Source of the DNA: a virus
Reading direction: 5' to 3' (one strand)
DNA: 64,000 bases
IMG/VR virus record: IMGVR_UViG_3300021356_000018
Coordinates: 1 to 64,000 of that record
Part shown: positions 1 through 64,000 of the stretch, piece by piece
Numbering within the stretch: the stretch's first letter is position 1
How the letters are laid out: every line of letters begins with the position of its first letter
Program-made: the position numbers and the translations under genes
Notes under the pieces: generated by a model
Database searches by the model: none
What the model saw: only the letters and a program-made list of their open reading frames with translations
What the model was told of the DNA's origin: nothing

Positions 1-13
1 AATGGAGAATATT

Positions 14-460
14 ATGAGAATTGGTTTTACATGTAGTGCATTTGACTTATTACATGCTGGTCATGTACAAATGTTAAGAGATGCTAAAGCTCAATGTGAT
101 TATTTAATGGTAGGATTACAAATGGACCCTGCATTAGATAGACCCAAAGAAAAGAACCCACCTATACAAACAATCGTAGAAAGATACACTCAACTCAAAG
201 CAATTGGATATGTCGATGAGATTATTCCTTACAACTCTGAGCGAGACCTTATGGATATTTTGGAATTGTATCATATCGATGTTCGTATTTTAGGTGACGA
301 ATATAGAGATAAAGAATTTACAGGTAAAGATATCTGCCGTAAACGAGACATCGAGCTCTTCTTTAATAAACGAGACCATAGGTTTAGTACATCATCTTTG
401 CGAAAATCTTGTGCTTGGGTAAACAAAGACGGTGATTGGAAGATGACCGAAGAAGGATAA
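14..460 (+). CDS. Cytidylyltransferase-like nucleotidyltransferase
   Basis: A member of the HxGH nucleotidyltransferase superfamily resembling glycerol-3-phosphate cytidylyltransferase (TagD type). The HAGH nucleotide-binding signature lies about 17 residues from the start and the second signature FSTSSLR lies near the C-terminus; the length of about 148 aa is normal for the family. I chose the ATG at 14 because GGAG at 4-7 is an ideal ribosome binding site for it; the in-frame ATG at 2 would leave no visible upstream signal. The substrate is uncertain. It precedes the packaging genes and could make an activated alcohol or sugar for surface modification (inference). Confidence 0.75.
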   Translation: MRIGFTCSAFDLLHAGHVQMLRDAKAQCDYLMVGLQMDPALDRPKEKNPPIQTIVERYTQLKAIGYVDEIIPYNSERDLMDILELYHIDVRILGDEYRDKEFTGKDICRKRDIELFFNKRDHRFSTSSLRKSCAWVNKDGDWKMTEEG

Positions 461-463
461 ATA
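456..463 (+). promoter_or_regulatory. Possible late promoter box (GATAAATA)
   Basis: GATAAATA is one base off the T4 late box TATAAATA. It ends 4 nt before the gp16 start, so it could serve gp17 or later genes rather than gp16 itself; a chance match is possible. Confidence 0.3.
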
Positions 464-467
464 GTAT

Positions 468-974
468 ATGAGCGATGATAAGATAGCACAGGCACTCAAT
501 ATGAGATCGTTAAACGATGTACATGACGAAGAAAAGCAAGAAAAGCTGGACGAATTAAATCCAGACAAATTGCCTGATTTGCCTATCAACGCTTTTTCTA
601 CTAATGATGATGTTGAAAACTTACCTGCCGAACAACCAATCCAACATCCTGTTGTACTCGATGATGGTGCTGAAGAAAATTTAAAAGACATTGAGTTAGC
701 TAAAGCTAATATTGAAAACATTATTAGTTTAGGAGATGACTCAGTAAAAGAAATGGTCGAAATTGCTAAACAATCAGAATCGCCCAGAGCATTTGAAGTT
801 GTATCTACATTAATGAAAACATTACTTGATGCAAATAAAGATTATGTTGAAATGAGTACTAAAAAGAGATATGCTAAAGAAGAAGCAAATCCTGCAAAAC
901 AAGAAGTAACAAATAATAATCTTATTGTATCTACTGCAGATTTACTTAAAATGATAAAGGGCGAAGGTGACTAA
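468..974 (+). CDS. gp16: Terminase small subunit (gp16-like)
   Basis: DNA-packaging regulator, called from its position directly before the large terminase and from its make-up: 168 aa, acidic, predicted largely helical. In T4 gp16 forms rings that help the large subunit start packaging. The 3' end overlaps the gp17 start by 8 nt, as expected for translational coupling. The sequence itself is weakly conserved, so synteny carries much of the call. Confidence 0.85.
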   Translation: MSDDKIAQALNMRSLNDVHDEEKQEKLDELNPDKLPDLPINAFSTNDDVENLPAEQPIQHPVVLDDGAEENLKDIELAKANIENIISLGDDSVKEMVEIAKQSESPRAFEVVSTLMKTLLDANKDYVEMSTKKRYAKEEANPAKQEVTNNNLIVSTADLLKMIKGEGD

Positions 975-2574
975 CGGTTATTTAGGAAATACTTATCTCA
1001 AACGTTCTAACGAGCAAATTGAGTATACACCTGAGCAAATTAAGGAGTATATGAAATGCGCCGAGGACCCAATATATTTTGCAGAAAAGTATATTAAGAT
1101 TGTACATGTGGACAAAGGATTTGTTCCACTTGACATGTATGATTATCAAAAAGAGATAACAGAAAAAATTACAAAGAGTCGTCGTGTTGCTGTATTAACT
1201 GCTCGCCAGAGTGGTAAAACAACTACTGCAGTGGCTGTAATTCTTCATTACATTCTTTTTAACGAATTTAAAACAGTTGCAATACTTGCTAACAAAGGAG
1301 ATGCAGCTCGTGAAGTATTAGGTAGAGTACAACTTGCTTACGAAGCATTACCTAAATGGATGCAGCAAGGTATTGAAGAATGGAACAAAGGTAATATATC
1401 TTTGGAAAATGGATGTAAGATTTACGCTGGTACTACGACATCAAGTGCTATTCGTGGTAAATCAATCTCATTCCTATATTTGGACGAGGTTGCGTTTATT
1501 GAAGGGTTTGATGAATTCTTTGCTTCAGTTTATCCAACAATATCATCTGGTCAAACAACCAAGCTATTAATGACATCAACACCAAACGGATTAAACCATT
1601 TTTGGAAAACATGTAAAGGTGCAAGAGAAGGCACTAATGGTTATGAGTTTGTTGAAGTTATGTGGAGTGATGTTCCAGGCCGTAATGAAAAATGGAAAAA
1701 CGAAACGCTTGAAGCATTAGATTTTGACCAAGAAAAATTTAACCAAGAATATTGCTGCCAATTTTTAGGTAGCTCAGGAACTCTTATTGATGGTTCCAAA
1801 TTAAAAGAATTAGCTTATTCTCGACCAATACAAGAGGGTGAGGGAATAACACAATATGAAGCTGCAAAAGAAGGTCATACTTATGTTATGACAGTTGACG
1901 TATCTCGTGGTAAAGGATTAGATTATAGTACATTTAATGTAATAGATATCACAAAAATGCCTTACCAACAGGTTTGTACCTATAGAGATAACACTGTAAG
2001 TCCGGTGGATTTCGCAGCTATTATATATAGAATAGGATTAATGTACAATGAGAGTGCAATACTTATCGAAATCAACGATATCGGTGAACAAGTATCTGAT
2101 GTACTCTTAATGGACTATGGGTATGAGAATCTTCTTTATACTGAAAATGCTGGAAGGTCTGGAAAAAGAATTTCAAGCGGGTTTGGAAAAAGAGTAGATA
2201 ATGGCATAAGAACAACAAAAAGTGTTAAAAGTATCGGTTGTTCTATATTAAAATTGCTGATTGAACAAAATCAGCTTATTTTACAGGATTATAACACAAT
2301 ACAAGAGTTATCACGATTTAGTAAAAGAGGGTCTTCTTACGAAGCAGAATCTGGAGCACACGATGATTTGGTAATGAATTTAGTTATCTTTTCATGGTTA
2401 ACAGACCAAACGTTTTTTAAAGACCTTACTGATATTAATACAATGATGCGTTTAAGACAGAAAACAGAGGAACAAATAGAGCAAGATTTGTTACCATTTG
2501 GTTTTATTGATGATGGAGGAGATATTCCTGACGACGATGGTTTTGACATCGTAAGAGAATCATGGCAAATCTGA
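967..2574 (+). CDS. gp17: Terminase large subunit (gp17)
   Basis: Packaging ATPase and headful nuclease. Residues 80-86 (RQSGKTT) form Walker A, 169-174 (FLYLDE) Walker B and 202-208 (TSTPNG region) the coupling motif. The RNase H-fold nuclease begins with VDVSRG (Asp311), and HDD at 465-467 supplies further metal ligands. At 535 aa it is shorter than T4 gp17 (610). It starts with GTG inside the gp16 end. It would work at the portal (gp20), encoded downstream. Confidence 0.97.
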   Translation: MTNGYLGNTYLKRSNEQIEYTPEQIKEYMKCAEDPIYFAEKYIKIVHVDKGFVPLDMYDYQKEITEKITKSRRVAVLTARQSGKTTTAVAVILHYILFNEFKTVAILANKGDAAREVLGRVQLAYEALPKWMQQGIEEWNKGNISLENGCKIYAGTTTSSAIRGKSISFLYLDEVAFIEGFDEFFASVYPTISSGQTTKLLMTSTPNGLNHFWKTCKGAREGTNGYEFVEVMWSDVPGRNEKWKNETLEALDFDQEKFNQEYCCQFLGSSGTLIDGSKLKELAYSRPIQEGEGITQYEAAKEGHTYVMTVDVSRGKGLDYSTFNVIDITKMPYQQVCTYRDNTVSPVDFAAIIYRIGLMYNESAILIEINDIGEQVSDVLLMDYGYENLLYTENAGRSGKRISSGFGKRVDNGIRTTKSVKSIGCSILKLLIEQNQLILQDYNTIQELSRFSKRGSSYEAESGAHDDLVMNLVIFSWLTDQTFFKDLTDINTMMRLRQKTEEQIEQDLLPFGFIDDGGDIPDDDGFDIVRESWQI

Positions 2575-2588
2575 TAAATGCTAAATAT

Positions 2589-2596
2589 TATAAATA
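2589..2596 (+). promoter_or_regulatory. Late promoter (TATAAATA)
   Basis: Perfect T4-type late box in the 84-nt gap before the tail sheath gene; the sheath has a strong ribosome site (AAAGGAGAAATAAT). Late genes of T4-like phages are read through such boxes by gp55, which is encoded at 62546-63043. Confidence 0.85.
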
Positions 2597-2658
2597 ATAA
2601 CAGTGATAACTAATTTTAGACTAAGATTTTAAATAGATAATTTTAAAGGAGAAATAAT

Positions 2659-4581
2659 ATGGCTTTTTCCGTAAGTCCTTCGGTAATAGTTCGTGAAGTG
2701 GACGCATCAGCAGCGGTTCCTGCCATCGCAACGCCACCTGCCGCTATTGCAGGTGTTTTTAGATGGGGTCCGGTAGGCGAAACAGTTCTTGTTTCTTCAG
2801 AGAATGAGTTAGTAGCAAGATTTGGTACACCAACCAATGATAACTACGAAACGTTCTTTGTAGCAGCAGATTACCTTTCATATGCGAATGCTCTTTACGT
2901 AGCTAGAGTAGACAATGGTGCTGTCAAAGCATCGGCATCAGATACATCAAGTGCAAATACACAATTACATACATTCGGCGCCTTCGACGCAAAATATCCA
3001 GGAGCTCTAGGTAACTCCTTAGAAGTTGGATATGTTAAGTCTGATAAATTCGAATCTGATGTAATTGCTGTTGGAGACGTATCTGGTAGTAAATTAACAG
3101 GTAACACACAAATTTCACAAACATTAGATTTTAACGCAACACAAGTTGTATTTGAAGTTACACCTCCAAATGCTCTTGCAGCTGATGAATGGGAAGTTGA
3201 TGATACTATTGTAATTGGTAACGATTCTGTCGGATATCAAGATATTCCAGTAACAAGTTTTACTGAAGCAACTCTTGCATCTGATGGTACACCTACAGCA
3301 AATACTTCACTAATTGTATCACATCAATATACAATCGGTTTAGGTAATTCATACAGATTAGCAGAAAGTGATTTAAACAAATTATCACTTAACCGCAAAT
3401 GGAAATACCACAGCTTATTTGGTAGAGCTCCACAATCTGGTAACTATCATGTTATCGTAATTGATGAAGATGGAGATATTTCAGGTGAAGCAGGTGCAGC
3501 ATTAGAGTTATACGAAGATGTTTCAACAACTTCAACTGCAAAACTTTCTGATGGTTCAACAAACTACTATAAAGATGTAATTTTAAATAAATCAAGTTGG
3601 GTAGAAGTTGCTAATACAACACATTTTGAAGCATCAGCACAATCAAGCACATACGAAAGTTTAGCACTAGGTACTGATGGTACTTCTGAATCTGCTACAA
3701 CTCTCGGGCCTTTAGCAGGTGGATACGATTTATTTAAGAACTCAAATGAAATTGATGTTTCTTTCGTATTACAAGGTAAGGGTGATAACTCTGGTAATCT
3801 TGCAAATTACATTATTAGTAATATTGCAGATTATAGAAAAGACGCTGTTGCTTTCATCTCACCTTCTAAGGAAGCTGTTGTTGACGAAAACAAAACAAAT
3901 ACAAAACTATCTAATGTAATTGCATACAGAAACGCTTTACAAAATAGTTCATACTTCTTTATGGATTCTGGATATAAGTACAGATATGACAAGTACAACG
4001 ATGTATACAGATATGTACCATTAAATGGTGATACTGCAGGACTTGCTTCAAGAGTTGAACCTTTTGAATCTCCAGCAGGCTTCCGTAAGGGCGTAATTAA
4101 GAATGTTGTAAAACTTGCGTTTAACCCTAATAAAGCTCAACGTGACCAATTATACAGCAAAGATATTAACCCAGTAATGAGTCAAGTAGGACAAGGTATT
4201 GTACTATTTGGTGATAAGACTGGATTGGGTCTACCAAGCGCATTTGACAGACTGAATGTTCGTAGATTGTTTATCTCTGTTGAAAAGGCGATCGCAAATG
4301 CAGCTCAATCATTCTTATTTGAACTGAATGACGAGTTTTCTCAAACACAGTTTAAGAATATCGTCGAACCTTTCTTAAGAGAAATTCAAGGGCGAAGAGG
4401 AATTATTGATTTCAGAGTTATTTCTGATGCATCAGTAAATACTCCAGCAGTTGTTGACCAAGGTAAATTTAAAGCTAATATCTTTATTAAACCTGCAAGG
4501 TCAATCAACGTTATTGAGTTAACCTTTGTGGCGACACGAAGCGGAATTGAGTTTGAAGAAATTGTTGGCTCAATCGGTTAA
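2659..4581 (+). CDS. gp18: Tail sheath protein (gp18)
   Basis: Contractile tail sheath monomer, 640 aa. The N-terminus (MAFSVSPSVIVREVD) is typical of the family, as is the conserved C-terminal domain with FRVISDAS and the INVIELTFVATRSGIEF segment that binds the tube and the neighbouring subunits. It is followed by tube and portal genes as in T4-like phages. The middle region is the variable surface-exposed part. Confidence 0.97.
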   Translation: MAFSVSPSVIVREVDASAAVPAIATPPAAIAGVFRWGPVGETVLVSSENELVARFGTPTNDNYETFFVAADYLSYANALYVARVDNGAVKASASDTSSANTQLHTFGAFDAKYPGALGNSLEVGYVKSDKFESDVIAVGDVSGSKLTGNTQISQTLDFNATQVVFEVTPPNALAADEWEVDDTIVIGNDSVGYQDIPVTSFTEATLASDGTPTANTSLIVSHQYTIGLGNSYRLAESDLNKLSLNRKWKYHSLFGRAPQSGNYHVIVIDEDGDISGEAGAALELYEDVSTTSTAKLSDGSTNYYKDVILNKSSWVEVANTTHFEASAQSSTYESLALGTDGTSESATTLGPLAGGYDLFKNSNEIDVSFVLQGKGDNSGNLANYIISNIADYRKDAVAFISPSKEAVVDENKTNTKLSNVIAYRNALQNSSYFFMDSGYKYRYDKYNDVYRYVPLNGDTAGLASRVEPFESPAGFRKGVIKNVVKLAFNPNKAQRDQLYSKDINPVMSQVGQGIVLFGDKTGLGLPSAFDRLNVRRLFISVEKAIANAAQSFLFELNDEFSQTQFKNIVEPFLREIQGRRGIIDFRVISDASVNTPAVVDQGKFKANIFIKPARSINVIELTFVATRSGIEFEEIVGSIG

Positions 4582-4587
4582 TAAATA
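4580..4587 (+). promoter_or_regulatory. Late-type box AATAAATA
   Basis: AATAAATA overlaps the gp18 stop and lies 22 nt before the tail tube start. The NATAAATA form is accepted in marine T4-like phages. Confidence 0.55.
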
Positions 4588-4608
4588 GTATAAAAGGAGA
4601 ATACGAAC

Positions 4609-5142
4609 ATGGCATTTAATATTAATGAATTTAAATCACAACTAGTTGGTGGTGGTGCACGTCCTAGTCTGTTCCAAGTTCAAATCCTTAACCCTGTCGC
4701 CCCAGAAGCAGATTTTAAAGTTCCATTTATGTGTAGAGCAGCTGGTATTCCAGCATCTACCGTAGGGTCCTTTAACACTAACTACTTCGGTCGTCAAGTT
4801 AAGTATGCAGGTGATAGAACATTTGCAGATTGGACTGTAACAATTATAAACGACGAAGACTTTATAGTAAGAAACGGAATGGAAGCGTGGATGAATTCTA
4901 TCAATACTCACGATAGTAACCTACGTGCACTTCCGCAAGACTATAAATCAAATGGTATTATTACACAATATAGTAAAGATGGAGACGCAATTAGAACATA
5001 CGTCTTTGAAGGGATGTATCCAACCCAGGTAGACCAAATCACTATGGATTGGTCAACAGTTGACACTATCGAAGAATTTACGGTAACATTCAGCTATGAC
5101 TTCTGGCGTGTTGAAGGTTCAACTGGAATCCCGACAACCTAA
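4609..5142 (+). CDS. gp19: Tail tube protein (gp19)
   Basis: Inner tube of the contractile tail, 177 aa, close to T4 gp19 (163 aa). The MAFNINEFKSQL start, the FKVPFMCRAAGIPAST stretch and the TFSYDFWRV ending fit the T4 tube family. It is preceded by AAAAGGAGAATACGAAC as ribosome site and lies between sheath and portal, the standard order. Confidence 0.96.
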   Translation: MAFNINEFKSQLVGGGARPSLFQVQILNPVAPEADFKVPFMCRAAGIPASTVGSFNTNYFGRQVKYAGDRTFADWTVTIINDEDFIVRNGMEAWMNSINTHDSNLRALPQDYKSNGIITQYSKDGDAIRTYVFEGMYPTQVDQITMDWSTVDTIEEFTVTFSYDFWRVEGSTGIPTT

Positions 5143-5156
5143 TTTAGGTATATAAC

Positions 5157-6683
5157 ATGAAAATTTTTGGCTTTGAAATAACGAGGCCACAAAACGAGAC
5201 GGACAAAGATATTGTCTCCTTTGTGGAACCTCAAAATGATGACGGGGCAATTACTGTTTCTAGTAATTCCCTCGGTGGTTTTTATAGTACGATACTAGAT
5301 ATGGAAGGTTCCGCTAAAACGGAATCAGAACTTATCACAAAATATCGTAATATGGCAATGCAACCTGAAATTGCTCAGGCTGTAGATGATGTCGTTAACG
5401 AAGCGATATCAGTAGAAATGGACGAAAGCGTTGTAGAGATTACTCTTGGTGAAACTGATTTACCAGATAAAGTAAAAAATCGCATCGTAGAAGAATTTGG
5501 TAATATCGTTGCTATGCTAGATATGGCAAACAACGGTTACGATATGTTTCACAAATTCTACGTTGATGGTAGATTAAATTACCATATTGTAATTAACCCT
5601 AAAGATATCAAAAAGGGTATACAAGAACTTCGTTATTGTGACCCTCGTAAATTAAAATTAATACGAGAAGTTGACAAGAAGAGTAAGGACCCACACAGTG
5701 GGTCTCCTACTAAGAAGATTAAGAATGAGTATTATATGTACTCAGACAGTGGATTTGGTGCAACTAGTGCTTCAGGAAGTACTACAGGGTTTAGAATCGC
5801 TAAAGACAGTATAGCTCGAATCACATCGGGCTTAATGAATGAGAATAATAGTTTAGTACTATCTCATTTACACCCAGCGATTAAACCGTTAAACCAACTT
5901 CGTATGTTAGAGGATGCGACTGTTATTTACACATTAACAAGAGCACCTGAAAGAAGAATTTTTTATATTGATGTAGGTAACTTGCCTAAGAATAAGGCCG
6001 AGCAGTATCTAAGAGATATGATGACTCGACATAAGAATAAGTTACAATATAATTCGTCAACTGGTGAGATTAGTGACTCACGTAAAATGTTGACAATGAC
6101 TGAAGATTTTTGGTTCCCACGAAGAGGTGGTGAACGAACAACTGAAGTTGATACACTAGCTGGAGGCAGTGCTCAAGGCTTAAGTGATGATACAAACATG
6201 TTGTACTTCCAACGTAAACTTTATAAGGCGTTGAAAGTACCTTTAACACGTTTGGAGCCTGAAACACAGGCATCATTTGGTAGAACTTCAGAGATAACAA
6301 GAGATGAACTAAAATTTGGTAAGTTCATCAAAAGAATTAGAACACGTTTTTCTTGGTTGTTTAATATTATCTTGGAAAAACAACTTATTCTTAAAGGTAT
6401 TTTAACACCTGAAGAATTTGATGCAATTCGTAACGATATACGATATGAATTTGCTAAGGATAATTATTACGACGAATTGAAACAGTCTGAGATACTACGT
6501 GAACGTATGAGTACACTTAGAGATATCGAAGACCAAATTGGAAAATATTATTCTAGAGAATGGGTTATTCGTAACATATTACAGCTAAGTGAAGAAGAGT
6601 TTAGCGAGATGAATGACCAAATTGAAAAAGAAAAGGCAGAAGAGCCTATCGACGACGAAGGCGCAGATGAGAATCCTTTTTGA
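5157..6683 (+). CDS. gp20: Portal protein (gp20)
   Basis: Dodecameric head vertex portal through which DNA enters and leaves, 508 aa compared with 524 in T4. Typical segments include the MAMQPEIAQAVDDVVNEAI region, RAPERRIFYIDVGNLP and the DFWFPRRGGERTTEVDTL block. The C-terminus is acidic. It initiates prohead assembly with the gp21/gp22 core encoded just downstream. Confidence 0.97.
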   Translation: MKIFGFEITRPQNETDKDIVSFVEPQNDDGAITVSSNSLGGFYSTILDMEGSAKTESELITKYRNMAMQPEIAQAVDDVVNEAISVEMDESVVEITLGETDLPDKVKNRIVEEFGNIVAMLDMANNGYDMFHKFYVDGRLNYHIVINPKDIKKGIQELRYCDPRKLKLIREVDKKSKDPHSGSPTKKIKNEYYMYSDSGFGATSASGSTTGFRIAKDSIARITSGLMNENNSLVLSHLHPAIKPLNQLRMLEDATVIYTLTRAPERRIFYIDVGNLPKNKAEQYLRDMMTRHKNKLQYNSSTGEISDSRKMLTMTEDFWFPRRGGERTTEVDTLAGGSAQGLSDDTNMLYFQRKLYKALKVPLTRLEPETQASFGRTSEITRDELKFGKFIKRIRTRFSWLFNIILEKQLILKGILTPEEFDAIRNDIRYEFAKDNYYDELKQSEILRERMSTLRDIEDQIGKYYSREWVIRNILQLSEEEFSEMNDQIEKEKAEEPIDDEGADENPF

Positions 6684-6691
6684 AATAAATA
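6684..6691 (+). promoter_or_regulatory. Late-type box AATAAATA
   Basis: AATAAATA in the 42-nt gap between the portal gene and the next gene, 34 nt before its start. Confidence 0.5.
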
Positions 6692-6725
6692 AATTATAAC
6701 GAATTAAATTAAATAGGGACTAAAT

Positions 6726-7811
6726 ATGAAAAACTTTAAAGACCTCCTCTCTGAAGTGGCACAACCAAAGTCGCCAGAAGAGAAAGCTTTTAAAGACCAG
6801 CATAAAATTGAGTTAATCAAGCACCCGGTTGCTCCTGATTATGTTCATACTGGTGAAATTAAAGGCGTAACAAAAAAAGAGCGCCCAGCAGATACTAAAG
6901 CTGGTGACGACGAGAAAAAATATGATGGTGGAGCTGCAGCTAAAGCTAAACCATTTAAGATGCCTCGTAATATCGACGAAACAAAATTAACTTTTAAAGG
7001 ATTAATTGAAAAAGTATCTGATACAGAAGACCTTCTTGAGAGTCCCCAAGAAGAAGTATCTATGATGATGAAGCAATTACACTTTATCTGTTATGCTTCT
7101 GAAGAAATTATGGAGTATCTTGGTGCTGAAGATATGGACCCAGAAGAATGGTGGCAGAATAAATTAGCACAGACATTCGGTCAAATGAAATCTTTATATG
7201 CATATGCTAAAGGTTCAGAAGTTGTTAAGAAAGACATTGAACAAGACGACGACTTAGACCCAGATGGAGCTGATGACGACATTGCAGTACCTGATGATTC
7301 TGAAGTAGACAACATCATGAATAGCATGTATGAAGGTATCGAAGAAACAAAAATAATCAAAGAAGCTTTTGACTTAAGCGAATCAAAAATTGATGTTGAT
7401 TATATTGGAGATGATAAAACAAAAGCATCTCACGAAAAAAGATTTAACGTAAAAATCTCAATGCACGGCGACGATATGGCCTTTGTAAGTGGAGATGCAA
7501 AAGACGTTTGGAAATTTGCAGTATTCCATTATGACGGAGACAAAGACGACGCAGCTGATATCCATCCAAACCTTGCTAAGGAAGTTGGATATGAGATGTC
7601 AGAAGAGGTAAACGAAGCAAATTTTAAGCCTGGCAGTCTTAAACTTAAAAATGGTCAAACAGTTAAAGTTGATTTTGCAGATGTAAAACACTTAAATCAC
7701 TTTATGAAAGGTTTGAATCCAAAGAATAAGAAAGAGATGGAAGACCAGTTAATGAAAGACAAAAAAGGATTCGAAGAAATCCTAAAATTCGCTACTAAAG
7801 CGGGAATTTAA
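6726..7811 (+). CDS. Probable prohead core or internal head protein
   Basis: A 361-aa, strongly charged protein in the place where T4 carries the small prohead core genes 67 and 68, between portal and protease. The N-terminal third is Lys/Glu-rich; the middle (about 90-170) is predicted helical with an acidic DDDLDPDGADDD run, and the C-terminal part repeats KLKNGQTVKVDF-like segments. Low-complexity charged composition fits a scaffold or internal protein cleaved by gp21. The function is inferred from position only. Confidence 0.6.
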   Translation: MKNFKDLLSEVAQPKSPEEKAFKDQHKIELIKHPVAPDYVHTGEIKGVTKKERPADTKAGDDEKKYDGGAAAKAKPFKMPRNIDETKLTFKGLIEKVSDTEDLLESPQEEVSMMMKQLHFICYASEEIMEYLGAEDMDPEEWWQNKLAQTFGQMKSLYAYAKGSEVVKKDIEQDDDLDPDGADDDIAVPDDSEVDNIMNSMYEGIEETKIIKEAFDLSESKIDVDYIGDDKTKASHEKRFNVKISMHGDDMAFVSGDAKDVWKFAVFHYDGDKDDAADIHPNLAKEVGYEMSEEVNEANFKPGSLKLKNGQTVKVDFADVKHLNHFMKGLNPKNKKEMEDQLMKDKKGFEEILKFATKAGI

Positions 7812-7813
7812 TT

Positions 7814-8053
7814 ATGGCATGGGTTAGCGTCCCAGGTTCAAACGGTATTTGGGAATATGAAAATACCGCAACTGCATCTAATACATATAGTGATGCAAAC
7901 GGAACCACAACTGCAGGAGTTAGAACATTTACTCCAACGGGCGGAAACGCTCAGTATACTTACGTTAGAGTAAGAAAAGCAGGGGAAACTGTTGAACGTG
8001 GAGAGTTGAACAAAAACTTCTACGACAATAAAAACGCTAATGGTGTACCATAA
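7814..8053 (+). CDS. Small virion-cluster protein, unknown
   Basis: A 79-aa protein beginning MAWVSVPGSNGIWEYE. Thr, Asn and Gly are abundant and beta structure is likely. It starts 3 nt after the previous stop and lies within the head gene block, which suggests a structural or assembly role. I recall similar short proteins at this place in cyanophages but know no function. Confidence 0.7.
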   Translation: MAWVSVPGSNGIWEYENTATASNTYSDANGTTTAGVRTFTPTGGNAQYTYVRVRKAGETVERGELNKNFYDNKNANGVP

Positions 8054-8056
8054 GTT

Positions 8057-8064
8057 AATAAATA
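8057..8064 (+). promoter_or_regulatory. Late-type box AATAAATA
   Basis: AATAAATA, 30 nt before the protease start, in a 40-nt gap. Confidence 0.5.
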
Positions 8065-8093
8065 AATTAAAGATATTTAATTAAGGTGATAAT

Positions 8094-8780
8094 ATGAAAC
8101 TTATTACAGAACTAAATGAAAACCTTGAAGTAATTACCGAGGCTAAAGAGGACGGAACTAAGTCCCACTTTATCGAAGGTATCTTCATGCAAGGTGACAT
8201 TAAAAATAGAAACGGTAGAACATATCCAAGCGAAACTCTTGAAAAAGAGATGAAGCGTTATGATGCAGAATTTATCAAAAATAAACGCGCACTTGGAGAA
8301 CTGGGACATCCAGATGGTCCTACAATTAATGGTGATAGAGTATCACACTTAATTACATCAATGAGACGCGAAGGTAATGACTTTTACGGTAAAGCAAAAG
8401 TATTATCAACACCTATGGGTAATATTGTAAAATCATTACTTGACGAAGGTGTTAAAATTGGCGTTTCAACAAGAGGGTTAGGTTCGGTTAAGCAATTGAA
8501 AGATGGCGTAATGGAAGTTCAAAAAGACTTTCATTTGGCGACAGTTGATATTGTAACCGACCCATCAGCTCCTAATGCATTTGTAAATGGCATTATGGAG
8601 AACAGAGAGTATTATTACGATATCGCTTCTTCATCTTGGAGGCCTCAGGAAGTAGCTGAAGTCATCGAAGAAATTGTTGAAGAAGTCGAAAAGAAAGTTA
8701 ATCGTGTAGTGCGAACAATTGACGAAGCAACGGCAGCGAAAATGTTTCAAACATTCGTTCGTTCTTTGAGAAATAAATAA
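8094..8780 (+). CDS. gp21: Prohead core protease (gp21)
   Basis: Serine protease that matures the prohead, 228 aa (T4: 212). The family signatures are present: GELGHP carries the catalytic His, and GVSTRGLG carries the catalytic Ser. TVDIVTDPSAPNAFV completes the conserved core. It is expected to cleave gp22, gp23 and other core proteins after Glu. Located between head core genes and gp22 as in T4. Confidence 0.96.
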   Translation: MKLITELNENLEVITEAKEDGTKSHFIEGIFMQGDIKNRNGRTYPSETLEKEMKRYDAEFIKNKRALGELGHPDGPTINGDRVSHLITSMRREGNDFYGKAKVLSTPMGNIVKSLLDEGVKIGVSTRGLGSVKQLKDGVMEVQKDFHLATVDIVTDPSAPNAFVNGIMENREYYYDIASSSWRPQEVAEVIEEIVEEVEKKVNRVVRTIDEATAAKMFQTFVRSLRNK

Positions 8781-8791
8781 ATTAATAAATA
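8772..8791 (+). promoter_or_regulatory. Tandem late-type boxes before gp22
   Basis: Two AATAAATA boxes, 8772-8779 and 8784-8791, precede gp22. The scaffold is needed in quantity, so a doubled box is plausible, though the AT-rich context makes chance matches easy. Confidence 0.45.
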
Positions 8792-8844
8792 ATTTGCAAT
8801 CAGATTTAATTTGTATTTAAAACAAGTATTAAAGGAGAAAAATT

Positions 8845-9822
8845 ATGGCAGACGACAAAAATAAATTCGTTGCTGATGACGGTTACTCAAGTGTACCTCA
8901 GCCTGTAAAGCCTGAAGGTGGAGAAGACGTCAAAAAGAAAAAAGGCGAAGTCGAAGTCAAGAAATCAGATGTAAAGACTCCTGGTCAAGAAAAAGCCGGT
9001 GAGAAAGTACCAACTGCTGAAGAAGTAGAAACTACTGAAACAGACGAAGTTGTAGAAGAAGTTGTAGAGGTTAGCTCTTCAATCGAATCTATCTTTGAGG
9101 GTACTGAACTTTCAGATGAATTTAAACAAAACATTAAGCTAGTATTCGAAGCAGCTGTTAACGAAGAAGTTGCAACAAAGACTGAGTCTTTAAAAGAAGA
9201 ACTAGAAAGCACATTAGAAACTGAACTATCAGAAGCTATTGACAATCGAATGAAAGATGTTGTTGAAAATGTAGACAAATATCTAGATTACGTTGTTGGT
9301 GAGTGGATGGAAGAAAACAAGATTGCTGTTGAAGCTGGAATTAAAGTTGAAATGGCTGAATCTTTACTCGGTGGTTTAAAAGACCTATTTAACGAGCATA
9401 ACATCGAAATCGACGAAGATACATTCGACGTTGTTGATAGTTTAGAGAAACAAGTTGCTGATTTAGAAGAAGGTAGTAATGGTCTCGTAAATGAGAACAT
9501 TGAGCTTAAAGCTGCTATCTCATCTATGAAAGCAGAAAAAGTATTTGAGAGTATGACAGACGGCTTATCTGAAAATCAGGTAGAGCGTTTTAAAGTACTT
9601 TCTGAAAAGCTTGACGTGGAAGACATCGAAGATTATACTTCAAATCTTTCAGTAATCAAGGAATCCTTCTTTAGCGAAGGCAAAGTTGCCACACCTAAAG
9701 TAGAGGATGTCGAAGAAGACGAAATTATTCTAGAAGAACAGGAAGTCATTAAACCAACTTCTGATTACTCTTCTATTAACGCTCTAGTTGAAGCATTCAA
9801 TGCTAAGAATAAAAAGCAATAA
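8845..9822 (+). CDS. gp22: Prohead scaffold core protein (gp22)
   Basis: Major internal scaffold, 325 aa, very rich in Glu, Val, Lys and Ser and almost free of aromatic residues, with long predicted coiled coils from about 70 to 240. This composition and the place between gp21 and gp23 identify gp22. A strong ribosome site (AAAGGAGAAAAAT) precedes it. The first 75 residues form a disordered Lys/Glu tail. Confidence 0.92.
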   Translation: MADDKNKFVADDGYSSVPQPVKPEGGEDVKKKKGEVEVKKSDVKTPGQEKAGEKVPTAEEVETTETDEVVEEVVEVSSSIESIFEGTELSDEFKQNIKLVFEAAVNEEVATKTESLKEELESTLETELSEAIDNRMKDVVENVDKYLDYVVGEWMEENKIAVEAGIKVEMAESLLGGLKDLFNEHNIEIDEDTFDVVDSLEKQVADLEEGSNGLVNENIELKAAISSMKAEKVFESMTDGLSENQVERFKVLSEKLDVEDIEDYTSNLSVIKESFFSEGKVATPKVEDVEEDEIILEEQEVIKPTSDYSSINALVEAFNAKNKKQ

Positions 9823-9879
9823 GAATAATTAAATTGGTTTTTAAGTAATTTAATATTAACTAAAAAAGGGAGAATTACT

Positions 9880-11211
9880 ATGAGTAATTATCAAGCATTG
9901 GTAGAAAAGTGGGGCCCTATCCTAGAGCACGAATCTTTTTCTCCAATTACTGACTCACACAAGAAGGCAGTAACCGCTACTATCCTTGAGAATACAGAAA
10001 GAGCACTTTCAGAAACAGGTGACTTGTCTGCAAACATGACATCACTACTTTCAGAAGCAGCACCAACTAACGATGCTGGCACAGGTGGTTTCTCTGCAAC
10101 TGTATCTCCAGGTAATGCAGCAGCTGGTCCAACAGCTGGTTATGACCCTATCTTGATTTCACTAGTACGTAGAGCAGTACCTAACTTAATCGCATACGAC
10201 ATCTGTGGTGTCCAGCCTATGACTGGTCCTACAGGTCTTATCTTTGCGATGAGAGCTAGATACGGTTCACAGGGCGGAGACGAAGCTTTCTATAACGAAG
10301 CTGATACAGACTTCTCTGGTACTGGTACACACGCAAACACATTGACAAATGCTAACACAGCACTTATCACGACTGGTACAGGTCTTGACACAGGCGCTGG
10401 TGAAGCTTTAGGAGATGGTGTTGGTGACGCATACGCTGAAATGGCATTCTCAATTGAGAAAGTTACAGTGGCTGCGAAGACAAGAGCTTTAAAAGCTGAA
10501 TACACAACTGAGCTTGCTCAGGACCTAAGAGCTGTTCACGGCTTAGACGCTGAAACAGAACTTGCTAACATTCTTCAAACTGAAATCTTAACAGAAATCA
10601 ACCGTGAAGTTGTTAGAACTATCCATAACACTGCAGAAGTTGGTGCTCCTGGCACTGCAAACGCAGGCGTATTTGACTTAGACGTTGATGCGAATGGTAG
10701 ATGGTCTGTAGAGAAGTTCAAAGGCTTAATGTTCCAAGTTGAACAAGAAGCTAACGCTATTGCAAAGGGAACTCGTAGAGGGAAAGGTAACATCGTTATT
10801 TGTTCTTCAGACGTTGCTTCTGCTTTACAAATGGCTGGTGTACTTGACTACGCTCCTGCTCTTAACTCTAACTCTTTAGAAGTTGATGACACAGGTAATA
10901 CTTTTGCTGGTGTTCTTAACGGAAGATTCAGAGTATATATCGACCCATTTGCTGGCTCAAACTACTTAGTAGTTGGCTACAAAGGTTCAAGCGCTTTTGA
11001 CGCTGGTTTATTCTATTGCCCATACGTTCCATTACAAATGGTACGTGCTGTTGGTGAGAATAGCTTCCAACCAAAAATCGGGTTCAAAACTCGTTATGGA
11101 ATGGTTGCTAATCCATTTGCACAGGGTGATGTATCTAGCCAAGGTCTTGGTGCATTAACTAACGATACTAACAAGTACTACAGAAGAGTACGTGTAACTA
11201 ACTTATTCTAA
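9880..11211 (+). CDS. gp23: Major capsid protein (gp23)
   Basis: HK97-fold capsid subunit, 443 aa (T4: 521). The N-terminal part up to about residue 60 should be the pro-sequence removed by gp21. The conserved middle includes LIFAMRARYG, and the C-terminal region contains KIGFKTRYGMVANPF. The GC-richer codon use compared with neighbours fits a highly expressed gene. No good NATAAATA box is visible just upstream, so it may depend on the gp22 promoters. Confidence 0.97.
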   Translation: MSNYQALVEKWGPILEHESFSPITDSHKKAVTATILENTERALSETGDLSANMTSLLSEAAPTNDAGTGGFSATVSPGNAAAGPTAGYDPILISLVRRAVPNLIAYDICGVQPMTGPTGLIFAMRARYGSQGGDEAFYNEADTDFSGTGTHANTLTNANTALITTGTGLDTGAGEALGDGVGDAYAEMAFSIEKVTVAAKTRALKAEYTTELAQDLRAVHGLDAETELANILQTEILTEINREVVRTIHNTAEVGAPGTANAGVFDLDVDANGRWSVEKFKGLMFQVEQEANAIAKGTRRGKGNIVICSSDVASALQMAGVLDYAPALNSNSLEVDDTGNTFAGVLNGRFRVYIDPFAGSNYLVVGYKGSSAFDAGLFYCPYVPLQMVRAVGENSFQPKIGFKTRYGMVANPFAQGDVSSQGLGALTNDTNKYYRRVRVTNLF

Positions 11212-11234
11212 TAATAAATTAGTAGTATCTTTGG

Positions 11235-11261
11235 GAGGAGCCTTCGGGCTCCTCTTTTTTT
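11235..11261 (+). terminator. Rho-independent terminator after gp23
   Basis: Perfect 8-bp stem GAGGAGCC/GGCTCCTC with a TTCG tetraloop followed by seven T. It closes the structural operon. Confidence 0.95.
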
Positions 11262-11274
11262 GTCTGGAATTTGT

Positions 11275-11282
11275 TATAAATA
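11275..11282 (+). promoter_or_regulatory. Late promoter (TATAAATA)
   Basis: Perfect late box between the gp23 terminator and the small gene at 11331; it gives that gene its own late transcript. Confidence 0.8.
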
Positions 11283-11330
11283 ATAGGTACAGCAATGTAC
11301 ATGACACACATACACACACAGGAGAAAAAT

Positions 11331-11543
11331 ATGTCAAATTTAACAGGCTTTGAAATCAGAGCAAATCTATTAAGTCAAGCAGAAGGAATTCTGTACAGTA
11401 ATATCGAAAGAGAAATTCAAGCTGTGCAAGAGCATAACATGAATAATCCAGAAGATATCAAACCAATTCCAGTAAAGAAAATATCAGCAGCAGCTGTTAT
11501 TAGTCTTGCTCGAAAATTAAATGAGTTTGTTACTGAAAAGTAA
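11331..11543 (+). CDS. Small late protein, unknown
   Basis: A 70-aa protein, predicted helical, beginning MSNLTGFEIRANLL. I place the start at 11331 because ACAGGAGAAAAAT directly precedes it; an upstream in-frame ATG lacks such a site. The gene has its own late promoter and terminator, so it is an independent late unit. I recall similar short proteins in cyanophages; no function is known to me. Confidence 0.8.
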   Translation: MSNLTGFEIRANLLSQAEGILYSNIEREIQAVQEHNMNNPEDIKPIPVKKISAAAVISLARKLNEFVTEK

Positions 11544-11564
11544 TTACTAGAATTAAATAGAAGA

Positions 11565-11586
11565 GGGCCAGTCATGGCCCTTTTTT
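11565..11586 (+). terminator. Terminator between convergent units
   Basis: Stem GGGCCA/TGGCCC with a GTCA loop and six T on the plus strand. It ends the small late gene; the end of hemC (minus strand) follows at once. Confidence 0.85.
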
Positions 11587-12406
11587 ATAATAGTGACATA
11601 CCGACTCGGATTCCAATGGTCTTAAATGAATCTAGATGACCTTCTTCATAGGCTAATTTACCATTCTCAAAGTTTTTAGCTACCATTCTGATATTCTCTC
11701 CGTCAATATAGGTTAATGCACCAATCGGTGTTTGACAATCTCCGTTTATTGTTTTAAGCATTTCTTTTTCTGCCATACAACAATACCACGTTTCCATATC
11801 ATTTTTGTTTTGTATTTGTTTAATACTTTGATCGCCCTTACGAGTTTGTAAAGCAATTACACCTTGACCAGGTGCAGGCATCATATCAGCAGTACCAAAT
11901 ATACGACTTGCTTTAATAGTAATTCCCATCGCATCAAGTCCTGCTTTTGCTAAAACAATAGCATCATATTCGCTATTTTCTTGTTTAGCAATTCGAGTAT
12001 CTATATTACCACGAATAGGAACAATTTCTGCACCAGGATATAATTCTTTTAATTGCCAAATTCTGCGAGGACTACTTGTGCCAATTGTTCTTGGATTAAT
12101 ATGATTACCAATAAGTGCATCTCTAAAATCTGCTCTTGGTAATACACAGGCGATTTCTAATTTATCATCATTATCACGAGTCAAATCTTTAAACGCATGA
12201 CAAGCAATATCGATGTCACCATCTATAAGTGATTGTTCTATCTCTTTTGTAAATACTCCTTTGCCACCCATTTCTTCAATGGATGTTGTAGGATTAAGGT
12301 CGGCTGTTGAATCGATATGTACGATATCTAAATCAAGCTCTAAATGTTTTAAAGCTTTGTTTGTATAGGCGATCGCTAAGTCTGATTTACGAGTTCCTAT
12401 TTTCAT
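11585..12406 (-). CDS. hemC: Porphobilinogen deaminase (hydroxymethylbilane synthase)
   Basis: Joins four porphobilinogen units into hydroxymethylbilane in haem synthesis. Visible are the N-terminal GTRKSDLA, GGKG followed by FTKEIE, the active-site segment DIACHAFKD (Asp74), GTSSPRR, LAKAGLDAMG and PAPGQG. Cys224 in NGDCQTPIG is the residue that binds the dipyrromethane cofactor, so the enzyme looks complete. At 273 aa it is slightly shorter than cellular forms (about 310), losing C-terminal length. It ends a minus-strand run with two small membrane proteins and tRNA-Glu upstream, and the start overlaps the previous stop. HemE is encoded 9 kb away on the other strand. Confidence 0.93.
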   Translation of the reverse strand: MKIGTRKSDLAIAYTNKALKHLELDLDIVHIDSTADLNPTTSIEEMGGKGVFTKEIEQSLIDGDIDIACHAFKDLTRDNDDKLEIACVLPRADFRDALIGNHINPRTIGTSSPRRIWQLKELYPGAEIVPIRGNIDTRIAKQENSEYDAIVLAKAGLDAMGITIKASRIFGTADMMPAPGQGVIALQTRKGDQSIKQIQNKNDMETWYCCMAEKEMLKTINGDCQTPIGALTYIDGENIRMVAKNFENGKLAYEEGHLDSFKTIGIRVGMSLL

Positions 12407-12630
12407 TTACTATACTTCTTAGAAAAGTATGAGCGTAAAAGAAATATTCTAGTGTATGCTACGACTGTCATTACAAGAGTAACTAAAGTACCCAATTTGA
12501 TTGGGTCTGTTATACCGAGTTTTTCAATATAAATCCAGAGCAAGAACAAATTGAGTGGATAGTTTACAGCTAAACCAGTTGCAATTTGTGTTGCTGTTTC
12601 TTTATGAATACGTTTAGTTTCAGTTTTCAC
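12403..12630 (-). CDS. Small membrane protein (DUF7220-like)
   Basis: A 75-aa protein with two hydrophobic segments (about 15-34 and 46-64) and an RSYF-type basic C-terminus, resembling the small phage family DUF7220; that assignment is from memory. It begins with GTG in a GTGA overlap with the 44-aa ORF upstream and overlaps the hemC start downstream, so the three are probably co-translated. Function unknown. Confidence 0.65.
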   Translation of the reverse strand: MKTETKRIHKETATQIATGLAVNYPLNLFLLWIYIEKLGITDPIKLGTLVTLVMTVVAYTRIFLLRSYFSKKYSK

Positions 12631-12761
12631 AGAGCTGCCATAAGTAACTTAAAACATGTATTAGCAAAAGCACCTTCGGTCCATAATATAATCATAGCTA
12701 ATACACCTAGTCCAGTTAAACACCAAACTATTTCTCTTAAAAGTTGTATAAATTTTTCCAT
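12627..12761 (-). CDS. Tiny membrane protein, 44 aa
   Basis: ATG at 12761 to TGA at 12627. It begins MEKFIQLLREIVW and has one hydrophobic segment around residues 12-28. The stop shares the GTGA overlap with the next gene, which supports it being real. The ribosome site is weak. It lies between tRNA-Glu and the hemC group. Function unknown. Confidence 0.55.
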   Translation of the reverse strand: MEKFIQLLREIVWCLTGLGVLAMIILWTEGAFANTCFKLLMAAL

Positions 12762-12773
12762 AATATAAAGTGT

Positions 12774-12848
12774 TGGTACCCCGTAGGAGAGTCGAACTCC
12801 TGTTGCCGAGATGAAAACCCGGTGTCCTAACCACTAGACGAACGGGGC
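12774..12848 (-). tRNA. tRNA-Glu (anticodon UUC)
   Basis: Complete cloverleaf on the minus strand. The acceptor GCCCCGT pairs with ACGGGGT, the anticodon stem is CCGGG/CTCGG with loop TTTTCAT, and the T loop contains TTCGA. The CCA end is encoded. It is the only tRNA I found in the window. It sits directly upstream of the hemC group on the same strand; glutamyl-tRNA is also the precursor of 5-aminolevulinate in hosts with the C5 pathway. Confidence 0.95.
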
Positions 12849-12852
12849 AAGT

Positions 12853-13056
12853 TTATTCTTCGTCGTAACGAACTAATTCCTGCTCTGCTCCTGTGCCACG
12901 AGTTTTAACGTAGCCCATATCAATAAGGGTATTAATTGTTTCTTGAGTAATGCGTTTAGTTTCTGAAAGTGAGGCTTTACTTTTATCAGTCTTTGCCATC
13001 AAATAACCAGCAATGGTAAAAACTATTGATGTTATGATAAATTGAGTTGTATCCAC
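12853..13056 (-). CDS. Membrane-anchored small protein, unknown
   Basis: A 67-aa protein with an N-terminal membrane segment (about 6-21, ending in GYLMAK) followed by a short soluble helix-turn region containing INTLIDMGYVKTRG. It abuts the next gene upstream. The C-terminal part resembles a winged-helix tail seen in marine T4-like phage proteins, but no function is known to me. Confidence 0.7.
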   Translation of the reverse strand: MDTTQFIITSIVFTIAGYLMAKTDKSKASLSETKRITQETINTLIDMGYVKTRGTGAEQELVRYDEE

Positions 13057-13338
13057 TTAGACATCCCCGTATCTTGCTAAAACTTTTTCAATAATTTTTT
13101 GTTGAGCTGTTAGTTCAACATCTTCATCTATTTCTTTTTCGATTATATCTGTTTCATCTGCATCAGGAACAAAATCTTCTGTAGAAATAAATTTCTGCTC
13201 GATAGCTAAATCATAAACTAAATTTTCACCTAGTTCATCAAGCTTACTTAGAGCAGCATATAATACCGTTTCAGTATCTAAACTACCGTCGGTACATTCC
13301 TTCATTAAAGTTTTAACCATATCTTGGTTCATTGCCAT
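13057..13338 (-). CDS. Acidic phage protein, unknown
   Basis: A 93-aa acidic, predicted helical protein. The start at 13338 is set by a perfect AGGAGG five nt before ATG; the longer reading frame upstream overlaps the neighbouring gene in another frame and is not needed. The last 40 residues are rich in Asp and Glu. Function unknown. Confidence 0.75.
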   Translation of the reverse strand: MAMNQDMVKTLMKECTDGSLDTETVLYAALSKLDELGENLVYDLAIEQKFISTEDFVPDADETDIIEKEIDEDVELTAQQKIIEKVLARYGDV

Positions 13339-13378
13339 TAGTGCCTCCTTAATATACTTATAATAAACAATATTTCTC

Positions 13379-13978
13379 TTACGACGCTTCGTTGAGTGTT
13401 GCGTATGGTAAATGACCATCGTAACCTTCATATCCGCGCCACCAGCTAGGTGCTGGTCGACCCCAATCCCATTTCGCAAAAGGTTTTGCGGCATGGTAAT
13501 AGTTTCTGTATGCCTGAACTGGGTCGCCTTCAACTTTACAGTCAGGATAATGGCTCATTGCTTGTGCAAATTCAGTGAGCCCAATGTCTGGTATATTTTT
13601 AGGTGGCTTACTTAGCATGATGCCAAGTTTGTTCCACGTTGCATGTATTTTATTTCTACGATATTCGTATTCGTTAGCTAGGCCACGAAAGTGTTCGTAA
13701 TGCCATTCATAATTAGTCTTACTTTCTGCAGTCCACGTTGTACAAGGGTGGAATTTATGAACAGCTAAATAGTACATGTCATCTCTTTCGTCACCAAAAG
13801 AGTAGTACGTTTGTATAGTTTTACCTGAACGTGATGGTCTTTTTTCTGGTATACCATCGAGCATTCGGTGTACTGTTGAAAGCATTTGAGCACTCTCAAC
13901 AATCATTTTGGGTATATGTTTATCGCAACACATTTGTGCAGCAATAATTGGATTTTCGTCAAGTACAAATATATTCAT
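13379..13978 (-). CDS. Conserved phage protein, unknown
   Basis: A 199-aa soluble protein starting MNIFVLDENPIIAAQMCCDKH, a pattern I remember from many cyanophage and other phage hypothetical proteins (DKHIPKM, ESAQMLST). His, Trp and Tyr are abundant; AKWDWGRPAPSWW is a striking Trp-rich block near the C-terminus. It overlaps the next gene upstream by 4 nt. I do not know its activity; an enzyme is plausible. Confidence 0.8.
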   Translation of the reverse strand: MNIFVLDENPIIAAQMCCDKHIPKMIVESAQMLSTVHRMLDGIPEKRPSRSGKTIQTYYSFGDERDDMYYLAVHKFHPCTTWTAESKTNYEWHYEHFRGLANEYEYRRNKIHATWNKLGIMLSKPPKNIPDIGLTEFAQAMSHYPDCKVEGDPVQAYRNYYHAAKPFAKWDWGRPAPSWWRGYEGYDGHLPYATLNEAS

Positions 13979-14187
13979 TTTACCCAGATGTGATTATATT
14001 TTTCAGGTAGAGATTCGCAAGTGTAATCAAAACGCTCATCATAATTAATAACTTTTACACATTCGCCTGTTGAGTGACTGATATGCACATCAGGCATAGA
14101 TGCAACAGAACTTAGTCCCATATAGAATCCAGCACCAACTAGGCATATAAAAATTACTGTAAAGATTGCATTACGCATTGTATTCAC
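13975..14187 (-). CDS. Small exported or membrane protein
   Basis: A 70-aa protein with an N-terminal hydrophobic segment (about 8-26) and a short outside domain with two Cys, in TGECVKV and YTCESLP, that could form a disulfide. It overlaps both neighbours by a few bases. Function unknown. Confidence 0.7.
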   Translation of the reverse strand: MNTMRNAIFTVIFICLVGAGFYMGLSSVASMPDVHISHSTGECVKVINYDERFDYTCESLPEKYNHIWVK

Positions 14188-14365
14188 CTACCTTTTTAAA
14201 CTTTCTTCTTGCCTTAGAAAATTGTTTCATTGGAGATTTGAATGTTTTCAACTCTCCGTTTAGTGCTTGATAAGCAACTAATTGACCAAGCCCATTGACA
14301 TGATATTGGCCATTTGCAACTGGAGCATCGCCCCAGTCAGTTATTTCTTGAAGAATTTCAATCAT
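14171..14365 (-). CDS. Small phage protein, unknown
   Basis: A 64-aa protein with a basic C-terminus (KARRKFKKVG). It overlaps the gene upstream by 4 nt (ATGA) and the gene downstream by 17 nt, which supports a real coupled gene. No recognisable domain. Confidence 0.65.
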   Translation of the reverse strand: MIEILQEITDWGDAPVANGQYHVNGLGQLVAYQALNGELKTFKSPMKQFSKARRKFKKVGEYNA

Positions 14366-14586
14366 CTATAAGAACCTAGTAGTTTAGGACCTTTGGTCAC
14401 AAAATCCATTCCTGCAAAGCTTCCGTGGTAATCACCGTACTTTGCATTATAAGAGAAGTTAACTTTAACGGTATTCATGTATACCGATAAGCTTTGTTCT
14501 GCTACGAAGTGCGAAACTTCAGCTTCGACTTCTTTTCCACTGTCGACATTTTCGACAATACATTCTTTAGCATAAGTATGATTCAT
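14362..14586 (-). CDS. Small phage protein, unknown
   Basis: A 74-aa soluble protein, mixed alpha/beta by appearance, starting MNHTYAKECIVENV. It lies in a tight early run read from the promoter at 14898-14926. Function unknown. Confidence 0.65.
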   Translation of the reverse strand: MNHTYAKECIVENVDSGKEVEAEVSHFVAEQSLSVYMNTVKVNFSYNAKYGDYHGSFAGMDFVTKGPKLLGSYR

Positions 14587-14587
14587 G

Positions 14588-14863
14588 TTACACCGCCTTT
14601 AGAAGTGTAGGAGCTACTCTCCACAAACCAGCGTCTGTAGAAACTTGGATGTTTTTAATCATTACCTTAGTAACAACACCCTCGATTTTCTGTCCACGCT
14701 TATCGTTGAAGAATACGTTCTGTCCAACAGTAAAGCTATTCTTAGCCATTTGAGTTTTAGCTTTGAATTGCGTGTTGAACATTTGAGAAATCTCTTTCAT
14801 TTGGCTTGAGTCAGCCTTAGCAAAAAGAGCATTCAGTTTAGTCATTTCAGATTTAGTTAGCAT
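14588..14863 (-). CDS. Small protein with SH3-like (KOW-type) C-terminus
   Basis: A 91-aa protein: helical first 40 residues, then a stretch from about 44 to 88 with VGQNVFFNDKRGQ and a following VTKV strand that looks like a small SH3 or KOW barrel. Such domains bind nucleic acid or ribosomes. It is first in its early transcript. The fold call is by eye. Confidence 0.65.
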   Translation of the reverse strand: MLTKSEMTKLNALFAKADSSQMKEISQMFNTQFKAKTQMAKNSFTVGQNVFFNDKRGQKIEGVVTKVMIKNIQVSTDAGLWRVAPTLLKAV

Positions 14864-14897
14864 AATATAATTCCTTTCCTCATTAATTTATGGGTCT

Positions 14898-14926
14898 ATT
14901 ATAACCCGTTTGATTTGATTTGTCAA
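14898..14926 (-). promoter_or_regulatory. Early sigma70 promoter
   Basis: Minus-strand TTGACA (14926-14921), 17-bp spacer, TATAAT (14903-14898), preceded by AAGG. Drives the gene run 14863 to about 13057. Confidence 0.9.
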
Positions 14927-14949
14927 CCTTTTTTTGCATTTATTTTAAA

Positions 14950-15273
14950 TTAAAATGCAAATGCTTGTTGTTGTGTGTGGTAACCAGCAGCTTTTCCGTA
15001 GAATCCTAATGATTCTAGTTTTAGTACTAGTTCGTCGAAATCGTGAGGTGTTTCACCTTCTGCATATTGTGGATATATGCCTACTGTTAACGGGTCATTG
15101 ATAAAGAATTGGCAACCCTCAAACTCTGGATTTGCTGAGCAAAATTCGTTGACTAAAGCAACTCCTTTTCTCCATGTTACTTGAGATTTATGTCTCATTT
15201 CAAAGTCAGATATGTACATATCTTTCCTTGTTAAAGTTGGTTCTGGTTGGTTTCCTAAGATTCTATATTCCAT
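14950..15273 (-). CDS. Early protein, unknown
   Basis: A 107-aa soluble protein with its own early promoter. Contains GCQFFINDPLTVGIYPQY and a C-terminal Gln-rich end. Expression straight after infection suggests host interaction, but no family is recognised. Confidence 0.7.
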   Translation of the reverse strand: MEYRILGNQPEPTLTRKDMYISDFEMRHKSQVTWRKGVALVNEFCSANPEFEGCQFFINDPLTVGIYPQYAEGETPHDFDELVLKLESLGFYGKAAGYHTQQQAFAF

Positions 15274-15304
15274 TTATTCTCCGTTTTATTTAAAATATGA
15301 GTAT

Positions 15305-15333
15305 ATTATAATTGGTTTTGTATCGTTTGTCAA
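15305..15333 (-). promoter_or_regulatory. Early sigma70 promoter
   Basis: TTGACA (15333-15328), 17 bp, TATAAT (15310-15305) on the minus strand, serving the gene that starts at 15273. Confidence 0.9.
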
Positions 15334-15377
15334 CCCTTTTTGTTAAAATAATTCACCTTTTTTTCAATTTGTTTTAT

Positions 15378-15385
15378 TATAAATA
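15378..15385 (+). promoter_or_regulatory. Late promoter of the accessory island
   Basis: Perfect TATAAATA 37 nt before the first gene of the csg/hem island. It lies back to back with the early promoter at 15305-15333. Confidence 0.85.
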
Positions 15386-15422
15386 GAATCTGAGGCCCAA
15401 AGCTTCGTAAATGGAGTAAAAA

Positions 15423-15719
15423 ATGGAACAAATCTTGCAATTGATATCAGACGTCGGACTACCTATTGCTGGCGCACTAACAATGGGATTTTTCATATTT
15501 CTTATTATTAAGCAAATATTCGAAGGAATCATTGATAGTATCAAAACTCTAACAATTTTCAGTGAGGGTCTAGAAAATAGAGCGCGTTCTATGAGTAATG
15601 AAATTGTTAAAATCGACCTTTTAGTCAGTAGTGCATTAGACTTAAGACCTGATACGGATAGAATTGCAAGAGCAGAAAATTTTGTTGAAGACGGGAAAGT
15701 TGACGTAAGGAGAGACTGA
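15423..15719 (+). CDS. Holin-like small membrane protein A
   Basis: A 98-aa protein with one long hydrophobic segment (about 12-32) after a short N-terminus, followed by an amphipathic helical tail. It has the same layout as the protein at 15919-16224, so the two look like diverged copies. Position directly before csgF/csgG and the late promoter fit a lysis or secretion accessory role. Holin is a guess from topology. Confidence 0.6.
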   Translation: MEQILQLISDVGLPIAGALTMGFFIFLIIKQIFEGIIDSIKTLTIFSEGLENRARSMSNEIVKIDLLVSSALDLRPDTDRIARAENFVEDGKVDVRRD

Positions 15720-15929
15720 ATGTTATATTTTGATTTTCCATTTTCTATTACTGAAAATGGGTTGAAGTTAATTGGTGTGGATACAGAATTGGAACCACAT
15801 CAGCAAGTAAAAGTTGATAGAACACCGCTTAATGTAGGTGATACTTTTACATTGGAGTTAGATGAAGATGGATGTATGGTTTTTAGAAAACATGCACCAG
15901 TACAATATGAGTTAAACTTTGGAATTTGA
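15720..15929 (+). CDS. Small beta-rich protein, unknown
   Basis: A 69-aa soluble protein starting MLYFDFPFSITENG, probably all beta. It starts directly after the previous stop and overlaps the next gene by 11 nt, so it is tightly coupled between the two holin-like genes. Function unknown. Confidence 0.6.
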   Translation: MLYFDFPFSITENGLKLIGVDTELEPHQQVKVDRTPLNVGDTFTLELDEDGCMVFRKHAPVQYELNFGI

Positions 15930-16224
15930 TATAGCAACATTAATATCCGAATATGGCTTCCCAACAATCATGGTGGTAGGTCTAGGATATTTTGTTTATT
16001 TCGTTTGGAAATTTATTAACGAACAAATAAACCCAGCTATTGATAAACACCACATGCAACTTATTAAAGTGATTGATAGAGTAAGAATGCTCGACCAAGA
16101 CTTAATTCGTTTACAACAGAAAGTAAATGTAGTTTTGGAATATCGAGCAAGACAAGAACTGATGCAACACTATGATGATAAAATTGAGGCAGAGAAAAAA
16201 GATGAAAAAACTAAAGATAATTAA
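15919..16224 (+). CDS. Holin-like small membrane protein B
   Basis: A 101-aa protein with one membrane segment (about 14-33) and a coiled-coil, strongly charged C-terminal tail. The start is TTG at 15919, chosen because it gives the same N-terminal layout as the protein at 15423; an internal ATG would cut the membrane segment. The 3' end overlaps csgF. Possibly works with its relative and with CsgG in the envelope (inference). Confidence 0.6.
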   Translation: MEFDIATLISEYGFPTIMVVGLGYFVYFVWKFINEQINPAIDKHHMQLIKVIDRVRMLDQDLIRLQQKVNVVLEYRARQELMQHYDDKIEAEKKDEKTKDN

Positions 16225-16714
16225 TAAGACATTACTAGGGATTCTAGTTTTACTTTTATACTTTAGTGCACAGCATGTAATGGCTGAGCCTATTGTTCAT
16301 AAATTTAAAAATCCATCTTTTAGTGGAGTAGGAACTGGTGCTCATTACTTAACTATTGAGAACCAAGAACACAGCAGAAAGAAAGCAATTAAAGATGCTC
16401 TTGAAGCTGCAGAAAGAGCTGCACAAAGAGAATTAGATAATTCTACTCTATCAAAGTTTATTCGTAACTTGGAAAGTAGAATTTATGCTCAGTTAGCAAA
16501 ACAGTTAGTAGACAATATGTTCTCTAACGATGACGCAGTAAGATTTGGATCTTTTACATTGGAAGGTTCAGTCGTAACATATGAAGTCATTACAAATGCA
16601 GACGGTACAGAATTTATTAAGATGACAATTACTGACGAGAATGGTACTACAACTGTTATCGAGATTCCAGTAGGTACAGGAAACTTTGGAAGTGAGAATC
16701 CAGATGGCGGCTAA
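16202..16714 (+). CDS. csgF: Curli assembly protein CsgF-like
   Basis: Exported protein of 170 aa with a signal peptide (MKKLK start, hydrophobic core, VMA-E cleavage) and then VHKFKNPSFSG, which matches the N-terminal segment by which CsgF enters the CsgG pore and narrows it. The C-terminal part has ITDENGTTTVIEIPVG, like the end of CsgF. ATG at 16202 is used; upstream in-frame ATGs extend into the previous gene without need. It overlaps csgG by 11 nt, so both are made together. Confidence 0.85.
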   Translation: MKKLKIINKTLLGILVLLLYFSAQHVMAEPIVHKFKNPSFSGVGTGAHYLTIENQEHSRKKAIKDALEAAERAAQRELDNSTLSKFIRNLESRIYAQLAKQLVDNMFSNDDAVRFGSFTLEGSVVTYEVITNADGTEFIKMTITDENGTTTVIEIPVGTGNFGSENPDGG

Positions 16715-17675
16715 AATATTACCTGCACTTATGTCAACACTTATCTTGGCAAGTTGTGCACAAATGCCACAGTGGTCTGATGGACCAGCTTATTGTGAAT
16801 ATGGCGAAGGAAGATTTGCACAAGGATTTAATACCGATTTTGATAATGATGGTATTATAAATGATGATGCTTTAAGTTTTGGAAAACAAATATATACCGG
16901 TACTCGTAAATATGTTGAAACAAAACAAATTTGTGTCGAGGCACCAGAAGTTGTAAGGTTACCATCATATATTGATTTGCTTAATTTACCACCTGCTAAA
17001 AATAAGCCTGTGGTTGCTGTATATAACTTTTTAGATAAAACAGGACAACGTAAAGATTCAGTTTCTGGTCAAAGCTTTTCAACAGCTGTAACTCAAGGCG
17101 GAACTGAATTATTAATTGATGCACTCAAAACAGCAGGTGATGGTGCATGGTTTAGAGTAGTAGAAAGACAAGGGATTGATGCTTTAGTGAGAGAACGACA
17201 AATTATTCGTTCTGGCCGAGACGAAGCTGCTAGAGTATTAGGCGAAGAGCCACAAAATTTAGGACCACTTTTATTCGCAGGAATGATAATCGAAGGTGGT
17301 ATTATCGGTTATGATAGTAATATTAAAACCGGTGGCAGAGGAGCAAGAACACTTGGTATTGGATTTAGTAAACAATACAGACAAGACCAAGTAACTGTTT
17401 CCGTAAGAGCAGTATCTGTTCTTACAGGTGAAGTACTATTGAACGTACAAACGAAAAAGACAATTTTAAGTTATGGCTCAGGTGGTGATTTATTTAGATT
17501 TTATGAACAAGGAACACAGTTAGTAGAGTATGAAGACGGTGTAGGAAATAATGAGAGTGTGACGTATGCAGTGCGAACAGCAATAGAAGCTGCCGTGCTG
17601 GAAATGGTCTATCAAGGTAATCGTCGTGGATACTGGGAAATAGACTGGAATAAAAATAAAGAGGAAGAAGAATGA
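16704..17675 (+). CDS. csgG: Curli secretion channel CsgG
   Basis: Outer-membrane lipoprotein channel, 323 aa. The signal sequence ends in the lipobox LASC (Cys18). The CsgG domain includes VVAVYNFLDKTGQ, WFRVVERQGIDAL, the RQIIRSGR stretch, GGIIGYDSNIKTGG and VTVSVRAVSVLTGE. In E. coli nine copies form the pore that exports curlin subunits. The ATG at 16704 is preferred to TTG upstream. The last 10 residues are very acidic. The next gene overlaps by 4 nt and encodes a curlin-like substrate. Confidence 0.93.
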   Translation: MAAKILPALMSTLILASCAQMPQWSDGPAYCEYGEGRFAQGFNTDFDNDGIINDDALSFGKQIYTGTRKYVETKQICVEAPEVVRLPSYIDLLNLPPAKNKPVVAVYNFLDKTGQRKDSVSGQSFSTAVTQGGTELLIDALKTAGDGAWFRVVERQGIDALVRERQIIRSGRDEAARVLGEEPQNLGPLLFAGMIIEGGIIGYDSNIKTGGRGARTLGIGFSKQYRQDQVTVSVRAVSVLTGEVLLNVQTKKTILSYGSGGDLFRFYEQGTQLVEYEDGVGNNESVTYAVRTAIEAAVLEMVYQGNRRGYWEIDWNKNKEEEE

Positions 17676-18397
17676 TTAGAAAACTTTTAGGCCTAAGTTT
17701 AATTATTCCAACTTTCGCATTTGCGCAAGCTACTGACGATAATGAAATTAATATTGAGCAGGTTGGTGATACTTTAACACTATACATTGACCAATATGGA
17801 TATGGTAACAAAATAGGATTGGACAACTTTTCAAGTAGTTCAAGTGCTATGGTAATTACTGGTTCAAGCTTAGATATTGATATCGACCAAATAGGTAACG
17901 AAAACTTGTTATTTGGTACATTAACAGCAGATAGCTATGTTATGAATCTATTGTTTACTGGTGACAGTAACTCTTGGGATTGGAACATTGGTGATACAGG
18001 CTCATCTGATAGCTCTACAATGGATGTGGATATCACAGGTGATTCTAACACTATGGACTTTGACCAAGGATTTAATGCAAGTGCTGAGAGATTGGATTTT
18101 GATTTAACCTTAATAGGTGACAGTAATATTTTTGATGTTGATATTGACGTGGACGACGCAATATGGAATTTTGACGTAACGGGTGGTTCAAACAATATTA
18201 ATACTATGCAGAAAGATGGAGCAGAACATGAGATTAATTTAACTCTCGATGGTTCATCTGCTGATATTGATATTAATCAAATGAGTGGAACATGCCCTAC
18301 AGGTGTATCAACTTGTAATGGCATTATTACATTAGATGTCGACAGCGAAAATGCTACAATTCAGATTAATCAAAAAGATTCATCTAACGATAGCTAG
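17672..18397 (+). CDS. Curlin-repeat exported protein 1 (CsgA/CsgB-like)
   Basis: A 241-aa exported protein with a clean signal peptide (cleavage after AFA-Q near residue 19). After NEINIEQVGD and IDQYGYGNKI come repeated blocks of alternating hydrophobic residues with Q-x-G or G-D-S/N-x steps, the pattern of curlin beta-solenoid repeats, though very Asp-rich. A Cys pair lies near the C-terminus (TCPTGVSTCNG). It is the likely substrate of CsgG, with a 4-nt overlap. The high Asp content is unlike E. coli CsgA. Confidence 0.8.
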   Translation: MIRKLLGLSLIIPTFAFAQATDDNEINIEQVGDTLTLYIDQYGYGNKIGLDNFSSSSSAMVITGSSLDIDIDQIGNENLLFGTLTADSYVMNLLFTGDSNSWDWNIGDTGSSDSSTMDVDITGDSNTMDFDQGFNASAERLDFDLTLIGDSNIFDVDIDVDDAIWNFDVTGGSNNINTMQKDGAEHEINLTLDGSSADIDINQMSGTCPTGVSTCNGIITLDVDSENATIQINQKDSSNDS

Positions 18398-19502
18398 TAT
18401 TTTCCTAATGTTGCCGTTGAGTTTGTCTGCAGCAGACTCAATTGGCAACATTGTTGAATACAAAGGCGATGCAACTTTAACCAGAGAAGCTGGTGAAGAG
18501 TTTGTAGTAACTGGTGCGTTTATACCAGACATCGAAATGAACGATACGGCCGAAACAGAAAATGGCCGAATTAAAATAGAATTTTTAGACGAGGCAGAAC
18601 TTAGCCTCACAGAAAACACAAAAGTATACATCGATAAAGTATACTATGACCCAGACCCAAGCAAATCAAAAATGGCCATGAGAATGGCAATGGGAACTGC
18701 AAGATTTGCATCTGGTCGTTTGGGTATGGTCAATAAAAACAATATTGATATACAAACACCCACAGCTACAATATCAGTTCGTGGTACAGATTTTACAACA
18801 ACAATAGACGAATTAGGGAGGAGCCTCGTAGTACTACTTCCTGATGATAAAGGTAATCCATCAGGCACAATAGAAGTATTCAATCTGGGTGGTTCTGTGA
18901 TTCTAGATGAGGCCTACGCAGCTACAATGGTCTCAACTTTAGATAGTCCACCCACTAATTCTGTCACAATAAACAATATAACACCAGCGATGATTGATAA
19001 CATGTTTATCGTATCACCGCCTCAAGAAGTACAAGAATCTATAGACGAAGAGTTAGCAGATGACGCAAACCAAGACCAAGGTTTACTTGACATTGACTTC
19101 TTAGAATTTAATGAATTAGAATATGATTATTTAGCTGATGACGCTTTAGAATTTACAGAATTAGATATTGATTATCTTGATGTAGATTTCTTAACTGACC
19201 TTTTAGATGTAGTAGAAGAATTAGTTAAAACTACAGCAGCACTCGACGATAGAGCTATTTCAAGTAGTTCTTTTGGAGCACAACTTAAGGGTGCAGATTT
19301 TGGATTAAATGCAGATTCGCAATACAACGTTTTTGAAGATAGTGGTAGAATTGTATTTTACAGAAATGTACAAGGAACAATACGACTCGTATTTGCAGTA
19401 GATGCTTCAGTTAAACTTGACACTGAAGTAGATGGATATTCTGGTATCATTGACTTGAACAATGGCCAAAATTCAATAATTGTAATTAAGCAAGGTGGAT
19501 AA
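18351..19502 (+). CDS. Exported FecR-domain protein
   Basis: About 383 aa with a signal peptide (hydrophobic core around residues 12-24, SLSAAD cleavage) and a FecR domain between about 30 and 145, including PTATISVRGTDF, the family's signature. Residues about 230-290 are an acidic repeat of DIDFLEF-like units, and the C-terminus forms a small beta domain. The start is uncertain because the frame overlaps the curlin gene; ATG 18351 gives a sound signal peptide. FecR proteins bind in the periplasm and are often found next to CHASE2 cyclases, as here 2 kb downstream. Confidence 0.85.
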   Translation: MLQFRLIKKIHLTIASIFLMLPLSLSAADSIGNIVEYKGDATLTREAGEEFVVTGAFIPDIEMNDTAETENGRIKIEFLDEAELSLTENTKVYIDKVYYDPDPSKSKMAMRMAMGTARFASGRLGMVNKNNIDIQTPTATISVRGTDFTTTIDELGRSLVVLLPDDKGNPSGTIEVFNLGGSVILDEAYAATMVSTLDSPPTNSVTINNITPAMIDNMFIVSPPQEVQESIDEELADDANQDQGLLDIDFLEFNELEYDYLADDALEFTELDIDYLDVDFLTDLLDVVEELVKTTAALDDRAISSSSFGAQLKGADFGLNADSQYNVFEDSGRIVFYRNVQGTIRLVFAVDASVKLDTEVDGYSGIIDLNNGQNSIIVIKQGG

Positions 19503-19505
19503 ATA
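19498..19505 (+). promoter_or_regulatory. Possible late box GATAAATA
   Basis: GATAAATA at the FecR stop, just before the 29-aa ORF and the second curlin gene. It could give these genes extra late expression. Confidence 0.35.
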
Positions 19506-19508
19506 ATA

Positions 19509-19598
19509 ATGAGGTATAAAAATAATTACCAACGTTATTTAAGATTAAAATATGGATGGTTGCAAAGACCAGGACAGATAGTGGATATTTACATATGA
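19509..19598 (+). CDS. 29-aa leader ORF before curlin 2
   Basis: ATG at 19509 to TGA at 19598, basic and aromatic (begins MRYKNNYQRYLRL). AAGGTGG lies upstream, and the stop overlaps the start of the next gene as ATGA. That overlap fits translational coupling. It could be a genuine micro-protein or a control ORF. Confidence 0.45.
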   Translation: MRYKNNYQRYLRLKYGWLQRPGQIVDIYI

Positions 19599-20344
19599 AA
19601 GACGAAAAAATAGATAGAGGTTTACTATACTTAGGATGGTTCATTCTAGGAATGTATTTGTTTCTTGCTGCAGGAAAAGCTTATGGCGATAACGAAATCA
19701 GTATAGAACAAACCGGAGATAATCTTCAATTAGGCATCGACCAATTTGGTTATGATAATGTAATCCAAATGTTAGATAGTAATTCATACATTACAGCATC
19801 GAGTTTGGATATGTATTTGGTTCAATACAATGACCATACAACAACACTTCCTAATTCAATTACATTTGATGAAGTAAGTGGTTCAGGTAATCAAATGAAA
19901 TTAGGTCAAGGTGTCGATTGGGATACTCTCGATTCTGATACAGATTTAAATTGGTCATATGATTACTATGAAGGTGGTGGACACGAGATTGATATTACTT
20001 TATATGGTAACAATAATCAATTGGCAGTTCAACAAACAAACCAAACAGATGCAACAGACGGACACAACTTTGATTTACATTTAGCAGGTAGTAATAACGA
20101 AGTTAAAATTAAACAACAAAGTAGTGGCGTAAAGAATGTAGACCTTACAATATACAACGATTTTAACGATGTGTTCATTCGCCAAAAAGGCGCCAATGCA
20201 ACTCATAATGCTAATATTACTCTTGATGGTTTATATGGAACAGATTTAATTTTAAAACAAATGAGTACAACTAATCAGACATATAACTTATCAGTAGATT
20301 GTATGAACTCGAATGGTTGTGGTGTAACGGTGACGCAAGAATAA
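19595..20344 (+). CDS. Curlin-repeat exported protein 2
   Basis: About 249 aa. I start it at 19595 because of the ATGA overlap with the small ORF and because this gives a good signal peptide (hydrophobic 9-27, GKAYG cleavage). NEISIEQTGDNLQLGIDQFG repeats the opening of curlin 1, so the two are paralogues. Further strands carry Asn/Gln ladders (NNNQLAVQQ, NNEVKIKQQ, NDVFIRQKG), a closer match to CsgA than copy 1. Two Cys lie near the end (DCMNSNGCG). Likely CsgG substrate. Confidence 0.8.
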   Translation: MKDEKIDRGLLYLGWFILGMYLFLAAGKAYGDNEISIEQTGDNLQLGIDQFGYDNVIQMLDSNSYITASSLDMYLVQYNDHTTTLPNSITFDEVSGSGNQMKLGQGVDWDTLDSDTDLNWSYDYYEGGGHEIDITLYGNNNQLAVQQTNQTDATDGHNFDLHLAGSNNEVKIKQQSSGVKNVDLTIYNDFNDVFIRQKGANATHNANITLDGLYGTDLILKQMSTTNQTYNLSVDCMNSNGCGVTVTQE

Positions 20345-20655
20345 TGGAATTAGATATTTACGGAAATCCAGTAGGAACATTATATCCGGGTGATGAAGGT
20401 TGCCCTCAAGATATGATTTGTTTAACCGAAGAAGGATTTAACCAAATGCTTGCTGAAGCCGATATGCAATACAATACAGAAACGTTTCAAGTTGAGCCGA
20501 TGGGCGACGCAGAAGCTATTATAGATTTTACAACAGATTTGCTATTTTTAGATATATGGACAATTTTAAATATGGCAGTGCCTCTTACTATATTTGCCAT
20601 CTATGGCTTGACGCTATATGCTGGATTCAAATGGGTACAAAAACAATTTAATTAA
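20344..20655 (+). CDS. Tail-anchored membrane protein, unknown
   Basis: A 103-aa protein with a soluble acidic N-terminus (two Cys in GCPQDMIC) and one C-terminal membrane segment around 75-96 before WVQKQFN. The start overlaps the curlin 2 stop as TAATG, so it is coupled to the curlin genes and may act in their export or anchoring. No family recognised. Confidence 0.65.
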   Translation: MELDIYGNPVGTLYPGDEGCPQDMICLTEEGFNQMLAEADMQYNTETFQVEPMGDAEAIIDFTTDLLFLDIWTILNMAVPLTIFAIYGLTLYAGFKWVQKQFN

Positions 20656-20657
20656 TT

Positions 20658-21593
20658 ATGAAAACATTATTACAAAGGACCATACAGGATAAAGAGGTCA
20701 ATTTATATCCTGTTTGGTTAATGAGACAAGCCGGAAGATACATGCCAGAATATATGGCGATCAAAGAAAAATCAAATGGCTTTTTAGATATGGCTCTTAC
20801 TCCAAGTAAGGCAGCAGAAATTACAATGCAACCTATTAAAGAATTTGATATGGATGCAGCAATTATATTCTCAGACATATTAATAATCAATTATGCTTTA
20901 GGGCAAGAATTAGATTATACACCTAGTCCCGTACTGGGACCTTATAACGAATCTTTTTGGGAAACAACAGAAGGTGAGTTTATTCAAAAATGCGAACCTG
21001 TTTATGAAGCTATCAGAAGAGTAAGAGAAGAACTTGATGATAGTAAATCACTTATTGGTTTTGCAGCAGCTCCTTATACGCTCTGTAAGTACATGTGTGA
21101 TTCTGTAGATTCAGATATAGTTAACCGATTAATACCATATATTGTAACTCACCTTTCAATGCAGATTGAAGCTGGTTGTGATACGATACAAATATTCGAC
21201 AGTCATGCTGGTGATATATCGGAACATGACTTTGATGAAATTGTTATTGAACCAACAAAAATAATTGTTGATGTTATTCGAGCACATTATCCTCATGTTT
21301 GTATTATAGCTTTCCCAAGATTAGTTGGTGATAAAATAAACAAATACATCGAGATTGTCAATCCAGATTGTACAAATATTAGTGATGATAAACCCGTCGA
21401 TGAAATACACGGTGAAGTATTACAAGGTGGAATAACAGTACAAAGACTCATAAACGGAGAAGATATAACTCCTGTATTAGATAAAATGAAAGATAAACCT
21501 TACGTAGTAAATCTTGCTCATGGCATACATAAAACTACACCAGTAGAAAATGTGAGAGCATTAGTTAATACTGTTAAGGAATATCGTGCTTAA
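20658..21593 (+). CDS. hemE: Uroporphyrinogen decarboxylase
   Basis: Removes four carboxyl groups from uroporphyrinogen to give coproporphyrinogen. The signature PVWLMRQAGRYMPEY (Arg23, Arg27) and FSDIL with Asp73 are intact, as are FAAAPYTL and NLAHGIHKTTPVENVRALV at the C-terminus. It has 311 aa, slightly short for the family (about 340-350). It lies 2 nt after the previous gene and overlaps the cyclase gene by 8 nt. Together with HemC it covers two steps of the haem pathway; HemD and HemB are not in the window. Confidence 0.95.
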   Translation: MKTLLQRTIQDKEVNLYPVWLMRQAGRYMPEYMAIKEKSNGFLDMALTPSKAAEITMQPIKEFDMDAAIIFSDILIINYALGQELDYTPSPVLGPYNESFWETTEGEFIQKCEPVYEAIRRVREELDDSKSLIGFAAAPYTLCKYMCDSVDSDIVNRLIPYIVTHLSMQIEAGCDTIQIFDSHAGDISEHDFDEIVIEPTKIIVDVIRAHYPHVCIIAFPRLVGDKINKYIEIVNPDCTNISDDKPVDEIHGEVLQGGITVQRLINGEDITPVLDKMKDKPYVVNLAHGIHKTTPVENVRALVNTVKEYRA

Positions 21594-23658
21594 ATATCTC
21601 ACAAAATGGTGGACTGTATTAATTACGATTGGTGCATTCGGTGCTTTACAAATTAGTAATCCAGATATAATTCAATCTTTTAAATATTCTTATTATGACT
21701 ATCTACAATCAACACAAGAAACAATACAGTCAAGCGATATAGTATTAGTCAATATTGACGAAAAGGCGATCGCTCAAGAAGGTCAGTATCCATGGCCTCG
21801 AGATATAGTTGCTAAATATTTAAATGAAGCTCCTGCTGATGCACTTAATGTATTGAACATAATATATTCCGAACAAGATAGATTTGGTAAAGACAATGAC
21901 CTCGCAGAAGCAATGGCAAATAAAGCTGTCGTATTATCTTCTGCTCCCACTCAACAAACATCAGATGGAGTTGGAACCTTCGTTGGTGTTGCATTATTTG
22001 GAGAACAAAATGATAACTGGCTTTACGAATTCCCAGGCTTACTCTATCCTATTAATGAGTTATCTAGCTGGGCTTTTGGGGTTGGTGCTACTGTTGCAAT
22101 TCCTGACCAACCAACAGGAGTCGTGCGACGTGCACCGCTCGTTGTCAAAGCAGCCGGGAATCCCTACCCATCTCTCGCACTCGACACATTACGTGTGTAC
22201 TCTGGAGAACCAAGCTATCAGATGAAAGTCGGCACTAACGGTGTCGAATGGATTCGTATGGGAAGACAAAATCCAATTACAACAAACTCTTTTGCAGAAG
22301 TACCAATATCTTTTTGGAATGAGTTTGACTCAATCAGTATAACAGAATTATCTGAACGAACAACTCATGGCCAGAATCCCTGGAGCGGTAAAGTACTTTT
22401 ATATGGAATAACCGCAGAAGGTTACTCTAATCCAGTCGCAACCCCAATGGGTGCAAAGTATCCCCACGAAGTTCAAGCTCATCTGATTCAAACCGTTCTT
22501 TCAGGAGTTGAAATACAGATTCCCGACTGGCAGCCAATATTTGAGCTCGTCTTTCTTCTGATATGCTGTTTAGGAATCCTTGCAGCGGTCTATGGACTTC
22601 CCACAATTCCTGCGGTGATAAGTTCTCTTGCTCTTGTTGGTTCCGCTTACGGAGTAAGCTACTGGCTTTGGACCGATTCATTGACATTCGTCGACGCGAC
22701 ATTGAGTTCATTTGCTTCCTTAGTAGTATTTGCTCAATCAAGTTATAATAAGTATTATATCACGTTCCAAGAGAAACGTCAAATAGAAAAGCAATTTGCA
22801 GGTTATGCATCGCCCACAGTTGTTCGCCTCTTACAAGAGAATCCTTCTCTAATAAAAGATGGCATGAAACGTGAGATAAGTATTTGTTTTTCTGATTTGA
22901 GAGGTTTCACTCCGCTTGGGGAAAGTTTCGGTGACGACGTCAAAGGCTTGACTAAACTAATGAATGGATATATGGATGCTATCACCGAGCCTGTTCTCCA
23001 TGCAGATGGTATGATTATAAAGTATATAGGGGATGCGTCAATGCACATTCACAATGCACCTATAGAAGATAAAGAACATCCTAAAAATGCAGTACAAACT
23101 GGTATTAACATGCTTCGAGCAGTGGAGAAATTTAATGAACAGATTACGGCAGAAGGTAGACCACCAATTGGTATGGGGGCTGGGATTAACACTGGTCTTG
23201 GTTATCTTGGTGAGATGGGGTCTACAGCAAGACATAGTTATGACGTCCTTGGCGACAGCGTTTCAACTGCTGCACGAATTGAGTCAAAATGTAAAGAATA
23301 TGGTTGCTTATTATTAGTCGGTGAAGAAACAGTTAAACGATGTTCTCCTAATGATTTCTTTTTCTTAAAAGTAGATGACCTTGCAGTGAAAGGAAAAACA
23401 GTCGGAATTGGAATACACACTGTGTTAGACCTAGATAAGAATAAATATATTAAACCAGCAGAGATGCACGAAGCAATGCATTCAAATTATCAAAAGCAAA
23501 ACTTTGATAAGGCGATAAAAATATGTAATGACCTCATGGATTGCTTCGAAGGACAAATGCAAGGTTATTATAAAATGTGGATTGAGCGTTGTGAGTATAT
23601 GAAAACGCAAGATCTTCCGAAGGACTGGAATGGAGTTTTCATCGCGACCACTAAGTAG
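21586..23658 (+). CDS. CHASE2-sensor class III adenylate/guanylate cyclase
   Basis: A 690-aa membrane cyclase. Residues 8-22 are a membrane segment, about 30-310 an extracytoplasmic CHASE2 domain (IVLVNIDEKAIAQEGQYPWP), then three membrane segments at about 318-384, and a class III catalytic domain from about 428. Metal ligands Asp437 (FSDLRGFT) and Asp483 (YIGDAS), base-binding Lys479 and Asp553, and Arg564 are present. The transition-state Asn of the NxxxR motif is Ser560 (DSVSTAARIE), which may lower or change activity. About 75 residues follow the domain. The FecR gene nearby is a usual partner. Product cAMP or cGMP is inferred. Confidence 0.93.
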   Translation: MLKYLTKWWTVLITIGAFGALQISNPDIIQSFKYSYYDYLQSTQETIQSSDIVLVNIDEKAIAQEGQYPWPRDIVAKYLNEAPADALNVLNIIYSEQDRFGKDNDLAEAMANKAVVLSSAPTQQTSDGVGTFVGVALFGEQNDNWLYEFPGLLYPINELSSWAFGVGATVAIPDQPTGVVRRAPLVVKAAGNPYPSLALDTLRVYSGEPSYQMKVGTNGVEWIRMGRQNPITTNSFAEVPISFWNEFDSISITELSERTTHGQNPWSGKVLLYGITAEGYSNPVATPMGAKYPHEVQAHLIQTVLSGVEIQIPDWQPIFELVFLLICCLGILAAVYGLPTIPAVISSLALVGSAYGVSYWLWTDSLTFVDATLSSFASLVVFAQSSYNKYYITFQEKRQIEKQFAGYASPTVVRLLQENPSLIKDGMKREISICFSDLRGFTPLGESFGDDVKGLTKLMNGYMDAITEPVLHADGMIIKYIGDASMHIHNAPIEDKEHPKNAVQTGINMLRAVEKFNEQITAEGRPPIGMGAGINTGLGYLGEMGSTARHSYDVLGDSVSTAARIESKCKEYGCLLLVGEETVKRCSPNDFFFLKVDDLAVKGKTVGIGIHTVLDLDKNKYIKPAEMHEAMHSNYQKQNFDKAIKICNDLMDCFEGQMQGYYKMWIERCEYMKTQDLPKDWNGVFIATTK

Positions 23659-24259
23659 TTTATTACTAGGATTTCTTTTATTAGCAGTCCCGGTCTCAGC
23701 CTTTGTTCCAAAGGACCCATTTATTTCTGAAATCTCAGACGCGCGAAAAGAACTTATCAAAATGGGGCATGCAGCTCCTTACAATCAATTAACAGTTAAG
23801 AGAGTCGTTGTTGGTAAAGCAAGAGTAATGCCAAATGGTGCTATTGTTAATCTACCACACGGTCCTGATATGGTTCCCTCTTTTTACGCCTTACAACACG
23901 ACCCAAAATGGCAAGTAAAAAAAGAACCTAAATACGCAATAGACCACTGGACCGAAGATGAAAAACGAATCATAGATATACTTTTTTGGTCTGCTCAAGT
24001 ACTTGATGTCTATTCAACTTATCGTGGATTAAAATATGATTGTATAACCGAAGCAAATCCATTACTACCAGAAGTACCTGAGATACATGAAATGGTAGGA
24101 ATAAAACTTTTTATTATTGGTGGACTTGGCGCTTTGTCATCTGGTGATGAAAATTTTTGGTATGGATGGAAACTTGGCGCAGGTTTAACAACAGGTGCAG
24201 TTACAGTAAATAACTTTAGACTTTTAAGAAAAGCCGAAGGGCGATGTAATAGAAGATAA
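23630..24259 (+). CDS. Exported protein with DUF5658-like membrane region
   Basis: A 209-aa protein with an N-terminal signal sequence (SLLLGFLLLAVPVSA) and a C-terminal half resembling DUF5658: LDVYSTYRGLKYDCITEANPLLP followed by two weakly hydrophobic helices. The start overlaps the cyclase end by 29 nt with AAGGA upstream. Its place behind the cyclase suggests a linked envelope function. The DUF call is by motif memory. Confidence 0.65.
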   Translation: MEFSSRPLSSLLLGFLLLAVPVSAFVPKDPFISEISDARKELIKMGHAAPYNQLTVKRVVVGKARVMPNGAIVNLPHGPDMVPSFYALQHDPKWQVKKEPKYAIDHWTEDEKRIIDILFWSAQVLDVYSTYRGLKYDCITEANPLLPEVPEIHEMVGIKLFIIGGLGALSSGDENFWYGWKLGAGLTTGAVTVNNFRLLRKAEGRCNRR

Positions 24260-24267
24260 ATAACGGA

Positions 24268-24594
24268 ATGGTGGAACTAACAGATGCAGCAATACTTAAA
24301 GCGATTGAGAGAACAGAGAATGACAGCCGAGATACTATTCGTCTTGGTGTCACTGGGGGCGGGTGTGCTGGTTTTGAGTATATCATTGGTTACTCTGATT
24401 CAGTGGGCAATGACGATACTATCTTAGATTATGGCAAATTTAAAATTGCTATTGACGAGATGTCTAAGCCTTATCTAAAAGATTCTACTCTTGATTGGGT
24501 TCGCGAAGGACTCAATGAATACTTTAAAATTATTAATCCAAACGAAATAGCATCATGTGGATGCGGAGTATCAGTACAGTTTAAGGACGTTTAA
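24268..24594 (+). CDS. A-type Fe-S carrier (IscA/ErpA/HesB family)
   Basis: A 108-aa protein with the three conserved Cys of A-type carriers: one in GGGCAGFEY and two in CGCGVS near the C-terminus. These proteins carry Fe-S clusters to target enzymes. No other ISC or SUF gene is in the window, so it must work with the host's system. HesB-like genes are known in marine T4-like phages. Confidence 0.92.
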   Translation: MVELTDAAILKAIERTENDSRDTIRLGVTGGGCAGFEYIIGYSDSVGNDDTILDYGKFKIAIDEMSKPYLKDSTLDWVREGLNEYFKIINPNEIASCGCGVSVQFKDV

Positions 24595-24595
24595 A

Positions 24596-24757
24596 ATGGA
24601 ATTTATTTTATTAGCGATCATGCTAATTTCAGTAGCATATTGTATGGGAAGTTTATTGTTTATTAAGGAAGGTAGTAAAGGAATTACACAACCTTATAAA
24701 GGAAAGAGCGGTAAATTACATACAGCAAAAAAATCTAGAGTCGATTACATCGTATAA
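24596..24757 (+). CDS. Small membrane protein, 53 aa
   Basis: ATG at 24596, with AAGGACG upstream at the end of the previous gene. One membrane segment (about 3-22) then a short basic tail. Last gene of the plus-strand island, followed by a terminator. Function unknown. Confidence 0.65.
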   Translation: MEFILLAIMLISVAYCMGSLLFIKEGSKGITQPYKGKSGKLHTAKKSRVDYIV

Positions 24758-24760
24758 AGA

Positions 24761-24792
24761 AAAGCACCCATTTCTGAGTGCTTTAGCTTTTT
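24761..24792 (+). terminator. Terminator at the end of the accessory island
   Basis: Stem AAAGCAC/GTGCTTT with a 10-nt loop, followed by AGC and five T. It separates the island from the convergent minus-strand genes. Confidence 0.75.
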
Positions 24793-24804
24793 ACCTAGGT
24801 TTGT

Positions 24805-24918
24805 CTAAACGATTGTACTTACGGAATATACCATTACTCCTAACATCAGAGTACATAGTAAACACTCGACGCAAATCTCCACATTTAAATCAAACCATTT
24901 GCTTAGAATGGCTCTCAT
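24805..24918 (-). CDS. Tiny membrane protein, 37 aa
   Basis: ATG at 24918 preceded by AAGGAGACAAATA, a strong ribosome site. Starts MRAILSKWFDL and has a Cys-rich hydrophobic stretch (VECLLCTLMLGVMVY). It is last in a chain of tiny genes. Unknown function. Confidence 0.55.
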   Translation of the reverse strand: MRAILSKWFDLNVEICVECLLCTLMLGVMVYSVSTIV

Positions 24919-24930
24919 TATTTGTCTCCT

Positions 24931-25053
24931 TTATTTTGAGTTTTGCTTTTGCCGAGCTTCGAGCCAGAGCGCTTGTCGTATCTCGTACATAGGATTATGT
25001 TTGAGATGCAAGTATGCCATCAGTAAAGCTGTAGGAATTATAATTAATTCCAT
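24931..25053 (-). CDS. Tiny membrane-associated protein, 40 aa
   Basis: ATG at 25053 in a TAATG overlap with the gene upstream and with AGGTAGGTA before it. Hydrophobic N-terminus (MELIIIPTALLMAYL) then a charged helix. Unknown function. Confidence 0.55.
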   Translation of the reverse strand: MELIIIPTALLMAYLHLKHNPMYEIRQALWLEARQKQNSK

Positions 25054-25145
25054 TACCTACCTGTATGCCACGGTTGAATCCAATACTTAAAGAATGTTCT
25101 TGTCCACCCTCGGGTGAAAAATCTACGGATTGCTTTAAATAACAT
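25053..25145 (-). CDS. Tiny basic protein, 30 aa
   Basis: ATG at 25145 with AGGAG 9 nt upstream; ends in a TAATG overlap with the next ORF. Rich in Arg, Phe and Trp (begins MLFKAIRRFFTRGW), so it is an amphipathic cationic peptide. Possibly acts on membranes; unknown. Confidence 0.5.
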   Translation of the reverse strand: MLFKAIRRFFTRGWTRTFFKYWIQPWHTGR

Positions 25146-25227
25146 TTGGACTGACTCCTAATATTGAAACACAAAAAATACTAACGAGAACAAACAATTC
25201 TAATCGTTCTTGTATTTTTTCTTTCAT
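25135..25227 (-). CDS. Tiny membrane protein, 30 aa
   Basis: ATG at 25227 with AAAGGAAAATA before it and TAATG overlap with the EF-hand gene. Charged first 9 residues then one membrane segment. Overlaps the next tiny ORF by 11 nt. Unknown. Confidence 0.5.
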   Translation of the reverse strand: MKEKIQERLELFVLVSIFCVSILGVSPNVI

Positions 25228-25484
25228 TATTTTCCTTTAGGACATTTGCTTCTTATAATATACTCAGAAGCTTTTTTAGCTTCTTTTTTGTCTAAGAAGG
25301 AGTCTCTGTTTTTATCAGCGTGTTTAAAAAGAGATTCTTTTACTACACAGCCTGACGCCTTTAGCTCATTTACGCTTATTAGATTGTCACCATCCAAATC
25401 GAATCGTTCCATTCTCCAGTCTGCGTATACTGGTGCTGCAATTAAGCAAGCAGCAATTGCTATTGTGTATTTGTTGCTTTTCAT
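25227..25484 (-). CDS. Secreted EF-hand calcium-binding protein
   Basis: An 85-aa protein with a signal peptide (cleavage VYA-D near residue 21) and two canonical 12-residue EF-hand loops: DLDGDNLISVNE and DKNRDSFLDKKE, with acidic ligands at 1, 3, 5 and Glu at 12. Two Cys in the mature part could form a disulfide. The predicted place is periplasm or outside. It lies in a chain of tiny membrane ORFs. Calcium binding is well supported; the purpose is unknown. Confidence 0.88.
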   Translation of the reverse strand: MKSNKYTIAIAACLIAAPVYADWRMERFDLDGDNLISVNELKASGCVVKESLFKHADKNRDSFLDKKEAKKASEYIIRSKCPKGK

Positions 25485-25600
25485 TATATCTCAAAAGTAG
25501 TATGACACTCCATTATGTCATACATAACTATATATAATCAAAAGTAATAATGCTTTATAAAAATTGTATATATTTGTAATAATTTACAAACTTGTCACAA
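25485..25600. other. Non-coding gap with inverted repeat
   Basis: A 116-nt AT-rich stretch with no gene I can support. It holds an 8-bp perfect inverted repeat, GTATGACA (25500-25507) and TGTCATAC (25516-25523), with an 8-nt loop. This may be an operator or a minus-strand attenuator before the EF-hand gene; the rest probably contains its promoter, which I could not fix. Confidence 0.5.
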
Positions 25601-25765
25601 TTATTTAGATTTTGTAAAAAGTTTTCTAAGAAATCCACCTTCTTCCCAAGGTAGCGGTATGTATTTTCCCTGCTTTTGTTCTTCTGTTACATGAAAGCTC
25701 ATATAGCAAAACCAAAATGCACCTATCATAAATACCGATGCTCCTAGAAAGTTAAGAATTTCCAT
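25601..25765 (-). CDS. Small membrane protein, 54 aa
   Basis: ATG at 25765 in a TAATG overlap with the gene upstream. One hydrophobic segment rich in Phe and Met (about 4-25), then a charged tail with PLPWEEGGF. Unknown function. Confidence 0.55.
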   Translation of the reverse strand: MEILNFLGASVFMIGAFWFCYMSFHVTEEQKQGKYIPLPWEEGGFLRKLFTKSK

Positions 25766-25890
25766 TATTCTTCACCATCATCATTTAGTTGCTCAAGCCT
25801 TTCAGCCATGAGCTTGAGAAGATTGATGATTTCATCACCAACATCTCTATCTTCTTTTGTGTCAATTTCGACATCAAATTTAATTTTCAT
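25765..25890 (-). CDS. Small acidic protein, 41 aa
   Basis: ATG at 25890 with AAGGACAAAAAAG upstream; ends in a TAATG overlap. Begins MKIKFDVEIDTKED and is acidic with a helical second half. Unknown function. Confidence 0.5.
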   Translation of the reverse strand: MKIKFDVEIDTKEDRDVGDEIINLLKLMAERLEQLNDDGEE

Positions 25891-26005
25891 CTTTTTTGTC
25901 CTTAAACTCTTCGAGCTTTTTTTCTATCTCGTCAAGTCGAATTAAAATCTTTTCAATACCATCTACGATAGCATTATGAATTTGCGATTGAGTTGGATAG
26001 CTCAT
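25880..26005 (-). CDS. Small coiled-coil protein, 41 aa
   Basis: ATG at 26005 with AAGGAAGCATA upstream and a TAATG overlap with the previous gene. Residues 15-40 form a charged coiled coil (LDEIEKKLEEF). Unknown function. Confidence 0.55.
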   Translation of the reverse strand: MSYPTQSQIHNAIVDGIEKILIRLDEIEKKLEEFKDKKDEN

Positions 26006-26406
26006 TATGCTTCCTTATCAATATCCCACTTAACTCTTTTCTCAAAGTTTCTTTGTGAGATTTTTTTCCAGAGATTGAAGCTTGATTGTTCTTCTCTCCA
26101 GTCTTGCACCCATTTAGAGCCATCACGCTCAGCATCTTTAAACACTGCATTAGTCATGATGATTGGAAACAATACACCAAAGTGTACAAAAATACTTGTT
26201 ACTGTAGAGTAGCCAATCCATCCCATGTAGTAAGATGCTACAAATCCAAAATAAACAGACCACATAGTAAAGAGTACTAATGTGAAGTATGCTTGTAAGC
26301 TTGGGTCTGGTATAAATCTTAGTGGATTGTATTTTGCATCCATTACGAGCCTCCAGCTGTCTACGACGAACATAAGAGCTCTTCTATGTAAAGCTGGTTT
26401 TTCCAT
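26005..26406 (-). CDS. Membrane protein, unknown
   Basis: A 133-aa protein with two membrane segments at about 39-60 and 67-88 and Trp-rich charged ends. The start at 26406 is supported by AAGG upstream and by the TAATG overlap with the previous gene. Function unknown. Confidence 0.7.
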   Translation of the reverse strand: MEKPALHRRALMFVVDSWRLVMDAKYNPLRFIPDPSLQAYFTLVLFTMWSVYFGFVASYYMGWIGYSTVTSIFVHFGVLFPIIMTNAVFKDAERDGSKWVQDWREEQSSFNLWKKISQRNFEKRVKWDIDKEA

Positions 26407-26762
26407 TATGAATACCTTCCCATTTTCCACATTGCGTCTGATAGATATCTGTGAATGTACACATCCATTTCAGCAGCATTTGCCATTCCACCAATCACAT
26501 CGCCAAAGGAAGTATATCCTCTGAGTTTACCAGTTCTTGAGTTTCTGATTTTATTGATAGGCTTTCTTGCCTTAAGAGTTGTTCTGAATCTAATTGGTCT
26601 GCCAAATTTATCAAGAGCGTTGTGATACTTGAGCTCTTTATTCATATGCTTAACCATGTTTTTGATAGATTCTACTTCCAACATGTCACCTGAACATTCT
26701 GTTGAGAATGTACCTACATAAGCGTCAGTTCTGACTTTACCGTTTTTATCCAATTTTACCAT
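26406..26762 (-). CDS. Early basic protein, unknown
   Basis: A 118-aa soluble, basic protein first behind an early promoter. Contains FRTTLKARKPINKIRN and RGYTSFGDVIGG. Could bind nucleic acid, but there is no recognised domain. Confidence 0.7.
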   Translation of the reverse strand: MVKLDKNGKVRTDAYVGTFSTECSGDMLEVESIKNMVKHMNKELKYHNALDKFGRPIRFRTTLKARKPINKIRNSRTGKLRGYTSFGDVIGGMANAAEMDVYIHRYLSDAMWKMGRYS

Positions 26763-26803
26763 AATATATCCTTTTCCAAAGTTTAATTTAATTTATAAGT
26801 ACT

Positions 26804-26832
26804 ATTATATCAAACAAAAATGAATTTGTCAA
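26804..26832 (-). promoter_or_regulatory. Early sigma70 promoter
   Basis: Minus strand TTGACA (26832-26827), 17 bp, TATAAT (26809-26804) before the gene at 26762. Confidence 0.9.
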
Positions 26833-26872
26833 CCCTTTTGCTAAAAATAATAGCACTTATTTCCTCAAGGAA

Positions 26873-26888
26873 GGTAGCTTACGCTACC
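26873..26888 (-). terminator. Hairpin at the end of the DUF932 gene
   Basis: GGTAGC/GCTACC stem with a 4-nt loop overlapping the stop codon of the DUF932 gene, followed by a second small TTCC/GGAA hairpin. There is no T run, so it may be a stability hairpin rather than a strong terminator. Confidence 0.5.
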
Positions 26889-27835
26889 TCCGCCATTTCG
26901 ACTGCAAGGTCAAGAGCATCAAGCTTTCGTCTTGCGTTTCCGCCGAACAATGAAGATGTTGCTCTTGTATCAGCATTTCTTCCGAGTTCGTGGTCAGTCA
27001 AATAAGTTACTGCATTATATGCATTCCACCATGAGCCAGGCTTGAAATTCGCTCCTGGTTGAGTTTCAACAATTTCTAATGCACGTTCACCAGTTCTGCT
27101 AAGAACCTTGTTTTCTTGTGAGGATGTACCAAATACCTTTGCAAGGAATTTGATATAAGCTTCGTCAGTATATCTCTTGGAACCAAGAAATTCTGCAGCT
27201 TCTTTAAATTGTTCAACACGAGTGTGTGAAATACCAAGTAGCTCTTTTACTACTTCAGCATCAAACTCGTTTCTGTGAGATAGCCTTACAGCAGGTTGTC
27301 CTTTTTCTGTAAGTGCCATTGACAATGTGTTGTTACATACAACTCGAGTCATTACAAATTTAACGTCGATTGATTTACCATAAACATGTGGGTTAGAGAA
27401 AAGCAAATAGCCTTTAACTTCGTCACCATTAAAGAGTGTAAATCCATCATTTACGTCGGCAGCTGCAAATACCATTCTACCATCATTGATAGAACCTGCA
27501 GTGTCCATTACCATATCTCCAGCATTTACGAAGTCATTAAAGAACTCGAATGCCGTTTCGTTTTGACATGGATTCCAGTTGTCACCAACGTTTGTCAAAA
27601 TTTTGTTGTCAGATTCTCTGATAAGAGATTGCTGACCTGTTGGAATTTGTTCACCATTTACTTCGATGAAAGATTGTACTTTACGAACAGTCCAGTCGAG
27701 ACCAGCTGCCTTCATCATTTCTAACGGTGTCATGTCATCGCTAACTGGAACACCGAGACCGTGCCAGGGTACACCCTTGCTGAGTCGATATGCCATTTGA
27801 GCTTCACCGTTTACCATTTCTAATTCATGTGCCAT
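26879..27835 (-). CDS. DUF932 / phage-plasmid-like protein (TIGR03299 type)
   Basis: A 318-aa soluble protein whose N-terminal WHGLGVPV and central VMTRVVCNNTLSMAL segments match the DUF932 phage/plasmid family. The family is widespread in phages and plasmids and thought to act in DNA metabolism, but its activity is unknown to me. Genes around it are early genes. Confidence 0.8.
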   Translation of the reverse strand: MAHELEMVNGEAQMAYRLSKGVPWHGLGVPVSDDMTPLEMMKAAGLDWTVRKVQSFIEVNGEQIPTGQQSLIRESDNKILTNVGDNWNPCQNETAFEFFNDFVNAGDMVMDTAGSINDGRMVFAAADVNDGFTLFNGDEVKGYLLFSNPHVYGKSIDVKFVMTRVVCNNTLSMALTEKGQPAVRLSHRNEFDAEVVKELLGISHTRVEQFKEAAEFLGSKRYTDEAYIKFLAKVFGTSSQENKVLSRTGERALEIVETQPGANFKPGSWWNAYNAVTYLTDHELGRNADTRATSSLFGGNARRKLDALDLAVEMAEVA

Positions 27836-27861
27836 AATATATTTTCCTTTTCAATTATTAA

Positions 27862-28257
27862 TTAAACGCCGAAGAATGCTTTAACATCCTTCCACTTACC
27901 ATCTACCAAAGGAGCATCGAAATTATTATCTTTACCCCAAACTGTTGCACGTCCGTGGTCATTTGGACTTACACAGTACAATACATCACCAGTATCCAAA
28001 GAACAAATACGGAAGTCGTCGTACAAGACGTTGCCACAGTTGTTTTTGAAAAACACGTAGTGCTTGTTCATATCAATCTTATCAGACAAACAAAGTTGCT
28101 TGAGCTTCTTTGTTAAGAAGATTGTTTTGTTTCGCAATGAAGATTGCTTACAGAACCAGTCGTACCAACCAGCATCGCACTGAGTTTGGTAGTCGTCTGA
28201 ATCATACTTACCATCATTAAAGTTGGTAATGAATTGTTGAATTGATATGTCGCTCAT
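27862..28257 (-). CDS. Early protein, unknown
   Basis: A 131-aa soluble protein with several Cys and aromatic residues (GWYDWFC), no recognised domain. It has its own early promoter and precedes the DUF932 gene. Confidence 0.7.
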   Translation of the reverse strand: MSDISIQQFITNFNDGKYDSDDYQTQCDAGWYDWFCKQSSLRNKTIFLTKKLKQLCLSDKIDMNKHYVFFKNNCGNVLYDDFRICSLDTGDVLYCVSPNDHGRATVWGKDNNFDAPLVDGKWKDVKAFFGV

Positions 28258-28288
28258 AATGTATTCCTTTTTTCAATTTGTTGGGTAT

Positions 28289-28317
28289 ATTATAACAAAA
28301 CAAAATCGTTTTGTCAA
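28289..28317 (-). promoter_or_regulatory. Early sigma70 promoter
   Basis: TTGACA (28317-28312), 17 bp, TATAAT (28294-28289), minus strand, for the gene at 28257. Confidence 0.9.
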
Positions 28318-28351
28318 CCCTTTTTTGCAATTATTTTCAATTTGTTTCAAA

Positions 28352-28798
28352 TTATGCAACAAAGTAATCGTATTCTGCAATTTGTGCAAGACGCTCTTTG
28401 CGATAATCAAGAGCACCTTCGCCAAGATAAATGTTGCCATCTTCAGCTCTATACAATGTAGCTAGAGAAGCTTTATCGTCTTTTGCTCTTTGAATAAGTG
28501 AGAACTCAGCTTGCTCAAGAGTGATTGCACCAATTTGAACAAAGTCAAGTAACATGTCTGCGAAAGGGATTTCGCCATTTGATTTCCAAACTGTGAGGCC
28601 ATCGACTTGTGCAGTATCTTCAAATTTCATCTCGATGCTCTTATCCCAGATGTTGCCTTGTGGGTCTGCTCTCAGTTGGTCGGTGAATAGAACATCACCT
28701 GTAAAAGTTTTGTTTTCGTCGTGGATAGACGCCATACCAAAACGTTGCTTAGTATGAGTGTCACCAGCGATTGTGATTTCGTTTGAAAGAATATTCAT
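28352..28798 (-). CDS. Early protein, unknown
   Basis: A 148-aa soluble acidic protein, no recognised motif. It shares a TAATG-type junction with the gene upstream, so both are read from the promoter at 29144-29172. Confidence 0.7.
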   Translation of the reverse strand: MNILSNEITIAGDTHTKQRFGMASIHDENKTFTGDVLFTDQLRADPQGNIWDKSIEMKFEDTAQVDGLTVWKSNGEIPFADMLLDFVQIGAITLEQAEFSLIQRAKDDKASLATLYRAEDGNIYLGEGALDYRKERLAQIAEYDYFVA

Positions 28799-29109
28799 TA
28801 TGCAGCTCTCCTGTTATAACGTCCTCTGCCAGAGTATCCGACAGCATTGACAGCTTCAAGTGGTGAAAGTTCAGTTGAAACTTTGAGGTATTCCTCAACA
28901 GTGTAGTTGTCAACTAAACAGTTAATCCAAGATTTGTAAGGGAAAGAACCATACTTGTGTCTTGCGATAAAAGCAGGTTTTACTTTGCCTACCCATGATG
29001 GGTGACAGTTAGGATGTACTTCGTCCATAGTCTTAGAACCGATGTAATCGCCTCTGTACATGAGGTACATTCCGTCCCATGTAAATTGTGTTTTGTCAAA
29101 TCTTGTCAT
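28798..29109 (-). CDS. Early protein, unknown
   Basis: A 103-aa soluble protein rich in Tyr and Trp with a basic end (GRGRYNRRAA). First gene behind its early promoter. No family recognised. Confidence 0.7.
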   Translation of the reverse strand: MTRFDKTQFTWDGMYLMYRGDYIGSKTMDEVHPNCHPSWVGKVKPAFIARHKYGSFPYKSWINCLVDNYTVEEYLKVSTELSPLEAVNAVGYSGRGRYNRRAA

Positions 29110-29143
29110 AATAATTCCTTTCCATTTAATATTTTATGAGACT

Positions 29144-29172
29144 ATTATAACACGCTATTCTACAAATGTCAA
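29144..29172 (-). promoter_or_regulatory. Early sigma70 promoter
   Basis: TTGACA (29172-29167), 17 bp, TATAAT (29149-29144), minus strand, for the gene at 29109. Confidence 0.9.
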
Positions 29173-29206
29173 CCCTTTTTGTGAAAAAAGTTGAAATTGT
29201 TTTAAA

Positions 29207-29734
29207 TTATTTCTTGTCCCAGTGTTCTTTTAGGACTTCTTGAGCTTTATTAAGTAGTTTTGCGTCAGCTTTCGTTAAGATGTTGAGCATATATTGCTTT
29301 TCATGCTTGAAAGCTTTGTGGAAGAACTTTTGGTCATGCTCGATTATAGATTCGGCATTAGACAAAAGGTCTGCGATTTTAATTGTTTGGGACTCGGCTG
29401 GGCCCAAAGCGAAGTGGTCTGCATCCATTTTCTTACGGAACGCACGGTTCCCATCGTCTTTTTCAGACACGTTGGTGCAGTAGTGTACATATTCAGCGAC
29501 TGTATCGCCAAACTTTTCTTTGATATCTCTTAATGTAACAGGAGTATCTTCTACGACATCGTGTAGTATAGCTGCAGCTAGCATTTCAGTTGTAGCTTCA
29601 ACTTCTTTTTCTAGAATGTCTGCGACTTGAATTGGGTGAACAACATAAGGCTCACCTGTATATTTTCTACGTTGGTCACCATGAGCTTCTATTGCGAACA
29701 TGGTGGCTTCACTTATTACTTTTCTGTCTATCAT
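29207..29734 (-). CDS. HD-domain (p)ppGpp hydrolase-like protein (MESH1/SpoT hydrolase type)
   Basis: A 175-aa protein consisting only of the SpoT-type hydrolase domain. The metal-binding pattern is intact: His18 in AHGDQRRKYTGEPYVVHP, His33, His58-Asp59 in LHDVVEDT with Glu62-Asp63, and KIADLLSNAES further on. No synthetase domain follows, so it resembles small alarmone hydrolases that break down ppGpp. The ATG at 29734 lies 7 nt after the -10 box, so its mRNA should be leaderless. Lowering the host's stringent signal early in infection is the inferred role. Confidence 0.85.
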   Translation of the reverse strand: MIDRKVISEATMFAIEAHGDQRRKYTGEPYVVHPIQVADILEKEVEATTEMLAAAILHDVVEDTPVTLRDIKEKFGDTVAEYVHYCTNVSEKDDGNRAFRKKMDADHFALGPAESQTIKIADLLSNAESIIEHDQKFFHKAFKHEKQYMLNILTKADAKLLNKAQEVLKEHWDKK

Positions 29735-29741
29735 ACTTGTT

Positions 29742-29770
29742 ATTGTAACACGTTCTTTTGTGTTTGTCAA
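29742..29770 (-). promoter_or_regulatory. Early promoter giving a leaderless mRNA
   Basis: TTGACA (29770-29765), 17 bp, TACAAT (29747-29742). Seven nt separate the -10 box from the ATG, so transcription should start at or next to the start codon; no ribosome site is present. Confidence 0.85.
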
Positions 29771-29773
29771 CCC

Positions 29774-30121
29774 TTAATGTATTGTTTGATTTCCATTCTC
29801 AAAAAGTATTTCCAGCATTTCTGCTGATTCTTCGTAGTGCCCAGACTTTATAATGTCTACAACACTAGGAAATTCTGAATCTGTCATTACTGGTAATGCA
29901 GTAAGTTTTTTATATTTGTGAGGTGCGAACATATCTTTAGCAAAACTGTCTGCTGCAGTTTGTGTTTTAAAAGAACATGCTGTTGTTAAATTAAAAGGAT
30001 TATTAGATGCAAAACAAGCAAAGACTCGTCCGTCATCTTCATATCCTAACTCTCGACCATCGTATGTTCCTAAGAACACACCCATGTCTTTATCAGCTAA
30101 AATGTATCGTCTCTTTTTCAT
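29774..30121 (-). CDS. Early/middle protein, unknown
   Basis: A 115-aa soluble protein. Overlaps the 3' end of the nuclease gene by 29 nt and runs to the promoter of the HD gene. Begins MKKRRYILADKDMGVF. No domain recognised. Confidence 0.65.
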   Translation of the reverse strand: MKKRRYILADKDMGVFLGTYDGRELGYEDDGRVFACFASNNPFNLTTACSFKTQTAADSFAKDMFAPHKYKKLTALPVMTDSEFPSVVDIIKSGHYEESAEMLEILFENGNQTIH

Positions 30122-30782
30122 GCAGTTCTGAATATTTCTCCCTTACAGCTTTAAAGTGTTCTAAATATTCGTTAGTATCAATAATAAACTCTTGTGGGTC
30201 ATTATCGTCTACACCAATAAGTACAACACCTTTTGATATATTCTGTCCAGTAATTTCATTAAATGCTTTTGCATAAAATGAAACTTGCATAAAATAACCA
30301 GTAATGTCTTCTTCTTTTTTCAGTCTGCGAGATGTTTTAAAATCAATAACAGATAACTCTCCGTCATATTCTGCAATACAGTCAACCTGTCCAGCAGTTC
30401 TTAATTCATCACTATGAAGAAAACACTCTTGGAACCATATATTATTTATCTTTTCATCTATTACGGCTCTCATTGTATTGAACATGTACATATTTGCAGG
30501 TTGCACACCCTCTTTCCAATCTTCTTTATTATCAATATAGTTTTCACATATTTTATGGACAGCTGTTCCTCTACGAGAAGCTTGAGTTGAAATACGATTT
30601 GCAACTTCTTCACCTACTCTTTTTCGCCATGCAATAATTGATGCTTTACTTAAGATACTAAGTACTGTTGTAACAGAAGGATAAGCGTCACCCGCAGGTG
30701 TAAAATATCTTCGGCCTTCCTCTGTTGTTTTTCTTGTTAATGTTGGTAAATCAATACCATGTTCAAAATGCTTAAAAGCCAT
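30093..30782 (-). CDS. PD-(D/E)XK exonuclease (RecB/MGME1-like)
   Basis: A 229-aa nuclease. GTAVHKICE near residue 75, GQVDCIAEYDG and VIDFKTS (the D-x-E/D-x-K core with Lys) around 135-160, and a Gln in YFMQVSFYAKAF are the RecB-type nuclease motifs. Similar exonucleases occur in cyanomyoviruses and probably trim DNA ends in recombination or degrade host DNA. Confidence 0.82.
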   Translation of the reverse strand: MAFKHFEHGIDLPTLTRKTTEEGRRYFTPAGDAYPSVTTVLSILSKASIIAWRKRVGEEVANRISTQASRRGTAVHKICENYIDNKEDWKEGVQPANMYMFNTMRAVIDEKINNIWFQECFLHSDELRTAGQVDCIAEYDGELSVIDFKTSRRLKKEEDITGYFMQVSFYAKAFNEITGQNISKGVVLIGVDDNDPQEFIIDTNEYLEHFKAVREKYSELHEKETIHFS

Positions 30783-30803
30783 AATGTAGTTTCCGTTTTT
30801 GTT

Positions 30804-31052
30804 TTATACTATATCAACCGTTCTGGAATCACCACAAAACTTTTCTCTAAAGCTGTCAGCATGTGCTGCTAATTCAAACATAAATGTATATTCATCAGCA
30901 TCAACATCGTAGGCATGTGTAAACGATCGCTCGGTTACATTTTCTTCAATCCAATTAAAATATTGGTCTGAGTCACTACCTTTTACTTTCACTCTAAAGA
31001 CTTGTTTTGTTAACCATTTAAGTCTATAGTCGTCTATTGTTTGTTGTGTCAT
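30804..31052 (-). CDS. Small phage protein, unknown
   Basis: An 82-aa soluble protein, mixed alpha/beta, starting MTQQTIDDYRLKWL. Lies between phoH and the exonuclease with a hairpin in front of it. I recall similar proteins in cyanophages; no function known to me. Confidence 0.65.
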   Translation of the reverse strand: MTQQTIDDYRLKWLTKQVFRVKVKGSDSDQYFNWIEENVTERSFTHAYDVDADEYTFMFELAAHADSFREKFCGDSRTVDIV

Positions 31053-31073
31053 AATTTTGTACCTTAGGAGTTG

Positions 31074-31089
31074 AGGGGCCGAAGCCCCT
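31074..31089 (-). terminator. TTCG hairpin after phoH
   Basis: On the minus strand AGGGGC-TTCG-GCCCCT, a very stable tetraloop hairpin just after the phoH stop. No T tract follows, so it may protect the mRNA end or only partly terminate. Confidence 0.65.
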
Positions 31090-31104
31090 TTGAATCTCTC
31101 CTTT

Positions 31105-31112
31105 TATTTATT
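31105..31112 (-). promoter_or_regulatory. Late-type box AATAAATA
   Basis: Minus-strand AATAAATA at the phoH stop, upstream of the gene at 31052. Confidence 0.4.
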
Positions 31113-31896
31113 ATGCTACTGCAAATTTAGTTGTTCCATAACTCACAGGTGAGTGCACTTGTAATTTACTAGCGCGCTCTTTAGCAATAATATATTCTTT
31201 CACTAATCCACTTCTTACGATATCTTCAACGCCGAATTTTACTACGCTGAAGCTCTGGATTTTTTCTAGTACTTTCATAAAACTACTAAGACCAGAGACA
31301 TCGTGTTTGTGTCTAGTTCCTGCTAAATCATCTTGAGCTGTGTCACCACAGAAGATAATTTTGCTTGTCTCACCAACACGAGTAATAATACTATCTAACT
31401 CGTGATACGTCATGCTTTGACATTCGTCGACTATAATAATCGAATTATCAAATGTCAATCCTCTCACAAAAGATGAAGTCATAAATTTTACTTGGTTTTT
31501 CTGTTTAAGAATTTCCCAGGCATCGCCCCGGCCAAATAAATCATTTACTATATCGGCATAAGGTACTGAATAAACTGCTTCTTTTTGAGCTTGTGAACCA
31601 GGCATAAAACCTTGTTCTCTTGTTTGTACAGCCGAGCGTACGATTACAATTTGGTCATATTCATCTTTGTTCATAATATCATTTAGACCAAGGTATAATG
31701 CACACATCGTTTTACCTGTTCCTGCCGTACCAACCGCAGCTATATTATAGCCTGTTCGATAATCATCAAATAATTCTTGTTGAGTATCTGTGATTGGCTG
31801 AATGGGTCGCATACTAAATTTTCTATCTAGTGTTCCGTTACCATTCTTAGCGAGTCTTCGTCTCTCCTTTTGTGAAATACGACGTTGTTTGGACAT
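31111..31896 (-). CDS. phoH: PhoH-like ATPase
   Basis: A 261-aa P-loop ATPase. Walker A GTAGTGKT, the RSAVQTREQGFMPGSQAQKE block, Walker B IIVDECQSM and IFCGDTAQDDL match PhoH. The gene is a hallmark of marine phages. The N-terminal 35 residues are basic. Its cellular role (RNA-related helicase or nuclease partner) is not settled. Confidence 0.95.
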   Translation of the reverse strand: MSKQRRISQKERRRLAKNGNGTLDRKFSMRPIQPITDTQQELFDDYRTGYNIAAVGTAGTGKTMCALYLGLNDIMNKDEYDQIVIVRSAVQTREQGFMPGSQAQKEAVYSVPYADIVNDLFGRGDAWEILKQKNQVKFMTSSFVRGLTFDNSIIIVDECQSMTYHELDSIITRVGETSKIIFCGDTAQDDLAGTRHKHDVSGLSSFMKVLEKIQSFSVVKFGVEDIVRSGLVKEYIIAKERASKLQVHSPVSYGTTKFAVA

Positions 31897-31928
31897 ATAT
31901 AATCTCCTTGTTAATGGAAGATAAATTT

Positions 31929-32174
31929 CTATTTCCAGTCATTTATCTTGTTTCCTGTATAGCTTTTGTTATTTTTCATTGACGAAAGTATATCACGAAA
32001 ACCTTGGTCGGGTTTCATACGACCAAGTCGAGCACTGTCAATCACAGGTCGTGCTCCAGAAATTATTTGCTTTAAGTGAGGATTTTCTTTGAGGTAGGGT
32101 TCGCGCTCTGAGAGTTTAAGAATTTTCTCAAAGGTTTCACCAGTTTCGGTGTTTTGAAATTCGTATGTTGGCAT
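31929..32174 (-). CDS. Small protein with FmdB-like N-terminus
   Basis: An 81-aa protein beginning MPTYEFQNTETGE, like FmdB zinc-ribbon proteins but without the Cys that bind zinc. The C-terminal half is basic with a GRMKPDQGFRDIL segment. I remember the type from cyanophages; function unknown. Confidence 0.7.
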   Translation of the reverse strand: MPTYEFQNTETGETFEKILKLSEREPYLKENPHLKQIISGARPVIDSARLGRMKPDQGFRDILSSMKNNKSYTGNKINDWK

Positions 32175-32202
32175 TAATTAAATATCCAATCTATCATTAT
32201 TT

Positions 32203-32210
32203 TATTTATT
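32203..32210 (-). promoter_or_regulatory. Late-type box AATAAATA
   Basis: Minus-strand AATAAATA 29 nt before the gene at 32174 and at the end of the HAD gene. Confidence 0.45.
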
Positions 32211-32796
32211 ACTGATTTACTATCATTTCGTAGATTTCTTTCCAATTTTTTACTTTTGGAATGGAATCGTTTTTGTAATCAGCATTAAATAAATGTTCAA
32301 TTAATACTGACCTTAAGCCTAAATCATATCCACATTCAGCATTAAGTGGTTTATCTTCAACCCAGATACATCCACTATCTTTATATGGTAATAATCCATC
32401 GTCTTTGTCAGCCCCACAGTCCAAACAGACAATCTTTTCAAACACAGCTGGTCCAAAAAGTTTTTCTAAATTTTGTTGTCTGAGTTTCCCAGCGTAATAA
32501 TCAGTACTTAAGCTGGTTATACAATGAAAGATATATCCTTCATCGTGTAATCTTTTAACATATTTGATTGCATCACGCAACCCTGGTAGAAATCCAATCC
32601 TTGCTGATTCGTTGAATTGTCTTACCAATTTTTTACTTTCATCTTTTGTTATTCCGAAAGTTTCTGCTACATCGTAAACACCTTCTGTTGCAACTTCGTA
32701 GCCGTTTTCTGACATCCATTTATAGAATGCGTATTTCCAGTCTAGTAGTACGCCATCGCAATCTACTAGTATTAATTTATCAGTTCTATGGTCCAT
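32209..32796 (-). CDS. HAD-family hydrolase
   Basis: A 195-aa phosphatase of the HAD superfamily. Motif I is VDCDGVLLDW with both catalytic Asp, motif II Ser/Thr lies in CITSLS, and the C-terminal WVEDKPLNAE gives motif IV. A nucleotide or sugar phosphatase is possible (for example 5'-nucleotidase-like); the substrate cannot be read from the sequence. Confidence 0.85.
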   Translation of the reverse strand: MDHRTDKLILVDCDGVLLDWKYAFYKWMSENGYEVATEGVYDVAETFGITKDESKKLVRQFNESARIGFLPGLRDAIKYVKRLHDEGYIFHCITSLSTDYYAGKLRQQNLEKLFGPAVFEKIVCLDCGADKDDGLLPYKDSGCIWVEDKPLNAECGYDLGLRSVLIEHLFNADYKNDSIPKVKNWKEIYEMIVNQ

Positions 32797-32826
32797 AATT
32801 TATCCTTTTCCTATTCATTATTAGAT

Positions 32827-32855
32827 ATTGTAACATGTTTTTATGCATTTGTCAA
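32827..32855 (-). promoter_or_regulatory. Early sigma70 promoter
   Basis: TTGACA (32855-32850), 17 bp, TACAAT (32832-32827), minus strand, for the HAD gene at 32796. Confidence 0.85.
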
Positions 32856-32858
32856 CCC

Positions 32859-33656
32859 CTATTTGAATAGTCCTTCAATGTCCCAGTTTGTTACATACTG
32901 GTCAATTTCAGGCTCACCAGTCCAAGTTATTTCCCTGTTATAGGGATTATATTTGTCACCTGAAAAGTAATCCTCGTAACAAACCAGTTCACCTGGTACC
33001 ATACTATATAGCTTGGCCATATTGTCATAATTCTCAGTTAATTGAGTAACTAGAGAGCGCATTGACATGGTCGTTTTTGCATGGAATACTGGGTCGTCTG
33101 GGTCCATTGTTGCTTTATAAGGCTCTTTTGTTTTACCATAAGTGCCACGATGTAATTGTAGCATTCTCTTATAATAATCATTTTCTGGCGTTAAATGAGT
33201 TAATGCTACATTTGTAATAAACCCAGTATGGCCGAATGAGCCATCACGCCGAACTGCTAACCAACTTTTAATTTGTGCTCTAAAGTCACGACGATACAAA
33301 TAGTAAACTTTATCAGCATGTTCTAAAATAGTTTTTATTTGAAATAAGTCGGCTTCTGTCTTATAATTAAATCGCTTATGGAAATGGCTAGGCATAATTT
33401 TATAACATGCTTTTGCACCAAATCTTAACTCATCAAATATATTCCAGTTACTTAAAGCAAGATTAGCAATGTTTGCATCTTTGTATTTAAATTTTTTATT
33501 GAAATCATCGGGCGTCAATAGTTTACCAATACTGTGAGGTCTCTCGTGAGAAAATAATTCACCTTTATATGGCAAATCATATTCTTCTGCTTTGTTTAAT
33601 GTAAAGCTTGTGCTACCTGTACGAAAGTTTGTTACGACAACAACATTATTGGTCAT
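32859..33656 (-). CDS. Sulfotransferase-like protein
   Basis: A 265-aa protein. The N-terminal TNFRTGSTSF is the 5'-phosphosulfate loop of PAPS-dependent sulfotransferases, and YLYRRDFRAQIKSWL fits the 3'-phosphate motif (R-D...Q..S). The rest is alpha/beta. It would move sulfate from PAPS to a sugar or lipid, perhaps on the cell surface. The acceptor is unknown. Confidence 0.8.
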   Translation of the reverse strand: MTNNVVVVTNFRTGSTSFTLNKAEEYDLPYKGELFSHERPHSIGKLLTPDDFNKKFKYKDANIANLALSNWNIFDELRFGAKACYKIMPSHFHKRFNYKTEADLFQIKTILEHADKVYYLYRRDFRAQIKSWLAVRRDGSFGHTGFITNVALTHLTPENDYYKRMLQLHRGTYGKTKEPYKATMDPDDPVFHAKTTMSMRSLVTQLTENYDNMAKLYSMVPGELVCYEDYFSGDKYNPYNREITWTGEPEIDQYVTNWDIEGLFK

Positions 33657-33789
33657 ACTTATCTTTTAATCTTTGCCTGCGCTTTGTTTGTCTACGCTTG
33701 TTTTTGCGTTTCTCATTTAGACGGTCTTCTTTACGAGGGTCTTGTCCCCAGCCGTCACCTTTGCGATAATCTCTAAATCGCTTAGGCAT
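33646..33789 (-). CDS. Small highly basic protein, 47 aa
   Basis: ATG at 33789 preceded by GAAGGAATGCAACT. Begins MPKRFRDYRKGDGWGQD and is packed with Lys and Arg in its second half, so RNA or DNA binding is likely. It overlaps the sulfotransferase start by 11 nt. Similar short proteins occur in cyanophages. Confidence 0.7.
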   Translation of the reverse strand: MPKRFRDYRKGDGWGQDPRKEDRLNEKRKNKRRQTKRRQRLKDKYDQ

Positions 33790-33802
33790 AGTTGCATTCC
33801 TT

Positions 33803-34243
33803 CTATCGCATATCCATCGGAGTTGTTAGTAAGTCTGGGAAAGCTTCTAACAGAGTTGGTAAGGTTAATCCTTTAACTTTAGTATGTGACAACATATTAT
33901 GAGCTAGTAATCCAGCATCGTCATTGTCAATATCTTCTAAAAGTTTAATGAATAATTGCTCACGCTTAATTGGTTTCATATCATCGTAACCACCACCTTT
34001 AATGAAGATTTTTAAGCGTCTTGCTTCTCTATAAAGCATAGTTTTTGCTTCATCTTCAAATTGGTTTGTTTTCCAAGGTGGAGCAGTATCGGGTAACAAG
34101 AACTCAATACTCTCGTCGTATATTAAACGCAATACATTGCGGAAAGGTACATTGTCATTCTCACGAAGCCATGCAACCTTATCAGCTTTTGTTTTCTTTT
34201 TTGGAAGTTCAGATAGAACTTCGGACATAGATAATCTAATCAT
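33803..34243 (-). CDS. Conserved phage protein (DUF6433-like)
   Basis: A 146-aa helical protein starting two bases after the RNase H stop. Its KADKVAWLREND and NVLRLIYDESIEFLLP segments recall a family conserved in T4-like marine phages (DUF6433, from memory). The tight link to RNase H suggests a replication-related role. Confidence 0.7.
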   Translation of the reverse strand: MIRLSMSEVLSELPKKKTKADKVAWLRENDNVPFRNVLRLIYDESIEFLLPDTAPPWKTNQFEDEAKTMLYREARRLKIFIKGGGYDDMKPIKREQLFIKLLEDIDNDDAGLLAHNMLSHTKVKGLTLPTLLEAFPDLLTTPMDMR

Positions 34244-34244
34244 T

Positions 34245-35102
34245 TTAAAAATCCTGTATATCTGTAATCAAGTTTTTCAACTTTTTCTTAACAAAGAAAT
34301 TAAAGAGATGTTCACGACCAATTTCTTTGTCTATATTAAATTGCTCAAGAATTTTGTCTTTGAACTCTTGAGGTACCAAGCTCAGGTCAATCATTTGCTT
34401 GTTTCTGTTTAAACGCAGTTTTGTCTCTTCGTCCATTGTCTCTGGCTCAGTTAAAAACTGTGTTAATCTTTTCTTAGTCATTGGTCTTTGTCTTTCACCA
34501 ATAGCTAAACAATTGTCAGCACTAAGTATATTAGGGATGCCATCTCCAACATCGCCTTTTAATATGTGCTCTTCTAAGTATTTATTTGGATCGTTATGTC
34601 TTACCCATTTTTTCATTACAGGATTGTATTGGTCAACATTCCCATAAGTCTGTAATTGGATAAAGTCTTTGTCACCAGAAAGAATTAGAATTTTTTCAGC
34701 TCCTGTATTCATCACAGTACCATATTCATGTACTAATGTAGCAATAATATCATCAGCTTCACAGCGTTCTATATTGATAACTTTGTAAGGAAAAAATTCT
34801 TCAATCTCTTGTCTGATTCCATGGATAACTTCAAAGAGTTTATTCCAATCCATTTCAGAAGCATCACGACCTTTTTTACGATTAGCTTTATAATAAGGGA
34901 AATAGTCACGTCGCCATACGTCTTTGTTATCGCAACATAAAACAATCTCACCGTATTCTTCAGAGAATTTTTTACGATTAAATCGAATTGAATTTAAGAA
35001 CATATGACGAATAAGATTCTCGTCTGGTTCCACATTGTGGTGGTTGCCTATACTCGCAAAGAGTGAAGCTAACATCACCTGGTTGTAGTCTACTAATATC
35101 AT
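34245..35102 (-). CDS. rnh: RNase H / 5'-3' flap exonuclease (T4 rnh-like)
   Basis: FEN1-family nuclease of 285 aa that removes RNA primers from Okazaki fragments. Visible are MILVDYNQ (Asp5), CDNKDVWRRDYFPYYKANR, the acidic ERCEADDIIA, SGDKDF and GDVGDGIPN followed by the helix-hairpin-helix region. It has its own early promoter. T4 RNase H is 305 aa. Confidence 0.94.
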   Translation of the reverse strand: MILVDYNQVMLASLFASIGNHHNVEPDENLIRHMFLNSIRFNRKKFSEEYGEIVLCCDNKDVWRRDYFPYYKANRKKGRDASEMDWNKLFEVIHGIRQEIEEFFPYKVINIERCEADDIIATLVHEYGTVMNTGAEKILILSGDKDFIQLQTYGNVDQYNPVMKKWVRHNDPNKYLEEHILKGDVGDGIPNILSADNCLAIGERQRPMTKKRLTQFLTEPETMDEETKLRLNRNKQMIDLSLVPQEFKDKILEQFNIDKEIGREHLFNFFVKKKLKNLITDIQDF

Positions 35103-35131
35103 AATTTTACCATAATTTAATTTAAGAGTAT

Positions 35132-35160
35132 ATTATATCATACTTCTTCGTCGTTGTCAA
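35132..35160 (-). promoter_or_regulatory. Early sigma70 promoter
   Basis: TTGACA (35160-35155), 17 bp, TATAAT (35137-35132), minus strand. It lies partly in the 3' end of the gene upstream. Confidence 0.88.
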
Positions 35161-35518
35161 CCCCTATGTCGAGCGTAGTTTTTAGTCCGCCTACAGTATG
35201 AGCCCCATCTGACTCAAGTACTACTACATTCTTATTAGCAAACTCATGTAGTGGGTGGTCGACATCTAATGTTTTCAAATGTAAAGCTTTGATACTTTCA
35301 AATACAAGAATCATACTCGGAAAGTATTTTTCTATATCTGAGTCAAAGTCACAATTAGCGCGCGCCATTTCATGTAGCACATTTTCCCAAATAATTTCAG
35401 ATAAATCGTTCGCATAATTTTCTTTATATGTGTTTAATTTATCTTTAACTTCACCCGCTGTCATTGGCGGGTCTGAAATTAGCCTAGGAAACTGTACGAC
35501 GTTATCCTTGTCCGCCAT
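35138..35518 (-). CDS. Phage protein, unknown
   Basis: A 126-aa acidic protein starting MADKDNVVQFPRL. Helical by appearance. Its last codons carry the -35 and -10 boxes for RNase H, so the sequence does two jobs. Overlaps the glycosyltransferase end by 17 nt. Function unknown. Confidence 0.65.
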   Translation of the reverse strand: MADKDNVVQFPRLISDPPMTAGEVKDKLNTYKENYANDLSEIIWENVLHEMARANCDFDSDIEKYFPSMILVFESIKALHLKTLDVDHPLHEFANKNVVVLESDGAHTVGGLKTTLDIGVDNDEEV

Positions 35519-36464
35519 TAGTTAAGTTCCTTAAAATTGTGTTCCACATTACTTGGAATGACTGAACACTGTTTCTTGCGAGATTAAACCTATCTGAATA
35601 GGTAAATCCATTAAAATATCCTGGATTCTGTTTCATGCTTTCTAGCACTTGTCTTACAACTGAGAATGCATAGTTTGCATGAACTTGTGGGTCTTCGTTC
35701 CAGTCATACATGATCGTTGCATTCTGTGCTGTTTCAGGTAATGCACCATAATTTGGATGGATACAAATAACCTGACTTTTAATTGCTTCAATAAGAGCAA
35801 TACATGAAGTTTCTTTCCATATATTTGGATATAAGAAAATATGAGCATCATCAAGCGCAGCAAGAACTTCTTCGTTAGATTTTACTCCGTGATATGTCAT
35901 ATTTGGATGTGCTTCAATTGTTGCAAATAAACCTTTATAAGCTTCATTGCGTTGTTCCCATCCATAAATTTCAAAACCAGAGTAAACATCTAAATGAATG
36001 TTATCGTATTGCTTACTCAATGCATCAAAGATTGGTACTAATAATTCCAATCCACGATGTGGTGTTGTGTGATAGATGAACTTAACTGTGTCTGTATTTT
36101 TCTCTGTTGGTGCAAATTGCTTTTCAACAGCATTATAAATCACAGTACATTTACTGTATGGAATTCCAAAGCGAACGATGTATTGGTCACGTTGCCATGC
36201 TGATACAAAAACAAAATGGTCAAACTTTTCCCAACCACCATCTAATAAGATTTTATTCTCTGGGTCTTCTGCCAAATCGTGGCACCATAAAATATTTAAT
36301 ACATCATCTTTCAATTCACGAGGTCTACTCAAGTGAACAGCAACTTTTTCTTGTAGGTCTTTATCTACGAGGTCAACAAAACGTTGCCTCATCATTTCAG
36401 TTCCGCCTTTAGCGTTACCTGATTGTTCGGAGTCGATTACTTCTCCTTTATACACGCAACTCAT
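35502..36464 (-). CDS. Glycosyltransferase, GT4 type
   Basis: A 320-aa GT-B fold enzyme. An N-terminal GGTEMM motif, VFVSAWQRD, IYNAVE, FIYHTTPHRGLELL and the C-terminal E-x7-E pattern around KETSCIALIEAIK are typical of family GT4. Acceptor unknown: DNA, capsid or surface sugar are all possible. Followed by a GT25-like gene upstream, forming a glycosylation pair. Confidence 0.88.
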   Translation of the reverse strand: MSCVYKGEVIDSEQSGNAKGGTEMMRQRFVDLVDKDLQEKVAVHLSRPRELKDDVLNILWCHDLAEDPENKILLDGGWEKFDHFVFVSAWQRDQYIVRFGIPYSKCTVIYNAVEKQFAPTEKNTDTVKFIYHTTPHRGLELLVPIFDALSKQYDNIHLDVYSGFEIYGWEQRNEAYKGLFATIEAHPNMTYHGVKSNEEVLAALDDAHIFLYPNIWKETSCIALIEAIKSQVICIHPNYGALPETAQNATIMYDWNEDPQVHANYAFSVVRQVLESMKQNPGYFNGFTYSDRFNLARNSVQSFQVMWNTILRNLTNGGQG

Positions 36465-36633
36465 TTTCTACTTTCTCCAATTTTTCATTCACAGACTTCT
36501 TTAGTGAATCTGCATAATCTCTTAATGTATTGATAGTCGTATACAAGTATCCTTGTGCTTGTCTACCATCAATTTGCTTTTCTAAATCGCTAATTACAAT
36601 TTGTACTGCGCATAGTTTTTCTAAATCATTCAT
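36448..36633 (-). CDS. Small coiled-coil protein
   Basis: A 61-aa helical protein. The start at 36633 is set by GAGGAA 7 nt upstream, overlapping the previous gene's end by 8 nt. Begins MNDLEKLCAVQIVISDLE; probably a dimer. Function unknown. Confidence 0.6.
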   Translation of the reverse strand: MNDLEKLCAVQIVISDLEKQIDGRQAQGYLYTTINTLRDYADSLKKSVNEKLEKVENELRV

Positions 36634-37417
36634 ATTTCGCTTCCTCATAAATTTCAGTTAATGATTTTGTTGAGCCTTTTTTTCTCCACCAATCTGTTAA
36701 AAATTCGTAAGAGTAAATAGCACTCTGTGCTTGTTGGTTATAATAATATATATTCTTCGAACGAAAGTCGATTACATTCTGATTGAACAGTGGAAATGTA
36801 TACACTGGTCCAAATCCGTGCATCACGTTGTTTTCAAATGATGGTGGAGCACCTAATGGCATTTTATAGTGAATTGCAAGTGATTGGTTGTTTTCTGTTT
36901 CAATAAAATAATAATCAATAATCTTTTTAGCGTATTCACGCTTTAATGCATAACACTGTAAACCGTGGTCCCATAAATTACGACGACGAATATTCATTGG
37001 TGGATATTCAGTATCTTTATCGTAGGGATATTCAAATACATTACACAGATGTAATGCTCCCCACTCTACTTCAATACCTTCAATAAATTCCATGAGTGTA
37101 AAGTTCCAATGCTTTACAGGCTCAAAGTCTACATCATCTTCAAAGAATAAACCAATCTCTTCGTTAGTATTTTCGTACCACCATTTGATTGTAAGTAAAT
37201 GAGATGATGTAACACCTTTGGTCATTATTTCTAATAACCCTGGTTCACCAATGAATCCTATAGAATTTTTATTGTATCGCTCATAGACATGAACATGTAT
37301 GTTGTCTACTCCGAGCTTTGCAAATTCTTTTTCTGTATATGATTTACGTTCGGGACAATCAATCAGATTGATTATGTTCGGTGTCGGTATCTTCTCTAAT
37401 TTCTGTGTTAGCTTCAA
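36626..37417 (-). CDS. Glycosyltransferase, GT25-like
   Basis: A 263-aa protein with IINLIDCPERK near the start and the acidic FFEDDVDF metal site, both typical of LPS-type GT25 enzymes. GLQCYALKREYAKKII is the conserved later segment. Its start lies inside the end of the kinase gene (59-nt overlap). Acceptor unknown. Confidence 0.75.
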   Translation of the reverse strand: MKLTQKLEKIPTPNIINLIDCPERKSYTEKEFAKLGVDNIHVHVYERYNKNSIGFIGEPGLLEIMTKGVTSSHLLTIKWWYENTNEEIGLFFEDDVDFEPVKHWNFTLMEFIEGIEVEWGALHLCNVFEYPYDKDTEYPPMNIRRRNLWDHGLQCYALKREYAKKIIDYYFIETENNQSLAIHYKMPLGAPPSFENNVMHGFGPVYTFPLFNQNVIDFRSKNIYYYNQQAQSAIYSYEFLTDWWRKKGSTKSLTEIYEEAKYE

Positions 37418-38042
37418 TTTTATAATCTTCGTTTAGTTCATTGTAAATATCAGTTAGAATACTATGGAAGTTTCTGACTGAGCCATTATTATGTACACGA
37501 TATGTCTTGATGTTCATTTCTTCTTCAAGCACATAAGCACCGTCAATAGGTGTTTCGTAATTGATTGTGTATTCTTTTATTAGATTACCATTAAAGTATC
37601 TACGACTATCTGAAGAATAATCATGACCATCTCTTGTAATCTGAACAATTACAATATTTTCTCTACCGACTTTTTCGATGAGTGGTTTGAGTTCTTCTAC
37701 AAATCCACCATCTGCAACTGCATAATGTACTTCATCTTCAATTTCGTCTGCTACCAATTTGCCAAAATAATCTAAACCTTTCTTTGGCTTCATTACATTT
37801 TCAGATACATGTATCATTGCTTCTCTTCGCGAATGGTCACCAAGAGCATGTTCTACAATTTCTTTTTGGTCTCTGTCATTATAACCTTGCATAAACCAAT
37901 CTTTATCGACACCAAAAAACTCAATCGTTTCTTTGAACAATTGATGTTTAAAACTTAATGATTTAAAGCCAAACATCTCTTTATATAAAGATGCAGCTTC
38001 GTCTTTACCACTGCCTGGTGGTCCGTTAAATATTACTATCAT
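37359..38042 (-). CDS. Deoxynucleoside monophosphate kinase-like (T4 gp1 role)
   Basis: A 227-aa P-loop kinase. Walker A is FNGPPGSGKDEA near the N-terminus, which I start at ATG 38042 with GGAAAAGAAA upstream. DRDQKEIVEHALGDHSRREA and KGLDYFGK look like the lid and substrate region. T4 gp1 phosphorylates dTMP, dGMP and hydroxymethyl-dCMP; because a dCMP hydroxymethylase is encoded at 52699-53364, a kinase of this kind is needed. The substrate is inferred. Confidence 0.75.
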   Translation of the reverse strand: MIVIFNGPPGSGKDEAASLYKEMFGFKSLSFKHQLFKETIEFFGVDKDWFMQGYNDRDQKEIVEHALGDHSRREAMIHVSENVMKPKKGLDYFGKLVADEIEDEVHYAVADGGFVEELKPLIEKVGRENIVIVQITRDGHDYSSDSRRYFNGNLIKEYTINYETPIDGAYVLEEEMNIKTYRVHNNGSVRNFHSILTDIYNELNEDYKIEANTEIREDTDTEHNQSD

Positions 38043-38586
38043 TTTCTTTTCCGTTAAAAAATCCGAATTTTGCGATATAATAAGCATCAACAATATCAGA
38101 TATTGGATTATATCCTTTTATTATATCAAGTTTGACACGAATGTCAACCCCTGTTTCTTCTTTAAAGGAATCTAACATCATGTCTTTATTTGCATTACCT
38201 TTACCAGTTGCAAACTTTTTAATTTCTGTAGGAGCAGGTACTGTGTACTCTATTCCTTTTTCCCAGAGTTTGTATTTAAGGAGTCCTGCGTTTTCTGCAA
38301 TTTGGAAGACTCTTCCGACTGCTCCAAAGGCATATCCTTCAATAGCAACTCTACTACATCCGGCGGTAGATATCCAGTGTAAACTCCACTCGGCCAAATT
38401 ATTGAAGCGCTCACAGTCCTCGCTCCATTCTGGATAAACTGTGCAATTATAGTTTTCAGCTTCTCTAATCTTTTTCTCATTTGGCACCATGTAATAAAAT
38501 TTGCAATTTGAATAACTCCACTCTTCGCCTGAATGTACACAAACTGCAGGTGATGTTAAACTGTAATCTACTCCTGCAACGACCAT
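38026..38586 (-). CDS. RuvC-like Holliday junction resolvase
   Basis: A 186-aa RNase H-fold nuclease. Acidic residues sit at the expected places: Asp7 in VAGVDYSLT, Glu in RVAIEGYAFG, and Asp in the C-terminal ISDIVDAYYIA; GKGNANKDMM is the typical later loop. T4 uses endonuclease VII for this job; a RuvC-type enzyme is common in marine relatives. A late box lies upstream and an early promoter lies inside the gene. Confidence 0.85.
   Translation of the reverse strand: MVVAGVDYSLTSPAVCVHSGEEWSYSNCKFYYMVPNEKKIREAENYNCTVYPEWSEDCERFNNLAEWSLHWISTAGCSRVAIEGYAFGAVGRVFQIAENAGLLKYKLWEKGIEYTVPAPTEIKKFATGKGNANKDMMLDSFKEETGVDIRVKLDIIKGYNPISDIVDAYYIAKFGFFNGKENDSNI
38120..38147 (-). promoter_or_regulatory. 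Early promoter inside the RuvC-like gene
   Basis: TTGACA (38147-38142), 16 bp, TATAAT (38125-38120), minus strand. It gives the kinase and glycosyltransferase genes early expression while RuvC is under a late box. Confidence 0.8.
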
Positions 38587-38610
38587 AATAAACTCCTCAT
38601 TATAAAGGAT

Positions 38611-38618
38611 TATTTATA
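38611..38618 (-). promoter_or_regulatory. Late promoter (TATAAATA)
   Basis: Perfect late box on the minus strand, 25 nt before the RuvC-like start and just after the endolysin stop. Confidence 0.8.
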
Positions 38619-39146
38619 TTAGTCGGCACGGTAAAATATGTGACTTCCTATTGTGCCTACAGCTTGTAAAGTTGGTGCCCAATATGGCTCAATCCAATCT
38701 GCATGATAGTGAGTAGAGCCTTCAGTTAATCCACGATATTTTCCTTCTTTAATTATTTGTGATGATATTAAAACAGCTTCATTCCAAGAGTCAGTATCAT
38801 AAGGGTCATCGCTTTTTCCATCGCAATACCAACTGAACTGACAACGATTACGCACAGGTACGAGTTTACTAGGGTCTTTCCAAGATGGTTTATGGTCTCC
38901 CTGGTATATTACATCACATACTGTATGTGGGTATCTATCGTCTCGTACTCTATTCAGAACCACATCAGCTACTGCAAATTTACCTGCAAGATTATCACTT
39001 CTTGCTTCATGGTAAATATTAAGTGCCATACAGTGTTCTGCTTGTGTTAAAACATAATCAAATTTAATTTCTTTAGATTCAGCAACTATTGGTCCTATTG
39101 TTAAAAACAAAGGAGCAATCAGAGCGATCGCTATTTTTCTGTTCAT
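38619..39146 (-). CDS. SleB-type cell-wall hydrolase, probable endolysin
   Basis: A 175-aa hydrolase_2 (SleB) protein. A signal peptide (residues 1-22, IVAES) precedes EHCMALNIYHEARSD, whose Glu is the expected catalytic residue, then DVVLNRV and CQFSWYCDG with conserved Cys and Trp. Being exported by the host Sec system it would not need a large holin hole; the small membrane proteins at 15.4-16.2 kb could help release. Peptidoglycan cutting is well supported, lysis role inferred. Confidence 0.87.
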   Translation of the reverse strand: MNRKIAIALIAPLFLTIGPIVAESKEIKFDYVLTQAEHCMALNIYHEARSDNLAGKFAVADVVLNRVRDDRYPHTVCDVIYQGDHKPSWKDPSKLVPVRNRCQFSWYCDGKSDDPYDTDSWNEAVLISSQIIKEGKYRGLTEGSTHYHADWIEPYWAPTLQAVGTIGSHIFYRAD

Positions 39147-39418
39147 GTTCTACTTTGGTATGCAGCAAGAAGAGCTTCACCTTCTAGTTTTTCACCAAAA
39201 GTATGAATGAGTTTTCCATTTTGGAATCTTTCGATATGTCCATCTGGATAAGAATAATCAACTACCATTCCGTTGTCAGTATGTTTTTGTGTTTCTTCTG
39301 TTTCATACCACATTGACTTTAGTCTATGCATATGCATTCCTGTAGATTGCTTATTCCATTCATCTGCTTCAATTAACATAGAGTATTTCTCCACCATCGC
39401 TTTATATTCAGTCATCAT
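39143..39418 (-). CDS. Small phage protein, unknown
   Basis: A 91-aa soluble protein. The start at 39418 has AAGGGAAGAAAA upstream. YSYPDGHIERFQNGKLIHTFGEK looks like a beta strand pair. Overlaps the endolysin start by 4 nt. Function unknown. Confidence 0.6.
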   Translation of the reverse strand: MMTEYKAMVEKYSMLIEADEWNKQSTGMHMHRLKSMWYETEETQKHTDNGMVVDYSYPDGHIERFQNGKLIHTFGEKLEGEALLAAYQSRT

Positions 39419-39680
39419 TTTTCTTCCCTTCAATCTCACCTTTTAAGTCGTCGAGTGCTTTCTCGAGATCTTTCAAGTGAGGGTATCTTGTATAGGCAGG
39501 ATGAGCAAATTCAGAACTTGATTCTTCATCTTCATCGACATCAGCCTCTCCGTACCAATTCGCCCTTTCAGGTTTTGGTTGTTCTTTCTTTTTACCAAAG
39601 ATACGATCCCATTCAGAATCAAACTTTTTCTTATCTTCAGGTCTTCTTTTTGAGCCCTTGCCACCGTGCCATTTACTCAT
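39408..39680 (-). CDS. Small charged protein with GGKGSKRRP N-terminus
   Basis: A 90-aa, charged, mostly disordered protein starting MSKWHGGKGSKRRP, a start seen in many phage hypothetical proteins. The C-terminal 25 residues form a helix. Overlaps both neighbours. Function unknown. Confidence 0.65.
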   Translation of the reverse strand: MSKWHGGKGSKRRPEDKKKFDSEWDRIFGKKKEQPKPERANWYGEADVDEDEESSSEFAHPAYTRYPHLKDLEKALDDLKGEIEGKKNDD

Positions 39681-39961
39681 AATCTACCTAATTTACTCAT
39701 CGCTTGATGAACTCTATCTAAATCTGGGTCATTTAAATGCCCATAAATTCCAACATCGCCCGACCAAGTGTATTCACTCATAAAGTCGAGCGGTGGTTCC
39801 ACAAAATCTTGTGTATCTCTATCCATAAAGGCAACTTCCCATAGGCCTTTTCTCCACCCATAAGAACCAGTAAATCTTACAGCTGATACGATGTAATCAT
39901 CATAATCAAATTGTATTCGCACACCGTCGTGCCACTTTTGTTTTTCAGGCCATTTAGGCAT
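39677..39961 (-). CDS. Small phage protein, unknown
   Basis: A 94-aa protein rich in Trp and Asp (WSGDVGIYG). The start at 39961 is supported by GGGAGAA upstream and by the TAATG overlap with the 44-aa ORF. Function unknown. Confidence 0.65.
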   Translation of the reverse strand: MPKWPEKQKWHDGVRIQFDYDDYIVSAVRFTGSYGWRKGLWEVAFMDRDTQDFVEPPLDFMSEYTWSGDVGIYGHLNDPDLDRVHQAMSKLGRL

Positions 39962-40095
39962 TAGCTCATTCTCCCTATAATAAATCCTAGCCAAAATACG
40001 AAGATGTCAATAAAGAAATGCATGATAAAACTTAGTGCAAAAATTTCTTTCCAATGAACTTTGCAAATATTAAACCATTCAGCAATACTTTTCAT
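39961..40095 (-). CDS. Tiny membrane protein, 44 aa
   Basis: ATG at 40095 to TAA at 39961, overlapping both neighbours in TAATG junctions. One hydrophobic, Phe-rich segment (about 18-40). Begins MKSIAEWFNICKVHW. Unknown function. Confidence 0.6.
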   Translation of the reverse strand: MKSIAEWFNICKVHWKEIFALSFIMHFFIDIFVFWLGFIIGRMS

Positions 40096-41216
40096 TAATC
40101 TTCTCTTTGGCCAAATCCATAATCAATTACAACTGGGAATCTTGGTATTCCATCAGGCGTCTCGTTAAAGTATCTTAGTGTTGCCCAATTTGGTGTATCA
40201 CCATTGTCCCATAATTTTTTAAGTACATCTTGTGTACCTCTTACTCCTGCTCCAAAGTTTGTACCATCTGGTTTTTGTAATACAAAATGTTTTACATAAC
40301 CAGCCCAGTTACCTTTACCTTCTAACATTGAAACAACTTTAAATTCGTCAGTAATAAACTCTTTACGCTTTAGTAAGTATTTACTTCTTTTGTTTTCGTA
40401 AGGCATATCGTATCGCACCATTTGCCCTTCGTAACCATCTTCCATCCATTGACCATAAAGATTGTCTAAACTTTCTTGTGATTGTACTGATATAGTTTCT
40501 ACAACTTTAATTGCATTCATGTCAGAAAGTGTCATACCCAGCCTAAAAAACCTGCTTGAGAAGACTAAATCGCTCTCAGAAGTGTCATACATATCATAAA
40601 CATGGTATTGCACAAGCCTTTCTGATTCTAAAATGTCATACTCTGTAGATTTTTGTTTACGAACAAGCGATGTGATTTTATTAAAGTCATCTTTAAGTTC
40701 GTGGTTATATAACTCACCATCGAATACATACTCTGGATGCTCATCAAATATTCCTTTAATCTCATTCCAAATATGTGGGCAACTTGTAATTGGCTTATTT
40801 GCTCTCGTCCAAAGTCCACTCTTGTTTGCAATGCATCGTATACCATCGAGCTTTGGTTGAGCGATAATTGGAAAATCATCATTCTCTTTATAACCACCAG
40901 CTAACATTGGTTTAAATGCTGTATAAGAGTCGATGTCTTTGATATCTTTGAAGTACTCTTTTTCAATTCTACGATCGTAGATGCTCATTGCTTCAGTTAT
41001 TGCTTGAGTATAAGCATTGGTTGCATTTGCACGACCAACATTTTTTGCTTTAGTTTCTTTCCAGCCTGATGTTACAAGCTTTCCATCTTTAATTCCAGCA
41101 ATACTTCTAATTGCAGCAACATCATCTGAATCCCAACCATATTGAATAGTCAGTTCTCTGATTTTACCTTTTGTATCTCTTTTATAGAGAGTTGGTAATG
41201 ATGATATATTTTGCAT
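40095..41216 (-). CDS. ATP-dependent DNA ligase (gp30 role)
   Basis: A 373-aa ligase. Motif I AQPKLDGIRC holds the AMP-binding Lys122; motif III FDGELY, motif IV EGQMVR and motif V YLLKRKE follow, then an OB-fold C-terminus. Shorter than T4 gp30 (487 aa), the loss being in the N-terminal region. It seals nicks after RNase H and polymerase action. Confidence 0.93.
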   Translation of the reverse strand: MQNISSLPTLYKRDTKGKIRELTIQYGWDSDDVAAIRSIAGIKDGKLVTSGWKETKAKNVGRANATNAYTQAITEAMSIYDRRIEKEYFKDIKDIDSYTAFKPMLAGGYKENDDFPIIAQPKLDGIRCIANKSGLWTRANKPITSCPHIWNEIKGIFDEHPEYVFDGELYNHELKDDFNKITSLVRKQKSTEYDILESERLVQYHVYDMYDTSESDLVFSSRFFRLGMTLSDMNAIKVVETISVQSQESLDNLYGQWMEDGYEGQMVRYDMPYENKRSKYLLKRKEFITDEFKVVSMLEGKGNWAGYVKHFVLQKPDGTNFGAGVRGTQDVLKKLWDNGDTPNWATLRYFNETPDGIPRFPVVIDYGFGQRED

Positions 41217-41647
41217 TAGTTTCTCCTCATTTTAGCAATCTCTTCTGCTTGTTTAGTACCTTTCATAACTGGAACTGCGTTTGATTTGTGCATAGTAGCA
41301 ATACCAACAATCAGGTCACCAGTATACTTAAGTGTTTCTTTCTTAGTACCACTGCCACCGCCTGTAACTTCTAGCGAAGGATAGTTTGGTGTTTCTCTAC
41401 GATAAGCAGATTGTGGTTGATAAGTTTTGAAATTTTTATAGTGACGAGGGTCTGGCATTTTTGTACGACCATAAGAGTAATCGATGTACTCTTGTAGAGT
41501 ATCATATCGTAAGTCGTGCATACCTTTACGTTTCATGTCACGATTGTGCTCTCGCCATTGCAGCTCGAGTTCTTGCAATTTTGCTTTCGTGATTTTGACC
41601 TTTCGCTTTTTAGTGCTTATGGTCGATAATCCTCTAGCTAATCCCAT
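41216..41647 (-). CDS. Conserved phage protein, unknown
   Basis: A 143-aa basic protein with a KAKLQELELQWREHNRDM helix and a GGGSGTKKE linker. It starts directly behind an early promoter and couples to the ligase. I recall related proteins in cyanophages; function unknown. Confidence 0.7.
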   Translation of the reverse strand: MGLARGLSTISTKKRKVKITKAKLQELELQWREHNRDMKRKGMHDLRYDTLQEYIDYSYGRTKMPDPRHYKNFKTYQPQSAYRRETPNYPSLEVTGGGSGTKKETLKYTGDLIVGIATMHKSNAVPVMKGTKQAEEIAKMRRN

Positions 41648-41674
41648 ATAATAAACCTCATAATATAAAAAACT

Positions 41675-41703
41675 ATTATAACACGTTAGAATGTATTTGT
41701 CAA
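41675..41703 (-). promoter_or_regulatory. Early sigma70 promoter
   Basis: TTGACA (41703-41698), 17 bp, TATAAT (41680-41675), minus strand, for the gene at 41647. A perfect inverted repeat ACCCTT/AAGGGT (41703-41716) sits against the -35. Confidence 0.88.
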
Positions 41704-41716
41704 CCCTTAAAAGGGT

Positions 41717-41871
41717 GGTCTTGCGGTCGGCTGTTTTGGTGTTCCGTTCCTACTCAGTATGTCGGTAGTTCTGGTGTTCCATATTGAGCGCGGTAGGCGT
41801 CGTGGGTCCTAAATGGTAGAGCTATTAACTCCGTGATTCCATCTCGCCGTCATGCTTTAATCCCGCAGACC
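41717..41871 (+). ncRNA. Putative structured RNA, unassigned
   Basis: About 155 nt, clearly GC-richer than the surroundings and without a credible ORF. The ends pair over 9 bp with one bulged U (41717-41726 with 41863-41871). Inside, 41753-41761 pairs with 41780-41788 over 9 bp including a G-U that is allowed only on the plus strand; GGCG (41796-41799) can pair with CGCC (41845-41848) and ATGG (41813-41816) with CCAT (41839-41842). An 18-nt element is repeated (41728-41745 and 41763-41780, 15 of 18 identical). No plus-strand promoter is seen; on the minus strand it would be the 3' region of the bS21 mRNA. Confidence 0.5.
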
Positions 41872-41882
41872 ATAAACTTGTA

Positions 41883-42164
41883 TTACCTTCTTCCTCGGTA
41901 GTTACTCAATTGTTCAGATGCTACTTTTTTAAGCCATCTCTTTCTGCCTTCAGCTTTTTTACGTTTACGTTTTGCTGTCGGCTTTTCATAAAATTCTCTA
42001 GCTCTTAATTCTTTTATAATTCCAGCTTTTTCAATCTGTTTTCTAAATTTCCTTAAAGCTATATCGAAAGGCATATCTTGTGGTGGCCTTCTATCTTTTG
42101 GATGTCTTGGCCTTGCTCTTAAATCAACGGTTCTCCCATTGATTTGCTTATTATATTTTCTCAT
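41883..42164 (-). CDS. rpsU: Ribosomal protein bS21
   Basis: A 93-aa bS21 homologue. [31 protein letters not shown] matches cellular bS21 closely, followed by a Lys/Arg tail. bS21 sits next to the anti-Shine-Dalgarno end of 16S rRNA and influences start-site choice. I use ATG at 42164, 7 nt after the -10 box, so the mRNA should be leaderless; a longer frame would run into the promoter. The phage copy may replace host bS21 on ribosomes. Confidence 0.93.
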
Positions 42165-42171
42165 AAGTGTT

Positions 42172-42200
42172 ATTATAATTGGTTTTGTTTGATTTGTCAA
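42172..42200 (-). promoter_or_regulatory. Early promoter giving a leaderless bS21 mRNA
   Basis: TTGACA (42200-42195), 17 bp, TATAAT (42177-42172), then 7 nt to the ATG at 42164 with no ribosome site. Same geometry as the promoter at 29742. Confidence 0.88.
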
Positions 42201-42225
42201 CCCTTTTTTGCATTTATTTTTAAAT

Positions 42226-42253
42226 TAAAAAAAGGGAAGCACTAAGCTTCCCT
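42226..42253 (-). terminator. Terminator after the peroxiredoxin gene
   Basis: Minus strand GGGAAGC/GCTTCCC with a 5-nt loop followed by seven or more T. It separates peroxiredoxin from the bS21 promoter. Confidence 0.9.
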
Positions 42254-42298
42254 CCAAAAACGGCCAGGCGAGATGTCACCCACGTGGATTGTTTTTGA

Positions 42299-42814
42299 TT
42301 AGGCTCCCCTAAGAAACTCTAATACTGTTTCAGGTGATGTTTCTCCGTAAGGGTCAGTTTCACAATCATCAGATTTGCCAGGTTCAACAAACATCTTTTC
42401 GACAACACCATCATTTACAATCATAGCGTATCTCCAAGACCTTGCGCCAAAGCCTAGGTTATCTTTACGAACAAGCATATCCATTCCAGCGGTAAATTCA
42501 CATGAACCATCTGGGATAAATCTCACATTTTGTACGCGTTGGTCTTGCAACCAAGCATTCATAACAAAAGCGTCATTACATGATACACAGTAAACATCAT
42601 CAATCCCTTCTGCTTGAAAATCCTCAAACCTAGCTTCATAGCCGGGTACTTGGAAGTTTGAACAGGTTGGAGTAAATGCACCTGGTAATGAGAATACAAT
42701 TACTCTTTTACCACCGAAGTAATCATCGGTAGTGAGTTCTTGCCATTCAAAATCACCAGTATCTACGTTTCGAGAGCGTGTTTTAAAAGTTACATTAGGT
42801 ACTCTTTTTTCCAT
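42299..42814 (-). CDS. Peroxiredoxin, Prx5-like
   Basis: A 171-aa thiol peroxidase. [18 protein letters not shown] holds the peroxidatic Cys, and [12 protein letters not shown] the conserved Arg region. CDNAF-like Cys further on may be the resolving partner. Removes H2O2 or organic peroxides; a glutaredoxin gene at 54966 could reduce it. Phage-encoded, so it may protect during infection. Confidence 0.9.
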
Positions 42815-42837
42815 AATATATTTTCCTATAGGTTAGT

Positions 42838-42858
42838 GAGAGGGCATTGCGCCCTCTC
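42838..42858 (-). terminator. Hairpin after hsp20
   Basis: Perfect 8-bp stem GAGAGGGC/GCCCTCTC with a 5-nt loop just after the hsp20 stop. No T run, so termination may be partial. Confidence 0.65.
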
Positions 42859-42869
42859 GTCAATTAAAG

Positions 42870-43319
42870 TTATTCTACTAAGAATTCCTTTTTATTATTG
42901 ATTTTAATTTTCTGTGGTTTTTTATGGTCTGGAATAATTCGTTCCAATCCAATAGTTAATAAACCATTTTTGAAGCTAGCTCCGACGACTTCAATGTCAT
43001 CTGCAAGAGTAAAGCTTCGTGTAAATTTCCTTTTGGAAATTCCTTTGTGTACAAAGACTTCAGTTGTTTCTTCTTTTGTATCATACGTTGATTTGATTGT
43101 CAACTGATTTTCTTTGACTTCGATATCTACATCAGATTCATCAAGTCCCGCAAGAGCTAATTCAATAGAGAATTTGTCCTCGGCTTTATTTACTCTGATG
43201 TTATAAGGTGGAAAACCTCCGCCTTGAGTTGGGTGGTTTTCAATTTCGACCAATCTATCGAAGATTCTATCGAACCCCACAGTGAATGGGGAAAGGTTGT
43301 GTATATTTAATCCAGTCAT
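42870..43319 (-). CDS. Small heat-shock protein Hsp20/IbpA
   Basis: A 149-aa alpha-crystallin-domain chaperone. PPYNIRVNKAEDKFSIELALAG opens the domain, GISKRKFTRSFTL and ASFKNGLLTIGLER carry the conserved strands. Common in cyanophages and pelagiphages. Under a late box, so it may help fold virion proteins. Confidence 0.94.
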   Translation of the reverse strand: MTGLNIHNLSPFTVGFDRIFDRLVEIENHPTQGGGFPPYNIRVNKAEDKFSIELALAGLDESDVDIEVKENQLTIKSTYDTKEETTEVFVHKGISKRKFTRSFTLADDIEVVGASFKNGLLTIGLERIIPDHKKPQKIKINNKKEFLVE

Positions 43320-43408
43320 TTTTATCTCCTTTTAAGCAAGATTATTATTATACTATGGTGGCTATTAGCACACCGCCTATGTGAACCGATAATTCGTATT
43401 CACAAAAT

Positions 43409-43416
43409 TATTTATA
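43409..43416 (-). promoter_or_regulatory. Late promoter (TATAAATA) for hsp20
   Basis: Perfect minus-strand late box about 90 nt upstream of hsp20, overlapping the end of the 49-aa gene. Confidence 0.75.
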
Positions 43417-43561
43417 CAGCTTCAGCGCTTTTACTAATAAAATTTTTAATAAAATTTCGTACTTCACGCGATGCAGATGTGTCATCATCTTTACATAGCT
43501 GTATGAATTGTTTCTTTTGTTCTTTGTTAATCTTAATTATTAACGTATCATCTTTTTTCAT
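43412..43561 (-). CDS. Small ribbon-helix-helix-like DNA-binding protein
   Basis: A 49-aa protein beginning MKKDDTLIIKINKEQKKQF with TSASREVRNFIKNF, the strand-helix-helix layout of Arc/MetJ repressors. ATG at 43561 has AAAGGTGAC upstream; the longer frame is not supported. It could regulate nearby promoters. Confidence 0.7.
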   Translation of the reverse strand: MKKDDTLIIKINKEQKKQFIQLCKDDDTSASREVRNFIKNFISKSAEAV

Positions 43562-43598
43562 TTTTGTCACCTTTTTGTCACACACATGTAACATTTGA

Positions 43599-43606
43599 TA
43601 TAAATA
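43599..43606 (+). promoter_or_regulatory. Late promoter (TATAAATA), plus strand
   Basis: Perfect late box 35 nt before the lone plus-strand gene at 43641. Confidence 0.75.
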
Positions 43607-43620
43607 AAGTATATACAAAA

Positions 43621-43628
43621 TATTTATA
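43621..43628 (-). promoter_or_regulatory. Possible late box, minus strand, facing the previous one
   Basis: TATAAATA on the minus strand, 60 nt before the ribbon-helix-helix gene. It overlaps the ribosome site region of the plus-strand gene, so it may be fortuitous. Confidence 0.45.
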
Positions 43629-43640
43629 AGGAGAAATACA

Positions 43641-44006
43641 ATGCTATACGATATATTCAAAAAATTCGACAAACTAATGAAGTCTGGCGATTTCTTAAAA
43701 GTAGCCAATAAATTCTTAGCTACACTTCTTATTGTTCCTTCATTAGCTTTTGCAGATGAAGTTAATATTCGTCACATAGACCATACAACTATAATGACTA
43801 AAGATGCAATGGTCATATTAGACAAAACAGCTGGTAAATTTTGGAATGCAAATTTAGATTGCAAACTTCCAATTACCACCGACTCTAAAGTCAATTTTAA
43901 AACTGACTCAAGAACAATTAAGGAAGGTTCAGAACTAACATTTATTATTGGTTCTAAACAAAAAGATAAGCACCAATGTAGAGTTACAACTCTAGCTGCT
44001 CTTTAA
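43641..44006 (+). CDS. Exported protein, unknown
   Basis: A 121-aa protein with a membrane/signal segment ending ALAFADE near residue 38 after a charged N-terminus. The mature part (about 83 aa, two Cys) is beta-rich. It is the only plus-strand gene within 39 kb of minus-strand genes, has its own late box, and overlaps the dUTPase stop by 4 nt head to head. Unknown function; exported late protein. Confidence 0.75.
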   Translation: MLYDIFKKFDKLMKSGDFLKVANKFLATLLIVPSLAFADEVNIRHIDHTTIMTKDAMVILDKTAGKFWNANLDCKLPITTDSKVNFKTDSRTIKEGSELTFIIGSKQKDKHQCRVTTLAAL

Positions 44007-44509
44007 TCTCCAGTACTTCCTATTCCACCATCTCGGTCAGTTTTCTGGCCGGGACGTTCACTAATAAATTCTGGTATATGCTGATGAATAGGTTCAATCA
44101 TACATTGAGCCAATCTTTCACCGTGTACTATTCGCGATAAACTATCTGAAATATTAAGTAGAAGAATATGAGTTTCTTCGACATAATCACAATCTATAAT
44201 ACCTACTCCGTTACTGAGCGCTAAACCTTTTTTGGCAGCTGCACTTGAACGAATAAACATTTTCATTACATGGTGGTCAGGTATATCAAATATTAAACCT
44301 GTTGGAACAAGGGCTCTTTGGCCAGGGTGTAATAAAAATGCAGGTTCACCTTCTATATCTTTAGCTGTAATATCAACTTTTCTATTTACTGTATTATACG
44401 CTTGTATCTTTTCACCAGTTTTAAATGCTGCAGAAATATCAAAGCAAGCACTGCCTCGAGTAGCGTATGTTGGAAGGATTGCACATTCTTTTGTTTTAAA
44501 CACATTCAT
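44003..44509 (-). CDS. dut: dUTPase
   Basis: A 168-aa trimeric dUTP diphosphatase. Motif I RGSACFDI, motif II RSSAAAKKGL, motif III GIIDCDYVEETH, and the C-terminal motif V RDGGIGSTGD are present. Removes dUTP and supplies dUMP. In a hydroxymethylcytosine phage the related T4 enzyme (gp56) also destroys dCTP; this one is of the dUTPase type. mRNA leader is very short. Confidence 0.93.
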   Translation of the reverse strand: MNVFKTKECAILPTYATRGSACFDISAAFKTGEKIQAYNTVNRKVDITAKDIEGEPAFLLHPGQRALVPTGLIFDIPDHHVMKMFIRSSAAAKKGLALSNGVGIIDCDYVEETHILLLNISDSLSRIVHGERLAQCMIEPIHQHIPEFISERPGQKTDRDGGIGSTGD

Positions 44510-44523
44510 AATTTATATACCAT

Positions 44524-44552
44524 ATTATATCACAAATTTATAATAATGTCAA
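44524..44552 (-). promoter_or_regulatory. Early sigma70 promoter
   Basis: TTGACA (44552-44547), 17 bp, TATAAT (44529-44524), minus strand; leads to dUTPase with a leader of only about 7 nt and no ribosome site. Confidence 0.85.
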
Positions 44553-44962
44553 CTAGTTTTTGCGTTTCCAATATTATATTTCACTGTCAGTTCCCAATCA
44601 TCTTTTTCTTTATAAGAAATAATCTTAATCTGATTTAATGATGCGATAGGGTCTTTTGTTTTTTCAACATCTACAATCTTTACTAATTCCCATTCTTCTA
44701 ATAGGTTAACAATTGTGTTCCTACGAGCGTGGTCTTCTTCTGTAAATGTATTGTGTTTGCCGTCAAGGATAAACAATTCTTTAAAATGTAGAATTGAGTA
44801 TCTACCCTTCTTGTGCAAAATGTGGCAGGACTGAAATAGCTTCTTGTCTTTACGACTTGAAATACCAATCCTCGTGAGTGTTTCTTTGATTTTTAAGAAA
44901 CTGTCGGGTGTCGGTAACGTAACTTCTACACCTACACCTCTAAAAATATCTTCTTGTTCCAT
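44549..44962 (-). CDS. regA: Translational repressor RegA
   Basis: A 137-aa RegA homologue: EVTLPTPDSFLKIKETLTRIGI, KLFQSCHILHKKGRY, and the LEEWELVKIVD segment match T4 RegA (122 aa). RegA binds start regions of early mRNAs and stops their translation. Placed after gp62 as in T4. Confidence 0.94.
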   Translation of the reverse strand: MEQEDIFRGVGVEVTLPTPDSFLKIKETLTRIGISSRKDKKLFQSCHILHKKGRYSILHFKELFILDGKHNTFTEEDHARRNTIVNLLEEWELVKIVDVEKTKDPIASLNQIKIISYKEKDDWELTVKYNIGNAKTS

Positions 44963-45019
44963 GATACATATTCACCTTTTAATTATTTTGTGACTGATGG
45001 TATATAACCACTATAGAGT

Positions 45020-45027
45020 TATTTATC
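45020..45027 (-). promoter_or_regulatory. Possible late-type box GATAAATA
   Basis: Minus-strand GATAAATA between gp62 and regA, 58 nt before regA. Confidence 0.35.
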
Positions 45028-45038
45028 TTTTTCAAAAC

Positions 45039-45437
45039 TTAACCACCTGTCACGAGTTTGTCGTGAACACTTTGAAGTTGTTCTTCATTAAGAACTTTCA
45101 GATATTGTTTTGCCACTGTCCTATTGCACTGATAAACTTCTTGTATTGCATCAAGATTAATGTCTTTATCAGCCTTAGGCCATTTTGAGAATCTCTTACG
45201 CTTTCGTAGTACAGCACGGTAATAATCAAACTGTGCTGCTGGGAACAATTCATGCCTCTGGTTCATTTCATTAGCATGAAGTATCGTATCTTCGAAGTTC
45301 GTAAACCCACGGTTAACAATATAAGCATTGTATTGTTTTTCCGTTACGTCTGGTATGTCGCTATCTCTTATGATATCCGCTTTACTAAAAGACGCGGCAT
45401 TCATAAAATCAAACGGACTTAAATCACCCTTTGCCAT
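45039..45437 (-). CDS. gp62: Clamp loader small subunit (gp62)
   Basis: A 132-aa protein with LSPFDFMNAAS near the start and FDYYRAVLRKRKRFSKWPKA, typical of marine gp62 (T4: 187 aa, so this is short). Forms the clamp loader with gp44 encoded upstream. Synteny supports the call. Confidence 0.88.
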   Translation of the reverse strand: MAKGDLSPFDFMNAASFSKADIIRDSDIPDVTEKQYNAYIVNRGFTNFEDTILHANEMNQRHELFPAAQFDYYRAVLRKRKRFSKWPKADKDINLDAIQEVYQCNRTVAKQYLKVLNEEQLQSVHDKLVTGG

Positions 45438-45612
45438 TTTGTATCTCCTCTATGTTTATAAGAATTTCGTTCATGTCTTTTGCACAAGTTGCACACATTT
45501 TGAGTTCCGCTTCACCATCCGATGCTTGGTACTTTAGAGTGTATTCTTCACCTCCTTCTACACTCACGTCGCAATTAAAGCATTGGTATGATTTTTGGAA
45601 ATCAATTTTCAT
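45424..45612 (-). CDS. Small zinc-ribbon protein
   Basis: A 62-aa protein with CFNC and CATC, four Cys in the arrangement of a zinc ribbon. Overlaps gp62 by 14 nt and touches gp44, so it is inserted into the clamp-loader operon. Function unknown; nucleic-acid or protein contact is possible. Confidence 0.7.
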   Translation of the reverse strand: MKIDFQKSYQCFNCDVSVEGGEEYTLKYQASDGEAELKMCATCAKDMNEILINIEEIQNGKG

Positions 45613-46559
45613 TAGACATACTCGGATTCAATCATAACTTCAGTTAAAAAGGCAACCATGTTAACCTCTTGGTCAGCTACGAAATTACTCTTATACATAT
45701 AGTCAGCGAGAGTCACAACAAAACCAGGTTGGGTTTTAAATTCTACTCGTTCTTGCATCATATCATAGATACGTCTGAACATCTCATTCATATCTTGGTC
45801 TGAGTTCTTTGCTACCCATTTACGCATATTCGTAAAGTCTTTTGATTTGAGTAAGTTATATAACTCATCAATACTTTCTTGTTTTAGATTTACAAATATA
45901 CCTTCGTCAATTTTACCTGAAGCTGCATAAGATTGTAGTTCAGTCAATACTCTACGAAAGTCTGGGAAGTGTTTTTCAATCACTTTTGCTACAACTGCTT
46001 TATCGTAACTAACATTCTCATTCTCGAGAATACTAATAACTCTTTTAAAGAATTGCATAGCAAGAAGTGGGCGCTCTGTCGTTTCAATAGTAAAATCTAC
46101 TTCAGATAACCTTGAACGAAGCGGAGCAATAATTCTGTTTTTGAAATTACAAGTAAATATAAATCCACAATTCGCTGAATATTCTTCAATGAAATTACGA
46201 AGAGCAGGTTGTACATTTGCTGCACTAAGATAATCTGCTTCGTCAAAGATTACATATTTTCTGCCTCCACCAAGGGAAACAGCACTTGCATAAGTTGAGA
46301 TATCATATCGAAGAGTGTCGATATTCACATTAAGAGAACCATTTTTAACGATATAGTCACAGCCCATCTCATCGAGCATAGCTTTAGCGATCGTAGTTTT
46401 ACCTACTCCTGGTCCGCCGGTTAGTAATAAATTGGGTACACTTTCGTCATTTACGAACTTACGAAAAGTGTTTTTCATTTTTTCTGGTAAGATTGTATCG
46501 TCAATAGATTGCGGACGATATTTCTCTACCCAGAGTACTTCATTTTGTTTGTGTTGCAT
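45612..46559 (-). CDS. gp44: Clamp loader ATPase (gp44)
   Basis: A 315-aa AAA+ ATPase. GGPGVGKTT is Walker A, VIFDEADYLS Walker B, and FTCNFKNRIIAPLRSR carries sensor 1 and the SRC-like motif. Loads the gp45 clamp on primed DNA. T4 gp44 is 319 aa. Confidence 0.96.
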   Translation of the reverse strand: MQHKQNEVLWVEKYRPQSIDDTILPEKMKNTFRKFVNDESVPNLLLTGGPGVGKTTIAKAMLDEMGCDYIVKNGSLNVNIDTLRYDISTYASAVSLGGGRKYVIFDEADYLSAANVQPALRNFIEEYSANCGFIFTCNFKNRIIAPLRSRLSEVDFTIETTERPLLAMQFFKRVISILENENVSYDKAVVAKVIEKHFPDFRRVLTELQSYAASGKIDEGIFVNLKQESIDELYNLLKSKDFTNMRKWVAKNSDQDMNEMFRRIYDMMQERVEFKTQPGFVVTLADYMYKSNFVADQEVNMVAFLTEVMIESEYV

Positions 46560-46597
46560 AGTTCACCAATAATCATAATATAAAATAAATTGAGGGC

Positions 46598-46622
46598 GGG
46601 GATAAGCATAAGCTGTATCCCC
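46598..46622 (-). terminator. Hairpin before gp44
   Basis: GGGGATA/TATCCCC extended by AGC/GCT with a 4-nt loop and one bulge, 10 bp in all. No T run; probably an attenuator or mRNA processing site between the 92-aa gene and gp44. Confidence 0.55.
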
Positions 46623-46646
46623 TGTTCTCGAGAAAGAGAGTAGTTG

Positions 46647-46925
46647 TTAGTCAACTACTTTGTCAGCTAATTCGCCGACAGGTGGAGCTACATCCACTTC
46701 ACCGTCCGCTCCTGCTGGAGCTTCTTGTTGTGGCATGTTTTGTCTTAGGTAAGCTTCGAGCTTATTCCTTAACATTCCTACACCTGCTAGTTCATTACCT
46801 TGAAACCCGCCTCTTGTTGATACTACATCAATAAGTTGCAGGATTGTTGAGAGGTCGTTCATATTGATTACGACTTCTTCTTGCTGCTGTTGGCCACCGA
46901 AGTTGCCTTGTACTGCGTCATTCAT
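46647..46925 (-). CDS. Small phage protein between clamp and loader
   Basis: A 92-aa protein with a Gln-rich N-terminus, a central helical part (LSTILQLIDVVSTRGGF) and an acidic Pro-rich tail. Found between gp45 and gp44. I recall relatives in cyanophages at this site; function unknown. Confidence 0.75.
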   Translation of the reverse strand: MNDAVQGNFGGQQQQEEVVINMNDLSTILQLIDVVSTRGGFQGNELAGVGMLRNKLEAYLRQNMPQQEAPAGADGEVDVAPPVGELADKVVD

Positions 46926-46933
46926 AGTTTCAC

Positions 46934-47596
46934 CTATCCTTTATTATATGTTGACTTTGAATCTATTGCCACAAAATAAGTGACGTTATCCCCTTTGAAC
47001 TCTGAGATACCTTTTGAACAAATGGTAACCTCATAATCCATTGGCATTAGTTTCAAGTTATCAGTTTTAATGATGACTTTAAACTCATCGTCAGTTTCAC
47101 CAATTTCAACACCAAAGTCATCTGTGTTGTCATTAGCACTGTCGATTGCTTTCAGAGTACACTTGCCGTTTTCACCAACAAATGCAATCTCTGTGAACTG
47201 AAGAACTCCCGCTGCTTTGAGAACTGAAGAAAGGTCACTTTCTGTTACATTCACTACAACGTCTTCAGATGGTATATTTATATCTTTTTCGGGTGGAGTA
47301 TGAATCATAGAGATGTCTGCATAGACATATTTGGTTCGTCTCTTACCTTCCGATATAATAAAGTATTTATCACCAAACTCTACGTCTGGGTCATTATACA
47401 AGCCTAAAATTGACAGGAATCTAGATAAATCATATACACAAGCTTCGCTTGGTATTTCATCTGGAATTTCTGCAATTGCAATAAGCGTTTTTTCTGGAGT
47501 AATCGTCTTTAGAACATTACCTGGCTTCATCAAAATAGATTTGTTGATTGAGGTAAAGCTCTTGAGAACACTCAAGGTTTCGTTAGAAAATTTCAT
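46934..47596 (-). CDS. gp45: Sliding clamp (gp45)
   Basis: A 220-aa trimeric clamp (T4: 228). MKFSNETLSVLKSFTSIN and the central LPEDY-type regions fit; the C-terminal YFVAIDSKS matches the family. It serves polymerase gp43 and, in T4, late transcription with gp55. Confidence 0.95.
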   Translation of the reverse strand: MKFSNETLSVLKSFTSINKSILMKPGNVLKTITPEKTLIAIAEIPDEIPSEACVYDLSRFLSILGLYNDPDVEFGDKYFIISEGKRRTKYVYADISMIHTPPEKDINIPSEDVVVNVTESDLSSVLKAAGVLQFTEIAFVGENGKCTLKAIDSANDNTDDFGVEIGETDDEFKVIIKTDNLKLMPMDYEVTICSKGISEFKGDNVTYFVAIDSKSTYNKG

Positions 47597-47628
47597 AATA
47601 TAAATTTCTCCTGATTAATGAAAGGTTT

Positions 47629-47657
47629 ATTATAACATACTTTAGGTTGTTTGTCAA
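47629..47657 (-). promoter_or_regulatory. Early sigma70 promoter
   Basis: TTGACA (47657-47652), 17 bp, TATAAT (47634-47629), minus strand, before gp45, which also has AGGAGAAATTTATATT as ribosome site. Confidence 0.88.
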
Positions 47658-47660
47658 CCA

Positions 47661-48512
47661 CTACTTATAACTCTTTTTACTAGAAGTGCTATCAGCAGTT
47701 GCTGTCACTCCAAGCTCTGCAATGGAACCCATACCACCTTTAAAGATATATGTTCCTGTGTGGTTTAGTTGCATCCAAGGACACATCCAAACTTTCAGTC
47801 CCGCTTTACGGGCTTGCTTACAGAAGAAATAATCTTCTGATAAGTAACGCTTAGAATCTGGGTCAATAACACAATCAAAGAAAGCTGTAATTTCTCTTGT
47901 GCCATCAAATTGGTCTGTTCGTACATGGTCTGGTAAATACGATAACTCTGGATACGCATCACGATATTTTTCTAATGCTTCTCTTGAGATTAACATAAAT
48001 CCAGTTCCTGCTTCTTGTACTTCAACCGGTTCACTCAATTTAAATGATTGCATACCTTTAACTGGGTTGAATACGAAGTCTGATGTAAATCTTTCTAGTT
48101 CAAATGGATTCTCATCTGATTTACCCATTTGCGCAGCTCTAGCTACTTTTTCCCATGCAATTGTTTTCTTAGGATAAGGTCCTGTTACAATTGGATATTC
48201 TTCTGGGTCTTGTAAATGTAAACCAAGTAATGCTAATGCATCACGAGGATTGAATGCAATATCTGCATCAATGAATAATAAGTGAGAACAATCTGAACGG
48301 AGGAATTCGTCTACAATATAGTTCCTAGCACGTTGTACAAGGCTCTCATTGAAAAGGAAATAGTATTTTAATGGGATACCATGGGTGGCACATAACATGC
48401 TTAGATCGTTGGTAGATTTTGTGTAAAGGCCCGTTGCCTGACCACCATACATTGGTGTACCTACAAAGATACTATACTTTCTTAGTTCTTCTGTTTTAAT
48501 TTCAATTTTCAT
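47661..48512 (-). CDS. Glycosyltransferase, GT-A type
   Basis: A 283-aa enzyme. FIDADIAF is the DxD metal site, after YSIFVGTPMYGG and VQRARNYIVDEFL; GTGFMLISREAL and SEDYFFCKQARKAGLKVW are the acceptor region. Belongs to a group common in marine T4-like phages. Acceptor may be DNA, protein or a sugar; its neighbours are modification genes. Confidence 0.85.
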   Translation of the reverse strand: MKIEIKTEELRKYSIFVGTPMYGGQATGLYTKSTNDLSMLCATHGIPLKYYFLFNESLVQRARNYIVDEFLRSDCSHLLFIDADIAFNPRDALALLGLHLQDPEEYPIVTGPYPKKTIAWEKVARAAQMGKSDENPFELERFTSDFVFNPVKGMQSFKLSEPVEVQEAGTGFMLISREALEKYRDAYPELSYLPDHVRTDQFDGTREITAFFDCVIDPDSKRYLSEDYFFCKQARKAGLKVWMCPWMQLNHTGTYIFKGGMGSIAELGVTATADSTSSKKSYK

Positions 48513-49135
48513 ATTTGCTCCAAATCATTTTCTGCTCTTACGATTGCTTGTAACCTAAGTACATCTGCTAATACATCCCAAGAACTATCATGCGCTTTAA
48601 ATGTTTTATCCCATTTTTCTGTGTCGGCAATAGGACAGAATCCGTTTTGTTTGTTTTCAAAGTTAAATTTAGCATCAATATAAGTTCTCATATCACGTAC
48701 CATATAGTATTTCAAATAGTTATAGAGATGAGCTTTACGACCTTGACTATCAAAAAGTCTTGTAATAATAATTGGGTCGAAAGCATTACCACGAGTCCAC
48801 CAATGGCCGATATTTTCGTCAACAACTAAGTTGTGAAAATTTGATACGAACTCTTTTACTGTAAGGTCTTGCTGTGATGGTTTAATTTTATCACGAACTT
48901 CTTTAGATTGTTCTGACCAAAACTGAATTACATCTTGTTCAATCTCATAACCATATTCCTTAACTTGTTCTGCAACATTAAGCTTAAACCTACGAGTTTT
49001 ATTGATGTCTGCTGGAGTATAAGGATTTGTAGTAAAATTATCCCAGTCAAAAATCATTACTGAACAGTCAACGACTGCACAAGTTGTAGGCTCTGTGCCC
49101 ATTGTTTCAAAGTCAAGTACTAAATGTTTTTTCAT
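48509..49135 (-). CDS. dexA: DEDD 3'-5' exonuclease (DexA-like)
   Basis: A 208-aa DnaQ-fold exonuclease. LDFETMG gives the first two acidic ligands, WWTRGNAFDP the third and SSWDVLADV the last. Matches T4 DexA (227 aa), which degrades DNA from 3' ends. Overlaps the methyltransferase-like gene end by 4 nt. Confidence 0.87.
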   Translation of the reverse strand: MKKHLVLDFETMGTEPTTCAVVDCSVMIFDWDNFTTNPYTPADINKTRRFKLNVAEQVKEYGYEIEQDVIQFWSEQSKEVRDKIKPSQQDLTVKEFVSNFHNLVVDENIGHWWTRGNAFDPIIITRLFDSQGRKAHLYNYLKYYMVRDMRTYIDAKFNFENKQNGFCPIADTEKWDKTFKAHDSSWDVLADVLRLQAIVRAENDLEQI

Positions 49136-50364
49136 GTCATAAACTCGGTTATATCTACAGATGAGTGACTATCACGAATACGCTGTGATAAGTTGTCTTG
49201 GTACATAAATGTAGCATCTTCCATCGGTAATTTTTTCTCTATTGCTTTCTTAACCTGAGTAGCCATATCCCTTGCAGTTTTGTAAGGTACATTTTGGCAG
49301 ATGTGGTTGATGCTTTTCTCTGGGTCAAGTAATTCATAATCTTCAGGAAGTCCCATGATGTTCATTGCTTCCCTTATGTTTATATATCTATCTTCGACGG
49401 GGTGAGTAAGAACATGTGGCATATGTACTACAAATGCTCCAATGTATCGAATAGGAATTACTGTTCCTCTCCACATTACTCCACCACCTGCTTTAAGTTT
49501 TTCATATCGTCTCATACATTTATCGGCTTCTCTATCAAGTCCTAGCCCTCTCATGTATTCAGATACTTCAGCATAGTTTTTACCATGATGATGTATGATT
49601 TCACTTTCAACATTATACGATGCTCTTGTGAATGTTTCGTCTTCTCTTAATTCTGCAGCAAAATCACTATGAGTCATTCCGCCTTTTAATTCTTCTAGTA
49701 AGTATTTGTAGTATGGGTCATCTTGAGATGGAATACGCTTATTAATTGTTTCTGTTTGGAAATTAGATTTTGTTTCTAATAACAAGTCAGTAATGGTTGG
49801 CATCTCTTTGTCAAAATACTCAAATACTGGTACCTTATTTTTAAATACATCTTTTTTCCAAAAGAAATAAAACGATCGCCTACGAACTTGAGGATTACCA
49901 TGCAACAATGTCTTTGTAGTATAAATGGTCATGTTATAACCAGCTTCTTGCCCAATTTCCATAAGCTTCTTTTTCATAAATGCACCAACATTGGTAGCAA
50001 GAGCAGGAGCGTTTTCACCCCATAAAACTTTAGGAGCAATCTCATTGAGTACAAATTTTGTAGATTTTACAAGCCATTGGTTATTTGGATTCTGTTCACC
50101 ATAAGAATTGTGATAACTACTCAAACCTGCACAAGGACATACTGACGATACCACATCAACTTTCTTATATCGCTTAGGTGCATTCTCGCCATCAACAACG
50201 TGATATGGAATATTGTGGTCGTGTTCTTTATAATAATTTAACAAATGCTTTTCATTACCTTCAAATCCGCCGTATGTCATTAAGTACTCAGGCTTCTGTC
50301 CGTAAGCTTCGTCAGATGCTAATATCTCCCCTCCAATTAGTGGGATAATTCCTGCATGTTTCAT
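49132..50364 (-). CDS. C5-cytosine methyltransferase-like protein
   Basis: A 410-aa protein with motif IV SSVCPCAGLSS (catalytic Cys after Pro, Gln replaced by Ala), motif VI WGENAP, motif VIII PQVRRRSFYFF and motif IX REAMNIMGLPEDY of C5 methyltransferases. The usual N-terminal SAM motif (FxGxGG) is not evident: the start reads MKHAGIIPLIGGEI. It could be an active divergent enzyme, or bind rather than methylate. Next to glycosyltransferase genes and a dCMP hydroxymethylase. Confidence 0.8.
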   Translation of the reverse strand: MKHAGIIPLIGGEILASDEAYGQKPEYLMTYGGFEGNEKHLLNYYKEHDHNIPYHVVDGENAPKRYKKVDVVSSVCPCAGLSSYHNSYGEQNPNNQWLVKSTKFVLNEIAPKVLWGENAPALATNVGAFMKKKLMEIGQEAGYNMTIYTTKTLLHGNPQVRRRSFYFFWKKDVFKNKVPVFEYFDKEMPTITDLLLETKSNFQTETINKRIPSQDDPYYKYLLEELKGGMTHSDFAAELREDETFTRASYNVESEIIHHHGKNYAEVSEYMRGLGLDREADKCMRRYEKLKAGGGVMWRGTVIPIRYIGAFVVHMPHVLTHPVEDRYINIREAMNIMGLPEDYELLDPEKSINHICQNVPYKTARDMATQVKKAIEKKLPMEDATFMYQDNLSQRIRDSHSSVDITEFMT

Positions 50365-51485
50365 TCTACTACTCCTAAAAGCTCACTTCTTTGTGTTGCT
50401 TTATCTAGTGGGTGGTTATCATAAAGACATTCTTTTTGAGCCTTACCCAGTCTTGTTAATTCTTCAACAGACATATTCTCAACACTCTCAATTGTATTTC
50501 CAACATATGCCTCCCCGTAAATTGCACCTTCTGCATCTGAACATACAAGTACTGACTCTACATCAGCAACCTGTTGAACACGAGAGCGCCACCAACCAGA
50601 ACCTGCATGATAATATTCAGGCATCATGCAACCCCAGTTCTCATTATAAATTTTGCACATCTCAGGCTCTTTAACTCTATATGTTTCAATGCCTTTAGTT
50701 TGTTTTGTTTCTCGTCTTGGGCCAAAGTTTAATACATCCCATGTTGGCTTCTGTTTGTTAAACCAACCCATAGTTTTACTTTGAACAATAGATGAGAATA
50801 TCCACCTGAGTTTTTTCTCATCGGGTGGAAGAATAATTGGCTCATCATCAAAGAATCCAAGTAATCCAGCATCTTCGCCATAATTATTTTCTGGTCTACG
50901 ATTAAGGTTATAAGGATTTGGATTATAATTGATAATCTTACCTTTATAATCAATTTTGAATTTGTCGTTGTCACCACCAGCAAATGTACATAAAATCAAG
51001 TCATTCTGTTTTTGGTTTACAATATGACATGCTTCAATGAATGTGTCAATATGTTTACCCATATCTTCAAGTGGTGTGTCACCTTTATATAGATTTGCTA
51101 GGTATGTATTTGTTCCATAATCAAAGAATGGTTTGCCCGATTCTTTATGAGCAATAAGATTTTCTTCATACAATTTAAATGAGATGAATACTTCACGCAC
51201 TTGCCAATCATCGTTGGCGAGAATTGCATCAGGTCTTGCTGTCAATGCATATAAAGCGTCGAAAGCATGGTGAGCAAAAGATTTAACAGATGAAAGATAG
51301 ATAATAACTTTATCATATCCGCTAAGGTCTTCGCCAATTGATACTGTTCGTTGTTCAATCTCGTGGCCCATATCTTCAAGGCATCGAATTAAACTGTAAT
51401 GTGAGTTTAGAATTTTGAGCTCTTTACCAAGATAGTAATCTTTAGTACATTGCTCTTTGTTAAACCCTGTGATTAAGATTTTCAT
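50361..51485 (-). CDS. Probable GT-B glycosyltransferase-like protein
   Basis: A 374-aa protein starting MKILITGF, with an N-terminal Rossmann-like half (YDKVIIYLSSVKSFAHHAF) and a FFDDEPIILPPDEKKLRW linker. The layout recalls T4 beta-glucosyltransferase, but I see no diagnostic motif, so the call rests on overall shape and its overlap (4 nt) with the methyltransferase-like gene. DNA glucosylation is a guess. Confidence 0.45.
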   Translation of the reverse strand: MKILITGFNKEQCTKDYYLGKELKILNSHYSLIRCLEDMGHEIEQRTVSIGEDLSGYDKVIIYLSSVKSFAHHAFDALYALTARPDAILANDDWQVREVFISFKLYEENLIAHKESGKPFFDYGTNTYLANLYKGDTPLEDMGKHIDTFIEACHIVNQKQNDLILCTFAGGDNDKFKIDYKGKIINYNPNPYNLNRRPENNYGEDAGLLGFFDDEPIILPPDEKKLRWIFSSIVQSKTMGWFNKQKPTWDVLNFGPRRETKQTKGIETYRVKEPEMCKIYNENWGCMMPEYYHAGSGWWRSRVQQVADVESVLVCSDAEGAIYGEAYVGNTIESVENMSVEELTRLGKAQKECLYDNHPLDKATQRSELLGVVE

Positions 51486-51497
51486 AATATCTCCATT

Positions 51498-52181
51498 CTA
51501 TAGTTTGGATTCCCACTCCAAAAACTTTTGTTCGTCAAATAATTTAGTACCTCCAGCTGTGGTTATGTGCTGAATGTATTTACCCTTTTTACCCCAGTGA
51601 CCCCATTCGTTACTAATGCTTGTGTATTTACCATAATGGTTACCGACTAGGACATTAAACAATGATTGGTCATGCTGTGGTTGAGGCACATCAAGTTGTG
51701 CTCTCCAGTGGTCTTTTGTTGCTTCGTAATATTTTCTATCAAATAAAACTGTACCTGAGCAAAAGTATATATGCTCATCAGGTATTCCTAAGCGTTCGTT
51801 AAATCTTTTTTGTTTTGCAGCTGCTGCTTCTGTATTGTAGCCATAATCCATCATTGCTGAAAATTCATCGTTCTCAAATAAGTTAGGACAAATTTTAGTA
51901 ATAATAGCATCACTATCCAAGTACATAATTTTATCGTACCCTTGCTCGAATAGTTTGTAAATATAAAGTTTATGATAAGCAGGTGAGTATTGGCTACCTA
52001 ACCACTCATCTGTTGTAAGTCTGAAATACTCTGCATCATGTTGCATCGCATAAGCTTTTGCTCGTTGTGCTGAGTAATCGTAAAGTTCTTGTGCGTAATG
52101 AAATTTTTTCTTGCCTTCTGAGCGACCGCCATTCGGCTTTATCTGCACTTGAAAAACAAGGTTCTTTTCAATTTTACTCAT
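51498..52181 (-). CDS. Glycosyltransferase, GT8-like
   Basis: A 227-aa GT-A enzyme. MYLDSDAIITK is the DxD metal site, AKAYAMQHDAEYF precedes it, and FCSGTVLFDR and DQSLFNVLV follow as in GT8. Next to a weak -10 at 52207-52212 and a late-type box. Acceptor unknown. Confidence 0.82.
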   Translation of the reverse strand: MSKIEKNLVFQVQIKPNGGRSEGKKKFHYAQELYDYSAQRAKAYAMQHDAEYFRLTTDEWLGSQYSPAYHKLYIYKLFEQGYDKIMYLDSDAIITKICPNLFENDEFSAMMDYGYNTEAAAAKQKRFNERLGIPDEHIYFCSGTVLFDRKYYEATKDHWRAQLDVPQPQHDQSLFNVLVGNHYGKYTSISNEWGHWGKKGKYIQHITTAGGTKLFDEQKFLEWESKL

Positions 52182-52239
52182 AATGTAATCACCTAATTAA
52201 TTGTATATTATAACATGTTTTTATTGGAATGTACACAAT

Positions 52240-52247
52240 TATTTATG
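52240..52247 (-). promoter_or_regulatory. Possible late-type box CATAAATA
   Basis: Minus-strand CATAAATA 59 nt before the GT8 gene; a weak sigma70-like -10 (TATAAT at 52212-52207) lies between. Confidence 0.35.
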
Positions 52248-52253
52248 AAAATT

Positions 52254-52709
52254 TTACAGTGTAATTTCGCTGGCGTCATATATCGACCAAGCAACTCCTG
52301 CTTCTAAAAACATATTGGATGTTTTAGTAAAGGAACTCTTCCAATTATCTGGTACATCTTCTGCTGCCATAACAGTTCTTACACATCCTACTTGAATTAT
52401 GCCTTTTGCACATTCATGGCAAATTGGTAAACCCCAAACGTATGCAGTTGCACCACGAAGAGATTGACCATGAGCTGTGGCATTGTATATACCATTCATT
52501 TCTGCATGAGATACTAACTCATACTTAAGCTCTCTATCGTTGTATCGTTCTTCTGTATCTTCGATACCTCGTGGAAAGCCATTATAACCTGTAGAGACGA
52601 TTCTACGATTGACAACATAGACAGCACCTATTTGTTTAGATGGGTCTTTACTCCATGTAGAAACTTCTCTTGCTAATCTTAAAAATCTTACATCCCATTT
52701 ATCTGGCAC
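52254..52709 (-). CDS. cd: dCMP deaminase
   Basis: A 151-aa zinc deaminase making dUMP. SHAEMNGI (His, Glu) and ICHECAKG (two Cys) give the zinc site, preceded by STWSKDPSKQIGAV. I use GTG 52709, seven nt after GAGGAA in the end of the gene upstream; this gives the usual family start. T4 Cd is 193 aa. It competes with the hydroxymethylase for dCMP. Confidence 0.92.
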   Translation of the reverse strand: MPDKWDVRFLRLAREVSTWSKDPSKQIGAVYVVNRRIVSTGYNGFPRGIEDTEERYNDRELKYELVSHAEMNGIYNATAHGQSLRGATAYVWGLPICHECAKGIIQVGCVRTVMAAEDVPDNWKSSFTKTSNMFLEAGVAWSIYDASEITL

Positions 52710-53364
52710 TAATAAGTTCCTCAATAAAGTTGAAGTGTCTTTCGTAAACATGGAAGTTGGATGCTGTCCATATCAAATTACCACATTGAACACCGAGTTC
52801 ATATGCAAGTTTATGTTGAACGCTTCTTGCCCATGCTTTATCATTGTTATAACCAAAGACTGCATCGTTCGAACGCATCAGATAATGAGATTCAAGTTGA
52901 CCATCGCGAATATAAAATGTATTTGCATATGTACACATAAAGTCATTCATGCCATCGCGAGACATATCGACATGCATACTTGGTCTATTGTATATCATAG
53001 TGGCTCTACGTGAATTTGGATTGTTTTTCAGTTCACGCAAAACATGTTTATATTGGTTACCATTATCTTCAGAATAAATGCACCAGCCGTAATTAGAATT
53101 AATCTCACCTTCTGTTGATGCAATTGATTTCCATATCTGAGGAGTTTCTCCAGGAATATCGTTTACATTAAGCGATTGAGATTCATACCATTCCAATTCA
53201 CGTTCGATGTACTCATAGGCTGGTTTACGAATAACATAGTCTTCGTCTGCAATAAATGTTGCACCAATGATTTCAATAGTTTTAGCACCTGTTCTGTCGA
53301 TTACAAAATCTTCATCAAGGTACTTATCAATAATCAGTTGTCTTATGTTACCAACTGTTAACAT
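52699..53364 (-). CDS. gp42: dCMP hydroxymethylase (gp42)
   Basis: A 221-aa thymidylate-synthase-fold enzyme close to T4 gp42 (246 aa): KTIEIIGATFIAD, RELEWYESQSLNVNDIPGETP, GEINSNYGW, DGMNDFMCT with catalytic Cys144, and MRSNDAVFGYNND. Asp175 replaces the Asn of thymidylate synthase, which is what lets T4 gp42 use dCMP. Makes 5-hydroxymethyl-dCMP. The end is about 20 aa shorter than T4. Strong sign that phage DNA contains hydroxymethylcytosine. Confidence 0.92.
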   Translation of the reverse strand: MLTVGNIRQLIIDKYLDEDFVIDRTGAKTIEIIGATFIADEDYVIRKPAYEYIERELEWYESQSLNVNDIPGETPQIWKSIASTEGEINSNYGWCIYSEDNGNQYKHVLRELKNNPNSRRATMIYNRPSMHVDMSRDGMNDFMCTYANTFYIRDGQLESHYLMRSNDAVFGYNNDKAWARSVQHKLAYELGVQCGNLIWTASNFHVYERHFNFIEELISAR

Positions 53365-53618
53365 TAAATACTCTCCAGCAATGCTTCCATATCTTCAACT
53401 TCAGTTACTACTGAGCTGATATTTTGTTTGTGAAAAACTCTTGCAGCTTTTCGTAGTGTTGCTTTTGGGATATCAACATCATCTGCTAATGCATCAATTG
53501 CATCTTTTTGGAATGCTCTTTCGCCTTCCATTCTTACATATGAATTACTAATTTCTTCAAATGCACCACGTATGCGTTTTTTATCTTCTTCGCTTGAAGG
53601 TATAATGATATTACTCAT
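53364..53618 (-). CDS. DsbA-like late-transcription DNA-binding protein
   Basis: An 84-aa helical protein. ATG at 53618 has AGGAGAAATAGAG upstream. The KATLRKAARVFHKQN segment and acidic tail recall T4 DsbA (89 aa), which binds late promoter regions. Similarity by eye only. Confidence 0.55.
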   Translation of the reverse strand: MSNIIIPSSEEDKKRIRGAFEEISNSYVRMEGERAFQKDAIDALADDVDIPKATLRKAARVFHKQNISSVVTEVEDMEALLESI

Positions 53619-53949
53619 CTCTATTTCTCCTGTTAAATACATCATGACGAGGGTCTTGGCCTGGAATCATATGTCGAGCATATGCAACAAAGAAACTCGA
53701 ATAGTTAATTAAGTCTTTAGCTGAATCTTCAAGCGATTCAAAGTTGGGTTCGTAATCATCAGATTGCATGGCTTCCATGACAGATTTCATGCGGAGCATT
53801 TTAGCGTGCATGATGTCATGGATTGTGGTTAAGCCATTAGGATAATAGTCCGCTTGGGAAACGGACGAATTAGGATTCTGATAATCACGAGATTTTTGTT
53901 CTTGTAAGTCAATGCATTCTTGCAAGACGTTTACAGATTCTCGGGACAT
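53611..53949 (-). CDS. Nmad1 (DUF1599)-like protein
   Basis: A 112-aa helical protein: KSRDYQNP, THDIMHAKMLRM-type segment and ESLEDSAKDLINYSSFF fit the Nmad1 family (nucleotide modification associated domain 1). ATG at 53949 has AAGGTGAAAAC upstream. Family members occur beside base-modification genes; the reaction is not known to me. It sits directly before the gp42 pair. Confidence 0.65.
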   Translation of the reverse strand: MSRESVNVLQECIDLQEQKSRDYQNPNSSVSQADYYPNGLTTIHDIMHAKMLRMKSVMEAMQSDDYEPNFESLEDSAKDLINYSSFFVAYARHMIPGQDPRHDVFNRRNRDE

Positions 53950-53980
53950 AGTTTTCACCTTTTTCATAATTTAAAGTGTT

Positions 53981-54009
53981 ATTATAACACGTTGTGTAAG
54001 TTTTGTCAA
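53981..54009 (-). promoter_or_regulatory. Early sigma70 promoter
   Basis: TTGACA (54009-54004), 17 bp, TATAAT (53986-53981), minus strand, for Nmad1, DsbA-like and gp42 genes. Confidence 0.88.
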
Positions 54010-54014
54010 CCTTT

Positions 54015-54248
54015 TTATACAACTTTTGGTGGCACTGGCTTAGCAAAATGATTGTTTACATTTAAGAGTTTGTCTTCAGCTTCAGATAATAGCTCTAACT
54101 CTTTGTCAATCGTTTCAATAACACCAGGATGTTCTGCAACACCTACGCCATTCTCAAGCATAACAGTAATATTTGCTTTATGCTCAGCAATTGCAGCTTG
54201 ATACTTAGCGATCAAAGCTTGTAAAATTGTTTCTCTCAGTTCTTTCAT
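54015..54248 (-). CDS. Small coiled-coil phage protein
   Basis: A 77-aa helical protein, KELRETILQALIAKY at the start and an IDKELELLSEAEDKLL helix later, with a Gly-rich link. Conserved type in cyanophages from memory; unknown function. Confidence 0.7.
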   Translation of the reverse strand: MKELRETILQALIAKYQAAIAEHKANITVMLENGVGVAEHPGVIETIDKELELLSEAEDKLLNVNNHFAKPVPPKVV

Positions 54249-54257
54249 GATATACTC

Positions 54258-54659
54258 CTATAAGTCTGAAAATTTGCCGTGATTACCTTCATGCGAAGGT
54301 GGGTACCAATCATCGGGCTTAATTAAATCTGGTACTCCAAGTGGATTAGGGCGAGATGGCTTTTCACCTACCTCTTTGTTCATATTAGCTTTAAGAACTT
54401 CGTCCCAAGCTTTATAAGGGTCGACACCGAAAGCATCGAGTGTGCCTATGGCAACAACACATAGGTCAATTAATCCATCTACAATTTCTTCTGCATCATT
54501 TTCAGATACAGCTTTACGAGTTTCTTCTAGTTCTTCATTGAGAAAGTCAACACGAAACTCGAGAAACTTTTTTAGTTTCTCTGGATTGTTTTCAACCCAT
54601 TGTCTTGTTAGATATTTACCTTGCATTAAGTGAATATCTTCTACCCAGTTTTTACTCAT
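54258..54659 (-). CDS. MazG-like nucleotide pyrophosphohydrolase
   Basis: A 133-aa all-alpha NTP pyrophosphatase. FLNEELEETRKAV provides the E-E-x-x-E helix and EIVDGLIDL the second acidic helix. ATG at 54659 has AAGGAATGCCT upstream and overlaps the cytochrome gene end by 8 nt. Substrate could be dUTP, dCTP or a modified nucleotide. In T4 dCTP is destroyed to favour modified C; this enzyme might do it (inference). Confidence 0.75.
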   Translation of the reverse strand: MSKNWVEDIHLMQGKYLTRQWVENNPEKLKKFLEFRVDFLNEELEETRKAVSENDAEEIVDGLIDLCVVAIGTLDAFGVDPYKAWDEVLKANMNKEVGEKPSRPNPLGVPDLIKPDDWYPPSHEGNHGKFSDL

Positions 54660-54969
54660 TAGGCATTCCTTGTTGAATGTATACGCCGATGGTACCAATT
54701 TGACCATCTGTTAAACCTTTAGCTGTGGGCCACATCATTGCAGATTGTGGTCCTACGACTTGACCTGCTTTATAAGCAAGTAGTTTTGAAATAATGTAAT
54801 CAGCATTTTGTCCTTGTAATTTAGGACCTAGTCCGCCTTGGCCTTGTGGGCCATGACATGCTGCACATGTATTCCAAACTTGTCTGATATCTTTGAAGCT
54901 ATCAAGATTGTCTTCTGCTGCTGCATTTGCTGATAACACTAATGTCATCGCGATAATTAATTTGTTCAT
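54652..54969 (-). CDS. Exported c-type cytochrome
   Basis: A 105-aa class I cytochrome c. Signal peptide (cleavage ANAAAE near 18), haem-binding CAACH (Cys35, Cys38, His39), GLGPKLQGQ, and the axial Met in SAMMWPTAKGL (Met78 or Met79), ending in a helix VYIQQG. Closest to small c553/c5-type carriers. It must be matured by the host Ccm system in the periplasm. Overlaps glutaredoxin by 4 nt. Phage-made electron carrier. Confidence 0.92.
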   Translation of the reverse strand: MNKLIIAMTLVLSANAAAEDNLDSFKDIRQVWNTCAACHGPQGQGGLGPKLQGQNADYIISKLLAYKAGQVVGPQSAMMWPTAKGLTDGQIGTIGVYIQQGMPNE

Positions 54970-55181
54970 AGTTTTGCCTCTAGTTCTGTATATCCACCTA
55001 TAGCTTCACCGTCCATAGTAATCTGAGGAAACGTTCGAGCTGTAGGAAACTTTTCAAAAAATTCTTCAGTGGTATAATCTTCTTGTAGAGTTAAGTACTC
55101 ATACTCTACACCTTTCTGTTCACATAGTGATTTTGCCATTACACAATAACCACATGATGGTTTACCATAAATTGTTACCAT
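54966..55181 (-). CDS. Glutaredoxin
   Basis: A 71-aa glutaredoxin with CGYC active site, FPTARTFPQI (cis-Pro) and DGEAIGGYTEL. Reduces disulfides; could serve ribonucleotide reductase or the phage peroxiredoxin. Confidence 0.93.
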   Translation of the reverse strand: MVTIYGKPSCGYCVMAKSLCEQKGVEYEYLTLQEDYTTEEFFEKFPTARTFPQITMDGEAIGGYTELEAKL

Positions 55182-55189
55182 AGTTTCTC

Positions 55190-55480
55190 CTATACTAATT
55201 TAAGTCCACCACTCGAGTCAGGCATTGCAATACCTGTAGTAGCTTCAATAACTTGTCTTTTCAATTCATCAGCAGGTTCTAACTGGAACATAACATGTTG
55301 TTCGCCAATAACTACTGGGCCACGTTTTGCATAAGGTACAAATGGAACCATTCCGATTTTACCTTCTCCTGCCGGAACTAACAGAATAGCGTCTGTTAAT
55401 GTGTAAAAGCCTTTGTCATAACTGACTTCTGCAACAACCTCTTCGCCCGTTACTAGCCTTACAATTTGTACATCTTTCAT
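55190..55480 (-). CDS. Small beta-barrel phage protein
   Basis: A 96-aa protein. VRLVTGEEVVAEV and ILLVPAGEGKIGMVPFVPYAK look like an Sm-like or SH3-type barrel, followed by a disordered tail with a VIGEQHVMF strand. Highly conserved type in marine T4-like phages; function unknown. Confidence 0.7.
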   Translation of the reverse strand: MKDVQIVRLVTGEEVVAEVSYDKGFYTLTDAILLVPAGEGKIGMVPFVPYAKRGPVVIGEQHVMFQLEPADELKRQVIEATTGIAMPDSSGGLKLV

Positions 55481-55506
55481 AATGTCATTCTCCTATTTTG
55501 TGCTAT

Positions 55507-55535
55507 ATTATAACACGTTTGTTTGTATTTGTCAA
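55507..55535 (-). promoter_or_regulatory. Early sigma70 promoter
   Basis: TTGACA (55535-55530), 17 bp, TATAAT (55512-55507), minus strand, for the gene at 55480 and onwards to cytochrome c. It touches the polymerase stop. Confidence 0.88.
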
Positions 55536-58078
55536 CCAAAAAATAAATCCAATGTATCTTGTTTTTCAGAAGTCCAGCCGAGAGCTTCAATGATATGCTC
55601 GATAGGACTAAGGAATACTTTACCGAATTGTGTTTCGTAATCTATATATCGCTCGAGTCCAAGTTCTGGCGGTAGAACAGTTGGGAATGAGATAACATTT
55701 TCACGTATCGGATTTGGTACTTTGAGATACACAAACTTTACCTTATCGCCTGACTGAATGGACTCGTATCGTTTACTGAGACCTTTGTCTTTAAGATAAT
55801 GGTTAAATAATATGCAACCACGAACATGTATTGGACAACCTTTCTTGTATCCACCCTTGGTCATATACTTCTCGATATTGTCAGTACCTGAGTTACGACC
55901 AACAGCTTCTGCAGGAAGTTTAAAGAACTCTTGTTTGAAGTCTGCAATAAATTTTTGAGTCTGTTCTTCACCTTCGTTTAGAATTACGCTGAAGATTTCA
56001 CGCATTTTGTCACGACATACTTCTGGCGTTGATGAACGAACTGATTCAAGTCCTGTCACACTGATTTTTGGTTTTTCGTAATGTACACCTTCTGAGTTAA
56101 GCGTATTAAGTATATATCGCTTTTTAGCAATGAAGATTGCACGGTCATTAATTTTCTCACGTTTCATTACCATCGCATTACGATAGGCACCCATATCAGA
56201 TGCAAGCTTCTCGTAACCTTGTTCGATAATCTGTTCGATTTTAGTTTGGCATACTTTATCAAGGAACTCTTCGCCAGTCTTGCGATCGATGTCAGTCGTA
56301 CCATAGACCTTTTCAACGAGGTCTGCAAAGTTAACGTAAATTGAGTCAGTGTCGATATAGATGATATAGTCTTTGTCTTTTGTTTTCAGTACTTTGTTGA
56401 GATAATCGTTTACAGACTTTTGTGCATATCGAATCGAGAGCTGACCTGATGTGGTAATAGCTTCAGCCATATCATTAATATAGTATAAGAAGTATATGTT
56501 TGCTGTAGCACCATAGAGTGAGTTCATCGAAATTTTTATCGACATTTGAGAATTGTGCAATTGGTTAGCTTCTGTCTTAAGCTTTTTCTTTTCTGTAGGG
56601 TCAGTTTCAACTTCAAGTTGTTGTTCAACCGCAAGCATTTGCTTTTTGATTTGAGCACGATTATTATAGTACTCATCAATAATCTCGGGAATAATACCGA
56701 GTTTATCATTACTGAAACATGCACCATTTGCAGCAACAGAATATGATTTATTGTTATTTTTAAATTCGTCTTTAAGTACCATATCTTGAGATACATACTC
56801 ACGTTCATCTTGCAAATAAGTTTCAGGTGACATATTGTATTGAAGCATCAAGTGAGGATACAGTGAGTTCAAGTCAAATGATACTACCCAAGGGTACATT
56901 GCAGGTTTAGGGTCTTTAACATAACCACCTACAAGACCAGAACCTCGTTGACCTGGTGATTCTTTGATTGGTGGAACAATCTTGTCACTCATCAGTTTAC
57001 GATAGATAATAGATTCCCATATACCTACAGTGCCGAATGCATCGTTATAGTTAACTCCACCACCATAAGCAACAGTCATCACAAGAGCAAGTAGAGATGT
57101 TTCCTCTTCCAACCTTTCAATGAGCTGTGTGTCTTTTAAGTTATAGTCGAGATAGAGTTGCGGGTTCTGTTCGTATAAAGCATTTAGATTACCATATTCA
57201 GAATAATCCAATTTCTTTTCACCGAGTACAACATTCGCAATATGGTCAAGTCTGTAGGATTCTTGTGGTCCGTACTTGTAACCAAACTTTTTAAACGCAT
57301 CCATATAGTCAATAACAGCAACACCTGAGATTGTGTAAGATGATTGTACCTTACCAAACACTTCTCGCGAATATTTACGAATATTATTCCAAGGGCTGAG
57401 TCGTTTGGATAATTCCTCACCACATAGATTTGTAATACGAGTCACAATATACTGAATGTCAAAGTATTGTACGTTCCAACCAGTTACAACGTCCGGATAA
57501 TCAGATACCCATATCTCAACGAATCGTCTGAGTAATTGTACCTCTGAGTCAAATTTGATGAATACAATATTCTCGGGGTCGATACCAGTAATAGTTTTTG
57601 TCTTATCAAAATCTTTGCGTCCAAGCAAATAGTACAGGTTTGATTTAGATGATTTATATGCAATAGATGTGATTTCTTTGTCAGCATATTCTGTGTTTGC
57701 ATACCCATCGCTGATATCGACCTCGATATCGAAGGAGACGATGTTGACTTGGTTAATGTCATAACGTACATCGTCGGGATAATTCTCTTGAATAAATTGA
57801 GCAGTATAGTTTGTGTTACCAAAGATTTTCATGCCATGAACACCTTTGTACTCTTCAGTAAATTCTTTAGCTTCACGCATTGAGCCAAACTGCTGAGGAC
57901 TCAATGGTAAGTTACCTTTAAGGGAAGTATATCCCTCGTCACCAGATTTTGGTGTGTGTAAGTAAAGAGTTGGTTTGTAAGGAACGCGATATGAGAAACG
58001 TTTACCGTTTTCGTAACCACGATGCAAGATGTTATTGCCGTAACGCTCGACTGAAGTGTAAAAAGAAGTCATACTCAT
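55532..58078 (-). CDS. gp43: DNA polymerase (gp43, family B)
   Basis: An 848-aa replicative polymerase with proofreading (T4: 898). Exo I SFDIEV (Asp117, Glu119), exo II GWNVQYFDI, motif A FDLNSLYP (Asp402), motif B KISMNSLYGA and motif C IDTDS (Asp576, Asp578) are all intact. ATG at 58078 or at the third codon. Confidence 0.98.
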   Translation of the reverse strand: MSMTSFYTSVERYGNNILHRGYENGKRFSYRVPYKPTLYLHTPKSGDEGYTSLKGNLPLSPQQFGSMREAKEFTEEYKGVHGMKIFGNTNYTAQFIQENYPDDVRYDINQVNIVSFDIEVDISDGYANTEYADKEITSIAYKSSKSNLYYLLGRKDFDKTKTITGIDPENIVFIKFDSEVQLLRRFVEIWVSDYPDVVTGWNVQYFDIQYIVTRITNLCGEELSKRLSPWNNIRKYSREVFGKVQSSYTISGVAVIDYMDAFKKFGYKYGPQESYRLDHIANVVLGEKKLDYSEYGNLNALYEQNPQLYLDYNLKDTQLIERLEEETSLLALVMTVAYGGGVNYNDAFGTVGIWESIIYRKLMSDKIVPPIKESPGQRGSGLVGGYVKDPKPAMYPWVVSFDLNSLYPHLMLQYNMSPETYLQDEREYVSQDMVLKDEFKNNNKSYSVAANGACFSNDKLGIIPEIIDEYYNNRAQIKKQMLAVEQQLEVETDPTEKKKLKTEANQLHNSQMSIKISMNSLYGATANIYFLYYINDMAEAITTSGQLSIRYAQKSVNDYLNKVLKTKDKDYIIYIDTDSIYVNFADLVEKVYGTTDIDRKTGEEFLDKVCQTKIEQIIEQGYEKLASDMGAYRNAMVMKREKINDRAIFIAKKRYILNTLNSEGVHYEKPKISVTGLESVRSSTPEVCRDKMREIFSVILNEGEEQTQKFIADFKQEFFKLPAEAVGRNSGTDNIEKYMTKGGYKKGCPIHVRGCILFNHYLKDKGLSKRYESIQSGDKVKFVYLKVPNPIRENVISFPTVLPPELGLERYIDYETQFGKVFLSPIEHIIEALGWTSEKQDTLDLFFG

Positions 58079-58101
58079 ATTATTCCATATTGTAGGGTAC
58101 T

Positions 58102-58130
58102 ATTATAACACGTTGTGTGGAATTTGTCAA
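58102..58130 (-). promoter_or_regulatory. Early sigma70 promoter
   Basis: TTGACA (58130-58125), 17 bp, TATAAT (58107-58102), minus strand, before the polymerase gene. Confidence 0.88.
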
Positions 58131-58135
58131 CCGTT

Positions 58136-59848
58136 TTATGCGGCAATCTCACTAAAGTTTTTCACCTTTTGGAACGTGATACTAGTGTCAAATTTCTCTG
58201 CAAATTGGTCGCCTCTATGTGAGATAACAAAGATATTGTCATCAGCATTCAAGCTATGCAGAGTTTCAATTAAACTTTCGATACCTACACTATCAAGTGC
58301 ACCATCTAGAGTTTCATCAAGTATGAGAAGGTTGGTTGATACTGAGTTACGTAGTTTGGCAACTGAACGCCATGATAACATAATACTCAATGTGATACGA
58401 AGCTTCTCACCTTCTGAAAAAGAAGCATAAGAGAACTTATCTCTAAATCTAGATTTGATAATCTCATTAAAGTTCTCGTCAAGTTGGAAATCAACGAAGA
58501 GGTCAAACGCAGCTAAATATTTGTTTATAAGCTTATTCATAACTGGAATATACTGACTGATGATACGAGCTTTGATGCCACCATCTTGTAGTATTGTTCT
58601 AACAACATTCAGCACTTCACGTTCTTCTAGAAGTTCTGTTCTTTGCTGTTGTTTCTTCTCTAAGTCTTTTTCTAATTTTAAAAGTTTACTAGTGTCAACT
58701 TCATCAACTTCACGTTGTGCATCATCTAATTCTTTTTTCATAGCGATCAAAGCATTCTTAGACATCTTAATTTCAGCACGATGTTCTGAAATCTTAAAGT
58801 TAACATTTTGAATTTCTGTTTCGATTTTAGATATTGAGTTGAGTCTGTCTTGGTGAGTTTTAATAACACCAGCTGTTTCTACAAGACCTTTTTCAATATC
58901 ATCTTTCTTTGTATTTTTCTCATTAATTTGGTCTTGTTTAAAGTCGTGTTCAATACCTTGTTTACAGGTTGGGCAATTGTCATGGTCGTGATAAAAGGAT
59001 AACTCTTTTTCGTATGCAATACGCTGTCGTTCGAGTTCTGTTCTCTTTTCTGTTGCCTCTTGGAATTTTTGTTTCTCATCTGCTTTATCAGATATATCAT
59101 CATAAAGAGTTTTAATAATCTCATCTTGCGCATCAATCATTTTGTTTTTAGATTCTACAGCATCGATTTCAACACCCATACGCTCTTTGATTTTAGATAC
59201 TTCAACTTCTTTAATCTTACGAATCTCTTCGTTGTTCTCTTTAGCACTTTCAATTTTAGATTCTGTTAACTCAATCTTATATGAATTGTCATTGATATCA
59301 TCAGTTGTTGCTTTCATCTGGTCTTTAGCTAACCAACCCATTGTACTGAATACTTGAATGTCAAGCAAATCTTCAATGATATCTCGTCTTGCTCCTGCAT
59401 GTAACTCCATAAATGGAACATAGGTAGCTGAACCGAGCACAACAATTTGGTTGAAGGATTTGTAATTAATACCAATGATAGATGTTTCTAGATACTCTTG
59501 GTAATCTTTCTTTGCAGCGTCTTGGTTAATGAGTTGACCATCTTGATAGATTTCAAATACAACAGGTCTCATACCTCGTTTCACCATGTAGTTTTTACCA
59601 CCAACAGCAAAATAAATCTCAACCAATAATTCTTTGTTATTGATTGTGTTAATTAACTGACCTTTATTGACTTTACGAAATGGCTTTCCGTATAAGCCGA
59701 AAACAATAGCATCGAGCAATGTGCTTTTACCTGAACCATTAGAACCACTAATAAGTGTGGTAGGTTTAGTATCAAAGTCGATTGTGGTAAAATTGTTTCC
59801 TGTGGATAATATGTTTTTGTATTTAATCTTCTTAAAATGTATTCGCAT
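58136..59848 (-). CDS. gp46: Recombination nuclease subunit gp46 (Rad50/SbcC-like)
   Basis: A 570-aa SMC-like ATPase. Walker A GSNGSGKST at 35-43, coiled coils from about 190, the zinc hook CPTC (Cys292, Cys295), ABC signature FSEGEKLRI and Walker B LLILDET. Works with gp47 to process DNA ends for recombination-dependent replication. Confidence 0.97.
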   Translation of the reverse strand: MRIHFKKIKYKNILSTGNNFTTIDFDTKPTTLISGSNGSGKSTLLDAIVFGLYGKPFRKVNKGQLINTINNKELLVEIYFAVGGKNYMVKRGMRPVVFEIYQDGQLINQDAAKKDYQEYLETSIIGINYKSFNQIVVLGSATYVPFMELHAGARRDIIEDLLDIQVFSTMGWLAKDQMKATTDDINDNSYKIELTESKIESAKENNEEIRKIKEVEVSKIKERMGVEIDAVESKNKMIDAQDEIIKTLYDDISDKADEKQKFQEATEKRTELERQRIAYEKELSFYHDHDNCPTCKQGIEHDFKQDQINEKNTKKDDIEKGLVETAGVIKTHQDRLNSISKIETEIQNVNFKISEHRAEIKMSKNALIAMKKELDDAQREVDEVDTSKLLKLEKDLEKKQQQRTELLEEREVLNVVRTILQDGGIKARIISQYIPVMNKLINKYLAAFDLFVDFQLDENFNEIIKSRFRDKFSYASFSEGEKLRITLSIMLSWRSVAKLRNSVSTNLLILDETLDGALDSVGIESLIETLHSLNADDNIFVISHRGDQFAEKFDTSITFQKVKNFSEIAA

Positions 59849-60909
59849 TATAAACTAAGGGCCTCATGATATAAGTCGTCGATAACTTGTTTGATACGAG
59901 TTTTGTCAACTTGGGTCTCTATACTATCTATATACTGGTGAAGGATTTCCCCAGTGTCTTTAGTTTCGTCGAGTACCTCGTCAACACCAACATGTTCAAG
60001 GTTAAGGTTATCGTCTATCGCTTTCACATCAACCGCACCGGATTCACTCATTCGACTCATAAACAGGTCGTAGAGATAAGCATTGGTACGATTCTTCACT
60101 ATAACTTTTACAAATGTATCTTTATACTGGTCAACATCAAAATTAGCTACATCATCGACAGTCCAGTTGGAATCATCATAATCAATTTTGTAAAAAACTT
60201 TGTTTGGATTTTCGTGTTTGGTCATCTCTCTCGTTTCAGTATCAAACACATGGAATCCACGGCTACCATTATAGTCTGACCAAGTCATTTCATAAGGAGC
60301 TCCGAGATATTCTACATTGCCATAACGAGATGGGTGGTGGAAGTGACCAGAGTAAACATCTTCAAAATGTTTGAATACTTCCATTTCTGTACCATGAGTA
60401 CAAGGAACACCTTTGAGCATTTCAAATCCTTTCACTTCAAGGTGACCCATAACAACATCAGCTTTAGATTCAGCTAACATTTTGTAATTGTATTCTGCGT
60501 TCTGTTTATTAATCCAAGGTAACATCAAGAATGTTGTCGAGCCAAGAGTTAAGTGTTCAGCTTTATCTTGGTATAGATTAAAGTTTTCATAGTCTTGCAA
60601 TAACAAATTCATACTATTAATGTCATTCGTATTTGTATAGAATATGTCGTGGTTACCAATCAATGCATGAAAATCAATATTACGTTTGTCAAGCTCATCA
60701 AAAAAGAACTCACGACAGCGTTCCAAACTTACAAAGTTAACATACTTTCTTCGGTCAAAAGTGTCACCAAGGTCAAATACAGTAGTAATATTATGTTCGT
60801 CTACATAAGGGAAAAATACTTCTTGGAAAAACTTTCTTTGTACTTCGTGAAATACACGACTATCTCCTCTAGCACCGAAATGTAAATCGGTAACAATCGC
60901 AATTTTCAT
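59848..60909 (-). CDS. gp47: Recombination nuclease subunit gp47 (Mre11/SbcD-like)
   Basis: A 353-aa metallophosphoesterase nuclease. TDLHFG, GDTFDRR, GNHD, GHLE and SGHFHH carry the two-metal site. Couples with gp46, whose start meets its stop. Confidence 0.97.
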   Translation of the reverse strand: MKIAIVTDLHFGARGDSRVFHEVQRKFFQEVFFPYVDEHNITTVFDLGDTFDRRKYVNFVSLERCREFFFDELDKRNIDFHALIGNHDIFYTNTNDINSMNLLLQDYENFNLYQDKAEHLTLGSTTFLMLPWINKQNAEYNYKMLAESKADVVMGHLEVKGFEMLKGVPCTHGTEMEVFKHFEDVYSGHFHHPSRYGNVEYLGAPYEMTWSDYNGSRGFHVFDTETREMTKHENPNKVFYKIDYDDSNWTVDDVANFDVDQYKDTFVKVIVKNRTNAYLYDLFMSRMSESGAVDVKAIDDNLNLEHVGVDEVLDETKDTGEILHQYIDSIETQVDKTRIKQVIDDLYHEALSL

Positions 60910-61506
60910 TTAATCTCCAGTGTTCAGGTCTAATACTTCTTCTGCCTGAGCTTTTTCTTTTTGTGCCATAGCATTAAGATATGTCATGGCTTCTCGCATT
61001 TTCTTTCTTTGTTTTTGGATTTTATTTTTCTTAGTCGTAGCTCTATCCCATTTGAGACGAGATACTTTTTCTTTAAATACTACCCCGTTAAGGTGGTCAA
61101 ACTCATGCAAGAAGCATCGAGCACCATATCCATCAAGTGTTCCGCTTTGTTTCTCACCATGTTCATCTAGCCATTCAGCTGAAACTGTTTTTGGTCTAGC
61201 AATATTTAAGAACATGTCTGGAAAGCTTAGACAACCTTCTGGCGCCAATTCTGTTTCTTCACTAAAGGAAAGTATCTTTGGATTGATTACCATGATAGCA
61301 GATTCTCTTGTTTCTCCAATTACGAAGCAACGCATGTTCAAACCAACTTGTGGAGCAGATAGGCCAATACCTTTCTTATTTACCATCAAGTCAACCATTT
61401 GTTCTTTCAAGTCTGCAGCATCTGCGAATATTTCTTTGACTTTATCAAAATCAAAATCTTCCATTCCTTTCCCAAGAATTGGGTCGGGGTAGTATACTAA
61501 TTTCAT
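60910..61506 (-). CDS. def: Peptide deformylase
   Basis: A 198-aa metallo-hydrolase. GIGLSAPQVGL, EGCLSFP (metal Cys) and HEFDHLNG (HExxH) are the three motifs. Removes formyl from new proteins; phage copies are known in cyanophages. The last 35 residues are a basic helical extension. Confidence 0.95.
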   Translation of the reverse strand: MKLVYYPDPILGKGMEDFDFDKVKEIFADAADLKEQMVDLMVNKKGIGLSAPQVGLNMRCFVIGETRESAIMVINPKILSFSEETELAPEGCLSFPDMFLNIARPKTVSAEWLDEHGEKQSGTLDGYGARCFLHEFDHLNGVVFKEKVSRLKWDRATTKKNKIQKQRKKMREAMTYLNAMAQKEKAQAEEVLDLNTGD

Positions 61507-61928
61507 AATTTACCTTCTTCTCTCATTTTAGCTCTAATTTTTGTAGCACTGATGTTATGTACATCTTCGCCTAGGTCGTGCTCTGTAAATGTATAACCAA
61601 CACCTCGACCATAACTAATGTCTACGATGTTTGGTACGGCCATAATCATATATTCACGACCTTCTTCATAACCTGCTTCGCCTAAACCTTTTTTAATACC
61701 ATCAATAACAGCAATCTCACCAAAGGGATTGTCTGTCTGTGCAACAGTACGACCAGCTCCAGCATCGCCTTCGATGCCAAATACTTCACGTACCATTATA
61801 ACAACTTGTCCTGTAATTGTCAAGGCTTTTTCGAATAATTTTGTGTGACCTTCATGCCACGGTTGCCATCTACCCAACATTTGCACTGTTGGTTTCTTAA
61901 AATCGAATGCATCTTCCATTTCAAACAT
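61503..61928 (-). CDS. Nucleotidyltransferase, HxGH family
   Basis: A 141-aa adenylyl/cytidylyltransferase-fold protein: GRWQPWHEGHTKLFEKAL (HEGH), and ISATKIRAKMR for the second motif. It could act on NMN, a sugar or another acceptor; compare the first gene of the window, which is also in this superfamily. Between deformylase and the DUF2061 gene with coupled ends. Confidence 0.82.
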   Translation of the reverse strand: MFEMEDAFDFKKPTVQMLGRWQPWHEGHTKLFEKALTITGQVVIMVREVFGIEGDAGAGRTVAQTDNPFGEIAVIDGIKKGLGEAGYEEGREYMIMAVPNIVDISYGRGVGYTFTEHDLGEDVHNISATKIRAKMREEGKL

Positions 61929-62140
61929 TACTCTTTTACTCCAAATTTTATGTAGTTATACCATAAGCGTTCATGCCCATAATACAATACAAATTTTATT
62001 ACTATATCAGCAAGAAAAACTGCGCCAACTGCTTTTTGGGGTAAACCAAAGTATAGTGCAATGCCAGCTGTAGTTATACTTGCAATGATTCTCCATGTAA
62101 CTGCTTTAGCTAAATGTCTTGATTTTGTTACTTCACTCAT
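61928..62140 (-). CDS. DUF2061 small membrane protein
   Basis: A 70-aa protein with RHLAKAVTWRIIASI, ITTAGIALYFG and the FVLYYGHERLWYNY ending, the DUF2061 signature, two membrane segments. In bacteria DUF2061 genes often accompany adenylylsulfate kinase genes, as here. Function unknown. Confidence 0.88.
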   Translation of the reverse strand: MSEVTKSRHLAKAVTWRIIASITTAGIALYFGLPQKAVGAVFLADIVIKFVLYYGHERLWYNYIKFGVKE

Positions 62141-62549
62141 ATTTTGCTTTGATTACATTTGCCATTGAAACGTGAGTGTCAGGCATCCACGTATGTACAA
62201 TATGGTCTACAACTTGTGGCGCTTCAAAGATTTTATTAGTATCTTCAAATCGTCCTTCCTTAATTGTATCCATCCAGACTAAGTAATCTGCTCCAAAATC
62301 TACTCGAGCTTTTTCGAACGGACAAACAAAATCGGTAATAGCATATTTTCCAGCTCGAACTACACCGTCTGCGAGATATTTCATTCTCATTGCTTGTCTC
62401 ATACGACCTTCATCTGTAAAATCCCAGTCGTCATAATATTCACGTACTTGGTCAGCGTTAATCCAAACACCGCCCAAAGCCTCGGCCAACGGTTCTGCAA
62501 GATAGCTCTTACCCGAACCAGGAAGCCCGCATATTAAGATTTTTTTCAT
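62133..62549 (-). CDS. Adenylylsulfate kinase-like P-loop kinase
   Basis: A 138-aa kinase. Walker A GLPGSGKS; WINADQVREYYDDWDFTDEGR and AITDFVCPFEKAR match APS kinases, though the domain is about 40 aa shorter than CysC. Would make PAPS for sulfotransferases (one is encoded at 32859-33656). Substrate inferred. Confidence 0.78.
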   Translation of the reverse strand: MKKILICGLPGSGKSYLAEPLAEALGGVWINADQVREYYDDWDFTDEGRMRQAMRMKYLADGVVRAGKYAITDFVCPFEKARVDFGADYLVWMDTIKEGRFEDTNKIFEAPQVVDHIVHTWMPDTHVSMANVIKAKYE

Positions 62550-63043
62550 TTCTTTTCTTCGTTTCCTTTTTTAAATTTCTTTTCGAAATCATCAATGAAT
62601 CGGCTTATGTACTCAGGTGGCTCATTCATTTGAATAGTTTGTGCATCACTATCTTGAAGTATGCTCTGAGTTAACATATTTTGAGAAGCTTTAAACTTAA
62701 TATAAGTCTGCTTCTTTTCTTTTTGAATTCTTCGAAGGAATGCAAACCAGATAATTTGAGTAAAGTAAGCAAAGGGATTGCTACTTTTCTCTGGGTCGAA
62801 GTTGTGAATATACATTAAGCAATTCTCAATTCCATCTGATATCATTTCTTCTTTATATGAGTAGCCAGAAAAATTTGGTTTAGTTGCAAGTCTAGTTGCA
62901 ATAAGTAGAATGCACTTTCCAATGTATTCTGGTACTTGTGGGTTTTTATCTCCAGCGTCTTCAGCTTCCTTGCATAGAGCTTTGTAATCTATCAAGGCAG
63001 CAAGTAAATCTGGATTATTGACATAATTTCTTTTTCTTGCCAT
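62546..63043 (-). CDS. gp55: Late sigma-like factor gp55
   Basis: A 165-aa homologue of T4 gp55 (185 aa). CILLIATRLATKPNFSGY, DGIENCLMYIHNFDPEKS and PFAYFTQIIWFAFLRRI are the sigma region 2-like core. It directs RNA polymerase to TATAAATA boxes such as those found here. Confidence 0.96.
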   Translation of the reverse strand: MARKRNYVNNPDLLAALIDYKALCKEAEDAGDKNPQVPEYIGKCILLIATRLATKPNFSGYSYKEEMISDGIENCLMYIHNFDPEKSSNPFAYFTQIIWFAFLRRIQKEKKQTYIKFKASQNMLTQSILQDSDAQTIQMNEPPEYISRFIDDFEKKFKKGNEEKK

Positions 63044-63078
63044 TAGTATTTCCTTATGTTGGAATTTTTAAAGGTTAA

Positions 63079-63107
63079 ATTATAACATGTTTTATACAAT
63101 TTGTCAA
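63079..63107 (-). promoter_or_regulatory. Early sigma70 promoter for gp55
   Basis: TTGACA (63107-63102), 17 bp, TATAAT (63084-63079), minus strand. Confidence 0.88.
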
Positions 63108-63155
63108 CCTTTATGTTCATATTTGAAAAAAGTTGCATTATTTTTAAAAAAAGGG

Positions 63156-63184
63156 TTGACAACTACTAAAAAGCGTGGTATAAT
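63156..63184 (+). promoter_or_regulatory. Perfect sigma70 promoter pointing antisense into uvsW
   Basis: Plus-strand TTGACA (63156-63161), 17 bp, TATAAT (63179-63184), preceded by AAAGGG as in the early promoters. Downstream is only a small hairpin (AAGGTT/AACCTT, 63185-63199) and then uvsW in antisense. Confidence 0.8.
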
Positions 63185-63215
63185 AAGGTTATCAACCTTT
63201 AAGGTATCTAATAAA

Positions 63216-64000
63216 CTATATCTCTACAGTGTAAATCTTATAAGGGAACTCTTCAGCTCCGTAGATTTCAATCCTCTTCTTAAAGTGCTTAAGCGTATAG
63301 TTCTCAAAGCTTCCAATAGATAAATCATCAGTAATATCATACAGAACGGCCTCGGTCGAGTCGTCAGCTTTTCTCAATGTTCTACCGATAGATTGAAGTA
63401 CTTTGATTTCACTCTTCGAACCAGTAGCAAATATCACATTATCTAATCTTTTCAAATTAACACCGGTGGAGAAAACTCCGTAAGAAGCAAGTATGTCGTG
63501 CCTCTTTTCAGAATCATTCTCAACTAAGTGTCGTATATCTTCACGTTCAGTTCCTTTGGTCCCACCATATATAAAGTGGAGCTCTCTTCCTTCTTTGCGA
63601 AGCAAAGGTTCTAAAACTTTACCGTGTTTTTCTACAAGGTCAAATAGAATCAAATTATTCTGACCTTCTAAACTATGTACGAGATTCTTAATAAAGTTAT
63701 TTCGTTTCTCGTTATTGACAATAAACTCTCGTTCAGCTGGCCACTTTTTAGTTCCATCCAAATTTTTGAGAGCGTCTTTGAATTTCTTTCTTGTATCATT
63801 ACTATGAGATAACACAATTGCTTTGACTTTAAAATCGGCAACCGTTCCTTTATCCATAAGCTCTTTTGTGTTTACGAATCGTTTGACCTCACCAAAACAA
63901 CCTTCAAGTACTAACCTATGAGTTTTACTTTCTGATGATTTAAGAGTACCTGTAAATCCGTGTCTGTACTCACAGTCAGTTAATGATTCCATAATCTTGG
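63216..64000 (-). CDS. uvsW: UvsW helicase, C-terminal part (cut by window end)
   Basis: At least 261 codons of an SF2 helicase that continues beyond the window; the Met at 63992 is internal. YRHGFTGTLKS, IVLSHSND, ASYGVFSTGVNLKRLDNVIFA and VLQSIGRTLRKA (motif VI) match T4 UvsW, which unwinds R-loops and branched DNA and switches origin use. The missing N-terminal half should hold Walker A. Confidence 0.93.
   Translation of the reverse strand, partial: KIMESLTDCEYRHGFTGTLKSSESKTHRLVLEGCFGEVKRFVNTKELMDKGTVADFKVKAIVLSHSNDTRKKFKDALKNLDGTKKWPAEREFIVNNEKRNNFIKNLVHSLEGQNNLILFDLVEKHGKVLEPLLRKEGRELHFIYGGTKGTEREDIRHLVENDSEKRHDILASYGVFSTGVNLKRLDNVIFATGSKSEIKVLQSIGRTLRKADDSTEAVLYDITDDLSIGSFENYTLKHFKKRIEIYGAEEFPYKIYTVEI

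Follow-up and report, generated by a model that had tools for sequence, protein, structure and literature searches.

A putative late operon for curli-type secretion, with FecR and CHASE2-cyclase genes, in a T4-like marine phage

Results

The window analyzed here, the 64,000-nucleotide stretch that forms positions 1 to 64,000 of IMG/VR virus record IMGVR_UViG_3300021356_000018, carries a run of genes behind a T4-type late promoter box that includes a curli-type secretion set (Table 1). An earlier note on this DNA had recognized the set, with two curlin paralogues, between positions 15423 and 20655. Pfam, NCBIfam, hhalign and solved-structure matches bear out that identification, and the tail-anchored protein listed there is also found; the range was too short, as the UroD/HemE gene and the CHASE2-adenylate cyclase gene extend the unit to 23658. 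For this unit and its homologues we computed gene content and order, conservation, selection, late-promoter position, folds and homologies.

Table 1. Features of the curli-type unit in the window, with the matches that identify them
Feature	Position	Strand	Evidence and remarks
T4-type late promoter box TATAAATA	15378..15385	+	45 nt 5' of first gene (TM1)
TM1, 98 aa, small membrane protein, N-terminal hydrophobic segment	15423..15719	+	phrog_18771; purifying selection
69-aa ORF	15720..15929	+	few relatives (L007, L021, L022 and L024 only)
TM2, 101 aa, small membrane protein, TTG start	15919..16224	+	phrog_18771; paralogue-like to TM1
CsgF with signal peptide	16202..16714	+	PF10614, 1.2e-16; F-x-NP-x-F kept (residues needed for CsgG binding)
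CsgG outer-membrane lipoprotein pore, lipobox LASC	16704..17675	+	PF03783, 9.9e-55; solved CsgG, 3.6e-49
Curlin 1, 241 aa, exported, Asp-rich, predicted beta-solenoid	17672..18397	+	NCBIfam CsgA; solenoid model
FecR-domain protein, exported; acidic disordered linker, C-terminal beta domain	18336..19502	+	PF04773; PupR fold match
Curlin 2, exported curlin-repeat paralogue	19556..20344	+	homology to curlin 1 and 8c50
Tail-anchored acidic protein, 103 aa	20344..20655	+	in 14/36 loci
HemE-like uroporphyrinogen decarboxylase, optional cargo	20658..21593	+	PF01208, 6.3e-69; 4/36 flank-complete loci
CHASE2 sensor with class III nucleotide cyclase	21586..23658	+	CHASE2, 2e-30; Guanylate_cyc, 4e-16; 36/36 loci

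CsgG and CsgF both exceed their Pfam cut-offs, and the pore-forming fold expected of CsgG is borne out by its alignment with the solved protein. The lipobox Cys is invariant; against the NCBIfam equivalog model for E. coli CsgG, the protein stays below the cut-off. Of 11 rows in the CsgF alignment, all but one contain the F-x-NP-x-F pore-binding motif, and a single-sequence CsgF search against solved structures gave nothing useful. The missing CsgE was confirmed: PF10627 had no match in the record that holds the window, in 10 phage records of 81 to 156 kb or in the Hyphomonas genome described below, in a search that detected E. coli CsgE as positive control. No CsgC or CsgD was seen. According to PMC9599517, alphaproteobacterial and pelagiphage modules have no CsgE, so that this protein is not defining for the branch.

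The two curlins are homologous along their full length (hhalign, 99.5%) and do share an opening motif, DNEI-x-IEQ-x-GD, as previously noticed; their signal peptides were recognized by inspection. Their matches to Curlin_rpt of Pfam (8e-4 and 5e-3) lie just under the cut-off, and the best match in a Foldseek search of the PDB was no better than E 0.09. The NCBIfam CsgA model matches curlin 1 at 3e-6, and the curlin 2 family profile matches the solved CsgA-type curlin-repeat protein 8c50 at 2e-6. Structure prediction folds curlin 1 into an all-beta solenoid (pLDDT 80), and the model resembles SufB/D-type helices (Z 17.8), putative adhesins (Z 13-14) and a “Curlin associated” protein of the viral library (TM 0.85); against the CsgA fibril it reaches Z 10, but with an rmsd of 9. 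Of the two solenoids proposed earlier, that of curlin 1 therefore has a structure prediction behind it, and that of curlin 2 is suggested by homology to curlin 1 and 8c50. Weak matches of the curlin profiles to retinoic-acid-binding proteins are of an unrelated kind and were set aside.

Curlin 1 is Asp-rich, with a net charge of -36, and its rungs are few and irregular, with G-[DGNS]-x-N turns spaced 22 to 26 residues apart. Curlin 2, the fastest-evolving gene of the cassette, has a conserved C-terminal Cys pair and a V-x-V-T-Q end; in Pelagibacter phage HTVC008M it bears a PA14 domain that scores over the cut-off. The Methylophilales phage Melnitz encodes two curlin proteins with Pfam scores over the cut-off, so the claim that it lacks csgA/csgB is contradicted by its own annotation and Pfam matches.

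The FecR domain (4.2e-10) scores over its Pfam cut-off, and the protein model superimposes on the C-terminal signaling domain of PupR (Z 15.5, rmsd 2.6 across 135 residues), in a fold search that barely covered the C-terminal beta domain (308-388). Translation probably starts at an invariant Met at 18351. The protein shares the FecR and C-terminal cell-surface signaling fold of FecIRA-type FecR but lacks the N-terminal cytoplasmic anti-sigma domain; after a signal-peptide-like N-terminus, the FecR domain follows immediately, at residue ~35. Its I-x-I-x-Q ends had raised the idea of a terminal curlin repeat, which was rejected after profile-profile comparison with both curlin families found nothing. 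The cyclase retains both metal-binding Asp residues and the Arg. The transition-state Asn, present in most other phage copies, is replaced by Ser in Melnitz and in the subclade of the window, for which cyclase activity is therefore uncertain.

Conservation was counted among the 36 phage loci with enough flanking sequence. Eight core genes (TM1, TM2, CsgF, CsgG, the two curlins, FecR and CHASE2-cyclase) occur in all of them; in one, the curlin 2 position holds a second copy nearer to curlin 1. The core set is under purifying selection, with dN/dS values mostly between 0.05 and 0.3 and highest for curlin 2, which denotes strong constraint at the protein level. The late promoter claimed earlier was upheld by comparison across phages and not by the motif in the window alone: of 40 distinct loci with homologous genes, 31 have TATAAATA ahead of the first gene, where 0.75 would be expected, and ahead of the inner genes the box occurs 0 to 1 times. 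Since its frequency on the + strand of the window is at chance level (4 versus 3.6 expected), only the conserved position of the box counts. By this positional evidence the cassette is a predicted late operon whose one conserved promoter position lies ahead of the first gene.

The genes upstream of the module have been annotated as histidine kinases (PMC9599517). None of 30 TM1/TM2 members matched a kinase family in Pfam or PHROGs, and for proteins of ~100 aa that occur in every locus it looks as if the published label is wrong, rather than their membership of the module. Nine of the 30 matched the holin family phrog_4898 weakly (best 1.1e-4), and their Pfam matches included no clear holin. 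The HemE-like protein keeps the motifs MRQAGRY, FSDIL, FDSHAG and NLAHG in alignment to bacterial HemE, is missing a loop of ~18 residues and does not reach the NCBIfam HemE cut-off (241 versus 303 bits). We rejected hemE as a component of the machine, given its few flank-complete loci (Table 1) and its occurrence also in phages that show no cassette genes within the covered flank; it is best described as putative metabolic cargo in a variable slot, and optional. Heme genes occur in the phage of the window.

A contiguous csgF-csgG-curlin-fecR-CHASE2-cyclase operon is present in Hyphomonas sp. TMED17 (L091, NHBW01000006.1), flanked by bacterial sequence on a 705-kb contig. The FecR and CHASE2-cyclase genes are directly adjacent there, and in two other genomes from the Hyphomonas family sample FecR and CHASE2 are divergent neighbors. 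FecR and the cyclase have been said to lie outside bacterial curli operons (PMC9599517); the Hyphomonas operon contradicts this. It has one long curlin (504 aa) where the phage has two, and TM1/TM2 are not alongside. The bacterial operon is rare: in sampled genomes, 385 from the class and 398 from the order to which the Hyphomonas genome belongs, a search with the FecR profile turned up no further full-length relative. In the CsgG tree the Hyphomonas row branches inside the phage clade (support 94/78) on a long branch; the GC of the operon is close to that of its own genome. Close CsgG matches in Flavobacteriales, Synechococcus, Rhodobacteraceae and Planctomycetaceae MAGs group among the phage rows and were rejected as bacterial examples, as they look like phage contigs in bins.

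Discussion

Judged from its genes, the phage curli module belongs to a type described before in SAR11 and OM43 phages, and its core order is that of the pelagiphage type VIII secretion system (Wittmers et al. 2022, PMC9599517): upstream small gene(s)-CsgF-CsgG-CsgA/B-FecR-CsgA/B-adenylate cyclase, with CsgC, CsgD and CsgE missing. Two substrates flanking FecR, which the earlier note found less familiar, had thus been published, together with the cyclase. HTVC008M and Melnitz share the gene order, with the nucleotide cyclase last, at CsgG identities of only 52% and 47%. The window differs from the pelagiphage module in having a tail-anchored protein and hemE ahead of the cyclase, and the HTVC008M and Melnitz cassettes also lack hemE. 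New here are the hemE addition and the evidence on the organization of the set and the origin of its signaling genes. E. coli curli (csgBAC, csgDEFG) has the same CsgG pore, CsgF cap and curlin-repeat substrates, whereas the phage set lacks CsgE, has FecR and CHASE2-cyclase in addition, and encodes substrates in which the curlin motif stands at the very start and the rungs are irregular.

We propose, at a probability of about 0.6, that the cassette secretes adhesive curlin fibers late in infection and that FecR and CHASE2-cyclase signal to cAMP. Secretion, fiber formation, signaling and benefit are what we infer from the computed features. The late operon of this T4-like marine phage would encode a type VIII module of the kind without CsgE, in which CsgG would form the outer-membrane pore and CsgF its cap; late in infection, two exported beta-solenoid curlins would pass through CsgG and be assembled at the infected-cell surface. 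Of the pair, curlin 2, which evolves faster, would more likely be the adhesive or variable one. The exported FecR protein and the CHASE2-adenylate cyclase would act as an envelope-sensing pair for the periplasm or for fiber assembly, altering cAMP, and not as an iron regulator. The benefit may be aggregation or capture of cells, or a coat against other phages.

Fibers combined with signaling gain support from the presence of FecR and CHASE2-cyclase in the Hyphomonas operon and from bacterial FecR-CHASE2 pairs. An exported FecR-domain protein beside a CHASE2 receptor has been reported in biofilm control in Burkholderia (BiofilmReg, PMC5192318) and in a Campylobacterota cAMP cluster (PMC9239204). 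In the latter the receptor is an adenylate cyclase, as in the phage; in Burkholderia a LysM-FecR protein goes with a histidine kinase, whereas the phage pair lies inside a curli operon. Counted against this reading are the sub-cut-off curlins, the poor best match in the Foldseek search, the Ser-bearing cyclase, the lack of a CsgE to gate the pore and the absence of clumping in Melnitz-infected cultures (PMC9004378).

That last observation would also suit curlins that act as single solenoids, coating or modifying the infected-cell surface for receptor masking or superinfection exclusion, with CsgG merely an export route. The few, irregular rungs and strong negative charge of curlin 1 and the fast evolution of curlin 2 point the same way. 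However, CsgF, which in bacteria couples secretion with nucleation, is retained and constrained, and the paralogue pair recalls CsgA and CsgB; we regard this reading as unlikely. Lysis control, with CsgG/CsgF turned into a gated pore or a device of pinholin type and TM1/TM2 as holin-like helpers, would fit the late promoter and the weak holin likeness of TM1/TM2, and a lysis role has been suggested for Melnitz (PMC9004378). Yet a lysis pore needs no exported solenoid pair, FecR or CHASE2-cyclase, all of which are universal in the loci; CsgG, being in the outer membrane, cannot alone depolarize the inner membrane; the operon is missing from related freshwater SAR11 myophages (PMC7029224); and Melnitz does have curlins. 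Lysis control therefore strikes us as doubtful. Import of nutrients, cofactors or iron compounds through an open CsgG channel, suggested in PMC7029224 and PMC9599517 and compatible with the missing CsgE gate and the heme genes of this phage, is highly improbable, as it leaves CsgF and two constrained curlins unexplained, would be poorly timed by late expression and draws on a hemE that is optional. Among the uses that the earlier note had suggested, amyloid-type fibers have more in their favor than do nutrient entry or lysis.

Curli modules encoded by phages occur widely in the ocean, and published ideas on their role conflict. The late operon structure, the constrained, intact substrates and the Hyphomonas operon make secreted fibers with signaling directly testable. 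Three published points are affected: the placement of FecR and cyclase outside bacterial curli operons, the upstream histidine kinases and a Melnitz without curlin genes. In a further-reaching and rather unlikely version, the phage might control fiber building on its dying host with its own envelope sensor, a periplasmic FecR bound to CHASE2-cyclase reporting secretion and cAMP altering host physiology or late timing. If true, a complete bacterial surface-fiber-plus-second-messenger circuit would have been taken over by viruses.

The cassette and its transcription

At the place described in the earlier note, the reading frames match a curli-type secretion set: Pfam recovers CsgF (1.2e-16), CsgG (9.9e-55) and an exported FecR-domain protein (4.2e-10), and the two curlin-like proteins are seen, both scoring just below the Pfam Curlin_rpt cut-off. 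The unit had been ended at 20655; its genes run on, through a uroporphyrinogen decarboxylase (hemE) and a CHASE2-cyclase, to 23658. Cassette genes overlap or abut, for example CsgG and curlin 1 by 4 bases and curlin 2 and the tail-anchored protein by one base. The virus contig behind the window (64,222 bases; phage G+C, 36%) carries genes for a T4-type terminase, portal, sheath, capsid, and DNA polymerase; among cultured phages, its CsgG is closest to those of Pelagibacter phage HTVC008M (52% identity) and Methylophilales phage Melnitz (47%). The cassette belongs to an already published kind of system. Separately, a CsgG 40% identical to that of the window is encoded in a 1.5-kb record titled "Salmonella phage S.Kent" (OR851715.1), which looks like a bacterial sequence filed under a phage name.

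A T4 late box, TATAAATA, starts 45 nt upstream of the first gene. The box is not rarer in the window than chance predicts; it occurs in 31 of 40 distinct regions upstream of homologous cassettes (0.75 expected from shuffling) and once in total in the regions before CsgF, CsgG, curlin 1, FecR, curlin 2, and the cyclase. Because it is placed before the first gene and the inner regions are near-empty, the sequence pattern bears out the late promoter first proposed and supports a predicted single late transcription unit; we consider the late operon well supported.

Conservation and variable cargo

Scanning viral contigs yielded 322 relatives of the window CsgG, of which 80 were kept; gene-presence counts rest on 36 loci with enough flank. 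The two small membrane proteins at the cassette start (TM1 and TM2), CsgF, CsgG, curlin 1, FecR, and the CHASE2-cyclase were each present in 36/36, and curlin 2 in 35, its place in the remaining locus being taken by a second copy nearer curlin 1. The tail-anchored protein (14/36) and hemE (4/36) were less frequent. Pairwise dN/dS was far below 1 for all cassette genes; the lowest values belong to TM1, CsgF, CsgG, and curlin 1, the highest to curlin 2 (0.17 to 0.30). These are rough figures, as many pairs approach saturation at synonymous sites. What lies between curlin 2 and the cyclase varies across phages; loci L008 and L023 hold two extra genes between hemE and the cyclase, by eye glycosyltransferase-like and metallophosphoesterase-like.

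TM1 and TM2 form one family, phrog_18771 (30/30 members), with weak resemblance to a holin family in 9/30 and no histidine kinase match among the 30.

The window phage has two heme-pathway genes, hemC and hemE (at 20658); the latter keeps the main HemE motifs and misses one loop. Among 20 viral loci with hemE, 10 have other cassette genes in the flank and 10 have none, some because the contig ends; hemC occurs in six further viral loci. Coproporphyrinogen oxidase and porphobilinogen deaminase genes have been noted in deep pelagimyophages (PMC7029224); the same paper ties GT8 to host LPS modification in pelagimyophages. No report of hemE as phage cargo was found in the literature searched, and matches in the phage record collection are at most 33% identical and look like bacterial DNA.

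Features outside the cassette genes of the window and in a related phage
Feature	Record	Positions	Strand	Remarks
hemC, porphobilinogen deaminase	window	11585-12406	-	PF01379, 2.1e-61
DUF5658 protein	window	23630-24259	+	directly downstream of cassette
Iron-sulphur carrier (Fe-S_biosyn)	window	24268-24594	+	1.2e-12; directly downstream of cassette
C5 cytosine methylase	window	49132-50364	-	
GT8 glycosyltransferase	window	51498-52181	-	
Curlin 2 of HTVC008M	L002	10357-11679		PA14 domain, over cut-off

Pore and substrates

CsgG carries a lipobox, and its residues 84-317 align to solved E. coli CsgG (3.6e-49). CsgF retains F-x-NP-x-F, the stretch through which E. coli CsgF binds within the channel of CsgG (PMC12311626). 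In line with the earlier note, a search for CsgE found none, either in the window's record or across ten large phage records.

The two curlins are indeed paralogues whose homology extends from end to end (hhalign probability, 99.5%). Among solved structures, a profile of the curlin 2 family hits 8c50, a curlin-repeat protein (2.2e-6). Both had been suggested to be beta solenoids; structure prediction, covering curlin 1, gave an all-beta model (pLDDT 80, pTM 0.77, 27-sequence alignment) whose neighbours in structural comparison are solenoids and beta-helices: SufB/D at Z 17.8, putative adhesins at Z 13-14, and the CsgA fibril at Z 10, yet with rmsd 9. Foldseek alone found no significant match for it in the PDB and matched it to viral "Curlin associated" proteins. 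The turn motif G-[DGNS]-x-N occurs five times in curlin 1, in steps of 22-26 residues (count equalled in 1/2000 shuffles), and three times in curlin 2 (count reached in 96/2000). The second curlin of HTVC008M carries a PA14 domain, known from adhesins. The main texts of PMC9599517 and PMC9004378 make no mention of this domain. Melnitz is said to lack csgA and csgB (PMC9004378), whereas its deposited annotation and Pfam give two curlin proteins above cut-off. We put fibre secretion by the cassette at roughly 60%.

FecR and CHASE2-cyclase

The N-terminus of the FecR protein looks like a signal peptide, and the protein lacks an anti-sigma domain. Structural comparison of the model (pLDDT 69) gave matches to the C-terminal signalling domain of PupR (Z 15.5) and to anti-sigma factors (Z 13.6), with a weaker one to 5ix9, an adhesin domain for cell-surface anchoring (Z 6.3, 22% identity); the model then continues into an acidic, low-confidence linker. 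The CHASE2-cyclase keeps both metal Asp residues and the Arg, with Ser in place of the catalytic Asn in the window's subclade. FecR and CHASE2-cyclase genes also lie side by side, divergently, in two other genomes of the Hyphomonas family sample. Published pairs include one from a biofilm operon of Burkholderia, in which the partner of a LysM-FecR protein is a CHASE2 kinase (PMC5192318), and one from Campylobacterota, in which a FecR-domain protein goes with a CHASE2 adenylate cyclase (PMC9239204). Because such neighbours recur and such pairs are published, FecR here as a putative periplasmic partner of CHASE2 is a better supported reading than FecR as an iron regulator. A combined fibre-plus-signalling function is a candidate open to experiment.

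A bacterial counterpart

FecR, the cyclase, and "HK" (the label given to TM1 and TM2) have been treated as additions not found in bacterial type VIII operons (PMC9599517). A bacterial genome scan found csgF, csgG, curlin (504 aa), fecR, and CHASE2-cyclase contiguous in Hyphomonas sp. TMED17, on a 705-kb MAG contig with bacterial genes on both sides; this operon is a counter-example for FecR and the cyclase. Its CsgG groups with the phage clade (support, 100/98) and branches inside it (94/78) on a long branch. A FecR profile search of genomes sampled from the class and order of this Hyphomonas turned up no further full-length relative.

Phage-type curli cassettes were also seen in bins named Flavobacteriales, Synechococcus, Rhodobacteraceae, Planctomycetaceae, and others (L084-L090, L092, L094, and L095). 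These are probably misbinned phage contigs, and curli genes annotated in MAGs of this sort may be of viral origin.

Follow-up and report, generated by a model that had tools for sequence, protein, structure and literature searches.

A FecR protein and a CHASE2 nucleotide cyclase proposed to serve as the sensor of a phage curli cassette with a bacterial counterpart

Modules for curli (type VIII) secretion have been described in pelagiphages of the HTVC008M and HTVC023P types (Zaragoza-Solas 2020, PMC7029224; Wittmers 2022, PMC9599517), and pelagiphage curli regions containing genes for FecR and adenylate cyclase were reported in the latter study. The methylophage Melnitz (MZ577097; Buchholz 2022, PMC9004378) carries such a cassette as well. 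The curli gate CsgE and the curli regulator CsgD were reported to be absent from pelagiphages (PMC9599517) and from Alphaproteobacteria (PMC3521004). Another relevant system is the BiofilmReg operon of Burkholderia, which encodes a periplasmic FecR-domain protein beside a CHASE2 receptor and is linked to biofilm (PMC5192318). Hence, a phage curli cassette with FecR and a cyclase is already published and is neither rare nor new. Relative to the literature searched, the new elements were the recognition of the phage sensor as CHASE2, a bacterial operon of this kind, the exchange of the catalytic domain, the D/S active site and the tail of the FecR protein.

Based on the observed gene content, order and co-conservation, the domain architecture, the tail common to curlins and FecR, the bacterial counterpart, the domain exchange and purifying selection on the catalytic domain, we consider it fairly probable that FecR and the CHASE2-cyclase act as the sensory part of a curli cassette that is carried by phages and has a related operon in bacteria.

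The cassette was located on the contig IMGVR_UViG_3300021356_000018, a marine phage record with a length of 64,222 bases, and the first 64,000 nucleotides of this record, referred to as the window, were analyzed. Terminase and capsid genes of the T4 type were present, placing the phage in the T4 superfamily. The terminase was closest to that of Sinorhizobium phage phiM12 (59.5%), with Melnitz among the next ones (49.9%), and the comparison of the capsid protein resulted in similar neighbors. By these two markers, it does not belong among the typical pelagimyophages. A single tRNA-Glu was found in the window, and a search of the window for a tmRNA or a riboswitch of the Melnitz kind yielded none.

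The cassette was preceded by two small plus-strand genes of the phrog_18771 family, the first encoding a small single-TM or coiled-coil protein (15,423..15,719) and the second its paralogue, a small membrane protein (15,919..16,224, exact start uncertain). Next came csgF for curli secretion (16,172..16,714, start perhaps at 16,193 or later; PF10614, E 1.4e-16, above the cut-off) and csgG for the outer-membrane curli pore (16,686..17,675; PF03783, E 1e-54), the product of which had a lipoprotein-type N terminus (...LASC). A first curlin-like protein with QxG repeats and a signal peptide was encoded at 17,672..18,397 (PF07012, E 8e-4, slightly below the cut-off), and a second one at 19,556..20,344 (start possibly at 19,595; E 0.005, also below the cut-off), at the position conserved in the family. 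Against PF07012 the two scored 19.7 and 17.2 bits with a cut-off of 20.7, when a curlin of the bacterial cassette described below reached 25.5 bits and passed it. A model built from the phage curlins matched the curlins of Caulobacterales. The gene between the two curlin-like genes (18,336..19,502) encoded a secreted protein that has a FecR domain (PF04773, E 4.5e-10) and, at its C-terminal end, a beta domain. The second curlin-like gene was followed by ORF118, the small product of which has a TM segment at its C-terminal end (20,299..20,655, start uncertain; present at 21 viral loci), by hemE for uroporphyrinogen decarboxylase, inserted in the cassette (20,658..21,593; PF01208, E 6e-69), and by the cyclase gene (21,586..23,658). 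A DUF5658 protein gene (from 23,630) and an IscA-like gene (from 24,268) came after it. A reading of both strands placed all genes from csgF through the IscA-like gene on the plus strand, each separated from the next by a small gap or slightly overlapping it. The order was thus csgF-csgG-curlin-FecR-curlin-(ORF118-hemE)-cyclase, and CsgE and CsgD had no annotation in the related phages. These genes make up a predicted curli secretion gene set of the bacterial style.

The preliminary description had presented the FecR and CHASE2-cyclase genes as a pair. Both genes are real and intact; however, the second curlin-like gene, ORF118 and hemE separate them. The FecR gene itself was also correctly recognized, except that the start given at 18,351 is the second in-frame ATG, the open reading frame beginning at 18,336. 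The claim of a full-length membrane cyclase with a CHASE2 sensor held, as the intact frame of 690 amino acids matched both PF05226 (CHASE2, E 2e-30) and PF00211 (Guanylate_cyc, E 4e-16).

Genes gp014-019 of HTVC008M resembled the window in set and order (csgF-csgG-curlin-FecR-curlin-cyclase). The two differed in that the window belonged to another cassette clade, its phage was nearer to phiM12 and Melnitz by terminase and capsid, hemE was within the cassette, and the catalytic domain was 37% identical to that of HTVC008M. The order in Melnitz was also like that in the window, and the catalytic domains were 83% identical and shared the D/S site, whereas the sensors were just 32% identical and the Melnitz cassette lacked hemE. 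An inserted hemE was found in the cassettes of loci L004, L005, L006, L013 and L332 as well. The BiofilmReg operon differs from the window in that it contains a LysM-FecR protein and a histidine kinase instead of the cyclase, and no curli genes are described for it (PMC5192318).

The cyclase consisted of a CHASE2 domain, a TM region and a class III nucleotide cyclase domain. In the predicted structure, a hydrophobic stretch and long helices occupied residues 316-404, and the model matched class III cyclases (Foldseek). The catalytic residues, numbered over the full frame, were Asp437, Lys479, Asp483, Asp553, Ser560 and Arg564, and this register was confirmed by a PDB alignment with cyanobacterial cyclases. 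Five of the six were canonical, namely both metal-binding Asp, the substrate Lys and Asp, and the catalytic Arg. The transition-state Asn-Arg pair was incomplete, since Ser560 replaced Asn and Arg564 was kept. The site was named the D/S type after the Asp that fills the second substrate position and the Ser that replaces the transition-state Asn, a combination that occurred jointly in all D/S-type phages examined. The HTVC008M-type catalytic domains had Ser/Asn and the bacterial cassettes Thr/Asn (DKDTNR). A cellular source of the D/S type was sought among the top alpha- and gammaproteobacterial matches, where it was found in none of the 46 motif-readable sites, all of which had Ser/Asn or Thr/Asn.

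Lys and Asp at the substrate positions favor cAMP as the product of a class III cyclase. Judged by these residues, the putative product of the window enzyme is probably cAMP. Alternatively, the D/S domain could be a pseudo-cyclase that signals by conformation, or an enzyme making a cyclic nucleotide other than cAMP. The replacement of Asn by Ser together with Asp in place of Ser/Thr, seen in all D/S-type phages examined and in none of the 46 bacterial sites, is consistent with this alternative, and so is the strong constraint on the domain (catalytic omega of 0.04-0.11 across pairs), which excludes decay. On the other hand, the remaining catalytic residues were all kept. Moreover, Ma1120 of M. 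avium has Ala at the Asn position and is an active adenylyl cyclase, the activity of which is destroyed by the A164N substitution (PMC4215837); the loss of Asn in the D/S type is therefore not a proof of inactivity. Such an altered function of the domain was judged to be rather unlikely.

The sensor and catalytic domains had different relatives. In addition to the pair of the window and Melnitz, Melnitz and HTVC008M were 54% identical in the sensor and 37% in the catalytic domain, L038 and HTVC008M 29% and 66%, and the window and L038 64% and 41%, respectively. The identity switched near residues 391-405, directly after the last TM helix. In the sensor tree, the cassette clade of the window formed one clade (100/100), and joining the D/S-type rows was rejected (p-AU 4.7e-5), while in the catalytic tree the D/S-type rows formed one clade (100/100), and joining the cassette clade was rejected (p-AU 2.8e-4). 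Furthermore, loci L048 and L061 had close sensors (dS 0.28), yet a catalytic dS of 2.16, as expected from recombination. It was concluded from the AU tests that the catalytic domain is swapped among phages without the sensor moving along with it.

It was also considered whether the cassette could be a lysis or release device, in which CsgG and CsgF act as a gated pore or a pinholin and the cyclase times lysis, thus extending a proposal published for Melnitz (Buchholz 2022, PMC9004378). In agreement with this, tandem small membrane proteins were located 5' of csgF in most phage cassettes and not in the bacterial ones; among the scanned viral loci, 139 had a member of the phrog_18771 family, which occurred in neither of the two bacterial cassettes. 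However, two curlin-like genes were conserved in nearly all phage cassettes, when a simple pore needs none, and the original proposal had overlooked csgA/B, which were recognized later (Wittmers 2022, PMC9599517). A lysis function was hence regarded as unlikely.

The distribution of the cassette was investigated by scanning IMG/VR with an alignment of the cyclase. At least 496 stretches encoded a relative, which overturned the earlier view that such a cyclase is rare in phages, and the best 80 were kept. Among these, csgF, csgG, curlin, FecR, curlin and the cyclase were present in all 47 loci having at least 7 kb upstream, 44 of them colinear and three divergent. An independent scan based on FecR recovered csgF, csgG, curlin and the cyclase in 32 of the 32 loci with full flanks. 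Both scans favor relatives of the query, so the figures apply to these and not to phages at large. The co-occurrence of FecR and the CHASE2-cyclase was nearly perfectly conserved in these phages, and as every testable locus carried curli genes, the FecR-cyclase link in phages is a link to curli.

The expectation that FecR and CHASE2 genes are neighbors in bacteria was borne out too. Of the 57 CHASE2-receptor loci examined in bacteria, 34 had a FecR gene no more than 3 kb away, far above the background of five FecR genes in the 535 kb of the same loci beyond 3 kb. As those neighbors occurred without curli genes, it could be argued that the phage genes are a free-standing envelope-stress pair, which senses the envelope and reprograms the host independently of curli. 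Nevertheless, FecR and the cyclase were never found without csgF, csgG and curlin in the phages where the flanks permitted the test, and a free pair was accordingly rejected for the 47 and 32 loci; in addition, only curli-associated FecR proteins had the curlin-like tail. This explanation was considered quite improbable. Of the earlier idea of a captured sensor pair, the proximity of the genes in bacteria, their co-occurrence in phages and the existence of a bacterial operon of this kind were supported, the two phage genes being part of a curli cassette.

The bacterial operon, csgF-csgG-curlin-curlin-FecR-CHASE2-cyclase, was found in two related genomes. L084 (CANGEH010000001) is a Caulobacteraceae MAG, and the genes on either side of its cassette encode glycosyltransferases, a peptidase and a TonB receptor. 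The cyclase of L185 was 93% identical to that of L084, and the flanks were different, encoding an amidohydrolase as well as a metallophosphoesterase that resembles SpdA/CpdA, under the cut-offs of those families. The operon shared its gene families and the FecR tail with the window, and CsgG of L084 was 52% identical; it differed in having both curlins before FecR, the DKDTNR residues and no upstream pair of small membrane proteins. L084 and L185 are counter-examples to the published view, according to which bacterial curli operons contain neither FecR nor the cyclase. Neither gene was found in 20 ordinary csgG loci of Caulobacterales; thus the sensor is not required for curli as such. In a concatenated CsgF-CsgG-FecR tree, the grouping of the bacterial cassette with those of the phages was fully supported, and the bacterial cassette was placed with the subclade of the window (99/96). 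A single phage clade excluding it was not rejected (p-AU 0.18), so one capture, two captures and a return to a bacterium are all compatible with the data.

The FecR protein began with a hydrophobic signal-type segment. Its model matched the periplasmic FecR domains of PupR and anti-sigma proteins (Foldseek, PupR 6ovk, E 5e-5), and a PDB profile search with the cassette FecR gave zero matches. A middle part of low confidence was followed by a C-terminal domain, for which six strands were predicted at residues 331-386 (block pLDDT of about 74-86), and the last strand (NSIIVIKQGG) ended in the manner of curlin strands. This end was expressed as the motif [IVL]x[IVL]xQ, no more than five residues from the C-terminal end. 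The motif was picked after viewing a first set of sequences, and a second set, largely of new sequence with some contigs recurring, served as a check. In the first and second sets, respectively, it was present in 44 of 45 and 84 of 86 cassette FecRs, in 65 of 93 and 88 of 162 curlin-like proteins, and in 10 of 896 and 15 of 2466 other viral ORFs, while none of 37 other bacterial FecRs had it. Gln386 was invariant in the 33-35 aligned FecRs, including that of the bacterial cassette. The Pfam Curlin_rpt profile matched none of 35 FecR tails at E<=1, and the curlin-like character is therefore one of motif statistics and strand prediction. On these grounds, the cassette FecRs end in a predicted curlin-like strand, common to curlins and absent from other FecRs; a literature search found no earlier report of such a tail. 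The suggestion that FecR is an iron-dependent (Fec-type) regulator (Wittmers 2022, PMC9599517), which the FecR domain and the matching periplasmic fold would fit, is highly implausible and the anti-sigma identity was rejected, since the cytoplasmic anti-sigma domain (DUF4880) was not detected by profile in the cassette FecR, the N terminus was of the signal type, no sigma factor or TonB-dependent receptor is annotated beside FecR in Melnitz or HTVC008M, and the tail suggests curlin as the partner instead.

For the sensory arm of the curli cassette, the following sequence of events was proposed. CsgG and CsgF would form an outer-membrane pore exporting both curlin-like proteins, and the secreted FecR would engage either the curlins or this pore from the periplasmic side. 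By means of its curlin-like strand, FecR could act on the periplasmic curlin or the CsgG/CsgF pore by capping, binding or competition. The FecR domain could contact the CHASE2 ectodomain and report the state of secretion, and the ectodomain would set how active the cyclase is in the cytoplasm. Most likely cAMP, the product would then act on host receptors, or else the receptor might have another role. The contacts of FecR with curlin and CHASE2, the activity and product of the cyclase, the direction of signaling and the benefit to the phage are what we infer here, and the effector step through host receptors is the weakest link of the model. A cNMP-binding protein (PF00027) was sought in 13 phage records, most of them fragments, and none was found, when the control genomes were positive; any effector would hence have to be that of the host.

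A more specific form of the model can be put forward tentatively. The phage receptor may sense curlin and use a swappable catalytic cartridge, whereby a phage-only D/S cyclase with altered chemistry was moved between distantly related cassettes, the sensor was kept, and the curlin-tailed FecR reads curlin export. If true, such a receptor would be a sensor of amyloid secretion undescribed for phage or bacterial curli systems.

Phage curli cassettes are widespread in the ocean (PMC9599517). The bacterial operon and the curlin-like end of FecR provide a concrete model for their function, that of a secretion system with a dedicated sensor of the state of its product. The swaps between sensor and catalytic domains represent natural chimaeras, which may be used to identify both the signal read by the sensor and the resulting output.

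Two tetrapyrrole genes, hemE and hemC, were found on the window phage. The hemE gene (20658-21593, plus strand) was located within the curli cassette, and five other loci (L004, L005, L006, L013 and L332) also carried hemE inside or adjoining the cassette. The hemC gene (11585-12406, minus strand) scored 250.6 bits against the NCBIfam hemC model, exceeding the family cut-off, and its product kept the cofactor-cysteine motif GDCQTPIG. A tRNA-Glu(TTC) gene (12774-12848, minus strand) was observed near hemC. Heme genes have been recorded in a deep pelagimyophage (PMC7029224). Alongside the heme genes, the window carried a redox and iron gene load consisting of cytochrome c (54652-54969, minus strand), peroxiredoxin (42299-42814, minus strand) and IscA-like iron-sulphur protein (24268-24594, plus strand) genes. 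An HD_4-domain protein (29207-29770, minus strand) resembled small SpoT/Mesh1-type alarmone hydrolases.

Immediately 5' of csgF, tandem paralogous single-TM/coiled-coil proteins (phrog_18771) were encoded at 15423-16224 on the plus strand. This pair was seen in 139 viral loci, as well as in the phages HTVC008M and Melnitz, and was not found in the two bacterial cassettes (L084 and L185). A putative holin-like or pore-gating role is conceivable.

Four genome contigs (L085, L086, L087 and L111), which had been assigned to MAGs of Pirellulales, Flavobacteriaceae and Sphingobacteriales, clustered with the phage cassettes. T4-type replication genes were present on the 142-kb L111, and all four look like phage contigs wrongly binned into MAGs.

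An SpdA/CpdA-like metallophosphoesterase gene (L185:14694-15551) adjoined the bacterial cassette, and similar genes adjoined CHASE2 cyclases at two further loci, L187 and L188, all scoring under the families' cut-offs. This gene arrangement hints at cyclic nucleotide turnover at these three loci.

Follow-up and report, generated by a model that had tools for sequence, protein, structure and literature searches.

What does a G+C-rich, structured and apparently noncoding island do between two genes of a T4-related phage? The island occupies positions 41717-41871 of the window (the whole stretch of 64,000 nucleotides analysed here), which belongs to a virus record of 64,222 bases whose genes, such as those for clamp loader and ligase, are of T4 type; among isolates, Methylophilales phage Melnitz comes nearest in the clamp loader protein (55% identity). 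An earlier note, written from this one sequence, had described the island as a structured noncoding RNA and had pointed to a hairpin that favoured the plus strand. Comparison with relatives upholds the first part, a structured noncoding RNA outside Rfam, and overturns the strand together with the hairpin on which it was based.

Fold, covariation and strand of the island

The island contains 52.3% G+C against a mean of 36.1% (sd 4.2) in 155-nt windows (0.13% of which are as G+C-rich), and its two ends form a helix, P1 (GGTCTGCGG with CCGCAAGACC, minus strand), that covaries across the family; both features had been recognised in the earlier note. The repeated element that it had also reported spans 20 nt with 17 matches (41726-41745 versus 41761-41780), a level reached by 0 of 500 dinucleotide shuffles, and in the relatives (by eye, alignment A2) a CCGAC-like core alone is common to most members. 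Since single-sequence folding is unremarkable for either strand (z -0.38 for plus, z -1.69 for minus), relatives were needed to decide, and the evidence for the fold is covariation and not energy.

Across the family the RNA adopts a three-way junction, with P1 as the closing helix and two arms, A (P2 and P3) and B (P4 and P5) (Table 1). The loop strands AUGACGGCGAG and GGACCCACGAC of arm A are near-invariant, and inspection by eye of the P4/P5 loop gave no consistent Watson-Crick scheme for extra pairs. Both sides have changed in 20 of 40 pairs of A2 (33 sequences), a plain MAFFT alignment whose structure was hand-drawn from an earlier alignment of the same sequences, and in 23 of 28 pairs of A3 (44 distinct sequences), which was fitted to the model and hence leans towards it; one P2 pair, for instance, turns from C-G to G-C in the window and in L031, and to U-A in two more rows. 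In A3, 95.7% of the cells are paired, as compared to 24-46% with slid partners and 77% in shuffles; the covariation score is reached by 0 of 500 shuffles, and the top pairs in a scan of all column pairs belong to the same helices. Covariation in homologues, whose absence the earlier note had named as the refutation of its proposal, is present and supports a structured RNA. Judged by this covariation, which exceeds that of shuffles and slid controls, the segment 41717-41871 is genuinely a structured noncoding RNA, and a conserved one.

Read as minus-strand RNA, the pairs of the family hold 59 G-U versus 13 A-C cells (26 versus 13 without the constant P3 pair 30-83), 11 of the 13 A-C cells falling in two P5 pairs, where they stem from a lineage that is, by eye, out of register in the alignment. 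On account of this excess, of the promoters directly before the RNA and of the direction of the neighbouring genes in the main context, we read the RNA from the minus strand. The hairpin with the supposedly plus-only G-U pair, which we reconstruct as GGCGTCGTGG/CCATCTCGCC, is present in 2 of the 44 distinct members, and a plus-strand RNA was rejected. The same one-strand excess of G-U over A-C in the helices, which a DNA hairpin does not need, argues against the island being a DNA-level feature (a recombination or replication site), despite its being a recombination hotspot; as for a small coding gene, a 14-codon frame could begin at ATGACGGCGAG in members with the P3 tip called X, but ATGACGGCGAG is missing in 13 of 44 members and the longest inner frame reaches 27 codons. 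We regard a DNA-level or coding explanation as very improbable. A micro-ORF, MTARWNHGVNSSTI, was likewise rejected, its start codon not being conserved.

Table 1. Features of the RNA locus and of promoter-like blocks in the window
Feature	Position	Strand	Evidence or remark
Structured RNA, 155 nt in the window phage	41717..41871	-	R1 match 155 bits, E 1.9e-44 (a seed row's own match, the window being one of the 33 seed rows of R1); alignment A2; covariation
P1, 5' strand (closing helix)	41863..41871	-	covarying; 99.5% of cells paired, 44 distinct sequences
P1, 3' strand, with a single bulged A in the window	41717..41726	-	alignment A2 and covariation
Arm A (P2, P3) with its conserved loop strands	41797..41855	-	alignment A2
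Arm B: P4 and P5	41730..41789	-	all 4 P4 and all 4 P5 pairs double-changed
Exchangeable P3 tip X, 26 nt, replacing a GNRA tetraloop	41815..41840	-	
U-containing tail after P1, ACCCUUUU	41709..41716	-	four consecutive T in the window
bS21 gene, immediately upstream, with 11 nt between its stop codon and P1	41883..42164	-	PF01165, E 6.6e-17
Perfect sigma-70 type promoter of the bS21-RNA transcript	42172..42200	-	12/12 matches, spacer 17
143-aa gene downstream (PHROG 27048); next comes an ATP-dependent DNA ligase gene	41216..41647	-	
Perfect promoter of the 143-aa gene	41675..41703	-	12/12 matches
Promoter-like blocks (seven)	55506-55537, 29741-29777, 14896-14931, 53964-54014, 58099-58135, 26801-26837, 32826-32861		TTGACA/TATAAT, conserved surroundings

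Relatives, gene contexts and transcription

The family comprises the window and 79 IMG/VR contigs (44 distinct sequences), as delimited by R1, a covariance model built from 33 distinct sequences. Relatives were retrieved through bS21 (303, of which 80 were kept) and through the 143-aa neighbour (57), and members in new contexts were added by further pattern scans. R1 recovers all 80 sources chosen for it (the window, and a single locus in each of the 79 contigs), which had been picked as earlier positives, so that the figure is no estimate of sensitivity, and 0 of 53 other sources (relatives by bS21 or the 143-aa gene, plus three pattern matches); by R1, the pattern matches L176, L195 and L202 are not members. 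Three of the matches are cut by contig ends. No homologue was detected in the isolates Melnitz, HTVC008M, phiW-14, DLP_6, T4 and AerS_266, and the best R1 match in S-PM2 (15.3 bits, E 0.033) is not significant. In BLAST searches of isolates, the matches of the window DNA were confined to the promoter side or to the AerS_266 match discussed below, and L066 gave no match. R1 found the RNA in 0 of 4 bacterial genomes and, with strict filters, in 0 of 369, both searches being run without a positive control; 21 pattern matches in genome contigs, from diverse bacteria and one archaeon, were rejected as bacterial homologues, the best R1 score among the six scored being 15.7 bits.

In 65 of the 80 loci the RNA is flanked by bS21 and the 143-aa gene, in 6 the contig breaks off on the bS21 side and 9 have other surroundings, the bS21-context count being inflated since many contigs are near-copies and many were fetched via bS21 or the 143-aa gene. 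In the other contexts the RNA is followed by a small membrane-protein-like gene starting MKWLAT (L248, L250, L253, L255 and L196) or by a 447-aa gene (L178, L179, L194 and L206), and in L096 a tRNA gene (3480-3552) directly follows the RNA, ahead of the 143-aa gene. The C-terminal part of the 143-aa protein also matches proteins of Delftia phage PhiW-14 and Phage C48C1, and its middle part matches proteins of Melnitz. A constant body in at least three gene contexts favours a discrete, trans-acting RNA; the presence of a same-strand gene after the RNA in each of the three contexts counts against a purely trans reading.

The frequent adjacency to bS21 (65 of 80 loci) would also suit an RNA that is a partner of the phage bS21, forming a joint RNP with it or buffering it, by analogy to bS21 on OLE RNA. 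According to PMC12054373, OLE is a structured noncoding RNA linked to, and bound by, ribosomal protein bS21 in Halalkalibacterium. OLE RNA is, however, about 600 nt long, bacterial, and equipped with a mimic of the anti-Shine-Dalgarno sequence CCUCCU, a site that the family RNA does not have (CCTCC in 0 of 44 members). In addition, many bS21 loci occur without the RNA, and PF01165 has no match in 7 records with other contexts, two of them of 100-108 kb and all possibly incomplete. Such a partnership therefore appears distinctly unlikely to us.

In most members the RNA is preceded by its own promoter. A mismatch-free TTGACA-17-TATAAT ends 6-10 nt before P1 in 31 of 47 distinct loci with flanks (representing 77 R1 matches, the 3 truncated ones being left out), and a promoter within 3 mismatches is present in 36 of the 47, the five extra loci carrying a consensus-like promoter slightly further upstream, versus 6.4% of control positions, which were random and not intergenic ones. 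After P1, 39 of the 47 loci have four or more consecutive T (8.3% in the control); in the window, P1 and its tail resemble a terminator, and a consensus terminator scan raised no flag. No promoter precedes the RNA in 11 of the 47 loci, the window included. The earlier note had placed the island between a leaderless bS21 gene and an early promoter: the position is confirmed (the perfect minus-strand promoter of the next gene runs from 41703 to 41675), and bS21, with a promoter ending at 42172 and its ATG at 42164, is leaderless. The transcriptional surroundings need correction, as the bS21 stop so close to P1 implies that in the window the bS21 transcript would carry the RNA at its 3' end, the relatives mostly having a promoter for the RNA itself. 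Seven more blocks elsewhere in the window (Table 1) resemble the stretch just downstream of the RNA and are, to judge from their sequence, a set of putative early-type promoters.

This arrangement bears on the possibility that the RNA is a cis-acting leader (a riboswitch or attenuator) of the next gene, with P1 and the U-run as a switchable terminator. The promoter, the RNA, the U-run and the start of the 143-aa gene are consecutive on one strand in most members, the invariant unpaired loop nucleotides resemble a ligand pocket, and a same-strand gene follows in every one of the three contexts. On the other hand, a separate promoter lies between the RNA and the downstream gene in the window and in the L034, L044 and L014 types, so that the 143-aa gene of the window phage has no need of the RNA as a leader; in L096 the downstream spot is taken by a tRNA gene; the three downstream genes are unrelated, so that no single gene class has the RNA as a regular part of its 5' UTR; and near-identical phages with the same downstream gene swap hairpins. 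We consider a leader unlikely and keep to the trans-acting RNA as the preferred reading.

Exchangeable hairpins

The outer parts of the RNA are modular. The P3 tip occurs as a GNRA tetraloop, as X (in the window), as a longer branched form Y and as a fourth form C, and in some members a hairpin (P5a), absent in the window, is inserted in P5. Tip X is 99.5% identical on average (minimum 96.2%) among 17 sequences, as compared to an average of 68.2% for the rest of the RNA, and its 25-nt core is exact in 24 IMG/VR contigs. A tree of the bS21 and 143-aa proteins (42 rows) needs 7 changes of tip type, those of X numbering at least 5 by well supported branches.

The exchange is visible among pairs of loci (14 in one comparison) that were chosen from the tree and the alignments and not as a random sample. 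Between the window and L035 the flanks are 96% and 95% identical (900 nt per side), the RNA core 73%, and the tip matches at 0 of 25 positions. L013 and L188 (flanks 98% and 99% identical) differ in both hairpins, and L066 and L064 (flanks about 100% identical) differ by one P5a insertion. P5a also differs between L014 and L052, whose compared downstream flank is 99% identical, and between L012 and L010 (flanks 96% identical upstream and 87% downstream). In others of the 14, such as L010 and L015, the hairpins are the same, and in pairs such as L253 and L250 the flanks are just 63-65% identical. As a separate observation on the window and L035, the region encoding the C-terminal tail of bS21 (about 41883-41950 of the window) diverges along with the RNA, both sides being about 95% identical, and the exchanged block seems, from this divergence, to include the end of bS21.

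Entire arms also occur apart. L041 types consist of a single arm, B, which P1 closes into a unit of 90 nt (L041 2235-2324, L042 3319-3408), whereas in L178 types arm A (69 nt) is closed by a P1 of its own and arm B, which comes directly after it, by a second P1 (L178 8922-9120, L206 about 375-571, minus strand); going by these arrangements, arms A and B look like separable modules. The pattern of exchange fits diversifying selection on the hairpins, and neutral recombination of the tips could also produce it.

The near-invariance of tip X raises the further possibility of an antisense guide, in which the tip, or else a loop, would base-pair with a transcript of the host or of a phage, and the complement of tip X does match 27 of 28 nt in a gene of Aeromonas phage AerS_266. 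The protein matches of that gene, however, are to internal head protein families, and R1 finds nothing in the phage record; we take the similarity as chance and rejected AerS_266-like genes as targets. The best pairing with the E. coli rRNA operon or with the phage's own genome is at the level of shuffles, and these targets were rejected as well; when up to 3 mismatches were allowed, neither tip X nor its complement was found in two sets of genomes (0 of 369 and 0 of 385). We would thus give little credence to a guide function.

Known RNAs and a proposed role in the host cell

Against Rfam 15 (4227 families), the window at gathering score yielded no match at the RNA (the sole match being a tRNA elsewhere), and its segment 41600-42000 nothing on the RNA at E<=5. 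For 11 relatives at E<=1 the sole match was the tRNA beside the L096 RNA, together with a second family on the strand opposite that tRNA, and for 3 more relatives at gathering score there were tRNAs elsewhere and no match at the RNA. As the earlier note had stated, tRNA, tmRNA and 6S RNA give no match at the island (ARAGORN and Rfam for the first two). The sole tRNA found in the window is a tRNA-Glu (TTC) at 12774-12848 (minus strand). A search of the literature in an open library returned nothing on the RNA of 41717-41871.

The nearest parallels by circumstance are the species 1 and 2 RNAs of T4 (rnaC and rnaD), small stable RNAs of about 119-139 nt that lie beside tRNA genes in a T4 relative, as one member of the present family (L096) also does; we know of no function for them. 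They share no sequence or model similarity with the family (the best R1 score, 7.9 bits, falls outside both in L268, 4001 bases, filters off), the whole T4 record has no R1 match, and rnaC ends (by eye) in a tRNA-like T arm, unlike the family. ROOL, GOLLD and other ornate RNAs resemble the present case as structured RNAs of phages and mobile elements without known roles, and are far larger. Cyanophage functional RNA I (CfrI), of about 225 nt, is described in PMC12197685 as a noncoding RNA of a T4-like marine phage, a status that the family RNA shares, and differs in being an antisense RNA tied to psbA (PMC12197685); homology to CfrI finds no backing in the non-significant whole-record match of R1 in S-PM2. 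The RNA is thus, on these comparisons, a new family among the structured noncoding RNAs of phages, and its new feature is the exchangeable arms.

Taken together, we think that in a group of aquatic, T4-related phages the minus strand of 41717-41871 probably gives rise to a small RNA that is discrete and stable and acts in trans. In the mechanism we propose, host RNA polymerase would make the RNA early, with transcription starting at P1 in most members (early and strong expression being suggested by the perfect consensus promoter), and the transcript would fold into a compact body with long loop strands that are unpaired yet invariant. These loops may bind a host protein or RNP (of the translation, RNA-decay or defence machinery), and the outer hairpins would confer target specificity, being exchanged, we propose, because hosts differ in the target or the target fights back. 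That the core shape is kept and the outer hairpins are swapped between near-identical viruses suggests a possible tool against the bacterial host, and we infer that the RNA may serve in early host takeover or counter-defence through protein binding. A bolder version, which we put forward tentatively and would not bet on, is that it represents a new class of phage RNA effectors, in which a constant three-way-junction scaffold offers two docking sites (the P3 tip and P5) and phages would retarget a single early RNA by plugging in alternative hairpins through recombination, in the way that they vary their tail fibres or anti-defence proteins.

Phage RNAs of conserved fold are few and mostly unexplained, and the present family adds one more, a structured RNA located next to viral bS21, whose own role in phages is likewise open. 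The RNA is small and stands behind a promoter of maximal consensus in most members; its natural hairpin variants constitute ready-made test material, and the combination of a constant body with tips exchanged among near-identical phages points to a role that may face the host.
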